Shown here: positions 1 through 64,000 of the stretch, piece by piece | How positions within the stretch are numbered: the first letter of the stretch is position 1 | How the letters are laid out: every line of letters begins with the position of its first letter | From: Geminicoccus roseus DSM 18922 | Lineage (GTDB): Bacteria; Pseudomonadota; Alphaproteobacteria; Geminicoccales; Geminicoccaceae | NCBI RefSeq assembly: GCF_000427665.1 | Contig: NZ_KE386572.1 | Coordinates: 3,782,373 to 3,846,372 of the forward strand | Direction: 5' to 3' | Length of the DNA stretch: 64,000 bases | Translations under genes and position numbers: made by a program | Notes under the pieces: model-generated | Seen by the model: the letters and a program-made list of their open reading frames with translations, nothing else | Database searches by the model: none | What the model was told of the DNA's origin: nothing

Positions 1-203
1 TCCGCCTGCAGTTCCGGCTCCTGCGCATGCCGCAGCGCGTGTCGATCGGCTCCAGCTACGCCGACTTCCGGGTTCCCGCCGCCAGCAACGCCATCGAGGA
101 CGTCGTCGCGGCCCATGACGATGCCTTGGGCGCCTGCCTGAAGCAGATGGCGGTCTGGGTCATCGAAACCGCGGCGGCCAACCGGCCGCCCAAGCAGGCC
201 TGA
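1..203 (+). CDS. ABC-type transport auxiliary lipoprotein, C-terminal end (partial)
   Basis: Only the last 66 codons are in the window, read in the frame that starts at base 3 and ends with TGA at 201-203. The visible tail reads like the end of the PqiC/ABC-transport auxiliary lipoprotein family: an 'RVSIGSSYADFRVPA' strand, then a helix containing 'EDVVAAHDDALGACL' and a final 'MAVWVIET'. Members are outer-membrane-anchored partners of MlaD/MCE-type lipid transport systems, so the missing upstream genes would be expected to encode an MCE protein and an ABC permease/ATPase. This assignment rests on the C-terminal pattern alone. The lipobox and N-terminal domain lie outside the window. Confidence 0.55.
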   Translation, partial: RLQFRLLRMPQRVSIGSSYADFRVPAASNAIEDVVAAHDDALGACLKQMAVWVIETAAANRPPKQA

Positions 204-232
204 GCCTTTCACCGAACCGAACGAGACCGATC

Positions 233-931
233 TTGCTGCCTGTCCTGCTGCATCTCCACGTTCCGCGCGCCTCCGGCTCCAGCCTGCACGCCTGGTTCCG
301 CCAGGGCCTGGGCCAGGGCGGCGTCGCCCGGGCCAATGCCACCGAGGCGGTCCGCAAGATCGTGGCGGAACGCCAGGAGCCGCGGCGTCCGGCCGTGATC
401 AGCGGCCACTTTGCCTATGGGGTGCACCAGAACCTGGAGGGGCATCCCTACCGCTACGCGCTCCTCCTGCGCGATCCCGTGCGCCGGGTCCTGTCCCTGT
501 TCCGCTACATCCGCGGACTGCCGGCCCACGACCTGCACGAGGTGCTGAACGGTCCGGACATGACCATCGCCCGGTTCTACGCGGAGCGCCTGCCCGGCAG
601 CGGGCCGCGCAACGCCATGGTGGCGCAGCTGGCAGGCGTGCTCGGTTCCGGCGTCACGCTGGCGCCGGAGCATCTGGAGCAGGCCTGCGCCAACCTGTTC
701 GCCCAGGACATGATGTACGGCCTGGCCGAGGACCCGGCGCCGTTCCTGGCGCGGGCCGCCGGCCTTTTGGGCATCGAGCAGCCCCCGCCGTTTCCCGAGG
801 TGAACCGGCCGGGTGCGCGCGAGAGCTGGGGCGGCAGCGAGGCCGACCTTGCGGCCATTGCCCAGGCCAACCAGCTGGACATCGCCTTCTATGAGCGGGC
901 GCGCGCCCGGCTTAAAGCCGCCGCGGCCTAG
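233..931 (+). CDS. sulfotransferase family protein
   Basis: A 232-residue protein with the two PAPS-binding signatures of the sulfotransferase-2/heparan-type superfamily. The 5'-phosphosulfate loop is at residues 6-18 ('LHVPRASGSSLHAW', the equivalent of H-x-P-K-x-G-x-S). The 3'-phosphate motif is at about residues 77-90 ('LLLRDPVRRVLSLF'). The basic residue of the first loop is Arg rather than the usual Lys. It would transfer sulfate from PAPS to a glycan, lipid or peptide acceptor that cannot be named from sequence. The start chosen is TTG at 233, since no ATG lies nearby, and there is only a weak ribosome site. It starts 30 nt after the lipoprotein stop and overlaps the convergent dehydrogenase gene by 4 nt. 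Confidence 0.75.
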   Translation: MLPVLLHLHVPRASGSSLHAWFRQGLGQGGVARANATEAVRKIVAERQEPRRPAVISGHFAYGVHQNLEGHPYRYALLLRDPVRRVLSLFRYIRGLPAHDLHEVLNGPDMTIARFYAERLPGSGPRNAMVAQLAGVLGSGVTLAPEHLEQACANLFAQDMMYGLAEDPAPFLARAAGLLGIEQPPPFPEVNRPGARESWGGSEADLAAIAQANQLDIAFYERARARLKAAAA

Positions 932-1914
932 ATCATCGAGGGCAGGACCCGGTCGGGCGGGCGGTGGCCGTCGACAAAGGTCTTGATGTTGACGATCACC
1001 TTCTCGCCCATGTCGACCCGCCCCTCGATGGTGGCTGAGCCCATGTGCGGCAGCAGCACGACGTTGGGCAGGTCGCGCAGCTTGGGATTGATCGCCGGCT
1101 CGTGCTCGAACACGTCCAGCCCAGCGCCGGCCAGCTCGCCTGCGCGCAGCATCCGGGTCAGCGCCGCCTCGTCGATCACCTCGCCGCGGCTGGTGTTCAC
1201 CACGATGGCGTGGCGGCGCAGCAGCTTGAGGCGGCGGGCCGAGAGCAGGTGGTAGGTGGCGGGGGTGTGCGGGCAGTTGGTGGAGATCACGTCCATCCGC
1301 GCCAGCATCTGGTCGAGGCTGTCCCAGTAGGTCGCCTCCAGCTCCTGCTCCAGCGAGGGATGCACCCGGTTGCGGTTGTGGTAGTGCACCGCCAGCCCGA
1401 AGCCGCGCGCCCGCCTGGCCACCGCCGTGCCGATCCGGCCCATGCCGACAATGCCGATCCGCTTGCCCCAGATCCGGTGGCCCAGCATGCCGGTCGGGCT
1501 CCAGCCGGCCCAGTCGCCGGACCGCGCCAGCCGCTCGCCCTCCACCAGCCGCCGCGACACCGCCAGGATCAGCGCCATGGTCATGTCGGCGGTGTCCTCG
1601 GTGAGGACGCCCGGGGTGTTGGTGACGGTGATGCCGCGCTCGTGGGCGGCCTCCACGTCGATATGGTCGACGCCGGTGCCGTAGTTGGCGATCAGCTTCA
1701 GCTGCGGCCCGGCTTCGGCCAGGACGCTGCTGTCCAGGCGGTCGGTCACCGTCGGCACCAGGACCTCGGCGACCCTGACCGCCTCGATCAGCTCCGCCTT
1801 GGTCATCGGGCGGTCCTCGGTGATCAGCCGCGCATCGAACAGCTCCCTCATGCGCGTCTCGATCACGTCCGGCAGGGTGCGCGTGACGATCACGAGTGGG
1901 CGGATGCGGATCAT
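928..1914 (-). CDS. D-2-hydroxyacid dehydrogenase (glyoxylate/hydroxypyruvate reductase type)
   Basis: 328 residues, the usual length for NAD(P)-dependent D-isomer-specific 2-hydroxyacid dehydrogenases. The Rossmann fingerprint is 'GIVGMGRIGTAV' (about 154-165). The catalytic trio is visible: Arg243 in 'NTSRGEVIDE', Glu272 in 'DVFEHEP' and His290 in 'LLPHMGSAT'. The 'ANYGTGVDHID' segment (77-87) is typical of the GyaR/GhrB glyoxylate and hydroxypyruvate reductase branch. It probably reduces glyoxylate or hydroxypyruvate in the cytoplasm. The ATG at 1914 is preferred because the family N-terminus begins right there; a longer in-frame extension upstream has no family resemblance. Confidence 0.85.
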   Translation of the reverse strand: MIRIRPLVIVTRTLPDVIETRMRELFDARLITEDRPMTKAELIEAVRVAEVLVPTVTDRLDSSVLAEAGPQLKLIANYGTGVDHIDVEAAHERGITVTNTPGVLTEDTADMTMALILAVSRRLVEGERLARSGDWAGWSPTGMLGHRIWGKRIGIVGMGRIGTAVARRARGFGLAVHYHNRNRVHPSLEQELEATYWDSLDQMLARMDVISTNCPHTPATYHLLSARRLKLLRRHAIVVNTSRGEVIDEAALTRMLRAGELAGAGLDVFEHEPAINPKLRDLPNVVLLPHMGSATIEGRVDMGEKVIVNIKTFVDGHRPPDRVLPSMI

Positions 1915-2072
1915 CGATCGGTCCCTTTCGCCGCATGGATCGCGGCGCTCAGCTTTGCGGCGGACCTTGGCAGAAACCGGCGCGCGCCTCAAACAGGATG
2001 GACGCGCCACGGTTTCGCTGTTGCCGCGCTGGCCTTCGGATGGGTATCGAGCCACCGTCCATGGAGTGACGG

Positions 2073-2579
2073 ATGAAGTCCTTGATTCGCGCCTTTGTTC
2101 TCATGACCGGCCTGCTGGCCGCTGTTCCGGTGGCTCTCGCCCAGGACGGCGGGCCGCGCAGCACCGGCCAGCCGCTGCCACGCTTCGTCAGCCTGGGTGC
2201 CGGAGTCGTGAACATGCGCACCGGTCCCGGCGAGCAGCATCCCGTGCTCTGGGTCTACCGGCGCGACGGGCTGCCGGTGAAGGTGATCGGCGAGTTCTAC
2301 CAGTGGCGGAAGGTGGTCGATCACGAAGGCGCGGTCGGCTGGATCAAGTCCAACCTTCTGTCGAACCGGCGCAAGCTCATGGTGGTCGGCAGCGGGCTGG
2401 TCGACATCAAGCGCAACGCGGCGATCGAGGGGCGGATCGTGGCCCGGGCGGAGCCTGGCGTGATCGGCGACCTGGAGACCTGCGACGCTGCCTGGTGCCT
2501 GATCGAACTCGAGGCGGCCGAAGGCTGGATCCCGCGCTCGAGTGTCTGGGGGCTGCTGGAAGGGGAGCAGATCAACTGA
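2073..2579 (+). CDS. secreted SH3-domain protein
   Basis: 168 residues with a clear signal peptide (positively charged start, hydrophobic core, likely cleavage after 'VALAQ' near residue 24). The mature part holds two bacterial SH3 (SH3b) modules: the first around 'VNMRTGPGEQHPVLWVYRRD' and 'GWIKSNLLS', the second from about residue 110 ending in 'EGWIPRSSVWG'. SH3b repeats bind peptidoglycan or protein partners in the periplasm. Small proteins of this layout are common in Alphaproteobacteria but mostly uncharacterised. A bidirectional terminator lies directly downstream. Confidence 0.75.
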   Translation: MKSLIRAFVLMTGLLAAVPVALAQDGGPRSTGQPLPRFVSLGAGVVNMRTGPGEQHPVLWVYRRDGLPVKVIGEFYQWRKVVDHEGAVGWIKSNLLSNRRKLMVVGSGLVDIKRNAAIEGRIVARAEPGVIGDLETCDAAWCLIELEAAEGWIPRSSVWGLLEGEQIN

Positions 2580-2600
2580 GCCGGACGGCCGCGAAACGCA

Positions 2601-2630
2601 ACAAAGCCCCGTGTCGCCACGGGGCTTTGT
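2601..2630. terminator. bidirectional intrinsic terminator
   Basis: A perfect 13-bp inverted repeat, ACAAAGCCCCGTG at 2601-2613 and its complement at 2618-2630, with a TCGC loop. The stem ends in AAA/TTT on either side and is followed on the plus strand by a T-rich stretch (CTCTTTCT). It sits between the convergent SH3 gene and irr, so it can serve both. Confidence 0.85.
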
Positions 2631-2663
2631 CTCTTTCTGTCCCGGATCTGCCTGGCCGGCTCG

Positions 2664-3101
2664 TCAGTCGCGGGTGCGGCTGTTGTGGCCGCGGACGTCG
2701 CGAACCCGGATGATCACGTCGATCCGGTCGATGACCTTGCCGACCGGCGGATCCGGCAGCTTCTTGAACTCGATGGCGTCCTCGGGGACGTCGATGATCT
2801 CGCCGGTGTTCTTGTCGAAATAGTGCCAGTGCGAGGTCGGGTTGGTGTCGAAATAGGACTGGCCGGACCCGACCACCACCTCGGTCAGGAGGCCGGCGGC
2901 GGTGAACTGGTGCAGCGTATTGTAGATCGTCGCCAGCGACACCGGGATCGCGTTGGCGCGGGCTTCCTGGAACAGGTCCTCGGCGCTCACGTGGCGGGGG
3001 CCGTTCTCCAGCAGCAGCTTCGCCAGCGCCAGGCGCTGGCGGGTCGGGCGAAGCCCGCAGGCTTTGAGCTGCCGAAGGGCGGTTGCATAAGGACGCTGCA
3101 T
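2664..3101 (-). CDS. irr: Irr-type Fur-family iron response regulator
   Basis: 145 residues. A winged helix near the N-terminus ('GLRPTRQRLALAKLL', then 'PVSLATIYNTLHQFTAAGLL' about 53-72) matches the Fur/Irr recognition region. The dimerisation domain carries 'SYFDTNPTSHWHYFD', the Irr signature, with His91-Trp-His93 where rhizobial Irr has a His-rich HHH cluster used for haem and metal sensing. No N-terminal Cys-Pro haem regulatory motif of the Bradyrhizobium kind is present. In alphaproteobacteria Irr represses or activates iron and haem genes when iron is low. A promoter with a dyad in its spacer lies just upstream and suggests the gene is itself controlled. Confidence 0.88.
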   Translation of the reverse strand: MQRPYATALRQLKACGLRPTRQRLALAKLLLENGPRHVSAEDLFQEARANAIPVSLATIYNTLHQFTAAGLLTEVVVGSGQSYFDTNPTSHWHYFDKNTGEIIDVPEDAIEFKKLPDPPVGKVIDRIDVIIRVRDVRGHNSRTRD

Positions 3102-3149
3102 AACAATCCACTACAGGCTGACGGGCCAGGACACCGGGCGGCGCCGACT

Positions 3150-3179
3150 GCTATACCGGACCAAAGCGGTCCGGATCAA
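3150..3179 (-). promoter_or_regulatory. irr promoter with operator-like dyad in the spacer
   Basis: Read on the minus strand: TTGATC (-35, 3179-3174), an 18-nt spacer, TATAGC (-10, 3155-3150). The spacer together with the last -35 base is a perfect inverted repeat, CCGGACC (3156-3162) and GGTCCGG (3168-3174). The start codon lies about 50 nt downstream of the -10. The identity of the binding protein is not known from the sequence. Confidence 0.6.
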
Positions 3180-3240
3180 TCCACGTGTGCGGCAAGAACC
3201 GCGCGAAATCTGCGTTTTTGCCGATTTGCGCGGTCCTGCC

Positions 3241-4659
3241 TCACTCCCCGGTGAGGATCCGCTGCACCAGCTGCTTCACTGTCGGAATGAAGCCGCCCTT
3301 GTAGAACGGGTCCTGACCGAACCGATACGCGTTGTGGCCACTGAACATGAGCTGGTTGTCGATCGGGTCGCCCCGGCCGTGCGCGATCTCCTGCAGGGTC
3401 TTCTGGATGCAGAAGCTGCGCGGATCGGGCTGGTAGCCGGTGGTGAACTTGTCGCGGTCCTTCCAGGAGCTGAACCGGCAATGGCTGAGGCAGCCCATGC
3501 AGTCGGCCTGGTCGCGGCGGATCTGGCGGGCGCGGTCGGGCGCCACGAAGATCAGGGTGCCGTCGGGGGTGCGCATGGGCTGGGTGAAGCCCTCGAGCAT
3601 CCAGGCGGTCGCCCGCGCATGGTCGGCCGCGGTCAGGTAGACGCCGTGGTTGGAGCGGCCATAGGGCAGGAACGAGGTCTGGCCGGTATTGTCCGACGCT
3701 TCCTCGGCGAACGCCACCTGCCGGTCCGAACGGGCATAAAGCTCCTCCAGGAAGCTGTTGCGCACCGCGGAGCTGTAGAAGCCGGTCGGGCTGAACTGGT
3801 GCAGGGCCACGCCGCCGGGCGTCACCTCGAACAGCTGCTCCTTCCAGGCCTGCGGGATCGGGCTTTCCTGGGTGAGGAGAGGGCGGGTGCCGAACTGGAA
3901 GGCGATCGGACCGAGCTCCTTGTTGCCGATCCAGTTCATCCATTCCTTGAGATGCCAGACGCCGCCGGCCATCACGATCGGGATCTGCTCCAGGCCCATC
4001 TCGCGCATCATCTTGCGCAGCTCCAGGACCCGCGGGAACGGGTTCTCCGGATTGTCCGGGCTCTCGGCGTTGGACAGGCCGTTATGGCCGCCGGCCCGCC
4101 ACGGATCCTCGTAGACCACCGCGCCCAGCCAGTCGCCGAACTTGTGGTAGGTGCGCTTCCACAAGGCGCGGAAGGCGCGCGCCGAGCTGATGATCGGGTA
4201 GTAGTTGACCTCGTGCTTCGCGCAGATCTCGGCCAGCCGGTAGGGCATCCCCGCCCCGCAGGTGACGCCGTGGATCAGGCCCTTGGCGCCTTCCAGCACC
4301 CCGGTCAGGACCCGCTCGCAGCCGCCCATCTCCCAGAGCACGTTGAGGTGGATGCGGCCCTCGCCGTTGCGCAGCTCATGCGCGATCCGCGCCTGGCTGA
4401 TGGCGCCCCTGGTGGAATACTCCACCAGTTCCTCGTGGCGCGCCTGGCGGTCGCGGCCCTTGTAGATGAGCGGGACGTACTCGCCGTTGTCGTCGATGAG
4501 GTCGGCATTCACGCCGGAGATCGTGCCGACACCGCCGGCCGCCGCCCAGGCGCCGGCACTGGTGCCGTTGGATGCGGCCACGCCTTTGCCGCCTTCCACC
4601 AGCGGCCATACCGACGCTCCGGACAGGAACATCGGCTCGACGATCGAAGCTGCGGTCAT
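3241..4659 (-). CDS. nitronate monooxygenase-family flavin oxidoreductase
   Basis: 472 residues, a TIM-barrel FMN protein of the 2-nitropropane dioxygenase/nitronate monooxygenase superfamily. Typical features are the early 'AAAGGVGTISG' glycine loop (about 40-50), 'GVTCGAGMPYRLAEI', and 'IPIVMAGGVWHL' with 'AFQFGTRPLL' for FMN phosphate binding. It is longer than classical nitronate monooxygenases and carries a C-terminal Cys pair ('DCMGCLSHCRFSSW', about 386-399), which marks a distinct alphaproteobacterial subgroup with unproven substrate. The reaction could be nitronate oxidation or a flavin-dependent enoyl reduction. It stands alone between irr and pnp. A bulged inverted repeat (3198-3210/3223-3234) follows its stop codon. 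Confidence 0.75.
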   Translation of the reverse strand: MTAASIVEPMFLSGASVWPLVEGGKGVAASNGTSAGAWAAAGGVGTISGVNADLIDDNGEYVPLIYKGRDRQARHEELVEYSTRGAISQARIAHELRNGEGRIHLNVLWEMGGCERVLTGVLEGAKGLIHGVTCGAGMPYRLAEICAKHEVNYYPIISSARAFRALWKRTYHKFGDWLGAVVYEDPWRAGGHNGLSNAESPDNPENPFPRVLELRKMMREMGLEQIPIVMAGGVWHLKEWMNWIGNKELGPIAFQFGTRPLLTQESPIPQAWKEQLFEVTPGGVALHQFSPTGFYSSAVRNSFLEELYARSDRQVAFAEEASDNTGQTSFLPYGRSNHGVYLTAADHARATAWMLEGFTQPMRTPDGTLIFVAPDRARQIRRDQADCMGCLSHCRFSSWKDRDKFTTGYQPDPRSFCIQKTLQEIAHGRGDPIDNQLMFSGHNAYRFGQDPFYKGGFIPTVKQLVQRILTGE

Positions 4660-4864
4660 CTAACGCCTACCTGGGATCTTTCGGCCTGCTCTTGCCATCC
4701 TGCCACAATTCGGGCGCCACGCCTCGAACTATGCGGGTCCGGAGCGCCATGAGCGCTCTCGGCCATGTGAGCAGCAATGATAGTATGGAGATGGAGCGGC
4801 CCGGCAACAAGACAAGCCGGTCACCATGCGTGGCCGACCGGATCGGATCACCGGGCCCCGTCCA

Positions 4865-7117
<2,253 letters not shown>

Positions 7118-7324
7118 ATCCCCAATTTCCCTTCGTCGCCCCGAACCGTCACGTTCGGCCGGGGTCTACTCCCGCCATCCGGCATCCATACACGTAGCTG
7201 GATGGGGGAGGGCCGGGCCGTCCGCACCTCGCAGAACAGCCCGCCTCCGGCGGCTCCCGTCCTCCCGGGTGAACCCGGGGGAACGAGAGCGCCGGACGCA
7301 GTGGCGCCTAGCTGGCGCCTGCAA
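7118..7324 (-). other. rpsO-pnp intergenic region with hairpins
   Basis: 207 nt with no gene. Two short inverted repeats are visible: CCCGGGT/ACCCGGG (7264-7270, 7273-7279) and GGCGCC/GGCGCC (7303-7308, 7314-7319). In other bacteria this spacer carries the rpsO terminator and an RNase III site through which PNPase autoregulates; that role here is inferred from position only. Confidence 0.4.
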
Positions 7325-7594
7325 TCACTTGCGCAGGCCGAGACGCTCGATGAGCGCCTTGTAGCGGTTCACGTCCTTCTTCTTCAGATAGTCGAGAAGG
7401 CTGCGCCGCTGGCCGACCATCATGAGGAGACCACGACGGGAATGGAAATCCTTGTGGTGGATCTTCAGATGCTCGGTCAGGTTGGTGACCCGCTCCGACA
7501 GGATCGACACCTGGACTTCCGGCGAACCGGTGTCGCCCTCATGGGTGGCGAATTCCTTGATCAGCTCGGTCTTGCGCGCTGCAGTGATCGTCAT
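7325..7594 (-). CDS. rpsO: 30S ribosomal protein S15
   Basis: 89 residues, exactly the family length, beginning '[16 protein letters not shown]' and holding '[17 protein letters not shown]' and '[25 protein letters not shown]', the conserved 16S rRNA-binding helices. S15 binds the central domain of 16S rRNA early in 30S assembly. Its ATG overlaps the truB stop (ATGA), so the two are translationally coupled. Confidence 0.97.
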
Positions 7595-8535
7595 CGTCTC
7601 TTTTCCATCGGCATCGATGTCAGGAAAACCCGCACGGGCTGCAGCTCCCCTTCCTCGAAACGAGTAAGCGCCACCAGCCGCCCTTCCCACATCGCCCGGA
7701 CCATCGGCTCCTCTCCCAGCTCGCCCTCGATCATGTGAGGGAGAGCCACGATCGGCTGGCCGGCGGACAGGCGGTGGGCCTGCGGTTCCGTGACGGCGAG
7801 CGCCGGGATGCCGGCCAGCGCCGTCGTCACAGGAACGAGAACCTGCGGCAGGCTCTCTTCGGCGATCAGCGCCTCGAGATCGTCCAGCCGCACGGAATCT
7901 TCAATCTTGAATGGCCCCACCGCGATGCGGCGGAGCTGGGTGACGTGCGCGCGGGTGCCCAGCGCCTCGCCGAGATCCCGCGCCACGGCCCGCACATAGG
8001 CGCCCTTGCCGGACGTCATCGTCATCACGGCATGGTCCGGGTCGGGCATGTCGACCAGTTCCAGCGTGTCGATCCGGATCGGCCGCGGCTCGAGCACGAC
8101 CTCCTCGCCGCGCCTGGCCATGTCGTAGGCGCGCTCGCCGTCGATCTTCACCGCGGCATAGATCGGCGGGCGCTGCATGATCTCGCCCAGGAACTGCGGC
8201 AGCACCGCCTCGATCTGCTCGCGGGTCGGGCGCAGCTCGGAGGTGGCGATCACCACCCCGTCGCTGTCGTCGGTGTCGGTGGCCTCACCGAAGCGGACCG
8301 TGAACTCGTAGCCCTTGCGCGCGTCCATCACGTACATGACGGTCTTGGTCGCGTCGCCCATCGCGATCGGCAGGACGCCGGTCGCCAGCGGGTCGAGCGT
8401 GCCGCCATGGCCGACCTTCTGCGCGTTGGTCGCCCGCTTGATGACGTTGACCACATGGGTCGAGGTCATGCCGGTGGGCTTGTCCACGCACAGCCAGCCA
8501 TGGATCGGGATGCCCTTGGCGCGCCTGCGGCTCAT
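7591..8535 (-). CDS. truB: tRNA pseudouridine(55) synthase
   Basis: 314 residues. The catalytic loop '[17 protein letters not shown]' (about 44-60) contains the nucleophilic Asp. The N-terminal '[18 protein letters not shown]' and '[17 protein letters not shown]' are further TruB signatures, and a C-terminal PUA-like segment follows. The enzyme converts U55 in the T-loop of tRNAs to pseudouridine. It overlaps rbfA upstream and rpsO downstream, each by an ATGA junction. Confidence 0.96.
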
Positions 8536-8975
8536 TCTTCCGTCTCCTCGGCGTCACGAGGGGGAAGGGCGGCCACCTCTTTCGCGATCAGGGTCTCGAC
8601 CCGCGAGGCCTCACCGAACGTCTCGTCGGGAACGATGCGCAGGCGGGGCGCATATTTCAGGTCCATCTCTCGGCCGAGCCGGGAGGTCATGTAGGTGGAT
8701 GCCCGGATCAGCGCCTTCATCACCTCCGGCCGGAGCTTGTCCTGGCCGAGCTCGGCGACGAACACCGTGGCCTGCTTGAGGTCCGGGCTCATCCGGACCT
8801 CGGACACGGTGACCTCGACGTTCTGCAGGTCCGGATCGTGTAGCTCGCGGCGCATGAACATGTCGGCGAGGCGGTGTCTTACCGCCTCGCCGACACGCAT
8901 CTGACGCTGCGAGGGTTCATGGGAGCGGCCGCGCTCGGAGGCGGACGTCCCGTGGGAACGGGATCGGCCGCTCAC
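8532..8975 (-). CDS. rbfA: 30S ribosome-binding factor A
   Basis: 147 residues with a GTG start at 8975 that overlaps the infB stop as GTGA. The core has the KH-like RbfA fold: 'QMRVGEAVRHRLADMFMR', 'EVTVSEVRMSPDLKQATVFV' and 'LKYAPRLRIVPDETF'. It acts in late 16S rRNA maturation and cold adaptation on the 30S subunit. An upstream in-frame extension lies wholly inside infB and is unlikely to be translated. The N-terminal 25 residues are Ser/Arg-rich and poorly conserved. Confidence 0.93.
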   Translation of the reverse strand: MSGRSRSHGTSASERGRSHEPSQRQMRVGEAVRHRLADMFMRRELHDPDLQNVEVTVSEVRMSPDLKQATVFVAELGQDKLRPEVMKALIRASTYMTSRLGREMDLKYAPRLRIVPDETFGEASRVETLIAKEVAALPPRDAEETEE

Positions 8976-11695
8976 AGGCTCCGCGCGACCTCCTGGACCT
9001 CGTAGGTTTCCACGACATCGCCGGTGCGGATGTCGTTGTAGCCCTCGAGCGACAGGCCGCACTCAAAGCCCTCGCGCACCTCGCGGACATCGTCCTTGAA
9101 GCGCTTGAGCGAGCCCAGCGACCCTTCGTGGATGACCACGTCGTCGCGCAGGAGGCGGATCTTCGAGTTGCGACGGATGAGGCCGTCGGTGACCCGGCAA
9201 CCCGCGATCTTGCCGATCCGCTGCACCGAGAAGATCTCGCGGATCTCCGCGTGACCCAGGATGACCTCCTTCGCTTCCGGCGCCAGCAGGCCGGAGAGCA
9301 GGGCCTTCATCTCGTCGAGCAGCTCGTAGATGATCGAGTAGTAGCGGATCTCGATGCCGTCGCGCTTGGCCAGGTCCCGTGCCGGCGCGTTGGCCCGCAC
9401 GTTGAAGCCGAGGATGACGCCGCCCGAGGCCGCGGCCAGGGTCACGTCGCTCTCGGTGATGGCGCCCACGCCGCCGTGCAGGATCCGGACCGACACCTCG
9501 TCGGTGCCGAGCTTCTGCAGGCCGGCCGAGACCGCCTCCAGCGAGCCGTGCACGTCGGTCTTGATCACCACCGGCAGCTCTTTCAGCTCGCCGACCTTGA
9601 TCTTCGAGAACATGTCCTCGAGCGAGCCGCGGGCGCCGGCGGTGGCGACGAGCTGCGCTTCGCGCTTCTTGCGCTGGCGGTACTCGGCGATCTCGCGGGC
9701 GCGATCGGCATCGTCGGTGGCCGAGAGCAGGTCGCCGGCGCTGGGCACGCCGTCCAGGCCCAGGATCTCGACCGGGACGGACGGGCCGGCCTCGGTCACG
9801 TTCTGGCCATGGTCGTCGACCAGGGCGCGGACGCGGCCCGAGGTGGTGCCGCAGACGACGGTGTCGCCGACCCGCAGCGTGCCCTTCTGGATCAGCGCGG
9901 TCGCGACCACGCCGCGGCCGCGGTCCAGCCGCGCCTCGATGATGGTGCCCTGGGCCTCGCGGTCCGGGTTGGCCTTCAGGTCGAGGAGCTCGGCCTGGAG
10001 CTGCACCGCCTCGATCAAGGTCTCCAGGCCGGTCCGCTTGATCGCGGAGACCTGGACAGCCTGGACCTCGCCGCCGAACTCCTCGGTGATGACGTCGTAG
10101 TTCAGCAGTTCGCTCTTCACCCGGTTCGGATCGGCTTCCGGCCGGTCGATCTTGTTGATCGCCACCACCAGCGGCACGTTGGCCGCCTGGGCATGGCGGA
10201 TCGCCTCGATCGTCTGCGGCATGACGCCGTCATCGGCCGCGACCACCAGGATCACGATGTCGGTCACCGAGGCGCCGCGGGCGCGCATCTGCGTGAACGC
10301 CGCGTGGCCGGGGGTGTCGATGAAGGTGACCGGCATGCCCGAGCCGATGTCGACCCGGTAGGCGCCGATATGCTGGGTGATGCCGCCCGCCTCGTGCGAG
10401 GCGACGCTGGCATTGCGCAGCGCGTCCAGCAGCGAGGTCTTGCCGTGGTCGACATGGCCCATGACCGTGACCACCGGCGAGCGCGGCTGCAGGTTGGTGT
10501 CCTCGTCGATCGCAAGGCCCTCCAGGCCCTCCTCGATCAGCGATTCAGACACCCGCTTCACCCGGTGGCCGAACTCGGACACCACCAGCTCCGCGGTGTC
10601 CGCGTCGATGGTCTGCGCCGGCGTGGCCAGGATCTTGTTCTTCATCAGAACCTTGATCACCTCGCCGGAGCGCACCGCCATGCGGGCGGCCAGGTCCTGC
10701 ACGGTGATCACGTCCGGGATCGCCACGTCGCGGACGATCAGCTCGGTGGGCTGCTGGACCTGCTGGCGGCCCTTCTGCTGGCGACGGCGCATCGCCGCCA
10801 CGGAAGGTGCCCGGCGCTCCTCGAGGTCGCCCTCGGCGCTGATGACGACCCGGCCCTTGGCCTTGCCGACATCGTCCTTGCGCGCGGCCGGAGCCATGAG
10901 CTTGGGCGCCTTGGCGGCGGCCTTGCCCTTGACCGGGCGCTTCTCATCGACCGATTCGAAGCCGAACTTCGCGGTGGGCTGCGGGGCACGCGGCGCCTGG
11001 GGCGCCTGCGGGGCAGGGGCCGGCTCGGCGCGGGCGGGACGACGCTCCTCGACCTGCTCGGGCTCCGGCGCCTGCGGGGCGCGAGCACCCGGCGCCTGCA
11101 TGGCGGCCTTGCGCTCCTGCTCGTCGAGCAGGCGGCGCGCCTGTTCCTCGGCCTTGCGGCGGATCTCCTCCTCCGCCTTGCGGCGGGTCTCCTCCTCGGC
11201 GCGGCGCTTCGCCTCGGCCTCGGCCTCGACCCGGCGGCGCTCCTCCTCGATGGCGCGCAGGCGCGCCTCTTCCTCGAGGCGCTTGCGGTCCTCTTCGGCG
11301 CGGCGCTGGTTGATGATGACCGCCTTGAGGCGGGCATTGTGTTCGGCCTCGGTCAGCGCGCGCAGGCGCACCGGGCCGCGGTTGCCGCCGCCGCCGCCGG
11401 CCGGACGCGCTTCGTTGCCGACCGGACGCTGTCCGCCCGGAGCCGGCGGACGGCCGGACTGGTCGGTGGTCTCGGTGGGCGCCATCCGCGGCACCGCCTG
11501 GGCGTGGCCCGGGGCGCGCGACTTGCGCACCTCGACCTGGACCGGCTTGCTCAACACCCCGTGCGAGCGCGCCTGCTTGACCGTGCCGACGTCGACCGTC
11601 TTGCGCGGAAGATCCATGCGACCGGCGCTGCCGCCGGTGCCAGACGGGCGGAGGCCGATCCGGGCTTTGTTGTCCTGACCCTTCGGATCGTTCAT
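8972..11695 (-). CDS. infB: translation initiation factor IF-2
   Basis: 907 residues. The N-terminal third is low-complexity: a highly charged Arg/Glu/Ala coiled-coil-like stretch at about 130-200, then a Pro/Ala-rich linker. It is followed by an IF2_N module ('[20 protein letters not shown]') and the G domain with G1 '[15 protein letters not shown]' (about 410), G3 'DTPGHAAF' and G4 'NKID'. C-terminal domains II-IV end in '[18 protein letters not shown]'. IF-2 delivers fMet-tRNA to the 30S subunit and hydrolyses GTP on 70S formation. It overlaps the genes on both sides by 4 nt. Confidence 0.97.
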
Positions 11696-12357
11696 GAGGC
11701 GAGCCGTTCCTGTCGTTCGATCGATGTCATCGTTGCACTTGGATCCTGCGGCGCCGGCCGGAATCCGGCCAGACGTCGCACGATCGTCATTAGCGGCGTG
11801 GCATGGCTCTCGTGGGTCACCACAAGATGGACGGCCTCGTCGCGGCCGAGTGCCCGGCCGAGTTCCAAGCGGTCGAACAGCCGGACCGTAGGAAGGTCCT
11901 TGGCGATGCGACCGAGTTTTTGCAGCCCGTCCTCGGCTGCGTCCAGAGCCTGGATCAAGAGCTTCGCCCGGCCGGAGCGCAGGCTGCGCTCGACCTCGTC
12001 GAAACCGTTGACCACGGCGCCGGCCCGGCGGGCAAGACCGATCCGGTCCAGCCCGCGGCGCACCAGCGCCTCTTCGATATGCACCATGAGGTCGGGCGCC
12101 ACCCGGGAACCGGGACCCGCCGCACGGGTGAGCGCCTGGCGCTTGACCGCCAGGGCGACGCTGCCGCGATCCGCCTCCAGCCAGAAGCCACGGCCGGGCA
12201 GGCGTGCATCCACGTCGAACACGACCTGGCCTTGCGGATCGCGCACGAAACGCAGCATGCCGTCACGATCCTGGCGCGTACGCGACAAGACGGAACGCCG
12301 CGGATTCCGCTCCGCGCCGACCGGCTCCTCGATGATCGCGACCGTCGTCTCGCTCAA
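11692..12357 (-). CDS. YlxR (DUF448) - L7Ae-like RNA-binding fusion protein
   Basis: 221 residues. Residues 15-85 are a YlxR/DUF448 domain ('RRSVLSRTRQDRDGMLRFVR' followed by 'LPGRGFWLEADR'). Residues 95-200 resemble an L7Ae/L30e-type RNA-binding fold ('RIGLARRAGAVVNGFDEVER'). This two-domain form is the usual alphaproteobacterial neighbour between nusA and infB, and its role in RNA binding or transcription is not settled. The Cys often found in the YlxR 'RRCI' motif is replaced by Val. The start is TTG at 12357, overlapping the nusA stop as TTGA, with a GGAGG-like site upstream. Confidence 0.88.
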   Translation of the reverse strand: MSETTVAIIEEPVGAERNPRRSVLSRTRQDRDGMLRFVRDPQGQVVFDVDARLPGRGFWLEADRGSVALAVKRQALTRAAGPGSRVAPDLMVHIEEALVRRGLDRIGLARRAGAVVNGFDEVERSLRSGRAKLLIQALDAAEDGLQKLGRIAKDLPTVRLFDRLELGRALGRDEAVHLVVTHESHATPLMTIVRRLAGFRPAPQDPSATMTSIERQERLAS

Positions 12358-13913
12358 GCGTGCTCCGCCTCCGTCACGTCTTCGTCCGCAGGCTGCTCCG
12401 GCGCCTCGATCCAGCCGAGGGCGACACGGGCCGCCATGATGATCTCGCCCGCCGAGGCGGCGGTCATGCCGGCATCCGGCAGGAGCTCGACCAGTTCGTC
12501 CCCGGACAGGTCCGCCAGGTCCTCCAGCGTCTTGATGCCCTTGCGGCCGAGCTCGACCGTGTTGGACAGCTCGATCGGCTCGAACTGCAGCAGGTCATCG
12601 GCGATGCCGAGTTCCACCGCCTCGGCGGCCAGCGCCTCGCGCTGCTCGTCCAGCCAGGACACCGCGCGCTCGATCAGGGCCTGGGCGATCTCCTCGTCGA
12701 AGCCCTCGATCGCCGCCAGTTCGTCCGGCGGGCAGTAGGCGACATCGGCGACCGAATCGAACTCCTCGGTGGCGAGCAGCTCGGCGATCACCGTCTCGAC
12801 GTTGAGCGCCTCGGTGAACAGCTCGATGCGGCGGCGGAAGATCGCCGAACGCTTCTCGCTGTCCTCGGTCTCCGAGACGATGTCGATCTCCCAGCCGGTC
12901 AGCTGGCTGGCCAGGCGCACGTTCTGGCCGCGCCGGCCGATCGCGATGTGCTGCATGTGGTCGGGGACGACCACCTCGATCCGGTTGTTGTCCGGATCCA
13001 GCACCACGCGGGCGACCTCGGCCGGGGCCAGGGCGTTCACCACGAAGTTCGCCGGGTCGGACGACCACGGGATGATGTCGATCTTCTCGCCGGCCAGTTC
13101 CTGGACCACGGCCTGGACGCGCGAGCCGCGCATGCCGACGCAGGCGCCGACCGGGTCGATGCCGCCCTCGCGGGAATACACGGCGATCTTGGCGCGGCTG
13201 CCCGGATCACGGGCGCAGCCCTTGATCTCGATGATGCCGTCGTAGATCTCCGGCACTTCCTGCTCGAACAGCTTCGCCATGAACATGGGATGGGTGCGCG
13301 ACAGGAAGATCTGCGGGCCGCGGGTCTGGTGGCTCACGTCGTAGAGATAGGCGCGGATCCGGTCCTTGTTGCGGAACAGCTCCCTCGGAATCAGGTCGTC
13401 GCGCCGGCAGATGGCTTCCGCCTTGCCGAGGTCGACCAGCACGTTGCCATGCTCGATCCGCTTGATCTCGCCGACCACGATCTCGCCGATCCGGTCCTTG
13501 AACTCGTTGTACTGCCGCTCGCGCTCCGCCTCGCGGACGCGCTGCACGATCACCTGCTTGGCCGACTGCGCGGCAATCCGGCCATAGTCGATCGGCGGCA
13601 GCGGGTCCTCGATCACGTCGCCTTCCTGGGCGGCCGGATTGAGGCGCTTGGCGTCGGACAGGGCGATCTGCAGGGTGGGCTCGGAAACGTCCTCGACGAC
13701 CTGCATCACCCGGAAGATCCCGATCTCGCCGGACTTGCGGTCGATCTCGGCGCGGATCTCGAGCTCCTGGCCGTACTTGCGGCGCGCGGCAGTGCCGATC
13801 GCCTGCTCCATCGCCTCGATGACCTCGGTCGGCGCGATGCCCTTCTCCTGCGCCACCGCTTCCGCGATTCGCAGGAGTTCGGCCCGGCCGAACACTGGAC
13901 CCATCGCTTCCAT
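12354..13913 (-). CDS. nusA: transcription termination/antitermination protein NusA
   Basis: 519 residues. The N-terminal RNAP-binding domain ('ELLRIAEAVAQEKGI') is followed by an S1 domain (about 137-205, 'GEIVVGEIKRIEHGNVLVDL'). Next come two KH domains ('GACVGMRGSRVQAVVQEL' and 'HIAIGRRGQNVRLASQLTGW') and C-terminal helix-hairpin-helix repeats ending in an acidic tail. NusA binds RNA polymerase and modulates pausing, termination and rRNA antitermination. Its ATG overlaps the rimP stop by one base (TGATG). A second ATG three codons in is also possible. Confidence 0.97.
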   Translation of the reverse strand: MEAMGPVFGRAELLRIAEAVAQEKGIAPTEVIEAMEQAIGTAARRKYGQELEIRAEIDRKSGEIGIFRVMQVVEDVSEPTLQIALSDAKRLNPAAQEGDVIEDPLPPIDYGRIAAQSAKQVIVQRVREAERERQYNEFKDRIGEIVVGEIKRIEHGNVLVDLGKAEAICRRDDLIPRELFRNKDRIRAYLYDVSHQTRGPQIFLSRTHPMFMAKLFEQEVPEIYDGIIEIKGCARDPGSRAKIAVYSREGGIDPVGACVGMRGSRVQAVVQELAGEKIDIIPWSSDPANFVVNALAPAEVARVVLDPDNNRIEVVVPDHMQHIAIGRRGQNVRLASQLTGWEIDIVSETEDSEKRSAIFRRRIELFTEALNVETVIAELLATEEFDSVADVAYCPPDELAAIEGFDEEIAQALIERAVSWLDEQREALAAEAVELGIADDLLQFEPIELSNTVELGRKGIKTLEDLADLSGDELVELLPDAGMTAASAGEIIMAARVALGWIEAPEQPADEDVTEAEHA

Positions 13914-14500
13914 CAGACGCCTCCCTCGGGGCTCGCTTCGTCCGTGGCCGCCTGCGCGCCGTGGTTGCGCGCCTGCGCCTCTTGTGCCGCCTTGATCAAT
14001 GCGTCGGTCAGGACCAGACGCGCCTTGCGGATCGTCGAAAACGGCACTCGGAACTCCTGCCCGTCCTGCTCGATCAGAATGTCGTCGCCGTCCACCGCGG
14101 CGATCGTGGCCTTGAAGCGCTTGCGACCCTCGATGTCCGGCTCGACCTCCAGCTTCGCCAGATGGCCGGTGAAGCGGGCGTAATCGTTGAGGCGGACCAG
14201 CGGCCGGTCGATCCCGGGCGAGGAAACCTCCAGCGTGTAGGCCCCGGGGATGGGGTCGTGCACGTCGAGGATCGCGGAGATCGCACGGCTGATGTCGGCG
14301 CAGTCTTCCACGTCCATGACCCGGTCCGGGTCGGCGGGTTCGGCCATCACCTGGAGCGTCCTGCGGACCTGGCCGAGAAGCCGGACCTGGACGAGCTCGA
14401 AGCCCATTCCACGCAGGCTAGGTTCGATCAGATCGACGAGGGTGCTGATGGTGATGCTCCCGGAAAAACGGCATGCCAAAGGGAGCGGGTAACTACCCAC
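13913..14500 (-). CDS. rimP: ribosome maturation factor RimP
   Basis: About 195 residues. RimP features are 'LVDLIEPSLRGMGFELVQV' near the N-terminus, 'DVEDCADISRAISAILD' and 'YTLEVSSPGIDRPL', followed by the Sm-like C-terminal domain. It assists assembly of the 30S 3' domain. First gene of the nusA-infB operon, directly behind a good promoter. The start is uncertain: GTG at 14500 fits the family length but has its GAGGTG ribosome site almost touching it. TTG at 14479 is the next in-frame candidate. Confidence 0.93.
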   Translation of the reverse strand: MGSYPLPLACRFSGSITISTLVDLIEPSLRGMGFELVQVRLLGQVRRTLQVMAEPADPDRVMDVEDCADISRAISAILDVHDPIPGAYTLEVSSPGIDRPLVRLNDYARFTGHLAKLEVEPDIEGRKRFKATIAAVDGDDILIEQDGQEFRVPFSTIRKARLVLTDALIKAAQEAQARNHGAQAATDEASPEGGV

Positions 14501-14534
14501 TCACCTCGCATCGGCGCGGTAGTGAACGTGCCGG

Positions 14535-14563
14535 TAGATACTCGCCCGGCCGGCGAAGTTCAA
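14535..14563 (-). promoter_or_regulatory. sigma-70 promoter of the rimP-nusA-infB operon
   Basis: Minus strand: TTGAAC (-35, 14563-14558), exactly 17 nt, TATCTA (-10, 14540-14535). It lies about 35 nt upstream of the rimP start and is the best promoter match in this block. Confidence 0.65.
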
Positions 14564-14636
14564 GGGGTATTGCGTCGACAACCGACGCAGGTGCCGGTTC
14601 GCGCCCCTGGAGGGTCTTGCGGCGGATGCATCTTCG

Positions 14637-14654
14637 TCCGGCCCGGCGGCCGGA
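14637..14654 (-). terminator. hairpin immediately after trmB stop
   Basis: TCCGGCC (14637-14643) and GGCCGGA (14648-14654) form a 7-bp GC-rich stem abutting the trmB stop codon at 14657-14655. There is no T-run after it, so it may be a weak or factor-assisted terminator. Confidence 0.35.
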
Positions 14655-15365
14655 TCAAGAGGCCGCGCGAAACCGCAGGAAGGTAGCCGGCCGGCCCTCC
14701 CGCTCAGCCTTGGCCTGGTAGCGGGTGGGCACATGGTCCGGCGGGGCGATCCGCCAGTCGTCGGCGCGCTCGGCCATCCAGGCGAGCCGCGGCTCGGCCA
14801 GGGTGGCGTCGAGCATCCACCGCGCATAGTCGACGATGTCGGTGGCCAGCCGCAACTCGCCGCCCGGCCGCAGCACCCGCGCCATTTCGGGCACGGTCTG
14901 GCGGTTGACGATCCGGCGCTTGTTGTGGCGCAGCTTCGGCCAGGGGTCCGGGAACAGCACGTCGATGCGCTCCAGGCAGGCGTCGGGGAGCACGCGCAGC
15001 AGGAGCCGGGCGTCGTCGGCCAGGATCCGCACGTTGTCCGTCCCGCTGGCGTCCAGTTCCGCCACCAGCTTGCCGACGCCGTCCATGAACGGCTCGACCC
15101 CCAGAAAGCCGAGATGGGGATTGGCTTTGGCCTGCGCCGCCAGATGCTCGCCGCCGCCAAAGCCGATCTCGAGCCGGAAGCCCTGCATCCGCCCAGGGAA
15201 CAGGCTGGCCGGATCGAGCCGTCCCTGTTCGGGCAGCTCGATCTGCAGGCCGGGCAGGCGCTCTTCCAGGAGCTTGCGGCGGGCGGGCTTCAGCCCGGGC
15301 CCCAGCCGCCGGCCCCAGATCTGGCGGCGGACCGGGCCGTCCCCGGTCGCGCCGTCGTCGCGCAC
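14655..15365 (-). CDS. trmB: tRNA (guanine-N7-)-methyltransferase
   Basis: 236 residues. The SAM-binding motif is 'LEIGFGGGEHLAAQA'. The TrmB signature 'VLFPDPWPKLRHNKRRI' carries the catalytic Asp, and the conserved 'DHVPTRYQAKAEREGRP' is near the C-terminus. It methylates G46 of the tRNA variable loop. The start is GTG at 15365, two bases after the metK stop, so it is probably co-translated with metK. Confidence 0.94.
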   Translation of the reverse strand: MRDDGATGDGPVRRQIWGRRLGPGLKPARRKLLEERLPGLQIELPEQGRLDPASLFPGRMQGFRLEIGFGGGEHLAAQAKANPHLGFLGVEPFMDGVGKLVAELDASGTDNVRILADDARLLLRVLPDACLERIDVLFPDPWPKLRHNKRRIVNRQTVPEMARVLRPGGELRLATDIVDYARWMLDATLAEPRLAWMAERADDWRIAPPDHVPTRYQAKAEREGRPATFLRFRAAS

Positions 15366-15367
15366 GC

Positions 15368-16540
<1,173 letters not shown>

Positions 16541-16691
16541 AGCCTGCCCACTCTCCAAAAAACGGGGCCCACCCAGACGCGAGGCATGCACAGGATCCAC
16601 GCCAGCCCGAAGCGACCCAGGCCATCCTGTGGTCAGGTCGATCGCACGCCATAGTGACGGTGCATGCTTCTGAACGGCGCGGACCTGCGGG

Positions 16692-17213
16692 TCAAGAAGA
16701 GCGGGGGGAGCGCGGCAGCGACCATTCGCCCGCGTTGCGGGCGGGGAACGGTGGCTCGGCGACCGGCCGCTGCTCCGGCAGCTCCGCCAGGGCCCGGGCC
16801 ACCTCGAACAGGCGCCGGCGAATGACCGGGTCGTCGATCCGGAGAAAGGCGCGCACCAGTTCCAGGGTCTCGCGGTTCTCCACCGGGGAGCGGCCCTGGG
16901 GCACAGGTCGCGGTGCTGGCGCATAGCGGAACGCGCTGCGCTCCTCGGAGAGGCCAGATGCCGGCTTGGACGGTCCGGGCGCTTCGTCCATCTCGTCGAA
17001 GAACCAGGCGATCGGGGTGTCCAGGATCCGGCTGATCGCGAACAGGCGCGAACTGCCCATCCGGTTGGCGCCGCGCTCGTATTTCTGGATCTGCTGGAAG
17101 GTCACCCCCAGCAGTTCGCCCAGCCGCTCCTGGCTCATGCCCACCAGCATGCGGCGGAGCTTGAGTCGCCTGCCCACGTGGATGTCGATCGGGTCCGGAT
17201 GCTCGACGGTCAT
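16692..17213 (-). CDS. XRE-family helix-turn-helix regulator
   Basis: 173 residues. Residues 12-66 form a Cro/CI-type HTH ('[25 protein letters not shown]', '[13 protein letters not shown]', '[11 protein letters not shown]'). The remainder is Pro/Arg-rich with one helical segment and no recognised sensor domain. A regulator of this type between lnt and metK is conserved in alphaproteobacteria; the ligand and targets are unknown. Its position directly upstream of metK makes control of SAM synthesis or of its own operon plausible, but that is inference. Confidence 0.85.
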
Positions 17214-17234
17214 GGCGGTCCGCGGTCCGCTCGC

Positions 17235-18797
17235 TCAGGAGGTGTACCCACGTGAACGATACTCAACGAACAGGCAACCCGCGGCAATAGCAATGATGGC
17301 AACCCAACCCCATAGTGAACCAAGTTGGCCGCCCAGGGGTCGCTCGGGCAGGGCGGCCGGCAGCCGGCCGTCGATCACGCCGCGCTCGCCGGTGCCGAGT
17401 TCCGCCAGGATGCGGCCATAGCTGTCGGTCACCACCGAGATGCCGGTATTGGCCGCGCGGACCAGCGGAAGGCCCTCCTCGACGCTGCGCATCCTGGCCA
17501 GGGCCAGATGCTGCCAGGGGCCGGCGCTGTTGCCGAACCAGGCGTCGTTGGTGATGTTCAGGAGCCACCGGGCGCGGCCCTGGCCATCGGTGGCGCTGGC
17601 CGGGAAGGCCACCTCGTAGCAGATCAGCGGGCTGAAGGGCGGGATGCCCGGCAGCTCCACCGTGGTCCGCTCCGGTCCCGCCTGGAAGTCGCCGCGGGCG
17701 GCGACCGCCTGGAGGCCCAGCGCGCCCAGGAGCCCGCGCATCGGCAGGTATTCGCCGAAGGGGACCAGATTGACCTTGTCGTAGCGGCTGCTGATCTGTC
17801 CCTCCGGATCGATCACGTACACGCTGTTGTGGGCGACCAGCTGGTCCTGCCGGTCGCGGGTGACGTGGTTCGAGCCGGTCACGACATAGCCGCCGGCCTT
17901 GGCGGCGAGCCTGGCCAGGTAAGTCCGGGCGACCTCGTCGGCCTCCAGCGAGAAGGGCACCGCGCTTTCCGGCCAGATGATGATCCGGGGCTGGACCGGC
18001 GCGTCCTGCTCGGACAGCTCGAGATGGCCCAGGAAGTTCTCCCGCAGCCGGGACGGGTCCCATTTGTGGTTCTGCGCGACGTTCGCCTGGACTAGGCGCA
18101 GCTCCAGCCCGGTCGGCTCCGGCAGCGGCACGGACACCCGCCAGGCTCCATAGCCGAAGGCCAGCCCGCCCAGGAGCAGCGGCGCCGCAACCCCGGCGAT
18201 CCGCAGGCCCGGCCGCCGCTCGAGGAAGGCCAGGGCCACCGCGCCGGCGGCGATGGCGGTGAGCACGGAGAGGGCGGCGGTGCCGGTGAGCGCCACCAGC
18301 TGGAGGCTGACCTCGCTGATCGACCAGACCACCGCCAGCGGGTTCCAGGGGAAGCCGACGATGGCGCCGCGCGCCCATTCGCCGACACCCCAGAGGGCCG
18401 CCAGGCCCAGCAGCACCGCCAGCGGACGGCGGATGCGGGCAAGGTTCAGGATCAGGGCGTAGCCTGCCTGGAACAGGCCGCAGACCAAGGCGAGCAGGAC
18501 GGTCGCCGGGACCGCCAGGGCGCCGAACTTCTCGGGCTCCGCGGAAAAGGCGATGGCGACCCAGTACAGTCCGACCAGGTTGAAGGGCAGCCCGAAGGCT
18601 AGGCCGCGGAGGAAGGCGGAGCCGGGCCCGGGTGCGCGGGCGATCGCCGCCACCAGGACCGCCAGGCCCAGCAGGCCCGGCAGGACGTGCCAGGGCGGCA
18701 GGGCCAGGGCGGCGACGATGCCCGCCACCGCGCAGGCGACCAGCGGGCGGCGAAGGAGGACGGTTTCGATCCGGCTCCCAAGAGCCGGTTCAGTCAC
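17235..18797 (-). CDS. lnt: apolipoprotein N-acyltransferase
   Basis: 520 residues. The N-terminal part (about 1-215) has six or so hydrophobic membrane segments, the C-terminal part is a periplasmic nitrilase-fold domain, and a final transmembrane helix follows. The catalytic triad is present: Glu277 ('IIWPESAVPF'), Lys341 ('YDKVNLVPFGEYLP') and Cys393 ('PLICYEVAFP'). It adds the third acyl chain to the N-terminal Cys of lipoproteins, which are then ready for Lol export. It overlaps the CorC-like gene by 8 nt. Confidence 0.96.
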   Translation of the reverse strand: MTEPALGSRIETVLLRRPLVACAVAGIVAALALPPWHVLPGLLGLAVLVAAIARAPGPGSAFLRGLAFGLPFNLVGLYWVAIAFSAEPEKFGALAVPATVLLALVCGLFQAGYALILNLARIRRPLAVLLGLAALWGVGEWARGAIVGFPWNPLAVVWSISEVSLQLVALTGTAALSVLTAIAAGAVALAFLERRPGLRIAGVAAPLLLGGLAFGYGAWRVSVPLPEPTGLELRLVQANVAQNHKWDPSRLRENFLGHLELSEQDAPVQPRIIIWPESAVPFSLEADEVARTYLARLAAKAGGYVVTGSNHVTRDRQDQLVAHNSVYVIDPEGQISSRYDKVNLVPFGEYLPMRGLLGALGLQAVAARGDFQAGPERTTVELPGIPPFSPLICYEVAFPASATDGQGRARWLLNITNDAWFGNSAGPWQHLALARMRSVEEGLPLVRAANTGISVVTDSYGRILAELGTGERGVIDGRLPAALPERPLGGQLGSLWGWVAIIAIAAGCLFVEYRSRGYTS

Positions 18798-19707
18798 CCA
18801 TCACCTCGGTTTCCGCGATCTGCTCGGCGCGCTGGTCGTGGATCTTCACCCGCTCGATCCGCCGCGACGAGGCGTCCAGGATCTCGAAGGTGAACCCGGC
18901 CGGGTGCGGAATCCTCTCGCCGGTGGCGGGGATCCGGTCGACCAGGCTGGAGATCAGGCCGCTCACCGTGTCGACCTCCTCGCGGGTCTCCTCGTCGAGC
19001 AGCTCGGCGCCCAGGATCTGCTCCAGGTCGTCGAGATAGGCCCGTCCGTCCACGTCGATCGTGCCGTCCGGCTGGCGGACGATCTGCGCCTCGGTGGCCG
19101 GGTCGTGCTCGTCGGGGATCTCGCCGATGATCTCGCCGACCAGGTCCTCCATGGTGGCCAGCCCGTCGGTGCCGCCGAACTCGTCGACCACCACCGCCAT
19201 GTGCACGCGGGTGTCCCGCATCTCGCGCACCAGGGCCAGGACGCTCATCGAGGGCGGCACCACCAGCACCCGCCGGGTGACCTTGGCCAAGTCGAAACCG
19301 TCCGGATTGGCGAAGTAGGGCAGCAGGTCCTTGACGTGGACCATGCCCACCACGTCGTCCAGGGCGGTCCCGTAGACCGGCAGGCGGGTGTGCATGCCGG
19401 CCTGCATCGTTTCCAGCACCTTGGCGAGCGAGGCGTCCTTCGGCACCGCCTTGATGTCGGGACGCTGCACCATCACGTCCGCGACCTGCAGCTCGCCGAA
19501 CGCCAGCGCGTTCAGCACCAGCTCGCGCACGGCCGGAACCAGCTTCTCGCTGTTCTCGTCGCCGATGTCGCCTTCGATGATGTTCTCGATGCGCGTGCGG
19601 ATGCTGCCTTCGCCATTGTCGACGGCGCCCGCGAAACTGCGCAGCCGGCGCATCAGATCCCCGAACAGCGACGGGTTCTGTTCCGCCCGCCGTTGCAACT
19701 GCCTCAC
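18790..19707 (-). CDS. CBS-domain CorC/TlyC-type protein
   Basis: 305 residues without membrane segments. A short N-terminal region is followed by a CBS pair ('VADVMVQRPDIKAVPKD', 'TRLPVYGTALDDVVGMVHVK', 'HMAVVVDEFGGTDGLATMED') and a CorC/HlyC domain ending in 'GFTFEILDASSRRIERVKI'. Family members are linked to Mg2+/Co2+ efflux and are historically called hemolysins; haemolysis is not implied. The GTG start at 19707 overlaps the ybeY stop (GTGA) behind a GGAGG site. The ybeY-corC-lnt order is widely conserved. Confidence 0.9.
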   Translation of the reverse strand: MRQLQRRAEQNPSLFGDLMRRLRSFAGAVDNGEGSIRTRIENIIEGDIGDENSEKLVPAVRELVLNALAFGELQVADVMVQRPDIKAVPKDASLAKVLETMQAGMHTRLPVYGTALDDVVGMVHVKDLLPYFANPDGFDLAKVTRRVLVVPPSMSVLALVREMRDTRVHMAVVVDEFGGTDGLATMEDLVGEIIGEIPDEHDPATEAQIVRQPDGTIDVDGRAYLDDLEQILGAELLDEETREEVDTVSGLISSLVDRIPATGERIPHPAGFTFEILDASSRRIERVKIHDQRAEQIAETEVMGD

Positions 19708-20213
19708 CGAACTGCCTCCGCATAGGGATTGGCGACGCCAAATCCCGAAAGGATCCTTGCCTCCAGCGCTTCCATGGCCTGCGCGTCGGCCTCGCCGGTC
19801 TCGTGATCCATGCCCAGGAGATGCAGGATCCCGTGGACGATCATGTGACGCAGGTGATGGTCGACCGGACGGTCGTCCGCCCGGGCGTCACGCAGCACCG
19901 TCTCCAGCGCCACGACGATGTCGCCGAGCTCGGCCTGCATGCCGGGGGGTAGGGGGATGTCCGGGTCGTAGGCCGGGAACGACAGGACGTCGGTCGGCTT
20001 GTCCTTGCCGCGCCAGTCGCGGTTGAGGACCTGGATGCGCGCATCGTCGGTCAGAACGACCGAGACATGTGCGTCGCGGAGATGGGGAGGGGCCGCTTGT
20101 GCCAGGGCACGTCCAGCGGTGTCACGAATGAGCCCGATCGGGTCGGTGACGGTCGTTTGCCAGGCTTCCGCCTCAACCGTCACCTCGATCGGGTGACTAC
20201 TGTCGTCGTTCAT
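19704..20213 (-). CDS. ybeY: endoribonuclease YbeY
   Basis: 169 residues. The zinc motif H-x3-H-x5-H is intact as His127, His131 and His137 in 'HMIVHGILHLLGMDH', and the conserved 'LNRDWRGKDKPTDVLSFP' precedes it. YbeY is a single-strand RNase needed for 16S rRNA 3'-end maturation and 70S quality control. It overlaps phoH upstream by ATGA and the CorC-like gene downstream by GTGA. Confidence 0.95.
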   Translation of the reverse strand: MNDDSSHPIEVTVEAEAWQTTVTDPIGLIRDTAGRALAQAAPPHLRDAHVSVVLTDDARIQVLNRDWRGKDKPTDVLSFPAYDPDIPLPPGMQAELGDIVVALETVLRDARADDRPVDHHLRHMIVHGILHLLGMDHETGEADAQAMEALEARILSGFGVANPYAEAVR

Positions 20214-21264
20214 TGGTCCTGAACCGGATGGGGGCGTCCGCGACCGAGCGTCCGCGCCACGCCGCCATCGACGTCGGTCGCGGGCGCATCGTCGGCCTCA
20301 TAGGCGCGGACGATCTTCTGCACCAGCGGATGGCGCACGATGTCTGTCTGGTCGAACCGCACGATCGCGATGCCTTCAATGCCGGCGAGCCGGTCGACCG
20401 CGTCCTGCAGGCCGGACTTCACCCCAGGCGGCAGGTCGGACTGGCTGGCGTCGCCGGTCACCACCATACGCGAATTCTCGCCCAGGCGCGTCAAGAACAT
20501 CTTCATCTGCATGGGCGTGGCGTTCTGCGCCTCGTCCAGGATGACCGCGGCGTTGCGCAGGGTGCGGCCGCGCATGAAGGCCAGGGGCGCGATCTCGATC
20601 TGGCCGCTCTCGATCGCGCGCTCCAGCCGGCCCTCGGGCAGGAGGTCGTGCAGCGCGTCGTAGATCGGGCGCAGATAGGGATCGACCTTCTCGCGCATGT
20701 CGCCCGGCAGGAAGCCCAGCCGCTCGCCGGCCTCCACCGCCGGCCGAGACAGGATCAGCCGCTCGACGGTGCGCGCCTTCATGGCCGCCACCGCGGCGGC
20801 GACCGCAAGGTAGGTCTTGCCGGTGCCGGCGGGGCCCAGGCCCAGCACCAGGTCGTTCTTCTGCAAGGCCTCGAGGTAGCGGGCCTGGTTGGGCGTGCGC
20901 GGCACCACCAGCTTGCGCTCGGTACGCACCGCCGACTGCTGGCCGCGATAACCGTCGGTGGGCAGCGGCTCGCCCGCCGTCACCATCCGCACCGCGGCGT
21001 CGACCTCGTCGCGGCCGACATCCTCGCCGCCCTTGGCCCGCATGTAGAGTTCCTGAAGCACGGTCGCGGCGGAATTGACCGCGTCCGGATCGTCGCCATG
21101 AACGATCACCTCGTTGCCGCGCGCCACCAGGTTGACGGGGAGCTGCTGCTCGATCCGGGCGAGATGACTGTGGTGCTGGCCGAAGACCGTGGCACAGAGC
21201 CGATTGTCCGGCAGGACGACCCGGCGATCCGCCTGATCGAGTTCCGCCATCGGCAGGAGCGGCT

Positions 21265-21268
<4 letters not shown>
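20210..21268 (-). CDS. phoH: PhoH-family ATPase
   Basis: 352 residues. The C-terminal two thirds is the PhoH NTPase: Walker A '[15 protein letters not shown]', Walker B-like '[16 protein letters not shown]' and '[19 protein letters not shown]'. An N-terminal KH-like segment precedes it. PhoH-like proteins are associated with RNA handling and are almost always next to ybeY, though the molecular task is not well defined. The TTG start at 21268 is preferred over ATG at 21250 because a GAGG site lies 7 nt before it and it overlaps the miaB stop (TTGA). Confidence 0.93.
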
Positions 21269-22626
<1,358 letters not shown>

Positions 22627-22712
22627 CCGCCAACCAGGGATGGTTCCAATGCGGCGAGTTATTCCCAGCGCCGCCTGAGCCGTCAAGTTACGCTTCGTTC
22701 CCAAAGGGACTT

Positions 22713-22735
22713 CGGCGCTTCCCGAGGAAGCGCCG
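22713..22735. terminator. strong hairpin between mucR and miaB
   Basis: A perfect 10-bp stem, CGGCGCTTCC (22713-22722) and GGAAGCGCCG (22726-22735), with a CGA loop. It lies just after the mucR coding end and before miaB on the same strand. A U-tract is lacking, so terminator function is likely but not certain. Confidence 0.55.
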
Positions 22736-22764
22736 TCGCACGCTCCGGGAACGACCGGACCGGT

Positions 22765-23193
22765 TCAGCCGGCCCGGCGGCCACGCGCACGCGGCTTGGT
22801 GCCGAGACCGATCTTCTTCGCCAGCGAGGAGCGCTGCTCCGCATAGGCCGGTGCGACCATCGGGTAGTCGTCGGGCAGGCCCCAGCGCTTGCGGTAGTCC
22901 TCGGGCGACATGTTGTAACGGGTCTTCAGATGCCGCTTGAGCATCTTCAGCTTCTTTCCGTCCTCAAGGCAGATGATATATTCCGGCGTCACCGACTTCT
23001 TGACCGGAACGGCAGGAGTCAGCTTTTCCTGGGGCTCTTCTTTGATCTCGACGCCCTGGGTCGACAGCGAGGAATATACGAGCCTGATGAGGTCGGGGAG
23101 TTCGGTGGACGACACCGTATTGTTCGACACGTGTGCCGCGACGATCTCCGTCGTGAGCGACAGGAGTTCGTTCTGGGTCAACTGTTCCGCCAT
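22765..23193 (-). CDS. Ros/MucR-family transcriptional regulator
   Basis: 142 residues. The N-terminal helix region contains 'LVYSSLST' and is the oligomerisation part. The C-terminal domain has the Ros/MucR zinc-finger-like core 'ICLEDGKKLKMLKRHLKTRY' followed by 'MSPEDYRKRWGLP' and 'YPMVAPAYAEQRSSLAK'. Of the four Ros zinc ligands only Cys75 and His88 remain; the second Cys is Asp78 and the last His positions are Arg/Tyr, as in members reported to work without a classical zinc site. MucR proteins bind AT-rich promoters and control exopolysaccharide, motility and cell-cycle genes. Confidence 0.9.
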   Translation of the reverse strand: MAEQLTQNELLSLTTEIVAAHVSNNTVSSTELPDLIRLVYSSLSTQGVEIKEEPQEKLTPAVPVKKSVTPEYIICLEDGKKLKMLKRHLKTRYNMSPEDYRKRWGLPDDYPMVAPAYAEQRSSLAKKIGLGTKPRARGRRAG

Positions 23194-23238
23194 CTCTGCG
23201 TGAGGGCTCCCGGCCTACTTGGTAATACACGAGCCACT

Positions 23239-23266
23239 ACTATATTTCCTCAACCACCGTCTGCAA
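23239..23266 (-). promoter_or_regulatory. predicted mucR promoter
   Basis: Minus strand TTGCAG (23266-23261), 16-nt spacer, TATAGT (23244-23239). The region has several T-A steps in an otherwise GC-rich genome, the sort of sequence MucR binds, so autoregulation is plausible. The 5' leader would be about 40 nt. Confidence 0.5.
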
Positions 23267-23307
23267 GGGGGCTTTTCAAAAAGTCCTCACAAAAAAAGGT
23301 AGATGAA

Positions 23308-23547
23308 ATGGCCTCTTCTGAAGCAACCCTCGACATCACCGCCGACACCTGCCCGATCACCTTCGTGCGAGCCAAGCTCGCGCTGGAAAGAATGTCTCCC
23401 GGCGACATGCTGCGCATTCGGCTTCGCGAAGGTGAACCGCTCGTTAACGTTCCGTTTTCCCTTACGGATCACGGTCACGAGATCGTCAGCCGCAAGGCTG
23501 TGGATGACGGGATCTTTGAGCTGCTGGTCCGGCGCGGCGCCGACTAG
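23308..23547 (+). CDS. TusA-family sulfurtransferase-like protein
   Basis: 79 residues. Cys15-Pro16 in 'ITADTCPITFVRAKLALERM' is the TusA/SirA persulfide site, followed by 'GDMLRIRLREGEPLVNVPF'. Family members carry sulfur to tRNA thiolation, molybdenum cofactor or sulfur oxidation pathways; which one is not clear here. An A-rich stretch ending in AAAGGTAG precedes the ATG at 23308. The gene is divergent from mucR and its stop overlaps the convergent rimI stop by 4 nt. Confidence 0.82.
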   Translation: MASSEATLDITADTCPITFVRAKLALERMSPGDMLRIRLREGEPLVNVPFSLTDHGHEIVSRKAVDDGIFELLVRRGAD

Positions 23548-24077
23548 CTCTGGCCGGGCAGCGACCTTGGCCCATGCAGCGAGGCCTTCATCGTATATGC
23601 GCTGATCTTTCGGCCATCCGGGCGATGATAATAGTCCAGCCGCGTCCCGACCCGTTTGAAATTGTATCTTTCATACAAGCTCTGTGCGGCTACATTGTCG
23701 ACCGCGACCTCCAGGAACATCGCGTCGGCGCCCGCCTGATGGGCACGGACCATCGAGGCTTCCAGTAACGTCCCGGCGACGCCCCGGTGACGCCAAGACT
23801 GCAGCACTCCGATCGACAGTAGTTCACTCTCGTCGCGCACCACCCGGCAAATCGCGAACCCGACCCCGCGCAGCCCGTCGATCGCCGAGAACCCGCGATC
23901 GAAGCAGCGGGCGATCAGGCCGAACCCTCCCGGCAGCGACAGCAGGTGGGCGATGTCGGAGCGCGACCAGCCGTCCTCGAAGCAGCCGCGGTGCAGGCGC
24001 GCAAGTCGACCAAGATCAAAAGGGCCGATGTTCTTGACAGCGATCTGGCCGGGACGGGGCAGGTCCATCAGGGCCAT
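23544..24077 (-). CDS. rimI: ribosomal protein S18-alanine N-acetyltransferase
   Basis: 177 residues, GNAT fold. The acetyl-CoA loop is 'SWRHRGVAGTLLEASM', and 'EVAVDNVAAQSLYERYNFKRVG' is the typical RimI C-terminal motif. The gene starts two bases after tsaB, the usual tsaB-rimI pairing. It acetylates the N-terminal alanine of S18 and possibly other proteins. The first 17 residues extend beyond the usual RimI start but no later start fits better. Confidence 0.85.
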   Translation of the reverse strand: MALMDLPRPGQIAVKNIGPFDLGRLARLHRGCFEDGWSRSDIAHLLSLPGGFGLIARCFDRGFSAIDGLRGVGFAICRVVRDESELLSIGVLQSWRHRGVAGTLLEASMVRAHQAGADAMFLEVAVDNVAAQSLYERYNFKRVGTRLDYYHRPDGRKISAYTMKASLHGPRSLPGQS

Positions 24078-24079
24078 GG

Positions 24080-24730
24080 TCAGGGATCCACCCGGTCGAG
24101 CAGCGACCGGCCCGCACCTTCACGGGCATCGGCACCGCGCAAATAAAGCGGCACCAGCTCGCTTCCCGGCGATCCGCCGGCACCGGCCGCATGGCGGCCA
24201 AAGGCCACGTGCGCCACGTCGCTCGCATCCGCCACCAGTTCGACCATTCCCTCGCATCCGGAGCCGACCAGGGTCCTGTCCGGCAATACGCCGGGAGGGG
24301 CCGCGAGGATCTCTGGTTCGCCGTGATGGCCCCGCTCGTCGAAGTCCTGGATGAACCAGTTGCCGCGCCCGCCCGGAACCACCACCCGCAACGGGCCGGA
24401 AACGCCCTCGCGGCGCGCCCGGTCCGCCAGGGCCTGGAAGGAGGTGACCGCCAGGACCGGCAGGCTGGCCGCCAGGGCCAGGCCCCGCGCCAGCGCCACC
24501 GCGACCCGGATGCTGGTGAAGCCGCCGGGACCGATCCCGCAGGCGATCAGGTCGACCTGGCCGCTCCGCCAGCTTGCCTGCTGCAGGCACCGCTCCACGA
24601 GCAGCGGCAGGCCATCGGCATCGGCGCCGGCCGCCCGCCTAGCCGATCCCGCGATCAGCGGGCCGTCCGGCCCGCGGCCGCAGGCCGCCACGGCGACCGG
24701 CCCGGCTCCGTCGATCGCGAGGATCCGCAA
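24080..24730 (-). CDS. tsaB: tRNA threonylcarbamoyladenosine biosynthesis protein TsaB
   Basis: 216 residues. It begins 'MRILAIDGAGPVAVAAC', the ASKHA phosphate-1 strand, and has 'CGIGPGGFTSIRVAVALARGLA', the most conserved TsaB segment. It partners TsaD and TsaE to make t6A37 in ANN-decoding tRNAs. It is likely cotranscribed with rimI. Confidence 0.9.
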   Translation of the reverse strand: MRILAIDGAGPVAVAACGRGPDGPLIAGSARRAAGADADGLPLLVERCLQQASWRSGQVDLIACGIGPGGFTSIRVAVALARGLALAASLPVLAVTSFQALADRARREGVSGPLRVVVPGGRGNWFIQDFDERGHHGEPEILAAPPGVLPDRTLVGSGCEGMVELVADASDVAHVAFGRHAAGAGGSPGSELVPLYLRGADAREGAGRSLLDRVDP

Positions 24731-24752
24731 CCTCGTCGTCCCTGGCCCTAAG

Positions 24753-25307
24753 TCAGTCGATAGCCCGGACCTCGACCACGTCCGGCACGTAATAGCGCAG
24801 GAGGTTCTCGATGCCGTTCTTGAGCGTGACCACCGAGGACGGGCAGCCGGCGCAGGCGCCCTTCATGTGCAGGTACACGACCCCGCGCTCGAACCCGTGG
24901 AACACGATGTCGCCGCCATCGTTGGCGACCGCCGGGCGCACCCGGGTCTCCAGGAGTTCCTTGATCTTGGCGACGGTCTCGTCGTCCTCGGCCTCGACGG
25001 CCGGCTCGGGCGACGCCTGCTGGATGACCGCGTCCTCGCCGGACATGAAATGCTCGACCATGGCGCCGAGCACGGCCGGCTTGAGCAGGTACCAGTCGGC
25101 GGCGGCCTGCTTGGTCACCGCGACGAAGTCCTTGGTGATGAACACCGAGCGGACGCCGTCCACGCCGAACACGCGGCGCGCCAGCGGCGAGACCCGCTCG
25201 GCCTCGTCAGCGTCCAGGACTTCGACCTGGCCGCCCTCGATGATGGTCTGGCCGGGAAGGAACTTGAGCGTCGCCGGGTTCGGCGTCTGCTCGGTCTGAA
25301 TGAACAT
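24753..25307 (-). CDS. NfuA-type Fe-S scaffold (NifU family) protein
   Basis: 184 residues. The N-terminal Nfu_N domain starts 'MFIQTEQTPNPATLKFLPG'. The C-terminal NifU domain has 'VRPAVANDGGDIVFHGFERG' and the cluster-binding CxxC as Cys152/Cys155 in 'GACAGCPSSVVTLKNGIE'. It carries [4Fe-4S] clusters to target enzymes, among which the radical-SAM protein MiaB encoded nearby is a plausible client. The domain order matches mitochondrial NFU1 and alphaproteobacterial NifU-like proteins. The ATG at 25307 is the family start; the frame stays open upstream without homology. Confidence 0.93.
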   Translation of the reverse strand: MFIQTEQTPNPATLKFLPGQTIIEGGQVEVLDADEAERVSPLARRVFGVDGVRSVFITKDFVAVTKQAAADWYLLKPAVLGAMVEHFMSGEDAVIQQASPEPAVEAEDDETVAKIKELLETRVRPAVANDGGDIVFHGFERGVVYLHMKGACAGCPSSVVTLKNGIENLLRYYVPDVVEVRAID

Positions 25308-25348
25308 GGTATTGCTCTCCGTGCGGCTGAAGTGGCGAGGCCGGGACG

Positions 25349-26308
25349 TCATCGCAAGAGGATGTTGGTCACTTCCCGCAACTGGGTGCGCGCGCGCAGA
25401 AGAAGGAAGCCCTGGGCAGCCAGATGATTGGGCTTCACCTGGCTGTCCAGGCCACCGTTCACCACCACCCAGGGCTGGAGGATCGCGGCCATCCGGAAGC
25501 TGTCCAGCATCTCCGCCCAGTTCGAGGCAGCACCCCGCTCGGCGATCACGTCGGCATAGTCCAGACCCAACTCGCGCAGGAGGATGTAGTAGGCGTAGAG
25601 CTGGCCCTTGTCGGTATAGAACAGGTCGTCGGCCGAGAAGTCGAACCAGCGGTTCTGGCTGAGGTCGATGGCCTGGTAGATCGCGGCGGAGGTCGAGCCC
25701 AGATCGGCGGCGATCGCGTCCAGGCTGTCCAGCAGATTGTCGGCCCGCTTTTCCAGGACGGCCTCGCCAGCGGCAAGCCGCTGGTTGTAGGCGCGCAGCG
25801 CCTGGACCGCCTGGCGGTACTGGCTTTCGCTGGTGGCGGTGGGGGCCCAGGAGGTGGTCGGGTTCCAGACCCAGACATTGCCCGGATAGGCCAGCAGGCC
25901 CATCGCCCGGGTCAGGTCGGCATCGGCCTGGGAGGAGCCGCGGGCCCGCGCCAGCCGGTCGCGCACCGACACGCCGAAGCGCTGCACCGCCGCCAGGAGC
26001 CCGGTCTGGTAGTTGGGCATGTTGTCGAGCAGCACGCCCGGCTTGAAGAACGGCTCGTTGGGCGTCCACTCGTTGACGTCGATCTCGCGCTCGACCAGGT
26101 CGGCCATCGCGGCGATCGCCCGGGATCCGTTCTCCGGCGCGCTGGTGGCGATGGCGAAGTCCGGGTCGTCGTCGATCCGGTTCACCACCGCCATGCCGAT
26201 CAGGTACCAGCCGGCGACCGCCAGCACGATCAGGGCCGGCAGGCCGAACAGGACCCGGCGCAGCAAGGGGCGCCGGGCAGGGGGGTGCACGTCCGATACG
26301 GCCATCAT
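25349..26308 (-). CDS. DUF2333 family membrane-anchored protein
   Basis: 319 residues. One N-terminal transmembrane helix (about 16-40, 'VLFGLPALIVLAVAGWYLIG') anchors a periplasmic helical domain. The sequence 'DVNEWTPNEPFFKPGVLLDN' and 'NPTTSWAPTATSESQYRQAV' identify it as DUF2333, a family of unknown function found in Proteobacteria. It lies between trpS and the Nfu gene on the same strand with short gaps. Confidence 0.85.
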   Translation of the reverse strand: MMAVSDVHPPARRPLLRRVLFGLPALIVLAVAGWYLIGMAVVNRIDDDPDFAIATSAPENGSRAIAAMADLVEREIDVNEWTPNEPFFKPGVLLDNMPNYQTGLLAAVQRFGVSVRDRLARARGSSQADADLTRAMGLLAYPGNVWVWNPTTSWAPTATSESQYRQAVQALRAYNQRLAAGEAVLEKRADNLLDSLDAIAADLGSTSAAIYQAIDLSQNRWFDFSADDLFYTDKGQLYAYYILLRELGLDYADVIAERGAASNWAEMLDSFRMAAILQPWVVVNGGLDSQVKPNHLAAQGFLLLRARTQLREVTNILLR

Positions 26309-26381
26309 CGATCCTCTGGCGGGGGCAACTGCCTGGGAGATGGCGCGTCGGCCCCGCCATCGAAAGGCTCAGGTGAAAGGT

Positions 26382-27377
26382 TCACCCCTGCCGGAAGCCG
26401 ACAATGTCGTAGACCTGCCGCAGGATCGGCCCCGCGATCGCGTCGGCCCGGCCGGCACCCTGGTCCAGGATCCGGTCGATTTCGGCCGGATCGGCCAGGA
26501 GGCGGCGCATCTCGGTGGTGATCGGCGAGAGCTTCTCCACGCACAGCTCGGCCAGGCGGTTCTTGAAGGTCGAGAAGTTGGCGGAGGCGAACTCGTCCTC
26601 GACGGCCTGGCGCGGCCGGTCGGCCAGGGCCGCGTAGATCGTCAGCAGGTTGGAGGCTTCCGGCCGCTTCTCCGGGTCGAAGCTCACGCCCTCGATCGGG
26701 TCGGACTTCGCCTTGCGGATCTTCTGCGCCAGCGTGTCGGCATCGTCGGTCAGGTTGATGCGACTATAGTCCGAGGTGTCGGACTTGCTCATCTTCTTGG
26801 TGCCGTCGCGCAGCGACATCACCCGGGTGGCCTCGCCCAGGATCATCGGCTCGGGCAGGGTGAAGAACTCCACCCCGAACTGCCGGTTGAAGGCGCCGGC
26901 GGTGTCGCGCGCCAGCTCCAGATGCTGCTTCTGGTCCTCGCCCACCGGCACGTGGGTGGCGTTGTAGGCCAGGATGTCGGCCGACATCAGCACGGGATAG
27001 GTATAGAGCCCGGCCGACGCGTTCTCGCGCTGCTTGCCGGCCTTCTCCTTGAACTGGGTCATCCGGTTCAGCCAGCCGATCGGCGTCTGGCACATCAGCA
27101 CCCAGGCCAGCTGGGAGTGGGCGGTGACGGTCGACTGGTTGAACAGGATCGAGTGCGTGGGGTCGATGCCGCAGGCGATCAGCGCCGCGGCCACCTCGCG
27201 GGTCGCCCCGCGCAGTTCCTTCGGGTCCTGCGGCAGGGTGATCGCGTGCTGGTCGACGATGCAGTAGATCGCCTCGTAGTCCTGCTGCAGACGTACCCAA
27301 TGCCGGATCGCGCCCAGATAGTTGCCGAGATGCAGGGCGCCGGTCGGCTGGACGCCGGAGAAGATACGGCCGGACAT
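26382..27377 (-). CDS. trpS: tryptophanyl-tRNA synthetase
   Basis: 331 residues, typical for bacterial TrpRS. The class I signatures are present: '[13 protein letters not shown]' (HIGH equivalent at 16-19) and 'KKMSKSD' (KMSKS at 195-199). '[16 protein letters not shown]' forms part of the tryptophan pocket. It charges tRNA-Trp. The murJ-trpS order is common in alphaproteobacteria. Confidence 0.97.
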
Positions 27378-27444
27378 GGACGAGCCTTCGGATCGGGATC
27401 GGGTATAGCTGAGCGCGGTTGGATGGCCGGTCGGGGCTGTTCCG

Positions 27445-28974
27445 TCAAGCGCGGTCCCGGAAAAGAGCGACGAGTTCCCGCGGCCGGACCACCCGCACCA
27501 CCGTGACCATCGCGAAGAAGGCCAGCCCGCCCACCAGGATGGCGCTGGCGAGCCCGGTCAGCCGGCCGATATGGTGAAGCTCGGTGAAGGCCTGATGGGC
27601 CATCGACCCGGCAAACACCGCGCAGGCCAGGGCGCCCAGCGCGCGCAGCTTGGTGCGCCGGGAAAAGGCGCGTCCCTCGATCCCGCGCAAACGCCAGGCC
27701 AGCACCGTCAGGTTCGCCCAGTTGGCGAGGCTGGCCGCCACCGCCAGGCCCAGATGGCCGAGCGGGCGCAGTGTGGCGAGCCCCACCAGCAGCGTGACCA
27801 CCAGCGCCACCGACGCGCCCACCAGCGGGGTGCGCATGTCGCCGCGCGCGAACAGGCTGGCCGCGAGGATGCGGACCAGCACGGCGGCCGGCAGGCCCAG
27901 GGCGAAGGCCTGCAGCGCGCTCGCGGTGGCCGCGGCGTCCAGCGCGTCGAAGGCGCCCCGCTCGAACAGAATCCGCACGATCGGCAGGGCCAGGGCGGTG
28001 AGGCCGGCGGCGGCCGGCAGGGTCAGCAGGAGCGCCACCTCGGCGGCCTGGTCGCGCAGCGCGCGCGCCGCCTCCAGGCGGCCCTCGGCGATCCGCCGGG
28101 CCACGATCGGCAGGAGCGCCGTGGAGATCGCCACCCCGATCAGCCCCAGCGGCAGCTGGGCCAGCCGGTCGGCGAAGTAAAGGAACGACACCGCTCCCGG
28201 GGCCAGGGCGGTCGCCATGATCGTCACGATCACCACGTTGACCTGGTAGATCCCGGCCCCGGCAAGGCCCGGCAGGATCCGCCGCCCCAGCGGGCGCAGG
28301 TGGCGGTCGCGCAGGTCCGGCCGCAGGGAGACCGCCATGCCGGCCCGCCGGCAGGCCAGCCAGAGCATCGCCAGCTGCAGCACCCCGGCCACCGGCAGCG
28401 CCAGCGCCAGCAGGCGCGCCTGGGCGACCGGGTCGTCGCCGCCCGTCAGCAGGGCGCCGATCATCACGAGGTTGAGGATCACCGGGGCGAGCGACGCCAC
28501 CGCGAACCGGCCGAGCACGTTCAGCACCCCGGCCAGCAGCGCGGTGAGCGAAACGAACAGCGCGTAGGAAAAGGTGCGCCTGGCCAGTTCGACGGCCAGG
28601 TCGTGGCGCGGGTCGGCCAGGTCGAAGCCCGGCGCCAGCACGGTGATCACCAAGGGCATCGCCAGCAGCGCCAGCCCGGTCAAAAGCGTGAGCAGCACGC
28701 CCAGAATGGTGAAGGCGCGGCTGGCGAACGCCCGGGCAGCCTGCTCGCCCTCCATGGAATGGACCTGGCTGAACAGCGGCACGAACGCCGCGCCGAACGC
28801 GCCCTCGGCGAACAGCCGGCGCAGGAGGTTGGGGATCTTCAGCGCCACCAGGAACGCGTCGGCCGCCACGCCCGCGCCCAGCGCCTGCGCCATCAGCACG
28901 TCGCGCAGGAAGCCCAGGAGACGGGAGGCGAGGGTCGCCGAGGCGACGACCGAGGATGCACGCAGCCAGCTCAA
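27445..28974 (-). CDS. murJ: lipid II flippase MurJ
   Basis: 509 residues with about 14 hydrophobic membrane segments, MOP superfamily. The conserved start '[19 protein letters not shown]', '[20 protein letters not shown]' and the central '[19 protein letters not shown]' are MurJ hallmarks, including the Arg residues lining the cavity. It flips lipid II to the periplasmic side for peptidoglycan synthesis. The start is TTG at 28974 with GGGAG six nt upstream, 13 nt after the glnD stop. Confidence 0.95.
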
Positions 28975-28987
28975 GCCCTGCTCCCGC

Positions 28988-31825
28988 TCAGGTCAGGCTG
29001 AGCGCCTCGGTGAGCTGCTTTTGCACCTTCATGACCTTGCTGCGCACGGTGACCTTCATGCCGAACACGTCCTTGACGTAGAAGACGTCGACGACGCGCT
29101 CGCCATAGGTGCTGATATGCGCGGAGCTGATCACGAGGCCCGATTCCTTCAGCGCCTTGGCCAGGTCGAACAGGAGGCCCGGCCGGTCGCGCCCGTTCAC
29201 TTCGATCACGGTATGCGTGCGGCTGGCGTTGTTGTCGAGCAGCACGCGCGGCTCGACCCGGAACACGTCGGCGCGGGCCGGCAGGCTGCGCCGTCCGGCC
29301 AGGGCCTTCTCCAGCCAGATCTCGCCGGAGAGAGCCTTGATCAGGTTGGTGCGGATCCGCTGCAGGCGCTCGGGATCGTCCACGGCGACATGCTTCTCGG
29401 CGTCCTGGAAGCCCAGCATGTCCAGGGCGGTGCCGTCGGTGGTGGTGAAGATGTGCGCGTCGACGATGCTCGCACCACCCAGCGCGATGGCGCCGGCCAC
29501 CTTCATGAACAGGCCCGGATGGTCGGGGGCGTAGAGCAGCAGTTCGGAGCGGTCGCGGAACGTGTCGACCCGAAAGTCGATGCCGATCGGCATCGCCTGG
29601 CTTTCGGTCTGCCGGATCAGCTCGGCGTGGCGGACCAGTTCCTCGGTGGAGAAGCCCAGCCAGTAGCGCGGGTCGTGGCGGGCGATGTGCCGGTCGATCC
29701 GCTCGCGGGTCCACCAGCCGTCCGGGGCTGTCAGGAGCGCCTGTTCCAGCTCGCCCTTGGCCCGGTTGGTGCGGGCGCTGCGCCGGCCGCGCGGGTCGCC
29801 GGACTGCAGCGCCGCCTCGGCCTCGTGGTGCAGCTCGCGCAAGAGCTGGCCCTTCCAGCCGTTCCACACGTTCGGGCCGACCGCGCGGATGTCGCAGACC
29901 GTCAGCACCAGGAGCAGCTTCAGCCGTTCCGGCGACTGCACCACGTCGACGAAGTCCTGGATGGTCTTGGGATCCTCCAGGTCGCGCCGGAACGCGGTGT
30001 CGCTCATCAGGAGATGGTGGCGGACCAGCCAGACCACCGTCTCGGTCTCCTCCGGCGCCAGGCCGAAGCGCGGGCAGAGCCGGCGGGCGATCGTGGCGCC
30101 CACCTCCGAGTGGCGGCCGCCGCGGCCCTTGCCGATGTCGTGCAGGAACGCCGCCACGAACAGGGCGCGGCGCGAGAGCAGCTTAGGGAACAGCTCGGTC
30201 GCCAGCGGCACCTCGCCGCCGATCCGGCCATCCTCGATCTGGCGCAGGATGTCGATCGCCCGGATCGTGTGCTCGTCGGTGGTGTAGACGTGGTAGAGGT
30301 TGTGCTGCATCTGGGCGACGATCCGCCCGAAATCCGGCACGAACTTGCCGAGCACGCCCGCCTCGTTCATCCGGGTCAGCCCAAGCGCGGGATCCCGGCG
30401 CGAGGTCAGGATCTCCATGAACAGCCGGTTGGCATGCGGGTCGTCGCGCAGCGCCGCGTCGATGCGCGGCAAGGCGTGGCCGACCGCGGCCAGGGTGGCC
30501 GGGTGGATGTCCAGGCCGCGGGCGTCGGCGGTCTGGAACAGCTGCAGGATCCGCACCGGCTCGTTCTGGAAGGTGGCCGGGTCATCCAGCGCCAGCCGAT
30601 TGCCCTGGATGATGAACCCGTCGACCCGCTTGCGGCTCAAACCGAAGCGCGGGAGCGCGAATTTCGGCCGGCGGCGATGCTGTTCCTCCAGGGCGGCGCA
30701 CACGATCCGGGTCAGGTTGCCGACCTCGCGCGCCGCCAGGTAGTAGCGCTTCATGAAGCGCTCGACGCCCTTGGCCCGCACCCGGGCGCGAAAGCCCATC
30801 CGGCTGGCGATCTCCGGCTGCACGTCCAGGGTCAGCCGGTCCTCCGCCCGCCCGGTCAGCCAGTGCAGGTGGCAGCGCACCGCCAGGAGAAAGGCGTGCG
30901 AGCGCTTGAAGGTGGCGAGGTCGCGCCGGGTCAGCAGCCCCGACTGGACCAGGGCGGTCAGGTCGGAGGCGCCATAGACGAAGCGCGCCAGCCAGCCCAG
31001 CGTGTGGAGGTCGCGCAAGCCACCCTTGCCCTCCTTGACGTTGGGCTCGAGCAGGTAGCGGCTGTCGCCGACCCGCAGGTGGCGGTCGTCGCGCTCGGCC
31101 AGCTTCGCCTCGATGAAGGCGGCCTCGTGGCCCTGGACGATCTCCTTGCGGTAGCGGTCGCGCAGTTCGCCGATCGAGCCCTCGTCGCCCCAGAGCGGCC
31201 GGGCCTCCAGGAGTGCCGTGGAGACCGAGAGGTCCTGCTGGGCGAGCTTGATGCATTCCGCGGTAGAGCGGGTGGCGTGGCCAACCTTCAGGCCCAGGTC
31301 CCAGAGCCGGTAGAGCACGAACTCGGCGATCTGCTCGGCGACCGGGGTGCGCTTGTAGGGGACCAGGAACAGCAGATCGACGTCGGAATGCGGGCAGAGC
31401 TCGCTGCGCCCGTAGCCGCCCACCGCCAGGACCGCGAACTCCTCGCCCTTGGTCGGGTTGGGGGTCGGGTAGACATGCGCGCTGGCAAGGTCGAGCAGGC
31501 CCTGGATCAGCCCGTCCATCACCCCGCTCAGGGCGCCGACCGTGGCGCTGGCCTTGCCGCCTGCCTCGAAGCTGTCCCGGATCGCGCGCCTGGCGTCGTC
31601 GTGGATGCGCTTCAGCGCGCCCAGGAGGGCCGGGAAGTCGGAGATCCCGTCCACGCCCAGCGCCTGGACCGCCGCCCGGATCGAGGCCGCATCGGGCAGC
31701 GATGGAGCTTCCGCCCGAGGCATGCTAGGCGCAGTTTCGGCTCGCCGGCGATCCGCTTCCGGACCGCGCCCCGGCCGCGCTGCGTTGTCATGACCTCCGA
31801 CCGGAGCTCCGGTGCTCGCGTCCAA
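28988..31825 (-). CDS. glnD: [protein-PII] uridylyltransferase / uridylyl-removing enzyme
   Basis: 945 residues. The nucleotidyltransferase motif is 'GGYGRSELCPHSDVDLLFL' (about 132-150). The HD domain is 'FLHDIGKGRGGRHSEVGATI' (about 565). Two C-terminal ACT domains ('APDHPGLFMKVAGAIAL' and 'GRDRPGLLFDLAKAL') sense glutamine. GlnD uridylylates PII when glutamine is low and reverses it when high, so it sets nitrogen status signalling. The TTG start at 31825 has a GGAAGG site nine nt upstream. ATG at 31723 would shorten it by 34 residues but has no ribosome site. Confidence 0.95.
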   Translation of the reverse strand: MDASTGAPVGGHDNAARPGRGPEADRRRAETAPSMPRAEAPSLPDAASIRAAVQALGVDGISDFPALLGALKRIHDDARRAIRDSFEAGGKASATVGALSGVMDGLIQGLLDLASAHVYPTPNPTKGEEFAVLAVGGYGRSELCPHSDVDLLFLVPYKRTPVAEQIAEFVLYRLWDLGLKVGHATRSTAECIKLAQQDLSVSTALLEARPLWGDEGSIGELRDRYRKEIVQGHEAAFIEAKLAERDDRHLRVGDSRYLLEPNVKEGKGGLRDLHTLGWLARFVYGASDLTALVQSGLLTRRDLATFKRSHAFLLAVRCHLHWLTGRAEDRLTLDVQPEIASRMGFRARVRAKGVERFMKRYYLAAREVGNLTRIVCAALEEQHRRRPKFALPRFGLSRKRVDGFIIQGNRLALDDPATFQNEPVRILQLFQTADARGLDIHPATLAAVGHALPRIDAALRDDPHANRLFMEILTSRRDPALGLTRMNEAGVLGKFVPDFGRIVAQMQHNLYHVYTTDEHTIRAIDILRQIEDGRIGGEVPLATELFPKLLSRRALFVAAFLHDIGKGRGGRHSEVGATIARRLCPRFGLAPEETETVVWLVRHHLLMSDTAFRRDLEDPKTIQDFVDVVQSPERLKLLLVLTVCDIRAVGPNVWNGWKGQLLRELHHEAEAALQSGDPRGRRSARTNRAKGELEQALLTAPDGWWTRERIDRHIARHDPRYWLGFSTEELVRHAELIRQTESQAMPIGIDFRVDTFRDRSELLLYAPDHPGLFMKVAGAIALGGASIVDAHIFTTTDGTALDMLGFQDAEKHVAVDDPERLQRIRTNLIKALSGEIWLEKALAGRRSLPARADVFRVEPRVLLDNNASRTHTVIEVNGRDRPGLLFDLAKALKESGLVISSAHISTYGERVVDVFYVKDVFGMKVTVRSKVMKVQKQLTEALSLT

Positions 31826-31918
31826 ATCCGACTACCTTCCACCAAGCCCGCCATATCCCGATGCGGCTTACCGTGCCCTGTGCTTGCGGGAAAGCCCGGC
31901 TTCCCGGACGATCCGCCC

Positions 31919-32143
31919 ATGAGCGAGTTCCTGCGCATGAGCGGCTATGCAGTCTATGTATGGCCGGCGTTCGGATTCACCATCCTGGTGCTGGGTGGAC
32001 TCTGGTTGCTGTCGCTGCGCCGGATGCGGGCCAAGGAGGCCGAGCTCGAGGAACTGCGCGGCCGGATGCGCGCGCAGCGGCCGGCCCGGCAGCCCGCGGT
32101 GATCCGCCCGCGCCGGGAGACAACCCCTCCGCCGGATGCGTGA
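31919..32143 (+). CDS. ccmD: haem exporter protein CcmD (solitary)
   Basis: 74 residues. One transmembrane helix ('YVWPAFGFTILVLGGLWLLS') is followed by a basic/acidic helix 'RRMRAKEAELEELRGRM', the standard CcmD layout including the 'GYAVYVWPAFG' lead-in. CcmD holds haem-loaded CcmE on the CcmABC complex during cytochrome c maturation. No ccmA, ccmB, ccmC or ccmE gene is in the window, so it is separated from its usual partners. The Pro/Arg-rich tail is not conserved. Divergent from glnD. Confidence 0.8.
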   Translation: MSEFLRMSGYAVYVWPAFGFTILVLGGLWLLSLRRMRAKEAELEELRGRMRAQRPARQPAVIRPRRETTPPPDA

Positions 32144-32168
32144 ACCGCTCCTTCAACGAGGAAGGGCG

Positions 32169-33470
32169 TCAGGCGAAGCGGTCGCGCAGCTTGTAGTAGA
32201 GCAGGGAGGGGGCGAGGAACCAGGGCGTGCCGCGGTAGAGCGGCCGGGTCTGGAACTCCAGCGGGTCGAGTTCGCTCGCACCCTCCGGCCGGCCAAGGAC
32301 CTTCAGCGCCGCCTTGTGCCCGTAATAGGTCGAGCGCGGCACCCCGTTGCCGCAATAGCCCATGGCATGGTGGACGCCGTCCTGGCTGCCGACATGGGGC
32401 AGGTGGTCGAAGGTGAACGCCACGAACCCCATCCAGCTGTGGCTCACCTTGACGCCCTGCAGTTCCGGCCAGACCCGCACCATCGCTTCGTGCAGCCTGG
32501 GCGCGCTGATCCTGGGGTCGGTCTCCGACAGCGCCACCCGCCCGCCAAACAGGATGCGCTTCTGGTCGGGCGAGGGCCGGTAGTAATAGACCACCTTGCG
32601 GGTCTCGTGCAGCATCCGCCGCTTCGGGCAGATCTTCGCCATCAGCGCCGGGTCGATCTCCTCGGTGGCGATGATGTAGCTGCCGATCGGGATGATCCGC
32701 CGCTGCCACCAGGGCGTGGCGTCGCCGGTATAGCCGTTGGTGGCCAGCACCACGTCGCGGGCGCGGATCGTGCGCCCGGGCAGCGCCACGGCGAAGTCCT
32801 GGCCGTCCCGCTCGACGCCCAGCACCTTCTGCCCGGCGAACAGCATGGCCCCGGCCGCCATCACCCGGCCCAGCAGGCCCCGATGGTAGCGCATCGGGTC
32901 GAGGGCGCCGCCGCCGGGAAACAGGATCACGCCGTGGAACGCGTCCGAGCCGACCTCGCGATGCTGCTCGCTCTTCGGGATCACCTGCGCCTCGATCCCG
33001 AACGCCTTCTGCTCGGCCTCGGCCGCCTTCGCCGCCGGTCCGAACCGCCCGGGCGCGTGGACGCAGAGTAGGTGGCCGCTGGTCTCGAAGCTGCACTCGA
33101 TCGCCTCGTCGCGGATCAGGGCGGTGAGGTAGTCGTAGGCGTTGTGGCCCTCGCGCTTGAGCCGGGTCGCCCGCTCGACGCCGTAGCTGGCGCTGAGTTC
33201 GGCAAAGGATGGGCCGAACCTGGGGCCGACCTGGCCGCCGTTGCGGGTGGAACAGCCGAACCCGGGCTGCTCGGCGTCCAGGATCACCACCTGGCGCCCG
33301 GCCCGGGCCAGGGTCAGCGCCGCCGACAGGCCGGTGAACCCGCTGCCGACCACCACCACGTCGGCCCGGTCCGGCGGGCTGCCCTCGCTCTGCTGCAGGG
33401 AAGCCTGGTCATGGCCCTCCCACCAGAACGAGGTGGACTTGGCATCGGGCGCCAGAACGGAAGAAGCCAT
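32169..33470 (-). CDS. DAO-family FAD-dependent oxidoreductase (amine oxidase type)
   Basis: 433 residues. The FAD dinucleotide fold is at 37-66 ('ADVVVVGSGFTGLSAALTL'). The region 'CSTRNGGQVGPRFG' and the late 'FDHLPHVGSQDGVHHAMGYCG' and 'GNGVPRSTYYG' resemble gamma-glutamylputrescine oxidoreductase (PuuB) and related amine oxidases. It ends the polyamine-type transporter operon, 45 nt after the second permease, which fits oxidation of an imported polyamine or amine. The true substrate is not determined. Confidence 0.82.
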   Translation of the reverse strand: MASSVLAPDAKSTSFWWEGHDQASLQQSEGSPPDRADVVVVGSGFTGLSAALTLARAGRQVVILDAEQPGFGCSTRNGGQVGPRFGPSFAELSASYGVERATRLKREGHNAYDYLTALIRDEAIECSFETSGHLLCVHAPGRFGPAAKAAEAEQKAFGIEAQVIPKSEQHREVGSDAFHGVILFPGGGALDPMRYHRGLLGRVMAAGAMLFAGQKVLGVERDGQDFAVALPGRTIRARDVVLATNGYTGDATPWWQRRIIPIGSYIIATEEIDPALMAKICPKRRMLHETRKVVYYYRPSPDQKRILFGGRVALSETDPRISAPRLHEAMVRVWPELQGVKVSHSWMGFVAFTFDHLPHVGSQDGVHHAMGYCGNGVPRSTYYGHKAALKVLGRPEGASELDPLEFQTRPLYRGTPWFLAPSLLYYKLRDRFA

Positions 33471-33515
33471 GATTGCCGTCTACTTCCTGCAGCGGTGGAT
33501 CTGGGAGGGCGCCGG

Positions 33516-34304
33516 TCAGTTGGCCCGGGCGGGCTTGCCCGCCGCCCGTTCGACGAACACGAACAGGATCACCGCGATCAGCGACACGCCGATCAGCAGC
33601 GTCGAGATCGCGGCGATGGTCGGGTCGACCTGGTCGCGCAGCGACATGAACATCATCCGGGTGAGCACCGTGTTGGAGCCGCCGGCCACCAGCAGGCCGA
33701 TCACCACCTCGTCCAGCGAGCTGACGAAGGCGAACAGGGCGCCGGCTATCACCGACATCTTCACCTGCGGCAGCACCACGTCGACGATCGCGCGCAGGCG
33801 CGATGCGCCCAGGCTGCGGGCGGCGTGCTCCAGGTTGCGGTCGAACCGGCTGAGGCCCGCCACCACGGTGGTGACCACGAACGGGATGGCCAGCGCCACG
33901 TGGGCCAGCACCACCCCGGGAAACGTGTCGACCAGGCCCAGCTGGATGTAGAAGAAGAACACCCCGATCGCGAGCAGGATCACCGGCATCAGCTGCGGCG
34001 ACAGGAGCAGGCCCATCAGCGCGTTGCGGGCCGTGCCCTGCAGCTTGTCGATGCAGTAGGCGCCGGCAAATCCGATCGGCGTGGCGATGATCACCGTGCA
34101 CACCGCCGCCGCCAGCGAGGTGCGGGTCGCGGCCATCCATTCGATCGAGCCGAAATATTCCTGGTACCAGCGCAGCGACCAGGCGCGCGGCGGGAACTCC
34201 AGGTAGCTGGCGTCGGAAAAGCTCATCGGCACCACGATGAACACCGGCACCAGCAGGAAGATCAGCACTGCAGTGGCGAGGACGCCCAGCCAGAGCCGTT
34301 TCAT
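33516..34304 (-). CDS. polyamine-type ABC transporter permease (PotC-like)
   Basis: 262 residues, about six transmembrane helices. The EAA loop that contacts the ATPase is 'HAARSLGASRLRAIVDVVLP' (about 165-184). 'VPVFIVVPMSFSDASYLEFP' at the N-terminus is characteristic of PotC/PotI permeases for spermidine/putrescine. It overlaps the other permease by ATGA. Confidence 0.9.
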   Translation of the reverse strand: MKRLWLGVLATAVLIFLLVPVFIVVPMSFSDASYLEFPPRAWSLRWYQEYFGSIEWMAATRTSLAAAVCTVIIATPIGFAGAYCIDKLQGTARNALMGLLLSPQLMPVILLAIGVFFFYIQLGLVDTFPGVVLAHVALAIPFVVTTVVAGLSRFDRNLEHAARSLGASRLRAIVDVVLPQVKMSVIAGALFAFVSSLDEVVIGLLVAGGSNTVLTRMMFMSLRDQVDPTIAAISTLLIGVSLIAVILFVFVERAAGKPARAN

Positions 34305-35176
34305 GAGCGCAGCCTCCGGGGCACGATCCATTGCGAGACCAGGAAGCAGGCCAGCACCAGGACCAGCAGCACCAGGCCCAGGGCGCTGGAGGCGCCCCAC
34401 TCGGCATACATCGTGACGTTCTGCTGGATCTTCATGGAGATGGTGGTGACGTTGCCGCCGCCCAAGAGCTGCGGGGTCACGTAGAAGCCCAGGCAAAGGA
34501 CGAAGGACAACAGCCCGCCGGCCATGATGCCGGGGGTGGAGAGCGGCAGGAACACGCTCCAGAATGCCCGGGTCCGGCTGGCGCCCAGGCTGCGCGCCGC
34601 CTTCACCATGTCCGGGTCGATCTGGCGCATCGCCGAGAAGAGCGGGAAGATGAAGAACGGCAGCATGATGTGGACCATGCCGATCGTGGTGCCGGTGAAG
34701 CTGTTGGCCATCCGCAGCGGCCGGTCGACGATGCCCAGGTCCAGGAGCCAGGTGTTGATCAGCCCCTTGCGCTGCAGCAGCACCATCCAGGCGTAGGTGC
34801 GCACCAGGAGCGAGGTCCAGAACGGGATCGCCACGCAGCCCAGCAGCACCAGGGAAAGGAGCGGGGGCTGGCGCACGATGAAATAGGTGGTCGGGATCCC
34901 CAGGACGATGACGATCGCGGTCACCAGCAGGCTGAGCAGGACCGTGTCCGCCAGGATGCTGGCATAGCTCTGGTTCTCCAGCATCCGCTGGTAGTGGACC
35001 AGCGACAGGCTGCCCTGGTCGACGAAGGACAGCAGCGCCAGCCACAGGAACGGCAGCAGCACGACCAGCGTCACGATCACCGCCGGGACCGCGAACGGCC
35101 AGTGGAGCGGGCGGAACGGCCGGACCGCCGCCTCGCGCGAAGGCGCGGCCGTGCCCGTGGCAGCATAGCCGGTCAT
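34301..35176 (-). CDS. polyamine-type ABC transporter permease (PotB-like)
   Basis: 291 residues with six predicted membrane helices. 'PFWTSLLVRTYAWMVLLQRKG' and the EAA loop 'KAARSLGASRTRAFWSVFLP' match PotB/PotH permeases. It overlaps both neighbours by 4 nt (ATGA on each side), consistent with stoichiometric translation with the ATPase and PotC-like partner. Confidence 0.9.
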   Translation of the reverse strand: MTGYAATGTAAPSREAAVRPFRPLHWPFAVPAVIVTLVVLLPFLWLALLSFVDQGSLSLVHYQRMLENQSYASILADTVLLSLLVTAIVIVLGIPTTYFIVRQPPLLSLVLLGCVAIPFWTSLLVRTYAWMVLLQRKGLINTWLLDLGIVDRPLRMANSFTGTTIGMVHIMLPFFIFPLFSAMRQIDPDMVKAARSLGASRTRAFWSVFLPLSTPGIMAGGLLSFVLCLGFYVTPQLLGGGNVTTISMKIQQNVTMYAEWGASSALGLVLLVLVLACFLVSQWIVPRRLRS

Positions 35177-36249
35177 GGCAGCTCGTCGTCGACGACGATG
35201 GCGTCGTCCTCGTGGACCGCCAGGCGCACCGGACTGCCCCGCGGCGGGATCGCCGCCAGCGTGGTCCGCCTGGTGCCGCGCTGCAGGCGGACGACCTCGC
35301 CGTTGCCCAGCCTGGCGAACACGATCACCAGGTCGCCCTGGAACAGCACCTCGCCGACGGTGGCGTCGATGTAGAACGAGCCCGGTTCGCGATGGCCGGG
35401 GGGGACGATCTCCATCTTCTCCGGGCGGATCACCAGGAGCGGCCGGCGATGGCCGTCCAGGCTGCGCTGGCGGTAGCCATGAGATACGGCCGGCTCGACA
35501 GTGGCGGCGCTTGGTCCGTGCAGCGGCAGGAAGCTGGCATTGCCGATGAAGTCGGCGACGAAGCGGCTGGCCGGCTGCTCGTAGATGTCGCGGGGGCTGT
35601 CCTTCTGGACGATCCGGCCCCGGTTCATCACCACCACCTGGTCGGCCAGGGTCAGGGCCTCCTTCTGGTCGTGGGTGACGTAGACGATGGTCCGGCCGAG
35701 CGTCTGGTGCAGCGCCTTCAGCTCGATCTGCATCTCTTCGCGCAGCTTCTTGTCCAGGGCGGACAGGGGCTCGTCCATCAGGATGATGCGCGGCTCGAAC
35801 ACGATGGCCCGGGCCACCGCGATGCGCTGGCGCTGCCCGCCGGACAATTCGTGGATCCGGCGGCGGCCGAACCCGTCCATCTGCACCGCCTGCAGGGCGC
35901 GCTCGACCCGCGCCGCCCGCTCCTGGCCACCGATCCGACGCAGCTTCAAGGGATAGGCGACGTTCTCCTCGACCGACATGTGCGGGAACAGCGCGTAGTT
36001 CTGGAACACCACCCCGATGTCGCGCTTGTCCGGCTCCAGGCCCAGGATCTCCTGGTCGTCGATCCGGATGCTGCCGCGATCGGGGTGGGAGAACCCGGCG
36101 ATGCTCATCAGGAGCGTCGTCTTGCCCGAGCCCGAAGGCCCGAGCAGGGTCACGAACTGGCCGGCCTGGATGTCGATCGAGACGTCGGCGAGTGCGGCGA
36201 ACGCGCCGTAGTTCTTGGACAGATCGCGAATCGTGATCGACGAAGCCAT
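35173..36249 (-). CDS. polyamine-type ABC transporter ATPase (PotA-like)
   Basis: 358 residues. Walker A 'LLGPSGSGKTTLLMSIAG' (about 35-52), signature 'LSGGQRQRIAVARAI' and Walker B 'RIILMDEPLSALD' are intact. A C-terminal TOBE domain ('LVIRPEKMEIV' onward) is as expected for PotA. It supplies energy for the two permeases that follow. It starts 55 nt after the binding-protein stop. Confidence 0.92.
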   Translation of the reverse strand: MASSITIRDLSKNYGAFAALADVSIDIQAGQFVTLLGPSGSGKTTLLMSIAGFSHPDRGSIRIDDQEILGLEPDKRDIGVVFQNYALFPHMSVEENVAYPLKLRRIGGQERAARVERALQAVQMDGFGRRRIHELSGGQRQRIAVARAIVFEPRIILMDEPLSALDKKLREEMQIELKALHQTLGRTIVYVTHDQKEALTLADQVVVMNRGRIVQKDSPRDIYEQPASRFVADFIGNASFLPLHGPSAATVEPAVSHGYRQRSLDGHRRPLLVIRPEKMEIVPPGHREPGSFYIDATVGEVLFQGDLVIVFARLGNGEVVRLQRGTRRTTLAAIPPRGSPVRLAVHEDDAIVVDDELP

Positions 36250-36304
36250 GAAGGTTTGGCTCTGTGCTGGAAGAAGGGGGCAGGGCGGATCGGGGTGGCG
36301 CAGC

Positions 36305-37333
36305 TCACTGCTGCTTGAAGTTCTGCCAGCGCTCCATCATCTCGGCGCCGTGCTCGCCCCACCAGGCGACGTCCAGGACGATCTGCCTGGCGGCGTTCTC
36401 GGGCGAAGAGTTGATCTTGGCCTTGAGTTCGTCGGTCAGGACCGGCTGGTCGAAGGCCTTCTGGTTGATCGGGCCATAGGCGATGTGCAGGGGCAGGAGG
36501 GCCTGCTGCTCCGGCGCGATGAACAGGGCCAGGGCCTTCATCGCCAGGTCCTTGTTGGGCGCGCCCTTGGGGATGACGAAGCAGTCGGCCATCAGGATGC
36601 CCTGGTCGAACGTGAAGTCGGCCTTGGCGCCGTCCGCGATCGCCGCGGCGACCCGGCCGTTCCAGATCTGGATCAGGTCGACCTCGCCGTCCTTGATCAG
36701 CTGCGCCGACTGCGCGCCGGAATTCCACCAGACGGTGATGTCGGGCTTGAGCTCCTTCATCTTGGCGAACGCGCGCTCCACATCCAGCGGGTAGAGCTGG
36801 TCGGCCGGCACGCCGTCGGCGAGCAGGGCGGCCTCCAGGTTGCCGCGGGGATGATCGTAGATCGCCCGGTCGCCCGGGAACTTCTCGGTGTCGAAGAAGT
36901 CCGCCCAGCCCTGCGGCACCTGGCCGTCCTCGCCGATCGTGTCGGTGTTCCAGGCGATCACCGTCGAATAATACAGGTTGGCGACCCAGTCCTCGCCGAC
37001 CAGCTTCGGGTCGATCCCGGAGGTGTCGACCACGCTGGTGTCGAGCGGCTCGAACAGGCCCTCCTTGTGGCCGATCGCGCATTCTTCGGCAGCGGTGTTG
37101 GCAATGTCCCAGGTGACCGAGCCGCTCTGCACCTGCACCCGGATCTCCGGGATTCCGCTGGTGGTGGCTTCCTTGATGGTGATACCGAGCTTTTCGGCGG
37201 TCGGGTCGAAGAAGGCGGCGCGCTGGGCATCCTGGTAGACCCCGCCACCCGATGCCACTGTAATCTCGTCGGCCAGCGCGGTGCAGGCGACAGCAATGCC
37301 CAGCATTCCAGGCAGCAGGTGATACAGTTTCAT
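36305..37333 (-). CDS. polyamine-type ABC transporter substrate-binding protein
   Basis: 342 residues with a signal peptide (cleavage near 'CTALADE', residue 22). The PotD/PotF fold is indicated by 'ASGGGVYQDAQRAAFFDPTA', 'YYSTVIAWNTDTI' and 'WNGRVAAAIADGAKADFTFD'. It belongs to the extracellular solute-binding family 1/PotD group; the ligand could be putrescine, spermidine or another cation. First gene of the operon, with palindromic sequences upstream. Confidence 0.88.
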   Translation of the reverse strand: MKLYHLLPGMLGIAVACTALADEITVASGGGVYQDAQRAAFFDPTAEKLGITIKEATTSGIPEIRVQVQSGSVTWDIANTAAEECAIGHKEGLFEPLDTSVVDTSGIDPKLVGEDWVANLYYSTVIAWNTDTIGEDGQVPQGWADFFDTEKFPGDRAIYDHPRGNLEAALLADGVPADQLYPLDVERAFAKMKELKPDITVWWNSGAQSAQLIKDGEVDLIQIWNGRVAAAIADGAKADFTFDQGILMADCFVIPKGAPNKDLAMKALALFIAPEQQALLPLHIAYGPINQKAFDQPVLTDELKAKINSSPENAARQIVLDVAWWGEHGAEMMERWQNFKQQ

Positions 37334-37377
37334 CGGGTTTCTCCAGATGGTTCTGATGGTACTGCGGGCGCTTGTTT

Positions 37378-37431
37378 TGACTGTTTTCAGTCAGTGCGCA
37401 TCAGATCTCCAGCCAGGGTCATGCCATGACC
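37378..37431. promoter_or_regulatory. two palindromes upstream of the polyamine operon
   Basis: TGACTG-TTTT-CAGTCA (37378-37393) and GGTCATG-C-CATGACC (37417-37431) lie 45-98 nt upstream of the binding-protein start. Both are perfect inverted repeats of operator size, so a repressor or activator site is likely. The cognate regulator is unknown. I could not place a convincing -35/-10 pair for the operon. Confidence 0.45.
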
Positions 37432-37549
37432 AGCCGAATACATTACAGAAACATGATTGCCGAGTGCGAAATCGATTACAGGTCGTGGCGCGGTTGGTGT
37501 CAAGACCGCCGGCCGGACATTCCTGGCCCACCCATTCCACCGCAATTTC

Positions 37550-37583
37550 GTGATTGACTTAATTAAGTGATTGCCAAAATAAT
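37550..37583 (+). promoter_or_regulatory. arsR promoter/operator
   Basis: TTGACT (37554-37559), 18-nt spacer, AATAAT (37578-37583). The spacer region contains the perfect palindrome ACTTAATTAAGT (37557-37568), flanked by two copies of GTGATTG (37550-37556 and 37567-37573). The -10 ends only 5 nt before the ATG at 37589, so the transcript may be leaderless. Autorepression by the ArsR protein is likely. Confidence 0.65.
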
Positions 37584-37588
37584 GCGGC

Positions 37589-37918
37589 ATGGACAGCCTG
37601 ACCGCCCTTGCCGATCCGACGCGGCGGCAGATCGTCGAACTGCTGGCCAAGGGTGAGCGCGCCGCCGGCGAGATCACCGAGCAGTTCGCGATCTCCGCGC
37701 CGGCCATCTCGCAGCATCTCAAGATCCTGCGCGAGGCCGGGCTGGTGACGGTGCGGGTCGACCGCCAGCGCCGCATCTATCGCCTCGACCCGGCCGGGCT
37801 CGGCGCGATCGATGCCTGGCTGCACCAGGTCCGGCAGTTCTGGAACGCCAGCCTCGACGACCTGGAGCGGGAACTGCGCGAGGCAGCGATGCACGATCGG
37901 GAAAGGGACAGGCAATGA
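37589..37918 (+). CDS. ArsR-family winged-helix regulator
   Basis: 109 residues. 'LADPTRRQIVELLAKGERAAG' and the recognition helix 'AISAPAISQHLKILREAGLV' are standard ArsR features, followed by 'RRIYRLDPAGLGAIDAWL'. No metal-binding Cys is present, so it is of the non-metal type that pairs with an SRPBCC protein. It overlaps that gene by ATGA. No ribosome-binding site precedes the ATG. Confidence 0.92.
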   Translation: MDSLTALADPTRRQIVELLAKGERAAGEITEQFAISAPAISQHLKILREAGLVTVRVDRQRRIYRLDPAGLGAIDAWLHQVRQFWNASLDDLERELREAAMHDRERDRQ

Positions 37919-38466
37919 ACGACTATGGCACGCTGATCGCCCCCGACACCCTGCGCTTCGAGCGCCGGCTGCCCGGGCCCATCCAGCGGATCTGGGCCTA
38001 TCTGACCGAGCCGGACAAGCGCGCGCGCTGGCTGGCGGGCGGGCCGATGGAGCTGCGCCAGGGCGGCGGCGTCACGCTGGAGTTCCGCCACGCCGACCTG
38101 TCGGCGACCGTCGACGATGGGGCGGCCCAGGCAGGAAGATGCGACGGCACCGCGACCGTGCATGGCCGCGTCACCCGCTGCGACCCGCCACGCCTGCTGG
38201 CCTATACCTGGGGCGAGGACAGCGGGCAGGATTCGGAGGTGACCTTCGAGCTGAGCGAGCAGGACGAGCTGGTGCATCTCGTGCTGACCCATCGCCGCCT
38301 GCGGTCCGCGTCCGGCCGGCTCAGCGTCGCTGGCGGCTGGCATGCCCATCTCGCGGTCCTGCAGGACCGGCTGGCCGGCCGCGAGCCGCCGCCGTTCTGG
38401 CGGACCCACCAGCGCCTGGAGGCCGAGTACCGGGACCGGCTGGGCTCGGCGGCCAGCGCCGCCTGA
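37915..38466 (+). CDS. SRPBCC (AHSA1-like) domain protein
   Basis: 183 residues. 'RLPGPIQRIWAYLTEPDKRARWLAGG' and 'PPRLLAYTWGE' are the typical START/AHSA1 entries, giving a hydrophobic cavity fold. ArsR-SRPBCC gene pairs are common, and the SRPBCC protein may bind the small molecule that is sensed or processed. No catalytic assignment is possible. Confidence 0.88.
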   Translation: MNDYGTLIAPDTLRFERRLPGPIQRIWAYLTEPDKRARWLAGGPMELRQGGGVTLEFRHADLSATVDDGAAQAGRCDGTATVHGRVTRCDPPRLLAYTWGEDSGQDSEVTFELSEQDELVHLVLTHRRLRSASGRLSVAGGWHAHLAVLQDRLAGREPPPFWRTHQRLEAEYRDRLGSAASAA

Positions 38467-38625
38467 CAGGGGGCTTGCGCCGCCCCGCGGCCGGCAGGTG
38501 GCCGGGGAGCGGTGGTCGCCGGCGGATCCTCAGCCTAGTTGATGATCGTTCCTCGCCCTGCCGCCCGATGCGACGGTCGGCGAGGTGAGGGAAGATCCTT
38601 CCATGGCAAAGGACCGCTTGTCCCC

Positions 38626-40833
38626 ATGCTGCTCCGATCCCTCGTGCTGGCGCTCCTGCTTCTGCTGGTTGGCCCGCCGCAGGGGCTGGCCCAGCCGGCG
38701 CCCGTGGCCGGGCCGGGGACGGCCGACCTCCAGGCGATCGACCGGGTGCTGCGGCTCCTGAAGGACGATGCCGGCCGGGCGGCGCTGATCGCCGACCTGG
38801 AGAGCCTGCGCGCAGCACTGCCGGCAGCCGAGCCGCCGGCCTCCGACCCGCCCCCGCCACCCGAAGCGCCTCCGGCCGACGCCGCGCCGGCCCCGGAGGA
38901 GGTGATCCTGACCGAGACCGGGCTGATGGCGGCGGTCACCGCGTGGGTGGGCGATATCGGCGCCGACCTGCCGCGCGCGGCCCTGGGCGTGCCGATCGAC
39001 CAAATGGTCGGGATCGCCGGCCAGCAGATCCAGGAACGCCTGGCCGAGCCGGGCAGTGCGCAGGCGCTGCAGGCGTTTGCGATCCGCGCCGCCTCCGGTT
39101 GGGCGCTGGCGCTCCTGGCGCTCTTCGGGCTCGCGGCACTGCCCTTCGTGCGCCGGCGCACCGTCCCGGACGAACGCGCCGGCGACGCCGGCTTCTGGCG
39201 CGGCGTGGCGATGCGCACCCTGTTCGGCCTCCTGCCGGTGGCGGTCGCGGCGGTGGTGCTGGTTCTGTGGCCGGTGGTCATGGGCATGCGCCTGCTGGCC
39301 CAGCCGGTGTTCCTGCTGCTGGCTGCGCCGGTATGGGCCGCCATCCTGGCCCGGCGGCTGTTCCACCACCTCCTGGAACTCGCGGCCCCCAGCCGCGGCT
39401 GGCGGCTGGTCGTCTACGCGCAGCGCCGCCTTGGCCCCTGGATCGGCGCGCTGGCGGGCCTCGCCACCGTCAGCCTGGTGCTGCGCGACCCCAGCCTGCG
39501 CATCGTGCTGGGCGCCGCCACCGTCGACCTCGCCTCGCTCCTGGTCGACCTGTTCTTCAACCTCGTGGCGCTGCTGTTCGTGCTCAGGCACAAGGTGGCA
39601 GTGCGCACCCTGCTGATCCGCGACCGGCTCGGCCATCATGCGCCGGAAGCGGGGCCGCTCGAGGCGGCCGTGGTCGCCCTGGCGCGGCGCTGGCACCTGA
39701 TCGCCATCGTGTTCCTGGCGCTGAACGTGGTCGCCCGCTTGTTCGGGACGCAGAGCCAGGGCTTCGTGCTGCAGGCCTTGCTATCCATGCTGTTCCTGGT
39801 GATCGGCACCATGCTCGCCGCATGGCTGCGCAAGCGCGCCGGCCTGTTCGAGGCGCAGATGCGCCGGCGTCGCGCCAGCACGCGGACCGCCATCCTGTGC
39901 CGGGCCGCCCGTCTGGTCACCCTGATCGGCCAGGTGGCGATCGCGATCGCCGTGGTGGCGGCGTCCCTGAGCCTTTGGGGGTTCGACCTCGCCGCCTGGC
40001 TGGCCACCGAGCCCGGCCGCGCGATCCTTGGCTCCCTCGCGGGGATCGCACTGGCCATCCTGGCGGCCTGGGCGATCTGGATCCTGATCGACGGCTGGAT
40101 CGAGCACACGCTCACCCCGGTCGATCAGCTTGGCGAGCCCCGGCCGATGTCGAACCGGGTCCGCACCCTGCTGCCGCTCCTGCGCAACTTCGTGTTCGTG
40201 ACCCTGACCGTGCTGACCGGGATCGCCGTGCTCGCCAATCTCGGCGTCAACGTGGCGCCGTTCCTCGCCGGCGCCGGCGTGGTCGGGCTGGCGATCGGCT
40301 TCGGCTCGCAGCAGCTCGTCCAGGACGTGATCACCGGCCTGTTCATCCTGCTGGAGGACACGATCTCGATCGGTGACGTGATCGATACCGGCGACCGGGC
40401 CGGCGTGGTGGAGGCGCTGACCATCCGCACCGTGCGCATCCGCGACGGCGAGGGCGCCCTCCACTCGATCCCGTTCTCCAGCATCAAGGCGCTCAAGAAC
40501 CGTTCGCGCGACTTCGGCGTCTACATGGTCAGCGTGATGGTCGCCCACCACACCGACCTGCAGAAGGCGCTGGACACGATGCGCGAGGTCGGCGGCGCGA
40601 TGCTGGCGGACCCGGCCTTCGCGCCGCTCATCCTCCTGCCGCTGGACGTGTGGGGCGTGGACGAGTTCACGCCGGACGGCATCGTGCTCAAGGGCGCCAT
40701 CCGCACCCGGCCGCTGCAGCAGTGGGTGGTCGGCCGCGAGCTCAACCGGCGCCTGCAGGTCCGCTTCGACGAACTCGGCATCGAGCTCGCCCACCGCCAG
40801 GTCCTGCCTCCCGGCCAGGGCCAGCCGGCCTGA
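38626..40833 (+). CDS. large MscS-family mechanosensitive channel
   Basis: 735 residues. A signal peptide (first ~22 residues) and a periplasmic helical/Pro-rich region (to about 105) precede about ten transmembrane segments. The pore helix TM3 and beta domain are recognisable: 'LGVNVAPFLAGAGVVGLAIG', 'GFGSQQLVQDVITGLFILLE', 'DTISIGDVIDTGD' and 'IPFSSIKALKNRSRDF'. It resembles the large MscS paralogues such as YbiO/MscM types that release solutes on hypo-osmotic shock. The start is the ATG that directly begins the signal peptide. Confidence 0.9.
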   Translation: MLLRSLVLALLLLLVGPPQGLAQPAPVAGPGTADLQAIDRVLRLLKDDAGRAALIADLESLRAALPAAEPPASDPPPPPEAPPADAAPAPEEVILTETGLMAAVTAWVGDIGADLPRAALGVPIDQMVGIAGQQIQERLAEPGSAQALQAFAIRAASGWALALLALFGLAALPFVRRRTVPDERAGDAGFWRGVAMRTLFGLLPVAVAAVVLVLWPVVMGMRLLAQPVFLLLAAPVWAAILARRLFHHLLELAAPSRGWRLVVYAQRRLGPWIGALAGLATVSLVLRDPSLRIVLGAATVDLASLLVDLFFNLVALLFVLRHKVAVRTLLIRDRLGHHAPEAGPLEAAVVALARRWHLIAIVFLALNVVARLFGTQSQGFVLQALLSMLFLVIGTMLAAWLRKRAGLFEAQMRRRRASTRTAILCRAARLVTLIGQVAIAIAVVAASLSLWGFDLAAWLATEPGRAILGSLAGIALAILAAWAIWILIDGWIEHTLTPVDQLGEPRPMSNRVRTLLPLLRNFVFVTLTVLTGIAVLANLGVNVAPFLAGAGVVGLAIGFGSQQLVQDVITGLFILLEDTISIGDVIDTGDRAGVVEALTIRTVRIRDGEGALHSIPFSSIKALKNRSRDFGVYMVSVMVAHHTDLQKALDTMREVGGAMLADPAFAPLILLPLDVWGVDEFTPDGIVLKGAIRTRPLQQWVVGRELNRRLQVRFDELGIELAHRQVLPPGQGQPA

Positions 40834-40882
40834 TCCGCCGGAGCCTCGACCGGCGCGGCGCTGCCGTGCGCCAGGGGCTTTG

Positions 40883-41344
40883 TCAGGCCCCGTCGAGCTC
40901 CAGCTTCATGCCAACATGGCTGGCGACGAAACCCAGGCGTTCATAGAAGCGGTGGGCGTCGTGGCGGCGGGTGTCGGTGGTGAGCTGGACCATCCGGCAG
41001 CCGGCCGCGCGGGCCAGCCCAAGGGCGTGCCCGATCATCTCCTGGCCCAGGCCCTGGCCGCGCCGGTCCCTTGCCACCCGCACCGCCTCGATCTGGCCGC
41101 GGCTGGCGCCGGCGCGGCCGAGGCCGTGGATGACGGTCAGCTGCATGCAGCCGACCACCCGGCCACCCTCCACCGCCACGAGCATGCGGTTGCCGTCCTG
41201 CCGCTCCATCGCCCGGAACGCCTCCCGGTATACCGAAAGCTGGGCGTCGCCCGCGTTCTCCCGGCTGCGGCCCAGATCGTCGTCGGCCAGCAGCGCCACG
41301 ATTGCCGGCAGGTCGGCCTCGGTGGCGTCCCGAAACTCAGCCAT
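40883..41344 (-). CDS. GNAT-family N-acetyltransferase
   Basis: 153 residues. 'FRDATEADLPAIVALLADDD' begins a GNAT fold, with the acetyl-CoA loop 'RVARDRRGQGLGQEMIGHAL' and 'DAHRFYERLGFVASHVGM' at the end. Close to the PhnO/AAC-like groups. It is the last gene of the urease-type operon, overlapping ureD by 8 nt, so it may act on the same pathway or simply be cotranscribed. Substrate unknown. Confidence 0.85.
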   Translation of the reverse strand: MAEFRDATEADLPAIVALLADDDLGRSRENAGDAQLSVYREAFRAMERQDGNRMLVAVEGGRVVGCMQLTVIHGLGRAGASRGQIEAVRVARDRRGQGLGQEMIGHALGLARAAGCRMVQLTTDTRRHDAHRFYERLGFVASHVGMKLELDGA

Positions 41345-42143
41345 GCAGCATTCCCCGCAGCAGCGGCACCAGCGCCGCCTGCGCCTGCACCAGCGCACCG
41401 CCATCCCTGGCCAGCATCCGCACCAGCAGCCCGCTGCCCTGGCGCAGCGGCGTCGCTCCGCCGGCCACTTCCTGTCCGTCAAGCACCGCCTGGATCTCCC
41501 TGCACCGGCGGCGCGCGTCCGCCGCATCGATCGTCCCGACCAGCAGGAGGCTGCCCAGCGCCTGCTCCGCCCCGGTCACCCCCGGCAGGCCGTCCAGCAC
41601 CGTCTGGCCCAAGGCCTCCATGCGGTCCAGCATCACCAGCCGCCCGTCCGGCCGCTCCAGCCGGAGCGTCCCCCGGAACCGCTCGAACGACCCGCCGCTC
41701 CGGGCCGGACCGTGCATCATGAACCCGTCGGCCACCAGCAGGCGCGCCTCCGGGTCGGCCACCACCCGGACCTCCTGGTCCAGCCGGCTGTCCGGGAACA
41801 GGATCAGCGGCAGCGGCAGGAACTCCAGCCGGCTGCCGGCCTCGGCCACCAGCTCGACCCGCTGGCTGCTCGATCCGCCGTCGCGCATGGCATGGACCAC
41901 CATCGCCGCCGGCATCTCGACCCGCAGCTCGGCGCCCGCCAGCGCCGCGACCCGCTGGTTGATCCGGTCGCCCGAAAAGATCCCGCCCGAGGTGGACTGG
42001 ATGAACACGCGGGCGCAGGCCGGCCGCCCGCGCACGTCCCAGAGCGGCGCCTGCACCGAGAACGGGTGCCGCACCCGCCGTCCGGCCAGCACGGTCCGGC
42101 CATCCGAACCGAGCCGGAAGGAAAGGTCGAGGGCAGGGGTCAT
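41337..42143 (-). CDS. ureD: urease accessory protein UreD
   Basis: 268 residues. '[20 protein letters not shown]' corresponds to the conserved UreD 'GG..-GD' region, and '[20 protein letters not shown]' is another UreD hallmark. UreD forms the scaffold with UreF and UreG and channels nickel to the apo-enzyme. It overlaps ureG by ATGA. Confidence 0.9.
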
Positions 42144-42772
42144 GCGTCGCGGAACAGGACCGCATGGCAGATCGCGTCCGCGACCTGGTCGACGCCCTCG
42201 CCCTTGCGGCAGTTGGTGGCTAGGATCGGCCGGCCGCCGCGCACGGCCTTTGCCTCGGCCAGCATCCGCTCCAGGTCGACGCCGACATGGGCGTGCAGGT
42301 CGACCTTGTTGATGACCAGCAGGTCGCATTGCAGGATGCCCGGTCCGCGCTTGCGGGGAATGTCGTCGCCCCCGGCCACGTCGATCACGAACAGCCAGTA
42401 GTCGACCAGGTCCAGGGAGAAGGTCGAGGCCAGGTTGTCGCCGCCGCTCTCGATCAGGATCAGCTCCAGGCCGGGAAAGTCCCGGTCCAGGCTGTCGGCG
42501 GCCTCCATGTTGAGGGTCGGGTCCTCGCGGATCACCGTGTGCGGGCAGGCGCCGGCCTCCACCGCCAGGATCCGCGCCGGGTCGAGCAGGTCGGCGCGGC
42601 GCAGCCGCTCGGCATCCTCGTGGGTCACGAGGTCGTTGGTGATCACCGCAAGATCGACGCCGCGCTGGAGCAGGCGCGGGATCAGTGCCTCCAGGAGCGC
42701 CGTCTTGCCCGATCCCACCGGGCCGCCGATCCCGACCCTGGCGGCACCCCGGCCCATCTCCTGGCCGCTCAT
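42140..42772 (-). CDS. ureG: urease accessory GTPase UreG
   Basis: 210 residues. P-loop '[20 protein letters not shown]' near residue 15, the nickel-binding Cys-Pro-His in '[14 protein letters not shown]', '[14 protein letters not shown]' and '[13 protein letters not shown]' are all intact. The SIMIBI GTPase delivers Ni2+ and drives carbamylation of the active-site lysine. Both flanks are ATGA overlaps. Confidence 0.96.
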
Positions 42773-44475
42773 CGCAGCATGTAGCGGCGGTTGAGCGGCA
42801 CCCTCCTTGCCGGCTCGCACATCAGGAGCCTGCCGTCGGCGCGCACCTCGAAGGTCTGCGGGTCGACCTCGATCTTCGGCATCGCGTCGTTGCGCAGCAT
42901 GTGCTTCTTGCCGAGCGCCCGCAGCGGCTTGATCGCCAGGATCGGCTTCTCCACGCCGAGCTTCCTCTGCACGTCGGCCTCGATCGCCAGCTTCGAGGCG
43001 AAGGTCACGCCCAGGTTCAGGGGCGAGCGCCCATAGGCGCCCCACATCGGCCGCTGCACGATCGGCTCCGAATCGATCTGGCTGGCATTGCCGTCGCCCA
43101 TCGCCGCCCAGGCGATGATGCCGCTCTTGATCACCATCCAGGGCTTGGCCCCGAACGAAGCGCGCGGCCACAGCACCAGGTCGGCCATCTTGCCGGGCTC
43201 GATCGAGCCGACATGGTCGTCCATGCCCGAGGCGATCGCCGGGTTGATCGTGTATTTCGCGATGTAGCGCTTGATCCGCTCGTTGTCGGCGCGGGCGGTG
43301 GTCTCCTCGGGCAGCCGGCCGACCCGCTCCTTCATGATGCTGGCCAGCTGCCAGCACTTGGCGACGTTCTCGGCCAGCCGGCCCATGCCCTGGGTGTCGG
43401 TGGCGAAGATCGAGATCGCCCCCATGTCGTGCAGGAAGTCCTCGGCCGCCATGCTCTGCGCACGCACACGGGATTCCGCGAACGCCAGGTCCTCGGGCAG
43501 GCGCCAGTTCATCATGTGGGCCAGCATGGTCATCGGCAGGCCCTCGTTCAGCGCGTAGGCGGTGAACGGGTTGGTCGGGTTGGTCGAGGACGGCAGCACG
43601 TTGGCGTGGCTGTTGACCACCAGCAGGTCGGGGGCATGGCCGCCGCCCGCACCCTCCACGTGGTACATGTGGATGGTCCGCCCGCCGATCGAGCGCAGCG
43701 TGTCCTCGCAATAGCCGTATTCGTTGATCGTGTCGGTGTGCAGGTTGACCTGGAAGTCGTGGCGGTCCGCCGCGGTCAGGCTGCCGTCGATCACCGCCGG
43801 CTGGGCGCCCAGGTCCTCGTGGATCTTCACCCCCAGGCAGCCGCCCGCCACCGATTCCTCCACCGCGCCCGGATCGGAGCAGCCCCGTCCCAGGAAGCCG
43901 AAATTGAGCGGGAAGGCGTCGCAGGCCTGGATCATCTGGCCGACGATGTTGGGCCCGGCGCAGCTCGTGTCGAAATGGGGGCCCGGCGACATCCCGATCA
44001 TGGTGGTGCAGCCGCCGGCCAGCGCATGCTCCCATTGCTGCGGGCAAAGGAAATGCGCGTGCGCCTCGATGGCGCCGGCGGTGCAGATGAACATGTCGCC
44101 GTGGATCACGGTGGTGTTCGGCCCGCAGCGCAGGGCCGGGTCGACCCCGTCCATGATGTCCGGGTTGCCGGCCTTGCCCACGCCCACGATCCTGCCATCG
44201 CGGATGCCGATGTCGGCCTTCACGATGCCGATCACCGCGTCGATGATGGTGGCATTGTGGATCACGGTGTCGAGCGCGCCCGACGCGTAGGTCCCGGTGG
44301 TCTGGAAGCCTTCGCCGTCGCGCATCGACTTGCCGGCGCCGGTGGTCAGCTCCTCGCCATAGACCGTGAAGTCCTTCTCGATCTCGGCCAGGAGCTCGGT
44401 ATCGCCCAGGCGCACCATGTCGCCGGTGGTGGGGCCGTAGACCTCGGCATAGTGACGTCGGCTGAGGACCGCCAT
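42769..44475 (-). CDS. divergent urease alpha subunit-like hydrolase
   Basis: 568 residues, full UreC length. All nickel ligands of classical urease are present: His139 and His141 ('[10 protein letters not shown]'), carbamylated Lys217 with His219 ('GVKIHEDLG'), His246 ('VNLHTDTI'), His272 ('[13 protein letters not shown]') and Asp360 ('ATDTQGMG'). General acid His320 and Arg336 are kept. The mobile flap differs: the usual Cys-His-His reads Ala319-His320-Met321, and Ala363 is Gly. The loop at 162-174 is shorter than in Klebsiella urease. The enzyme is therefore likely nickel-dependent, but either an atypical urease or one for another substrate. Operon ureE-F-AB-C-G-D. Confidence 0.9.
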
Positions 44476-44509
44476 GTTCCGTTCCTTCTCTGCGTCGGGT
44501 GGGCGGGCG

Positions 44510-45208
44510 TCAGGCGCCGCGATAGTTCTGGGCGCGCGCCAGGGCCAGCGCCGCCTGGCGGCTGTCCTCCGTGCGGGTGGTCCCGTTCACCAGCCCGGCC
44601 TGGCCGAACACCAGGCCCTGGCCGCCGATCGACACCAGCTCCACCGACTTGCGCAGGCCCGGCTCGAACCGCACGCCCTGGCCGGACGGCACGTCCAGCC
44701 GCATCCCGAACGCTTTGGCCCGGTCGAACTCCAGGGCGCGGTTGGTTTCGAAGAAATGGGCGTGGCTGCGCACCTGGATGTCGCGGTCGCCGGTGTTGAC
44801 CACCTCGACCGTCACCTTGGCCCGGCCGGCATTGACCTCGATGTCCTCGTCCGGGGTGATGATCTCGCCGGCGGCCCGGTGCTCGGCGACCGGCTCCTGG
44901 CCTGGGCCGACCGGGCGGAACACGATCACCATCTTGGTGCCTTCCTCGAAATCGGCCTCCACCGAGACCATCTCGATCATCGCCGCGACACCCGGCATCA
45001 CGTCGTCGGTGCTGAGCAGCTGGCCGGCCATGTCGACGATCGCCGCGTACTCCATGCCTGCCCGGGCAGCCAGCAGCATCTCGTCGGCGATCAGCGCCAC
45101 CGCCTCGGGATGGGAGAGCCGGATGCCGCGCGCCTTGTGCCGCCTGGCGAACTCCGCGGCGGTGAAGATCCACAGCCGCTCCATTTCGGTCGGGGTGAGG
45201 TTCATCAT
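44510..45208 (-). CDS. fused urease gamma-beta subunit (UreA-UreB)
   Basis: 232 residues. Residues 1-100 are the gamma part ('[20 protein letters not shown]', '[15 protein letters not shown]', 'STDDVMPGV'). Residues 110-225 are the beta part ('[20 protein letters not shown]', '[20 protein letters not shown]', '[17 protein letters not shown]'). Separate genes are usual in proteobacteria; fusion is known from Helicobacter and some actinobacteria. The gamma half is more diverged than the beta half. The trimer with UreC would form the enzyme. It sits 34 nt upstream of ureC. Confidence 0.92.
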
Positions 45209-45240
45209 GGCATCGGCCTCACTTGCTCAGCCTCGTTCGC

Positions 45241-45918
45241 TCAATTGGAGAACAGCCGCAGGTCCTGCCCGGCATGGCGCATCATCGCGATCTCGGCGGC
45301 CGGGGTGAAGGCGTGGATCTGGTCCAGGGCAGGCAAGGGGCGTGCCGCCAGTTCGGCGATCAGCGGCCGCAGCTGGCCGATCGCCCGCTGCGCGTCCAGG
45401 TGGCTGGCCAGCCCCAGGCGGATGGCGGCGGTGCAGAATGCCGTCGCCATGGCGTGGGCCGCCACCGCCAGCGCCTGGTCCCGCGCCAGCCCGACGCCTG
45501 CCAGCACCATGCCCTGCACCACCGGGACATGGCCGTGCGCCTGGTCCGCCTGCACCTTGGCGCGCAGCGCCTGGGCGCCCGCGGTGCCGAGCCTGGCATG
45601 CACGCCCAGCAGCGCGTTGCCGGCGCGCCTGGAGCCTTCCCTGGCCGCGGCGGCGGGCGTCGCGGCATCGGTGAGATCGTCCAGCGCCACTAGCCCGTCC
45701 AGGTCGCCCGCCAGATCGTGCGCGTGCGCGATCACCACCCGGTCGAAGCTGCTCCAGCGATGCCGGAACTGCCCCTCGATGAAGCCGGCCAGGTCCCGCC
45801 TCGCCACCAGCCGGTCGGCCAGCAGGCCTTCCAGTCCCCAGGAGAACGCGAACCCGCCGCTCGGGAACTGGCTGTCGCCGTGCTGCAGCGCCGCCAGCAG
45901 TGCTGCGATCTCAGCCAT
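45241..45918 (-). CDS. ureF: urease accessory protein UreF
   Basis: 225 residues, all-helical. 'LQHGDSQFPSGGFAFSWGLE' is the conserved UreF N-terminus and 'AAEIAMMRHAGQDLRLFSN' its C-terminal end. UreF acts as the GTPase-checking partner in the UreDFG complex. The start at 45918 overlaps ureE by 8 nt. Confidence 0.9.
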   Translation of the reverse strand: MAEIAALLAALQHGDSQFPSGGFAFSWGLEGLLADRLVARRDLAGFIEGQFRHRWSSFDRVVIAHAHDLAGDLDGLVALDDLTDAATPAAAAREGSRRAGNALLGVHARLGTAGAQALRAKVQADQAHGHVPVVQGMVLAGVGLARDQALAVAAHAMATAFCTAAIRLGLASHLDAQRAIGQLRPLIAELAARPLPALDQIHAFTPAAEIAMMRHAGQDLRLFSN

Positions 45919-46366
45919 CGACGACCGCCACCCGGCCGGCCGCCAGATGGTCCTCGATCCGGGCGAGATAGCGCTCCTTCGGCACATCCATGGCGACCAG
46001 CAGCAGCCCCTCGCTGAAGCGGACCCGCCAGTGCAGGTTGCCGGCCAGATAGCCCAGCTCCAGCGCGAAGCCCGGGGCCGGGCGCAGCTTCAGCCACTCT
46101 TCCTGGCCGACCTTCACCACGATGGCGCGTTCGTCGTCGAGGAGCAGCACCGCCCCGTCGAACAGGGCCGTGTCGCGCGGCAGCATCACGGCGCAGTCGG
46201 TGCCGCGGTCGGTAGTCGCCCGGAAGCGGCGGCGGGGCAGGTCCGTCACCGGGACCGACAGGACCTCCAGCCGGCAGTCATGGGCCAGGTGATGGAGGCG
46301 GTGTCCGAGGGCGGGGTCGGCCCGGTCGCCGATGATCCGCTCGAGGCGGCAGAGCTGCTCGGTCAT
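45911..46366 (-). CDS. ureE: urease accessory nickel chaperone UreE
   Basis: 151 residues with an N-terminal peptide-binding domain ('RRRFRATTDRGTDCAVMLPR') and a ferredoxin-like metal domain ('LELGYLAGNLHWRVRFSEGL'), in which the conserved central His is retained. The C-terminal His-rich tail of Klebsiella-type UreE is absent, as in many species. It is the first gene of the operon and donates nickel to UreG. Confidence 0.85.
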   Translation of the reverse strand: MTEQLCRLERIIGDRADPALGHRLHHLAHDCRLEVLSVPVTDLPRRRFRATTDRGTDCAVMLPRDTALFDGAVLLLDDERAIVVKVGQEEWLKLRPAPGFALELGYLAGNLHWRVRFSEGLLLVAMDVPKERYLARIEDHLAAGRVAVVDG

Positions 46367-46518
46367 TCCGGCGCGGTCGCTCGATGGGAGGAGGGCGCTT
46401 CCGGCTTAATCCCGATCCAGGGCCTGTTCAACGACGTTGACCCGGGCGGCCGGACCGCCCAGTTCGCTTGGAAGGAGGCTGTTCTCGGCCGCGATCCACG
46501 CCACGGGAGGCACCACAC

Positions 46519-46971
46519 ATGCTGCGTCGGACCTTCATTGCCTCGCCCGCGTTCGCAGCAATGGCGTCGCTGCCGCTGGCCAGGACCATGCTCGCGGGCA
46601 GGCCGGCCCAGGCCCAGGCCCGCGAGTTGGAGGGGAGCTGGATCGCCACCGAGGCGCTGCGCGCGGGCCTGGCCGCGCCGGACCTGGTCGGGCACGAGCT
46701 CGCCCTGGGCGGCGACCGCTTCCAGATCTCGAAGGCCGGCATCGTCCAGTATGGCGGGACCTACACCGCCGATCCGATCCCGAACCCGCCCTGGATGGAT
46801 CTCGAGCACCAGATGGGCGAGGTGGTGGGCATGACCTGGTCGGGGATCTACCGCCTGGAGATCGACCACCTGATCCTGTGCCTGAACGCCGCCGACCCGA
46901 ATGCGGTCCGCCCGTCGGACTTCGTGGCCGGGTCCGGCTACGTGCTGATCACCTACAGAGCCTTGCGCTGA
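46519..46971 (+). CDS. Tat-type secreted TIGR03067-like protein
   Basis: 150 residues. The N-terminus 'MLRRTFIASPAFAAMASLPL' has a twin-arginine motif and ends in an AQA-type cleavage region near residue 34. The mature part starts 'LEGSWIATEALRAG' and ends 'IDHLILCLNAADPNAVRPSD', which resembles the TIGR03067 family, better known from planctomycetes and of unknown function. GGGAGG lies 8 nt before the ATG. Divergent from the urease-type operon. Confidence 0.65.
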   Translation: MLRRTFIASPAFAAMASLPLARTMLAGRPAQAQARELEGSWIATEALRAGLAAPDLVGHELALGGDRFQISKAGIVQYGGTYTADPIPNPPWMDLEHQMGEVVGMTWSGIYRLEIDHLILCLNAADPNAVRPSDFVAGSGYVLITYRALR

Positions 46972-47000
46972 GGCGGCGGGGGAGCGGGCGGGAAGGGAAA

Positions 47001-47028
47001 TACAACATCGGCCCGTGCCGATGTTGTA
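47001..47028. promoter_or_regulatory. perfect 12-bp inverted repeat
   Basis: TACAACATCGGC (47001-47012), loop CCGT, GCCGATGTTGTA (47017-47028). It lies 29 nt after the TIGR03067-like stop and 220 nt before the transporter operon. It may be a terminator of the first gene or an operator for the second. It lacks a U-tract. Confidence 0.55.
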
Positions 47029-47248
47029 CTGGCCAATGTTCTTGTCGCTGTTGCCACGTAACTTGCATGGCAGCAGTCGAGCCTGCGCGATGTTCTTGGC
47101 TCTCCGGTCGTCGGCCGGCTTTCGAGGAAGCGACGACCTGGGCGATCGCCGGGCGCATCACCGTTTGACAGGCTAGGGCCGGCTCGATAGCGTCCGCGGA
47201 TGAAAGCTTCAGCATTCGCTGACAAAAAATCATGATCATGGGAAGCGG

Positions 47249-47996
47249 ATGGCCGACGACATCATCCTGTCCGCAACCGGGCTGACCAAGGAATTCAAGG
47301 GGTTCGTCGCGGTCAACGATGTCGACCTGAAGGTCGCCCGCGGCTCGATCCACGCGCTGATCGGCCCGAACGGCGCCGGCAAGACCACCTGCTTCAACCT
47401 GCTCACCAAGTTCCTGCAGCCGACCCGCGGCGCGATCGTCTACCAGGGCCGCGACATCACCCGGATGCAGCCGGCCGACATCGCGCGGCTGGGCCTGGTT
47501 CGCTCCTTCCAGATCTCGGCGGTGTTCCCGCACATGACCGCCCTGGAAAACGTGCGGATCGCCCTGCAGCGCCAGCGCGGCGACAGCTTCGACTTCTGGC
47601 GCTCCGAACGGGTCCTGACCCGGTTCGACGACGCGGCTGCCGCCCTCTTGGACGATGTCGGCCTCGCCAGCTTCGCCGCGACCTCCGCCGGCGAGCTGCC
47701 CTATGGCCGCAAGCGCGCCCTGGAGATCGCCACCACCCTGGCGCTCGAGCCCGAGATGCTCCTGCTCGACGAGCCGATGGCCGGCATGGGCCACGAGGAT
47801 GTCGACCGCATCGCCGAGCTGATCCGGCGGATCGCCCGGACCCGCACCGTGCTGATGGTCGAGCACAATCTCTCGGTGGTGGCCTCCCTGTCGGACCGCA
47901 TCACCGTGCTGGCGCGCGGCAAGGTCCTGGCGGAGGGCGACTATCCCACGGTTTCCGCCAATCCCGACGTCATCGACGCCTATATCGGAGCCGGTC

Positions 47997-48004
<8 letters not shown>
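47249..48004 (+). CDS. HAAT ABC transporter ATPase (LivG-like)
   Basis: 251 residues. Walker A 'LIGPNGAGKTTCFNLLTKFL' (about 36-55), then 'SFQISAVFPHMTALENVRIA', typical of LivG, and Walker B 'PEMLLLDEPMAGMGHEDVDR'. The ABC signature is degenerate: 'LPYGRKRALEIA' in place of LSGGQ, usual for LivG-type ATPases. First gene of a five-gene importer for a branched-chain-amino-acid-like or other small polar substrate. It overlaps the next ATPase by 8 nt. Confidence 0.93.
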
Positions 48005-48740
<736 letters not shown>

Positions 48741-48795
48741 GATCGATGATCGGCGGGCGGCGCAGCACCGCGGGTCGGACAGGGAGGTAGAGAAG

Positions 48796-49995
48796 ATGAG
48801 GCTTGGCAAATTCGTGCTCGCGGCCATGGCGACGGCGCTGCTCTCCGGCACCGCGCTGGCGGAGACCAACGTCAAGATTGGCGTGCTGAACGACCGTTCC
48901 GGCGTCTATGCCGACCTGTCCGGCGAGGGCTCGGTGGTGGCCGCGCGCATGGCGGTGGAAGACTTCGACGCAGAGGCGAAGGGGATCAACGTCGAGATCG
49001 TCTCGGCCGACCACCAGAACAAGCCGGACGTCGCGTCCACCATCGCCCGGCAGTGGTACGACCAGGACGGCGTCGACATGATCGTCGACGTGCCGACCTC
49101 CTCCGCGGCGCTGGCGGTGAGCGACATCACCCGCGAGAAGAACAAGGTGTTCGTGAACTCAGGGGCGGCCACCTCCGACCTGACCGGGTCGAAATGCTCG
49201 CCCAACACCGTCCACTGGACCTACGACACCTACGCCCTGGCCCACGGCACCGGCGGCGCCATGGTCGAGGCCGGCGGCAAGACCTGGTTCTTCCTGACCG
49301 CGGACTACGCCTTCGGCCATGCGCTGGAGCGCGACACCACCGCGGTGGTCGAGGCCGCCGGCGGCGAGGTCCTGGGCAGCGTCCGCCATCCGTTCCCCGG
49401 CACCGACTTCTCCTCCTTCCTGCTCCAGGCCCAGGCGTCCGGCTCCGACGTGATCGGCCTGGCCAATGCCGGCGGCGACACCATCAACTCCATCAAGCAG
49501 GCCTCCGAGTTCGGGATCACCCAGGCCGGGCAGTCCCTGGCCGGCCTGCTGGTGTTCCTCACCGACGTCCACGCGCTGGGCCTGCAGACCGCCCAGGGCC
49601 TGGTGCTGACCGAGAGCTTCTACTGGGACCTGAACGACGAGACCCGCGCCTGGTCCGAGCGCTTCGCTGAAGCCCATGACGGCGACATGCCGACCATGGT
49701 GCAGGCGGGCGTCTATGCCGGCGTGCTCCACTATCTCAAGGCGGTGGAAGCGGCCGGCGGCACCGATGCCGAGCAGGTGGTCGCCAAGATGAAGGAGATG
49801 CCGACCGACGATCCCCTGTTTGGCCAGGGCTCGATCCGCGAGGACGGCCGCAAGCTCCACGACATGTACCTGTTCCGGGTGAAGACCCCCGAGCAGTCGG
49901 AAGGCCCCTGGGATTATTACGAGCTGGTCGCGACCATTCCGCCGGAGAAGGCGTGGCGGCCCCTGGAAGAGGGCGGCTGCGAGTTCGTGAAGTAG
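48796..49995 (+). CDS. HAAT ABC transporter substrate-binding protein
   Basis: 399 residues with a signal peptide ('FVLAAMATALLSGTALAE', cleavage about 22). The type I periplasmic fold is shown by 'VKIGVLNDRSGVYADLSGEG', 'DVPTSSAALAVSDITREKNK' and 'FLTADYAFGHALERDTTAVV'. It lacks the typical UrtA urea-binding N-terminus, so the ligand cannot be called urea. It lies between the ATPase and permease genes, an order seen in several aromatic- or amide-uptake Liv-type systems. Confidence 0.88.
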   Translation: MRLGKFVLAAMATALLSGTALAETNVKIGVLNDRSGVYADLSGEGSVVAARMAVEDFDAEAKGINVEIVSADHQNKPDVASTIARQWYDQDGVDMIVDVPTSSAALAVSDITREKNKVFVNSGAATSDLTGSKCSPNTVHWTYDTYALAHGTGGAMVEAGGKTWFFLTADYAFGHALERDTTAVVEAAGGEVLGSVRHPFPGTDFSSFLLQAQASGSDVIGLANAGGDTINSIKQASEFGITQAGQSLAGLLVFLTDVHALGLQTAQGLVLTESFYWDLNDETRAWSERFAEAHDGDMPTMVQAGVYAGVLHYLKAVEAAGGTDAEQVVAKMKEMPTDDPLFGQGSIREDGRKLHDMYLFRVKTPEQSEGPWDYYELVATIPPEKAWRPLEEGGCEFVK

Positions 49996-50078
49996 TTTCG
50001 GCCATGGAACGGGGCATGTGCTTGCGCGGCGGCATGCCCCGCCTTCCGCTTCTCCTACCCTGACCGCAGGACGGGCTC

Positions 50079-50966
50079 ATGTTCGAGCTACTGGGTATCC
50101 CGCCGCAGGCATTGTTCGGCCAGCTCCTGCTCGGCCTGATCAACGGCTCGTTCTACGCCCTGCTCAGCCTGGGCCTCGCGATCATCTTCGGCCTGCTCAA
50201 CATCATCAACTTCACCCACGGCGCCCAGTACATGATGGGCGCGTTCGTCGCCTGGATGCTGCTGGACTATCTGGGCATCAACTACTGGGTGGCCCTGGTG
50301 CTGGCGCCGGTGGTGGTCGGCATCACCGGCGTGATCATCGAGCGGCTCCTGATCTCCAGGCTCTACCACCTGGACCATCTCTACGGCCTCTTGCTCACCT
50401 TCGGCCTGGCGCTGATCATCCAGGGCCTGTTCCGCAACCAGTACGGCATCTCCGGGCTGCCCTACCAGATCCCGCCGCTGCTCTCGGGCGGGCAGAACCT
50501 GGGCTTCATGTTCCTGCCGAACTATCGCGGCTGGGTGGTGGTGGCGTCGCTGGTGGTCTGCCTCGCCACCTGGTTCGTGATCGAGAAGACCCGGCTTGGC
50601 GCCTATCTGCGCGCCGCCACCGAGAACCCGGTGCTGGTCGGCGCCTTCGGCATCAACGTGCCGCGGCTGATCACCGTCACCTACGGCTTCGGCGTGGGCC
50701 TGGCCGCGTTCGCCGGCGTGCTGGCAGCACCGATCTACTCGGTCAACCCGAACATGGGGGCCGACCTGATCATCGTGGTGTTCGCGGTGGTGGTGATCGG
50801 CGGGATGGGCTCGATCCTGGGCTCGATCGTCACCGGCTTCGGCCTCGGCATCGTCGAGGGGCTGACCCGGGTGTTCTACCCGGAGGGATCGGCGGTGGTG
50901 ATCTTCGTGATCATGGCGATCGTGCTGCTGGTGAAGCCCGCCGGCCTGTTCGGGAGGGCAGCGTGA
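50079..50966 (+). CDS. HAAT ABC transporter permease (LivH-like)
   Basis: 295 residues with about eight membrane helices. 'LGLAIIFGLLNIINFTHGAQ' and 'GLAAFAGVLAAPIYSVNPNM' are LivH hallmarks, and 'RAATENPVLVGAFGINV' is the ATPase coupling loop. Its stop overlaps the LivM-like start by one base. Confidence 0.93.
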   Translation: MFELLGIPPQALFGQLLLGLINGSFYALLSLGLAIIFGLLNIINFTHGAQYMMGAFVAWMLLDYLGINYWVALVLAPVVVGITGVIIERLLISRLYHLDHLYGLLLTFGLALIIQGLFRNQYGISGLPYQIPPLLSGGQNLGFMFLPNYRGWVVVASLVVCLATWFVIEKTRLGAYLRAATENPVLVGAFGINVPRLITVTYGFGVGLAAFAGVLAAPIYSVNPNMGADLIIVVFAVVVIGGMGSILGSIVTGFGLGIVEGLTRVFYPEGSAVVIFVIMAIVLLVKPAGLFGRAA

Positions 50967-51949
50967 TGGCGACCGATTCCCGCGCGGACGCCCCGGGCGC
51001 GCCGGCCCACCCCATCTCCATGGGGATGATGCGCCATCACCTGGTGATCTTCGTGGCCCTGCTGGCCCTGGGCCTGGTCGGCCCGTTCTTCCTCTACCCG
51101 ATCTTCCTGATGAAGATCCTGTGCTTCGCCCTGTTCGCCTGCGCCTTCAACCTGCTGCTGGGCTATGGCGGGCTCCTGTCGTTCGGCCACGCCGCCTTCT
51201 TCGGCTCGGCCAGCTATGTCAGCGCCCATGCCGCCAAGGAATGGGGTCTGAACCCGGAGTTCGCGATCCTGCTCGGCACCGCCGCCGCGGCCGTGCTGGG
51301 GCTGGTGATCGGCGCGCTGGCGATCCGCCGCCAGGGCATCTACTTCGCGATGGTGACGCTGGCCTTCGCCCAGATGGTGTTCTTCTTCTCGGTGCAGGCG
51401 CCGTTCACCGGCGGCGAGGACGGCATCCAGGCGGTGCCGCGCGGCCATCTGTTCGGCCTGCTCGACCTCGGCGCTGACATCAACCTCTATTACGTCGTGC
51501 TGGCGATCGTGTTCGCCGGCCTTTTGCTGATCTACCGGATCATCCACTCGCCGTTCGGCCAGGTGCTGAAGGCGATCCGGGACAACGAGCCGCGCTCGGT
51601 GTCGCTGGGCTACCGGGTCAACCAGTACAAGCTGGCGGTGTTCGTGCTTTCCGCCAGCCTGGCCGGCCTGGCCGGCGCCACCAAGGCCCTGGTGTTCCAG
51701 CTGGCATCGCTCACCGACGTCTACTGGACCATGTCCGGCGAGGTGGTGCTGATGACCCTGCTGGGCGGCATGGGCACCGTGTTCGGCCCCCTGGTGGGTG
51801 CCGCGGTGATCGTCACCATGCAGAACTATTTCGCCACGTTCGGCGCCTGGGTGACGATCATCCAGGGCGTGATCTTCGTGATCAGCGTGCTCCTGTTCCG
51901 CGAAGGCATCGTCGGCGTGCTGGGCAGATGGCTGAAGAAGCCACTTTGA
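50966..51949 (+). CDS. HAAT ABC transporter permease (LivM-like)
   Basis: 327 residues with ten or so hydrophobic segments. 'AFNLLLGYGGLLSFGHAAFF', 'GIYFAMVTLAFAQMVFFF' and 'KAIRDNEPRSVSLGYRV' are LivM motifs. Start ATG 50966 (TGATG with the LivH-like stop) behind GGGAGGG; a GTG one codon earlier is possible. Confidence 0.93.
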   Translation: MATDSRADAPGAPAHPISMGMMRHHLVIFVALLALGLVGPFFLYPIFLMKILCFALFACAFNLLLGYGGLLSFGHAAFFGSASYVSAHAAKEWGLNPEFAILLGTAAAAVLGLVIGALAIRRQGIYFAMVTLAFAQMVFFFSVQAPFTGGEDGIQAVPRGHLFGLLDLGADINLYYVVLAIVFAGLLLIYRIIHSPFGQVLKAIRDNEPRSVSLGYRVNQYKLAVFVLSASLAGLAGATKALVFQLASLTDVYWTMSGEVVLMTLLGGMGTVFGPLVGAAVIVTMQNYFATFGAWVTIIQGVIFVISVLLFREGIVGVLGRWLKKPL

Positions 51950-52172
51950 CCGTTGGTCGGAAATCGATGGGTCCGGCTACTCTCCGGCGGGTACGGACGC
52001 CGGCAAGTCCTGATCAGTGCTGACCGCCTGGCAGGCCAGGTTCCGGTGGAACCCGGATCCGGCTGACGGCGTTTGCACAGCATCGGGCCGGAATGATCAT
52101 TAGGCAGGCATCTGCCGGCTCCCAAGGGAGCTGGCTCGGCTGCTGCCGGCTCCCACAGGATGGAGAATTGCC

Positions 52173-52649
52173 ATGCCGACCAGGTCGCGCAGGACTGTGC
52201 CTGCCATCGCCTCAGCCGTGACAATGATGGTGCTGGGCGCCTGCGCAGGCACGCCGCCACCCGACGATGCGATGGCCACCGCCCGATTGGCCGTACAGCG
52301 TGCCGAGGCCAGCGAGGCCCCGCGCGAGGCGCCGTTGGAACTGCAGGAAGCGCGCGACAAGCTCACCGAGGCGGAGAAGGCGCTCACCGCCGAGGAATAT
52401 GCGAGCGCGCGCCGGTTGGCACAGGAGGCCGCCGCGGACGCCGCTTATGCCGAGGCCCAGGCCGAGCGGGCCGTCGCGCAGCGTAACCGGGAACAGGTGG
52501 AAACCGCCATCGATGCGCTGGCGCCTGGGGGCTCGGCGGTGACGACGTCGGCACCGGCCGGATCCGCGCCCCCCGCGGCTGCGCAGGACCCGTCCGCGCC
52601 CATCGCCACCACGCCGCTTGCCACCCCGGCCACCGGAGGGACCCAGTGA
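52173..52649 (+). CDS. DUF4398-like lipoprotein
   Basis: 158 residues. A lipoprotein signal ends at a lipobox 'VLGACAG' (Cys24). The mature part is a DUF4398-type helical hairpin ('ARLAVQRAEASEAPREAPLE', 'AREKL'-like 'ARDKLTEAEKALTAEEYASA') and an Ala/Pro/Thr-rich tail. Likely tethered in the outer membrane as a periplasmic coiled coil. It overlaps the OmpA gene by one base. Confidence 0.8.
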   Translation: MPTRSRRTVPAIASAVTMMVLGACAGTPPPDDAMATARLAVQRAEASEAPREAPLELQEARDKLTEAEKALTAEEYASARRLAQEAAADAAYAEAQAERAVAQRNREQVETAIDALAPGGSAVTTSAPAGSAPPAAAQDPSAPIATTPLATPATGGTQ

Positions 52650-53395
52650 TGCGTTCCATCAGGACCGCGACCCTGCTGGCATGCAGCGCCCTGGCGCTTG
52701 CCGCCTGCGCCACGCCCACCAGCCCGAACGTCGAGCAGGCTCGGGCGGCGGTGGCGGAGGCCCGCGCGAACCCGGACGTGGTGAGCTATGCGCGGCCGGA
52801 GCTCAGTGCTGCCGAGGAGGCGCTGGCCCGCAGTGAGCGGGCGCTCAGCGAGGAAGGCGAGGTCGAGGAGGCCGACTCCCTCGCCTATGTCGCGACCCGG
52901 CGTGCGGCCACCGCCACGGAGCTGGCTGCGGCGCGCGCCGACATCGAGGCAGTGCAGGGAGCCGGCGAGGCCCGCGAGCGCGCCATCCGGCAGACCCTGG
53001 AGCAGCGCCTGGCCGAGCTGCAGACCGAGCGGACCGACCGCGGCCTCGTGGTGAACATGGAAGGCGACGTGCTCTTCCCGGTGGACCAGGCGCGGCTGAG
53101 CCCGGGTGGGCTGCGCGAGGTGGACCGGCTCGCCGCTGCCCTGCGCGACTTTCCCGAAGCACATGCGATCATCGAGGGCCATACCGACAGCACCGGCTCG
53201 GACAGCTACAATCTCGATCTGTCCGAGCGCCGGGCCGAGGCGGTGCGTACCGAGCTGATCGCCGCCGGTATCGACCCGTCCCGGCTGGCCGCGCGCGGCC
53301 TGGGTGAGGACTATCCCAAGGCGCCGAACGACACAGCCGCCGGCCGGCAGGAGAACCGCCGCGTCGATGTGATCGTGCAGGAAGGCGGGGCGTGA
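52649..53395 (+). CDS. DUF4398-OmpA domain lipoprotein
   Basis: 248 residues. Lipobox 'LALAACATP' (Cys19 or so) is followed by the same helical DUF4398 type region as in the upstream gene. An OmpA peptidoglycan-binding domain closes the protein ('DVLFPVDQARLSPGGLREVD', 'IIEGHTDSTGSDSYNLDLSE', 'GLGEDYPKAPNDTAAGRQEN'). It probably links the outer membrane to peptidoglycan. Start ATG 52649 behind GGAGGG, overlapping the DUF4398 stop. Confidence 0.9.
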   Translation: MRSIRTATLLACSALALAACATPTSPNVEQARAAVAEARANPDVVSYARPELSAAEEALARSERALSEEGEVEEADSLAYVATRRAATATELAAARADIEAVQGAGEARERAIRQTLEQRLAELQTERTDRGLVVNMEGDVLFPVDQARLSPGGLREVDRLAAALRDFPEAHAIIEGHTDSTGSDSYNLDLSERRAEAVRTELIAAGIDPSRLAARGLGEDYPKAPNDTAAGRQENRRVDVIVQEGGA

Positions 53396-53448
53396 CCTTG
53401 CCTTCGTGACTCTCCGCCACTGACACCGCCATCCTGCGCCGGTCGGCC

Positions 53449-55698
53449 TCAGGCCGCCGGCCGCCACGCCAGGAGCCGCATCGCGTTGGCCGTCACCAGC
53501 ACGGTGGCCCCGGTATCCGCCAGGATCGCCGGCCACAGCCCGGTGACGCCCAGCACGGTGGTCGCCAGGAACACCGCCTTGAGCCCGAGGGCCATCGTGA
53601 TGTTCTGGGTGATGTTGGCCATGGCGCTGCGCGACAGGCCGATCATCGCGGCCACGTCGCCGACCCGGCCGTGCAGCACCGCCGCGTCCGCCGTCTCCAG
53701 CGCCACGTCGGTGCCGCCGCCCATGGCGATGCCGACATCGGCGGTCGCGAGCGCCGGGGCGTCGTTGATGCCGTCGCCGACCTTGGCGACCTTGCACCCG
53801 CCCTGCTGCAGCGCCGCCACGATCCGCCGCTTGTCGTCGGGCAGCAGTTCCGCCTGCACCTCGATGCCGAGCTCCTGGCCGACCGCATCCGCGGCGCGCC
53901 GGTTGTCGCCGGTCAGCATCACCGCCCGGACCCCCGCCCGGTGCAGGGCCGCCAGGCCAGACTTGGCATCGGCGCGCGGCTGGTCGCTCATGGCGATCAG
54001 CCCGGCCACCGCCCCGTCGGTCACCAGCACCGCCACGGTCTTGCCCGCCTCGTTCAGCGCGTCGATCCGCGCCGACACCTGCGCGTCCATCGCCACCAGC
54101 TCCCGCGCCATCCGCGGCGAGCCCAGGAACAGGCCTAGCCCGTCGACGCTGCCCATGACCCCCTTGCCGTTCAGCGCCCGGCCGCCCTCCACGGCAGGCA
54201 GGTCCTGCCCGGCCGCCCGCTCCCCGATCGCGCGCGCCAGCGGGTGGCTGGATCCGGCTTCCAGGGCGGCGGCGAGCCGGAGCACCCGGTCGGCGTCCAG
54301 CGCGATCCCGATCACGTCGGTGACCTCCGGCCGGCCCCGGGTGAGCGTGCCGGTCTTGTCGAAGGCGACGGTGTCGACCCGCCCGACCTGCTCCAGCACC
54401 GCGCCGCCCTTGAGCAGGAGGCCGCGCCTGGCCCCGGCGCTGAGCGCTGCCGCGATCGCGGCCGGGGTCGAGATCACCAGCGCGCAGGGGCAGCCGATCA
54501 GCAGGATCGCTAGGCCCTTGTAGATCCACTCCTGCCAATCCTCTCCACCGAACAGCGGCGGCAGCACGGCGACCAGCGCCGCCACCGCCACCACGCCCGG
54601 CGTGTACCAGCGCGAGAAGCGCTGGATAAACCGCTCGGTCGGCGCCTTCTTCTCCTGGGCCTCCTCCACCAGCTTCACGATCCGGGCGATGGTGTTGTCG
54701 GCGGCTGTCGCGGTGACCTCGATGCGCAGCACCGAGCCGCCGTTGACCGTGCCGGCGAACACCTGGTCGCCCGGCTCCTTGGGCTTCGGCACGCTCTCGC
54801 CGGTGACCGGCGCCTCGTCGATCTCGCCGCTGCCGGACAGGACCAGCCCGTCGGCCGCCACCCGGTCGCCCGGCCGCACCTGCACGACCGAACCCACGGC
54901 CAGGCGCTCGACCGGTACCTCCCGGAACGTGCCGCCCGGCCCCTCGACCCGCGCGGTGGCGGGAACCAAGCTGGCGAGCCCCTGGATGCTGGCGCGCGCC
55001 CGGCCGGCCGCCACGCCCTCCAGCAGTTCGCCGACCATGAACAGGAACACCACCGCGGCCGCCTCCTCGGCCGCGCCGATCAGGACCGCACCGATCGCGG
55101 CGATGGTCATCAGCATTTCGATCGAGAACGGCGTCCCGGTGACCGCCGCGGCGAACGCCCGGCGCGCGATCGGCACCAGCCCCACCAGCATGGCCGGAAT
55201 GAAGATCCAGCCTGCCACCGCCGGGACCAGCCAGGCCAGCAGGAACGCCGCCAGGAAAGCCAGCCCGGCGCCCGCGGTCAGGATCGCCCGGCGCTGCTTC
55301 CACCATGGCCCCTCGGCCAGGCCACCGTCGTGCCCATGGTCGTGCCCATGGTCATGCCCATGGTCATGCATTGCCGCCTCGGCCTGGACGGCATGCGGCC
55401 GGTCGCCGCCGGCGGCTGCATCGCCATGCCCGCAGCATCCACCGCAGGCCCTGTCCGGTCCGCCGGATGCCTCGCCCAGGGCGGACGCCCGGAAGCCCAG
55501 CCGGGTCACCTGCCGGACGATCGCCTCGGCGAGCGTCGCGGCCCCGGCATGGGTCACCGTCATCGTACCGGCGGTCACCGAAACGCTGACATCCTCGACG
55601 CCCTCCACCCGGCGCACCGCCGTGTCGATCTTCTGGGCGCAGGACGCGCAGTCCATTCCCTGGACGCGGAAGCGGCTCTGGGCGGCTGGGGCGGGCAT
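53449..55698 (-). CDS. zntA: Zn/Cd/Pb-type P1B ATPase (ZntA-like)
   Basis: 749 residues. An N-terminal HMA domain ('VQGMDCASCAQKID') is followed by Cys- and His-rich linkers. The transmembrane 'GCPCAL' ion motif, phosphorylation site 'AFDKTGTLTRG', hinge 'KVGDGINDAPALATAD' and a C-terminal Asp in 'LADTGATVLVTANAMRL' are present; the last is the ZntA-type zinc ligand. It exports Zn2+, Cd2+ or Pb2+ from the cytoplasm. Start ATG 55698 is favoured over GTG 55722 because AAGGAG lies 6 nt upstream. It is divergent from a MerR gene. Confidence 0.95.
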   Translation of the reverse strand: MPAPAAQSRFRVQGMDCASCAQKIDTAVRRVEGVEDVSVSVTAGTMTVTHAGAATLAEAIVRQVTRLGFRASALGEASGGPDRACGGCCGHGDAAAGGDRPHAVQAEAAMHDHGHDHGHDHGHDGGLAEGPWWKQRRAILTAGAGLAFLAAFLLAWLVPAVAGWIFIPAMLVGLVPIARRAFAAAVTGTPFSIEMLMTIAAIGAVLIGAAEEAAAVVFLFMVGELLEGVAAGRARASIQGLASLVPATARVEGPGGTFREVPVERLAVGSVVQVRPGDRVAADGLVLSGSGEIDEAPVTGESVPKPKEPGDQVFAGTVNGGSVLRIEVTATAADNTIARIVKLVEEAQEKKAPTERFIQRFSRWYTPGVVAVAALVAVLPPLFGGEDWQEWIYKGLAILLIGCPCALVISTPAAIAAALSAGARRGLLLKGGAVLEQVGRVDTVAFDKTGTLTRGRPEVTDVIGIALDADRVLRLAAALEAGSSHPLARAIGERAAGQDLPAVEGGRALNGKGVMGSVDGLGLFLGSPRMARELVAMDAQVSARIDALNEAGKTVAVLVTDGAVAGLIAMSDQPRADAKSGLAALHRAGVRAVMLTGDNRRAADAVGQELGIEVQAELLPDDKRRIVAALQQGGCKVAKVGDGINDAPALATADVGIAMGGGTDVALETADAAVLHGRVGDVAAMIGLSRSAMANITQNITMALGLKAVFLATTVLGVTGLWPAILADTGATVLVTANAMRLLAWRPAA
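55327..55368. repeat. 12-bp tandem repeat coding for the HDHG linker
   Basis: Three full 12-nt units GTCRTGCCCATG (R = G or A) and a partial fourth encode repeating His-Asp-His-Gly in the ATPase N-terminal linker. The unit count may vary between strains, altering zinc buffering. It is coding DNA, not CRISPR. Confidence 0.85.
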
Positions 55699-55727
55699 GC
55701 GGGACTCCTTGTGACGCGGCACCCCGG

Positions 55728-55758
55728 ACCATAACTTCTCTAGCGGCTAGAGGAGCAA
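55728..55758 (-). promoter_or_regulatory. MerR-type zntA promoter with 19-bp spacer
   Basis: Minus strand TTGCTC (-35, 55758-55753), 19-nt spacer, TATGGT (-10, 55733-55728). The spacer contains the dyad CTCTAG-CGG-CTAGAG (55738-55752). An over-long spacer with a central dyad is the hallmark of promoters untwisted by metal-bound MerR proteins. Confidence 0.85.
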
Positions 55759-55765
55759 ACGGAAA

Positions 55766-56188
55766 ATGACGGCGCTTTCGATCGGCGAAGTGTCCCGCCG
55801 GACCAGCGTGAAGATCCCGACCATCCGCTTCTACGAGCAGATCGGCCTGCTGCCGTCGCCGCCGCGCAGCGACGGCAACCGGCGCCGCTATGGCGAGGAG
55901 GACGTCCGCCGGCTGGCCTTCATCCGCCATGCCCGCGAGCTGGGCTTCGAGGTCGACGACATCCGCGAGCTCCTGAGCATGACCGCCCAGCCGAACAGGT
56001 CCTGCCACGAGGCGGACAGCATCGCGCGCCGCCACCTGGACGAGATCGAGCAGCGGATCCTGCGCCTGACCGCGCTGCGCGGCGAGTTGCAGCGCATGGT
56101 CGCCGAATGTGGCCATGGCCGGGTCTGCGACTGCCGGGTCATCCAGGTCCTGGCCGACCACGGCCACTGCACCCACGAGCAGCATTGA
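55766..56188 (+). CDS. MerR-family metal-responsive activator (ZntR/CadR type)
   Basis: 140 residues. 'SIGEVSRRTSVKIPTIRFYE' is the winged helix, 'LRFI'-like 'RRLAFIRHARELGFEVDDIR' the second helix, and a long dimer helix follows. Likely metal ligands are Cys in 'NRSCHEADS' and the Cys/His cluster 'ECGHGRVCDC' and 'HGHCTHEQH'. It activates zntA and probably itself. Confidence 0.9.
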   Translation: MTALSIGEVSRRTSVKIPTIRFYEQIGLLPSPPRSDGNRRRYGEEDVRRLAFIRHARELGFEVDDIRELLSMTAQPNRSCHEADSIARRHLDEIEQRILRLTALRGELQRMVAECGHGRVCDCRVIQVLADHGHCTHEQH

Positions 56189-56949
56189 GGACTTCTCGTA
56201 GGACGGCGGTGGGCAGGGCCAGGATGGTGTCACAGACATAGTTCCCGGATCTCTTGGCCGGATGACCGTAAAGCGGGCATGACGATTGGCAGCGTTCAAG
56301 GCGCCGCTGCACGTCAGGAATGGGCAGTGGCTGGTGAAGCGGCTTCTCCTGGCAGAAGCATCCGGTCGATGAGCCTGGAGCGGCGACGGCGGGTGATCGA
56401 CCCGGCCCGTCCAAGGCTGTCGATCCTGCGCCTGTGCGCGTTGTGTTCGATCGATCGCCCTACCGTTCCTGGAGACGCCCACGCGCCAATCTCCAGTTCG
56501 GCAAAGCGCCCATTCTTCGAGACATGCGCTGCACCTTCAGGTGGCCGTGCCCGCTGCCCGGCAGTGGCAAGCCCGGGAGGGCTTTCGCACAGGCCGCCCA
56601 GGATCTGATTGAGCGGCAGGAGGGTCGCGTCGCCGGAATGCAACGGCCACCGCCGCCTCCACCTCGGCCAGGACAACAAGCCATAGGGTCGCGATGATCC
56701 CCTTGGCTGATCGTTGGCGGTGGCCCGCCGCCATCGCTTGGTGACGGCCGTCGGATCCGGTCCGTACCGGCTGGCCAAGGTCCCGGTCATTTCTTGCGTC
56801 ACGCCAAGGACGGCGGAATGGCGGTGGCCGGCGCGGCCAGGGCATCATGGCGCATCCTTCCCGAGGGGCCTGGACGCCGACGTGCTGGCTGCAGCAAGTG
56901 TTCTTGTTGCGGTGCGCGCGGTCAGGGGCCGGGAGAAGGGTGCAGCGCC
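56189..56949. other. non-coding region with IS remnant upstream of aac(3)
   Basis: 761 nt without an intact gene. The stretch 56521-56811 is a transposase remnant (separate entry). I see no recognisable coding sequence in 56189-56520 or 56812-56949, and no tRNA or clear attachment site. Confidence 0.6.
56521..56811 (-). pseudogene. IS481-type transposase remnant (5' part)
   Basis: The minus strand reads 'LASRYGPDPTAVTKRWRRAT', the HTH of IS481-type transposases. It shifts frame to 'VLAEVEAAVAVAFRR' and back to 'ATLLPLNQILGGLCESPPGL'. Pieced together these follow the canonical order 'LAxRYG-VAKWRKR', 'EEEAxIVAFRR', 'TLLPLxxxLxAL'. At least two frameshifts, and no DDE catalytic domain is found. 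It lies just upstream of the aac(3) gene. Confidence 0.65.
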
Positions 56950-57834
56950 GTGCACACGGAAGAGTCGATCGCAAGAAACCTCCGCGACCTGGGCATCCTG
57001 GCCGGCGACCTGGTGATGGTGCACGCCTCCTTGAAGGCGCTGGGCCCGGTCGAGGGAGGTGCGGCGACCGTGCTGGCCTGCCTGCTCCAGGCGGTGGGGC
57101 CCGCCGGCACGCTGATGGGATATGCCTCCTGGGACCGCTCGCCCTACGAGGAAACCCTCGACGGTGCGCGGCTGGACGAGGCGTCGCGCCGGTCCTGGCC
57201 GGGGTTCGACCCGGCAACCTCCGGGACCTATCGCGGGTTCGGCCTGCTCAACCAGTTCCTGGCCGAACATCCCGGAGCCCGGCGCAGCGCCCATCCGGAT
57301 GCCTCGATGGTCGCGGTCGGCCCGCTCGCCCAGGCCCTGACCGAGCCGCACGAGCTGGGGCAGGCGCTTGGCGAAGGCTCGCCCCTGGAGCGCTTCGTCC
57401 GCCTCGGCGGGAAGATCCTGCTCCTGGGCGCGCCGCTCGATGCCGTCACCGCCCTGCACTACGCCGAGGCGATCGCCAACATCCCCGACAAGCGCCGCGT
57501 GACCTACGAGATGCCGATCCGGGGCAAGGATGGGCAGGTCGCCTGGGAGAGGTGCGAGGACTTCGATTCCAACGGCATTCTCGACTGCTACGCCGCCGAA
57601 GGAAGGCCGGACGCGGTCGAGACAATCGCCCGCGCCTATGTCCGGCTGGGCCGCCACCAAGAGGGCTTCGTCGCCTCGGCGCGCTGCCGGCTGCTCGATG
57701 CGCGGGATGTCGTGGCGTTCGGGGTCGCCTATCTCGAGCGGCATCATGGCGCCGCCGTGCCCGAGGCGAGGAAGCCAGCGGACCTGTCCCGTGCCGGCCG
57801 CGCCAGGGCCCCCAAGGGAGGTGCTCGGCCATGA
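56950..57834 (+). CDS. aminoglycoside N(3)-acetyltransferase
   Basis: 294 residues starting GTG ('VHTEESIARNLRDLG'), which aligns with the MHT start of class II/III AAC(3) enzymes. Highly typical segments are 'LVMVHASLKALGPVEGGAAT', 'MGYASWDRSPYEETLDGARL', 'RRSAHPDASMVAVGPLAQAL' and 'ILLLGAPLDAVTALHYAEA'. The family transfers acetyl from acetyl-CoA to the 3-amino group of gentamicin, tobramycin and relatives. All visible family motifs are intact, so the gene looks functional, though the drug range is not predictable. The next gene overlaps by ATGA. Confidence 0.93.
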   Translation: MHTEESIARNLRDLGILAGDLVMVHASLKALGPVEGGAATVLACLLQAVGPAGTLMGYASWDRSPYEETLDGARLDEASRRSWPGFDPATSGTYRGFGLLNQFLAEHPGARRSAHPDASMVAVGPLAQALTEPHELGQALGEGSPLERFVRLGGKILLLGAPLDAVTALHYAEAIANIPDKRRVTYEMPIRGKDGQVAWERCEDFDSNGILDCYAAEGRPDAVETIARAYVRLGRHQEGFVASARCRLLDARDVVAFGVAYLERHHGAAVPEARKPADLSRAGRARAPKGGARP

Positions 57835-58391
57835 TCATCTGGATCAACGGCCCGTTCGGCGCCGGCAAGACCACGCTTGCCCGGAAACTCCAGGAACGGC
57901 GGCCGGCCTTCCTGATCCTCGATCCCGAGGAGATCGGCTTCGTGGTGAAGGCGACCGTGCCCCGTTCCGCGAGCGGCGACTACCAGGACCTGCCGGTTTG
58001 GCGGAGTCTGACCATCGCCGCGCTGGCCGAGATCCGCCGGCACTACCCGCAGGACATCCTCGTGCCGATGACGGTGGTGCGGCCGGACTATCTGGACGAA
58101 CTCCTGGCCGGCGCCAGGGCCGTGGACGACCGCCTGGTCCACGTCTTCCTGCATCTCGACGCCAGCCTGCTGCGCGCCCGGATCCAGCGCCAGGCCATGC
58201 ACCCGGACCCGGTGCGCAACGCCCAGATCCAGCAGTGGCGGACATCGAACATCGACCGCTGCCTGACCGCCAGGGCGCGGATGCCGCCGGACACGTTGTT
58301 CCTCGACAGCGGGATCCACGACCCCGATGACCTTGCCGGCATCATCCTGGACAAGCTCGCCCACGCTCCGCCGCAATGCCGTGGGCGGTGA
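57831..58391 (+). CDS. TmrB-like P-loop ATPase (putative antibiotic resistance)
   Basis: 186 residues. 'MIIWINGPFGAGKTTLARKL' is Walker A, very like the start of the tunicamycin-resistance protein TmrB of Bacillus. 'ILDPEEIGFVVKATVP', 'YQDLPVWRSLTIAAL' and 'ILVPMTVVRPDYLDE' continue the resemblance. Some related proteins are small-molecule kinases. It is coupled to the aac(3) gene (ATGA). The last 7-8 residues ('PPQCRGR') come from DNA that reads as a transposase on the other strand, so the natural C-terminus was probably replaced by the insertion. Confidence 0.8.
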   Translation: MIIWINGPFGAGKTTLARKLQERRPAFLILDPEEIGFVVKATVPRSASGDYQDLPVWRSLTIAALAEIRRHYPQDILVPMTVVRPDYLDELLAGARAVDDRLVHVFLHLDASLLRARIQRQAMHPDPVRNAQIQQWRTSNIDRCLTARARMPPDTLFLDSGIHDPDDLAGIILDKLAHAPPQCRGR

Positions 58392-58998
58392 GCCAGGCGA
58401 GGACGCGGGAAAGGAAGGCGAGCGCGCGCTCGTTGCCTTCGCTGGGTAGCCGTTCCGTCTAGGCGAGGTGTCAGGCGTCATCGACGGCAACAGGGGGACG
58501 GTCCCAGCCGATGCCGCGGTTGCGCCCCATGCCGGCATGGCGGCCCGCTGGGCGGTGCGTCACGCCTGTGCTGCGGCCGAGCTTCCTGGTGTCAAGTTGG
58601 ATCAGCCCGCTTGGCCTCGCGCGCCTGCAGCGGAGGATCGCCCGGGGTGGATCCAGGGCTGCCAGCCGCCCAGGGCCGTGGCGGCACGACACCGGCCGTC
58701 GAGTGGGTGCCCCAGGCGGCTTGCCATGGCCGGACCCGTCAGCCGTTCGCGCCGCAGTGCCACGACCTGAGCCTCTGCCTCCGTGTCCAGGCGGGCCGGG
58801 CGGCGGTGCGGCCGGGAGGCGCAGCCCCGCAGCACCGCCTCACCCCCTCGACATGGCGGTCGCGCCCCTTGCGGACGATGCGTTCCAAGACGCCAAAGCG
58901 CGGCCGCGACTGCAAAAAACCGTCCAGCCCTCCGCCAACCGCCCCACGAGCAGCCTTCGACGATGCGGCGTCGTGCGCGCCTTTGGATGAACCTCCAT
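58362..58998 (-). pseudogene. second IS481-family transposase remnant
   Basis: Segments in three frames follow the IS481 order: 'MEVHPKARTTPHRRRLLV' (from 58998), 'VALRRERLTGPAMASRLGHP', 'GRLAALDPPRAILRCRRARP' with 'LIQLDTRKLGRSTGVTHR', and 'GRNRGIGWDRPPVAVDDA' with the first catalytic Asp. The last frame then has TGA (58473-58471) and TAG (58461-58459) before 'TERLPSEGNERALAFLSRVL' and 'AWLTAHGIAAER'. Frameshifts plus two nonsense codons and loss of the remaining DDE residues make it dead. It belongs to another subgroup than the remnant near 56.6 kb. Confidence 0.82.
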
Positions 58999-59017
58999 CC
59001 GGCGCTCCCGGTCGAGT

Positions 59018-59045
59018 AGGGAGGCTGTGGCAACACAGCCTCCCT
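59018..59045. repeat. 12-bp hairpin with GCAA tetraloop
   Basis: AGGGAGGCTGTG (59018-59029) and CACAGCCTCCCT (59034-59045) are perfectly complementary around a GNRA-type GCAA loop. It sits 20 nt upstream of the start of the dead transposase. It could be an old terminator, an element end or a structured RNA; no U-tract follows. Confidence 0.6.
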
Positions 59046-59595
59046 CCCTGGCCTCGGGGGGCAACCTCCATGGCAGCGACAGCTAGGTCCCCGGGTCGAG
59101 CTGGCCGGCCTCCGCTCGGTTCCGCCGGGCCGGGGGCGGCTGCGTGTCCGTGCGGTCGGCGTGGATCCTGCCCGAAGGCGCCGGAACGATCTGCGTCCAT
59201 GATTGAGCAGCCGTCCGGTTGCCCTGAAGCGTTCGATCGAGCAAGGACCGGAGGACGGGAAGCGGCGATGGGGCCGCCAGCATGCTGCCGCTGGGCCCGG
59301 TCTGCTCTGTCCGCGGACATGGTGAGCGTCTCAGGAAGCCGTGGGGACTTCCGAGCCGGACAAGAGGGAGCACGAACTCCTTCAGGGGAATGCTGGCATC
59401 TCAGGTGACTTTATTCGGTGTTTCCGGAGAATTTAAAGCATCTTGTCAGAACCTCGGTCCGCATGTTCCGGTGCGCCCGCGCCTTCGGGGAAAAGAGGGG
59501 CCGGTCGACACCTGGCCTGGCGGGGCGCCGCCTGGCTGGTGCCGCCCGGCAGGAAACGGCCCCGCCGGGACAAGCCGGGCGGGAGGGGAGGAAGC
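59046..59595. other. region without recognised gene before the M28 peptidase
   Basis: 550 nt. No reading frame here resembles a known protein. A locally AT-richer patch at about 59408-59450 (TTTATTCGG, AATTTAAAGCATC) is the likeliest place for a promoter of the peptidase gene. Confidence 0.4.
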
Positions 59596-61122
59596 ATGCG
59601 ATCGTGGTGGAAGGCCGGCCTGCTCGGCGGCGTCCTGGTGCTGACCGGCCTGGCGCCGGAGGCGGGCCTGGCCGGGCAGGTGCCCGGGTTCGAGGCTGAT
59701 TCCCGGCCGCTGGTCGCGGCGATCACCGCCAGGGGCGTGGTTGCCCACATGAACGAGCTGCAGTGGATCGCCGACTATTATGGCGGCCACCGCTCGGCGG
59801 CCAGCGCCGGCTATGCCGCCTCGGTCAGCTATGTGCGGCGCCGGCTGGAAGCGGCCGGCTACGCGACCCGGACCCAGAGCTTCCTGTTTCCCCTCTTCCA
59901 GGAGCGGGCGAAGCCGATCCTCGCCGCCGGCGCCACCAGTTTCGTTCCGGGCCGCGACGTCGAAACCTTCGAGCTGTCCGGATCGGCCGACGTCACCGGC
60001 CGGCTGGTGGCCATCCCCGGGCGGACGCCGCCCGCCGGCCCGGATCCCTCCGACCAGGGCTGTGAGCAAAGCGACTTTCCACGGGCCGGCGCCGCTGCCG
60101 CGATCGCGGTGATCCAGCGCGGCGGCTGCACCTTCGACAGCAAGGTGCAGCACGCCGTCGCGGCCGGCTACGACGCGGTGGTGATCTTCAACGACGGCCA
60201 GCCCGGCCGCACCGAGGCGGTGCACGGCGCGCTCGGCAGCCCCGGCCTGGTTCCGGTGGTGGGCGCCAGCCATGCGGCCGGGACGAAGCTGGCGGCCGCC
60301 GCCGCCCGGAGCGCCAGCGGCCGGGTCCGTGTCCATGCGCGCCTGGCGATGCGCCGCAGCTACAACCTCCTGGCGGAAACCCGCTCGGGCAGGTCCGACC
60401 GGACGGTCATGGTCGGCGCGCACCTGGATTCGGTGCGGGAAGGGCCGGGGATCAACGACAATGGCAGCGGCAGCGCCGCCGTGCTGGAACTGGCCCTGCA
60501 GATGGCGCGCCTGAAGATTCGGCCGGCCAACCGCGTCCGCTTCGCCTGGTGGGGCGCCGAGGAACTCGGCCTGTACGGCTCGCAGCACTATGTCGACCGG
60601 CTGTCCCCGGCCGAGCGGGCGGCGATCCTGGCCTATCTCAACTTCGACATGATCGCCTCGCCCAACTATGTCTGGATGATCCAGCAGGGCGATCCGGCCA
60701 GTTCGGCCGACGCGCTGATCGAGAAGCTGTTCGCCACCCATTTCCAGCGCTCCGGCCTGCCCTGGGAAACCACCGCCGGCGGCGCTTCCGACTACTTGCC
60801 GTTCATGGAGGCTGGGATCCCGGTGGGCGGCCTGTACAGCGGCTCCAGCGAGATCAAGACCCGCGCCCAGGCAGCCCGGTTCGGCGGCTGGGCCGGCCAT
60901 GCCCTCGACCCCTGCTACCACCGCCCCTGCGACACCAACCGCCGCATCAGCCGGCGCTCCACCCTGGTCCTGAGCCGGGCGATCGCCGACACCGTCCACA
61001 AGCTCGCCATGACCGGCCGAGATCTCCGCACGCCGCCCGCAGCACCCGCCAGCGCAACCCGCGCCGCCATCGCCAGCCCCCCGCCGCTTGCGGAAGCACG
61101 GGGCCGTCACCTGATCCGCTGA
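59596..61122 (+). CDS. secreted M28 aminopeptidase with PA domain
   Basis: 508 residues with a signal peptide (about 1-26). A PA-domain insert ('GCEQSDFPRAGAAAAIAVIQ', 'RGGCTFDSKVQHAVAAGYDA') precedes the M28 catalytic domain. Zinc ligands and catalytic residues are intact: His in 'GAHLDSV', Asp in 'GINDNGSGSAAVLE', Glu-Glu in 'FAWWGAEELGLYGS', Asp in 'LNFDMI' and His in 'CYHRPCDT'. The sequence follows Streptomyces griseus aminopeptidase closely around these motifs. It probably releases N-terminal hydrophobic residues outside the cytoplasm. A GGAGGGGAGGA site precedes the ATG. Confidence 0.9.
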   Translation: MRSWWKAGLLGGVLVLTGLAPEAGLAGQVPGFEADSRPLVAAITARGVVAHMNELQWIADYYGGHRSAASAGYAASVSYVRRRLEAAGYATRTQSFLFPLFQERAKPILAAGATSFVPGRDVETFELSGSADVTGRLVAIPGRTPPAGPDPSDQGCEQSDFPRAGAAAAIAVIQRGGCTFDSKVQHAVAAGYDAVVIFNDGQPGRTEAVHGALGSPGLVPVVGASHAAGTKLAAAAARSASGRVRVHARLAMRRSYNLLAETRSGRSDRTVMVGAHLDSVREGPGINDNGSGSAAVLELALQMARLKIRPANRVRFAWWGAEELGLYGSQHYVDRLSPAERAAILAYLNFDMIASPNYVWMIQQGDPASSADALIEKLFATHFQRSGLPWETTAGGASDYLPFMEAGIPVGGLYSGSSEIKTRAQAARFGGWAGHALDPCYHRPCDTNRRISRRSTLVLSRAIADTVHKLAMTGRDLRTPPAAPASATRAAIASPPPLAEARGRHLIR

Positions 61123-62127
61123 GCCGCTGCAGGGGGCTTGCGGCACCTGCCGGGCCGGGACCCGGCCCACTGCTGGCGCGAGCCGCTTCCAGATCGGGCC
61201 AAGGCCTGCCGCCTCCGGCCCATCCACGCGGCTGCCGCTGCTCCGGCGCCCTGCCGGGCATGTCTCGCCGCACTTGCTCTCGCCCCACCAAACCTCGGCG
61301 CCAATCCACGGCCTGCCCGTCCGGTCACCTTTCTGCCCGCCCGAGACGAAAGCCGCCCGGACCACCCTGCCGAGCCCTTCCGATCACAAAACCGCGCCAG
61401 GCCCTGCCGGACCGACCCAGGGCTCCGGCCTCACCGAATCACACGAACGAACCCGAGCCTCCCAAAAAGATCGCCGGACCAGAGCGGTGACCGCAGGTTC
61501 ATCGATCCCCGGCCCCGCCGCCCCCGCGGGACCAGTGTCTCGACTTTTGGCCAACCGTCCCGCCGCTGCGCCTCCGCACATCTCGTGGCCGCGATTTTAC
61601 ACGGACGAACCCAAGCCTGATGCCCGGTGCTCCCACCTCCGTGCCGCACCTCGCTTCCCCGCGACCCTGCAGGGTCGGGCTGGCCGGTTCGCAGGCAGGA
61701 TCCGGTGTCTCCGCATTCCGGATGCCGGCGCAGGACAAGGAGCGGACCGCCACGGCCCGGTCTCGTCGCAGAGAGTCATTCCATGGATGCAGCGGTCCGG
61801 GCGCCGCTATCTCGATCTGCATGTCTCCATAGGCCTGCGCCATCTGTTCTGCCGCCACCTGTCTGCCTCGTCCTGCCGCTCGCTCCTCCTGCCCGGTCCG
61901 CCGCTGGATCCACTCTACCCGCCGCGCCGTTAACGACCGGTGAAGACCTGCCGGATTTTTTGGGGTCGCCGCCTGTTCCGGCGAAGATGGGCCGGCAGCC
62001 CCTCGGCCCCCCCAATCGTCTCGCCCGCCTGTGCGGGATCGGCTACATGGAGGCCGGGCACCCGAGGGTGCACGATCCATCTCCAGGCAAGCGGCCGATG
62101 CCGTCCGGACAAGAGGAGCGAAGGGCC
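61123..62127. other. about 1 kb without recognised gene
   Basis: Several open frames exist because of the high GC content, but none shows a domain, a signal peptide or family motif. The DNA has CCC/CCG-rich runs unlike its coding neighbours. It may be degraded coding sequence or island boundary. I see no tRNA, repeat array or clear insertion end. Confidence 0.5.
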
Positions 62128-63624
62128 ATGAAAGAGATCGGGCATCTGATCGGCGGCAAGCGCGTTGCCGGCACCTCCGGCCGGTTCGGCAAGCTGTTCG
62201 ATCCGGCCATCGGCGAGGTGACCGGCCAGGTCGCCTTTGCCGACGAGCGCGAGGTCGACCAGGTCGTCGCCAATGCCAAGGCCGCCTTCGCCAGCTGGTC
62301 GACCACCCCGGTGACCCGCCGGGCGCGCGTGATGTTCCGCCTGAAGGAGCTGATCGAGCGGGACATGGAGAAGCTGGCCCACCTGGTCACGGGCGAGCAC
62401 GGCAAGACCATCGAGGACGCCAAGGGGTCGATCACCCGCGGCCTGGAGGTGGTCGAGTTCGCCTGTGGCATCCCGCAGCTCCTCAAGGGCGAGATCAACG
62501 TCCAGGTCGCCACCGGGGTCGACATCGCCTCGGTGCGCTACCCGCTGGGGGTCTGCGCCGGGATCACCCCGTTCAACTTCCCGGCCATGGTGCCGCTGTG
62601 GATGGCGCCGATGGCGATCGCCACCGGCAACGTCTTCATCCACAAGCCCTCGGAAAAGGTGCCCTCGGCCAGCCTGCACCTGGCCGAGCTGGCCCTGGAG
62701 GCCGGCCTGCCGGAGGGCGTGTGGAACGTCGTCAACGGCGACAAGGTCGTGGTCGACCGGCTGCTCTCCCACCCCGACATCGCCGCGGTCAGCTTCGTGG
62801 GCTCCACCCCGATCGCCGAGTATGTGTTCAAGACCGGCACCGCCAACGGCAAGCGCGTCCAGGCGCTGGGCGGGGCCAAGAACCACATGCTCATCATGCC
62901 CGACGCCGACATGGACCAGGCGGTCGATGCGCTGATGGGGGCGGGCTACGGCTCGGCCGGAGAGCGCTGCATGGCGGTGTCGGTGGCGGTGCCGGTCGGC
63001 GAGCAGACCGCTGACATGCTGATCGAGAAGCTGGCGCCCAAGGTCCGCCAGCTCGAGATCGGCCCCGGCACCCAGGCCGGCGCCGAGATGGGGCCGCTGG
63101 TGACCGGCGAGCACTTGGCCAAGGTGCGCGGCTATGTCGACCTAGGCGTCCAGGAAGGCGCGGAGCTCGTCGTCGACGGGCGCGACTTCAAGATGCAGGG
63201 CTACGAGAACGGCTTCTTCATCGGCGGCTGCCTGTTCGACCGGGTCACCACCGACATGCGGATCTACAAGGAGGAGATCTTCGGGCCGGTGCTCTCGGTG
63301 GTCCGCCAGCCGGACTTCGACAGCGCGCTGAAGATCGTCAACGACCACGAGTTCGGCAACGGCACCGCGATCTTCACCCGCGACGGCGACGCGGCGCGCA
63401 CCTTCGTCAACAACGTGCAGGTCGGGATGGTCGGGGTGAACGTGCCGATCCCCGTGCCGCTGGCCTTCCACAGCTTCGGTGGCTGGAAGCGCTCCCTGTT
63501 CGGCGACCACCACGCCTACGGGCCGGAAGGCGTGCGCTTCTACACCAAGGCCAAGGCCACCACCTCGCGCTGGCCGACCGGGATCCGGGCCGGCGCCGAG
63601 TTCGTCATGCCGACCATGCGCTGA
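62128..63624 (+). CDS. mmsA: CoA-acylating methylmalonate-semialdehyde dehydrogenase
   Basis: 498 residues. Typical MmsA segments are 'LIGGKRVAGTSGRFGKLFDP', 'LGVCAGITPFNFPAMVPLWM', 'FVGSTPIAEYVFKTG' and the nucleophile Cys281 in 'GSAGERCMAVSVAVPVG'. 'FHSFGGWKRSLFGDHHAYG' marks the MmsA branch. It converts methylmalonate or malonate semialdehyde to propionyl- or acetyl-CoA in valine, inositol and beta-alanine breakdown. No other genes of these pathways are adjacent. Confidence 0.95.
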   Translation: MKEIGHLIGGKRVAGTSGRFGKLFDPAIGEVTGQVAFADEREVDQVVANAKAAFASWSTTPVTRRARVMFRLKELIERDMEKLAHLVTGEHGKTIEDAKGSITRGLEVVEFACGIPQLLKGEINVQVATGVDIASVRYPLGVCAGITPFNFPAMVPLWMAPMAIATGNVFIHKPSEKVPSASLHLAELALEAGLPEGVWNVVNGDKVVVDRLLSHPDIAAVSFVGSTPIAEYVFKTGTANGKRVQALGGAKNHMLIMPDADMDQAVDALMGAGYGSAGERCMAVSVAVPVGEQTADMLIEKLAPKVRQLEIGPGTQAGAEMGPLVTGEHLAKVRGYVDLGVQEGAELVVDGRDFKMQGYENGFFIGGCLFDRVTTDMRIYKEEIFGPVLSVVRQPDFDSALKIVNDHEFGNGTAIFTRDGDAARTFVNNVQVGMVGVNVPIPVPLAFHSFGGWKRSLFGDHHAYGPEGVRFYTKAKATTSRWPTGIRAGAEFVMPTMR

Positions 63625-63635
63625 GAGGGGCGTCT

Positions 63636-63663
63636 GGCGCGGGCGGGCTCTCCCGCCCGCGCC
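63636..63663 (+). terminator. mmsA terminator-like hairpin
   Basis: GGCGCGGGCGGG (63636-63647) and CCCGCCCGCGCC (63652-63663) with a CTCT loop, starting 11 nt after the stop. A perfect 12-bp GC stem without a U-tract. Confidence 0.6.
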
Positions 63664-63802
63664 GGCACCGCCCAGGGGCCTTGTGGAACAACGGGCTGCG
63701 GGCCGCAGCATCTCTCCGGCCAGGGGCGGATCCGCCCCTGCATCGGCGCATGGCCCACATGCGCCGCTCGCCCAGGCCTCCCCAGCCGCGACGCCGGCGT
63801 TA

Positions 63803-63832
63803 TTGAAGATGCAACTGTCACGACGCTATGAG
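63803..63832 (+). promoter_or_regulatory. predicted galU promoter
   Basis: TTGAAG (63803-63808), 18-nt spacer, TATGAG (63827-63832). A small hairpin, GGTGC-AAAA-GCACC (63852-63865), and GGGAGG lie in the leader before the galU start. Confidence 0.45.
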
Positions 63833-63916
63833 CGTTACGCGCGTACCCGCCGGTGCAAAAGCACCCTCGGGAGGATGAACCATCAGGCGCCCGTTCCCAT
63901 GGGCGAGCGAGGATCA

Positions 63917-64000
63917 ATGGCACGTATCCGTACCGCGGTATTTCCGGTGGCGGGGCAGGGCACCCGCATGCTGCCCGCCACCAAGGTCCTGCCGAAGGAA
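63917..64000 (+). CDS. galU: UTP-glucose-1-phosphate uridylyltransferase, N-terminus (partial)
   Basis: Only 28 codons fit in the window. 'TAVFPVAGQGTRMLPATKVL' followed by 'PKE' is the nucleotide-binding signature of GalU (usual form G-L-G-T-R-F-L-P-A-T-K). The enzyme makes UDP-glucose for exopolysaccharide and envelope sugars. The remainder continues beyond base 64000. Confidence 0.88.
   Translation, partial: MARIRTAVFPVAGQGTRMLPATKVLPKE

Follow-up and report, generated by a model that had tools for sequence, protein, structure and literature searches.

A urease-like alpha subunit of Geminicoccus roseus DSM 18922 belongs, in our reading, to a distinct clade of urease-family amidohydrolases that serves the breakdown of amides and for which free urea is probably not the main substrate; we give this reading a probability of about 0.55. 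Its gene lies in a stretch of 64,000 nucleotides of this genome (hereafter the window), and we call it and its close relatives the variant. The clade is functional and separate within the urease family, and it is matured by its own UreD, UreE, UreF and UreG. For the clade the evidence for a role in amide catabolism is good; for the window locus it is indirect. In relatives the variant gene usually stands beside genes for amide-breaking enzymes, so the compound that the enzyme breaks down may not be plain urea.

Catalytic core, flap and urea contacts of the window protein

The first-pass annotation had given the right coordinates for the variant gene, and we add its strand (minus). The genes of the locus, in window positions, are as follows.

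41337..42329, minus strand, ureD (35% identity to the annotated UreD of Pleomorphomonas sp. SM30)
42140..42772, minus strand, ureG (TIGR00101, 240.8 bits, cut-off 204.2)
42769..44475, minus strand, variant ureC, 568 aa (A319, H320, M321, G363, short 167-172 loop; TIGR01792, 740 bits)
44510..45208, minus strand, ureAB fusion (gamma and beta subunits), 232 aa (NF009671, 313.9 bits, cut-off 243)
45241..45987, minus strand, ureF (50% identity to the annotated UreF of Pleomorphomonas sp. SM30)
45911..46366, minus strand, ureE (NF009752, 173.5 bits, cut-off 162)
47249..48004, plus strand, ABC ATPase, UrtD/LivG-like (TIGR03411, 227.1 bits, below the UrtD cut-off of 304.1)
47997..48740, plus strand, ABC ATPase, UrtE/LivF-like (TIGR03410, 236.6 bits, below the UrtE cut-off of 285.8)
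48796..49995, plus strand, substrate-binding protein of branched-chain amino acid type, not UrtA (UrtA model 68.4 bits, cut-off 492.75)
50079..50966, plus strand, permease, UrtB/LivH-like (TIGR03409, 191.9 bits, below the UrtB cut-off of 250.3)
50999..51949, plus strand, start approximate, permease, UrtC/LivM-like (TIGR03408, 135.1 bits, below the UrtC cut-off of 296.2)

The genome has 5,698,370 bases in 5 contigs, contig C5 accounting for 5,421,495 of them. With its 740 bits the variant passes the urease UreC equivalog model (TIGR01792, cut-off 680), on which the ordinary UreC of G. roseus scores 985. From the translation and the alignments, we observed that the metal ligands H139, H141, K217, H246, H272 and D360 are kept, as are H219, H320 and R336. 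Positions 319, 321 and 363 are changed to Ala, Met and Gly, M322 was also read, and the loop that follows GPH167 has four residues fewer than its counterpart in ordinary UreC. Apart from M322, these are the same kept and changed residues, and the same shortened loop, that the first-pass annotation had read. Ala319 aligns with Cys592 of jack bean urease. The flap Cys319-His320-His321 of urease alpha subunits thus reads A319 H320 M321 in the window; the urease of Yersinia enterocolitica has Asn at 321, so this triad does not strictly define ureases.

In the urease of Sporosarcina pasteurii, according to PMC7433671, urea is held at its amide nitrogens by the backbone carbonyls of Ala170 and Ala366, and on flap closure His323 is locked by Asp224 and Arg339. 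Given the offset of three between the two numberings (320/323), S. pasteurii residues 170, 366, 323, 224 and 339 correspond to 167, 363, 320, 221 and 336 here. Neither contact position is alanine in the window protein, which has His167 and Gly363. Since the contacts are made by backbone carbonyls, replacement of the alanines is by itself compatible with urea as a substrate.

From the ligands and the accessory genes we infer that the metal is nickel. The AlphaFold model, of good confidence as a whole (pLDDT 86, pTM 0.92), resembles a urease alpha chain in structure comparison (TM 0.93); the short loop is weakly modelled, block 161-170 having a mean of only 59, and we therefore claim no pocket shape from it.

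A complete urease operon and its neighbouring transporter

The fused UreAB subunits and the maturation genes for UreD, UreE, UreF and UreG all stand beside the window variant, as at a urease locus, and the ATG of ureG overlaps the stop of the variant ureC. For ureF and ureD, an NCBIfam search at 1e-5 gave no match. A TIGR03067-domain protein of 167 aa is encoded at window positions 46468-46971, between ureE and the transporter genes.

The branched-chain-type transporter adjoining the variant is conserved in three Geminicoccus species, and the best solved match of its binding protein is 3i09 (444 bits). A urea transporter as neighbour of the variant was considered and rejected, because the adjoining transporter passes none of the five UrtABCDE equivalog cut-offs. 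Beside the ordinary urease of G. roseus (C5:3203500-3223000), in contrast, all five are passed by an adjoining UrtABCDE.

The variant forms a clade of its own

We aligned 99 distinct UreC sequences from genome contigs, plasmids and further genomes, namely 20 variant, 16 intermediate and 63 ordinary ones. Variants were defined by >59% identity to the window protein and intermediates by Gly363, whose presence in 16/16 intermediates is therefore by construction. Fragments with an aligned span of <=540 residues were left out (earlier passes used 480), and a plasmid-borne member from Rhizobium rhododendri (68.8%) was excluded from every count. The tree comprised 59 rows, the ordinary sequences being thinned from 63 to 23 and the columns of the loop, the flap and 359-366 excluded. 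In this tree all 20 variants group together as a single clade (SH-aLRT 100, stem 0.62), and the ordinary rows form a group of their own (SH-aLRT 100). The intermediates sit between the two groups but need two changes. With actinobacterial sequences included, the variant lies outside the ordinary proteobacterial UreC lineage, in agreement with the departure from ordinary urease that the first-pass annotation had proposed.

The members are mostly Alphaproteobacteria, with a few Actinobacteria. We found variants in three Geminicoccus species, one other Geminicoccaceae genome and further alphaproteobacterial genomes, in Pleomorphomonas sp. SM30 and Rhizobium tumorigenes, and, among actinobacteria, in a Nocardioidaceae metagenome-assembled genome (MAG) and two more genomes of that class. 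They are infrequent: 3/31 genomes of the family carry one. With scoring limited to the three best first-look candidates of each genome, the counts were 4/385 in the class (the window's own genome included), 10/397 in one rhizobial order and 3/394 in the actinobacterial class (the search centre included). In the class of a Paenalcaligenes genome, searched with the same best three candidates per genome, 0/369 reached variant identity, the two matches listed having 56-57%. A literature search, mostly without subscription journals and without bioRxiv preprints, returned no paper on the variant clade.

Coordinated changes under normal constraint

The changes seen in the window protein are not chance. 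Residue 319 is Ala in 12, Cys in 6 and Gly in 2 of the 20 variants; it is Cys in 63/63 ordinary sequences. At 321 the clade has Gln (6), Met (5), Ile (4), Arg (2), Ala, Leu and Asn (1 each) and never the His found in 63/63 ordinary sequences, and at 363 it has Gly in 20/20 against Ala in 63/63. All 20 variants share the short loop, Ala140 between two metal-ligand histidines, Gly363 and the loss of His321. A47, E55, E137, A140, F168, G312, P314 and N370 are likewise fixed in their new state in 20/20, and Trp222 has become Phe or Leu. In total, 54 positions conserved in >=90% of ordinary rows are changed in >=90% of variants, I140A and A363G among them. The marks of a urease alpha subunit (metal ligands, carbamylated-lysine position, His320, Arg336, Asp221) are present in 20/20 clade rows, as are Asp360 and Gly277, and the lock D221/H320/R336 is whole. 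The catalytic core has thus been left as it was, while its surroundings have been remodelled in a coordinated way.

Ala319 is not a signature of the clade, since Cys is kept in 6/20 members; the defining changes are the loss of His321 together with those of pocket and loop, not C319A. The idea that C319A alone signals new chemistry was rejected on the same count, and the first-pass annotation had put too much weight on this cysteine.

We then compared constraint by dN/dS (Nei-Gojobori) between G. roseus and G. flavidas, and obtained 0.118 for the variant ureC and 0.110 for the ordinary ureC; equality with the value for the ordinary urease in this pair of species indicates that the variant gene is under normal constraint. 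UreAB, UreD, UreE, UreF and UreG are all present beside 17/20 variants. The three loci short of the full set are one near a contig end (L112), one at which neither UreE nor UreG was found (L110) and one with a UreE below the length limit of this count (L035). Thus the intact enzyme with a preserved metal site and its own maturation genes, as first annotated, stands. A frame or assembly artefact was rejected because the variant is intact in three Geminicoccus species, and a pseudogene because of the purifying selection.

These data bear on two alternatives. The variant could be an ordinary urease copy whose flap drifted under relaxed constraint, its role unchanged. The variability of 319 (A/C/G) and 321 (M/Q/I/R/A/L/N), which changed 5 and 9 times on the tree, and the Asn321 of Y. 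enterocolitica agree with such drift, but the dN/dS equals that of the ordinary copy, 20/20 members share new residues at many other positions and the gene context is unlike that of ordinary loci; we regard drift as improbable. It is far less credible still that the variant is a decaying or inactive paralogue or a regulatory pseudo-enzyme, given ligands intact in 20/20, purifying selection and accessory genes alongside, even though second operons can be silent, as passages of PMC2492869 describe for ureC2/ureB2 of Brucella suis.

Amide hydrolases accompany the variant

Within 8.5 kb, a gene for an amide hydrolase from any of four families is present at 16/18 variant loci and at 1/23 ordinary loci (Fisher p = 2e-8), this p-value, like the one below, being optimistic since the families were chosen after inspection of the variant loci. 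The hydrolase models were built from genes at variant loci, and loci whose flanks, counted within 8.5 kb on each side, came to <12 kb were excluded, which removed two of the 20 variants (L034, L112). At the 16 loci the hydrolase is of the amidase-signature family in 12, FmdA with asparaginase-like in 3 and dimethylformamidase-like in 1. A second dimethylformamidase-like protein adjoins one of the 12, whose amidase match is weak (93 bits). Dimethylformamidase-like large subunits adjoin variant operons at L035:4305-6740 and L118:12794-15376. After near relatives were collapsed, 11/12 variant loci still had an amide hydrolase (p = 3e-7).

Of the intermediate loci, 1/6 has an amide hydrolase within 8.5 kb, and this locus neighbours the variant locus of its own genome. 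Among ordinary loci of variant-bearing genomes, the window's genome included, the count is 0/15 (L173, L174 and L189 being excluded for short flanks). In Pfam scans of variant neighbours, the dimethylformamidase-like genes were the exception; no further partner common to the loci emerged.

The frequent gene order is binding protein, LivHMGF, amidase, a small ABM-domain protein and ureEF-AB-C-G-D. The nearest NCBIfam model of the partner amidase is PRK07235 (827 bits, cut-off 545), and its nearest solved relative is the amidase 3a1k (472 bits). The two exceptions among the variant loci are the window locus and that of G. harenae, where no amide hydrolase was found within 8.5 kb. G. roseus has, however, an unlinked partner-like operon (C5:829.9-837.6 kb), separated from the variant by about 3 Mb, and G. 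flavidas, also variant-bearing, has the same module in the same order. Compared with the module beside the variant in other genomes, the identities of these two species' copies are 58% for the binding protein, 57-62% for LivHMGF, 65% for the amidase and 45-53% for the ABM protein.

The first-pass annotation had suggested an altered substrate. This gains indirect support from the replacement of both alanines that contact the urea amide nitrogens and from the company of amide hydrolases, and the substrate itself we can still only infer; for the guanidine-type compound once suggested we found no evidence.

Coexistence with ordinary urease

An ordinary urease is also encoded in 16/17 variant genomes, the sole exception being the Nocardioidaceae MAG, which has the variant only; G. 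roseus has both too. In the rhizobial order, an ordinary urease occurs in 10/10 variant genomes, whereas any urease occurs in 94/150 genomes (p about 0.009); larger genomes could be part of the reason for this excess. In two genomes (G453, G494), by contrast, the only full-length urease listed scores in the intermediate range. In another genome (G015) variant, intermediate and ordinary UreC are all present, the first two 17 kb apart. A third ureC of one genome, at G557:C1:32224-33921, scores 743 bits, between the usual classes. At L126:9105-10892 (genome G293) an intermediate-type UreC has Val319 and is followed by open frames of 1235 and 1797 codons; no UreD, UreE, UreF or UreG was seen beside this locus.

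Could the variant nevertheless be a genuine urease that differs in kinetics, pH range or inhibitor sensitivity and clears urea that the neighbouring amidases release from ureido compounds or acylureas? We consider this possible, though less probable than a non-urea substrate. All catalytic residues are kept, the urease equivalog cut-off and the structural comparison agree with a urease, and a change of kinetics with urea could account for the sequence. Klebsiella urease lacking the flap cysteine (C319A) retains activity. The binding protein of the usual partner operon matches the solved urea-binding protein 7s6e with 175 bits but AmiC with 86, and this closer resemblance to urea-binding proteins favours a urea-like ligand. 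As for the flap, the titles of PDB entries indicate that Klebsiella C319 variants fold and that C319A binds acetohydroxamate (1fwe), which also lessens the importance that the first-pass annotation gave to Cys319.

Against this, both urea-NH2 contact positions are replaced, the transporter beside the window variant is not UrtABCDE, and a second plain urease would be redundant in the 16/17 genomes that already have an ordinary one. The phenotypes of the genus may point the same way: both urease types are present in G. roseus and G. flavidas, and in G. harenae the variant is found with an identical flap; PMC9659566 reports that G. flavidas and G. roseus hydrolyse urea and that G. harenae does not. 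The authors of that species description suspect urease gene copy number. If G. harenae is without an ordinary urease, the variant gives no urease phenotype.

Proposed mechanism and implications

Our preferred reading is still that of a hydrolase whose main substrate is probably an amide other than free urea. More specifically, and with odds that we judge evenly balanced, the variant would be a dinickel hydrolase whose physiological substrate is not urea but a primary amide, or else a urea that is substituted or acylated; it would work alongside amide hydrolases of four unrelated families in an undescribed nitrogen-scavenging route. The bridging hydroxide would attack the carbonyl of a small amide or of a substituted or acylated urea, and His320 would help the amine to leave. 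The rebuilt wall and flap face may admit a substituent that ordinary urease excludes, and the adjoining amide hydrolase may process the imported compound too, either ahead of the variant's step or following it. Going by the title of a paper of 1980, ordinary urease already acts on formamide, acetamide and N-methylurea, so the chemical step needed would be modest.

If true, this would be a natural change of substrate in a family that is commonly regarded as urea-specific, and a genome with both an ordinary and a variant copy would offer a ready comparison of the residues that make a urease. It would also be a caution against equating every ureC in genomes or metagenomes with a capacity for urea hydrolysis, because the copies of 16/17 variant genomes pass the standard UreC model (the Nocardioidaceae copy falls just under it). 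Some clade members lack the flap Cys, the target of thiol-directed urease inhibitors.

Comparison with known systems

Compared with the urease alpha subunits of Klebsiella aerogenes (UreC), S. pasteurii and jack bean, the variant has the same fold, ligands, His320, Arg336 and Asp221, and the same set of subunits and maturation genes. It differs by A167H, W222L, D314P, H312G, C319A, H321M, A363G and I140A and by a loop four residues shorter. In structure alignments its identity to full-length ureases other than that of Ureaplasma is 46-51%.

Brucella ure-2 is described in PMC2492869 as an additional, divergent urease operon in a genome with an active one, a situation like that of the variant; there, UreC2 groups with Yersinia, and disruption of ureC2 or ureB2 in B. 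suis left measurable urease activity unaffected. The intermediate UreC of the Aminobacter plasmid type, with 53-58% identity to the window protein, resembles the variant by its UreAB fusion (in an annotated example), by Gly363 (its definition) and by a loop shorter by 3 or 4 residues. Unlike the variant, it keeps Cys319 in 15/16 and His321 in 14/16, and the Aminobacter copy adjoins UrtB and UrtC over cut-off, with a UrtA-like protein of 404 bits, under the cut-off of 493. In the iron urease UreA2B2 of Helicobacter mustelae, the divergence concerns the metal and the substrate is urea. This enzyme (3qga) is, like the variant, a second urease with complete ligands, and it is a structural match to it; what sets the variant apart from UreA2B2 is that its pocket and its gene context differ from those of an ordinary urease.
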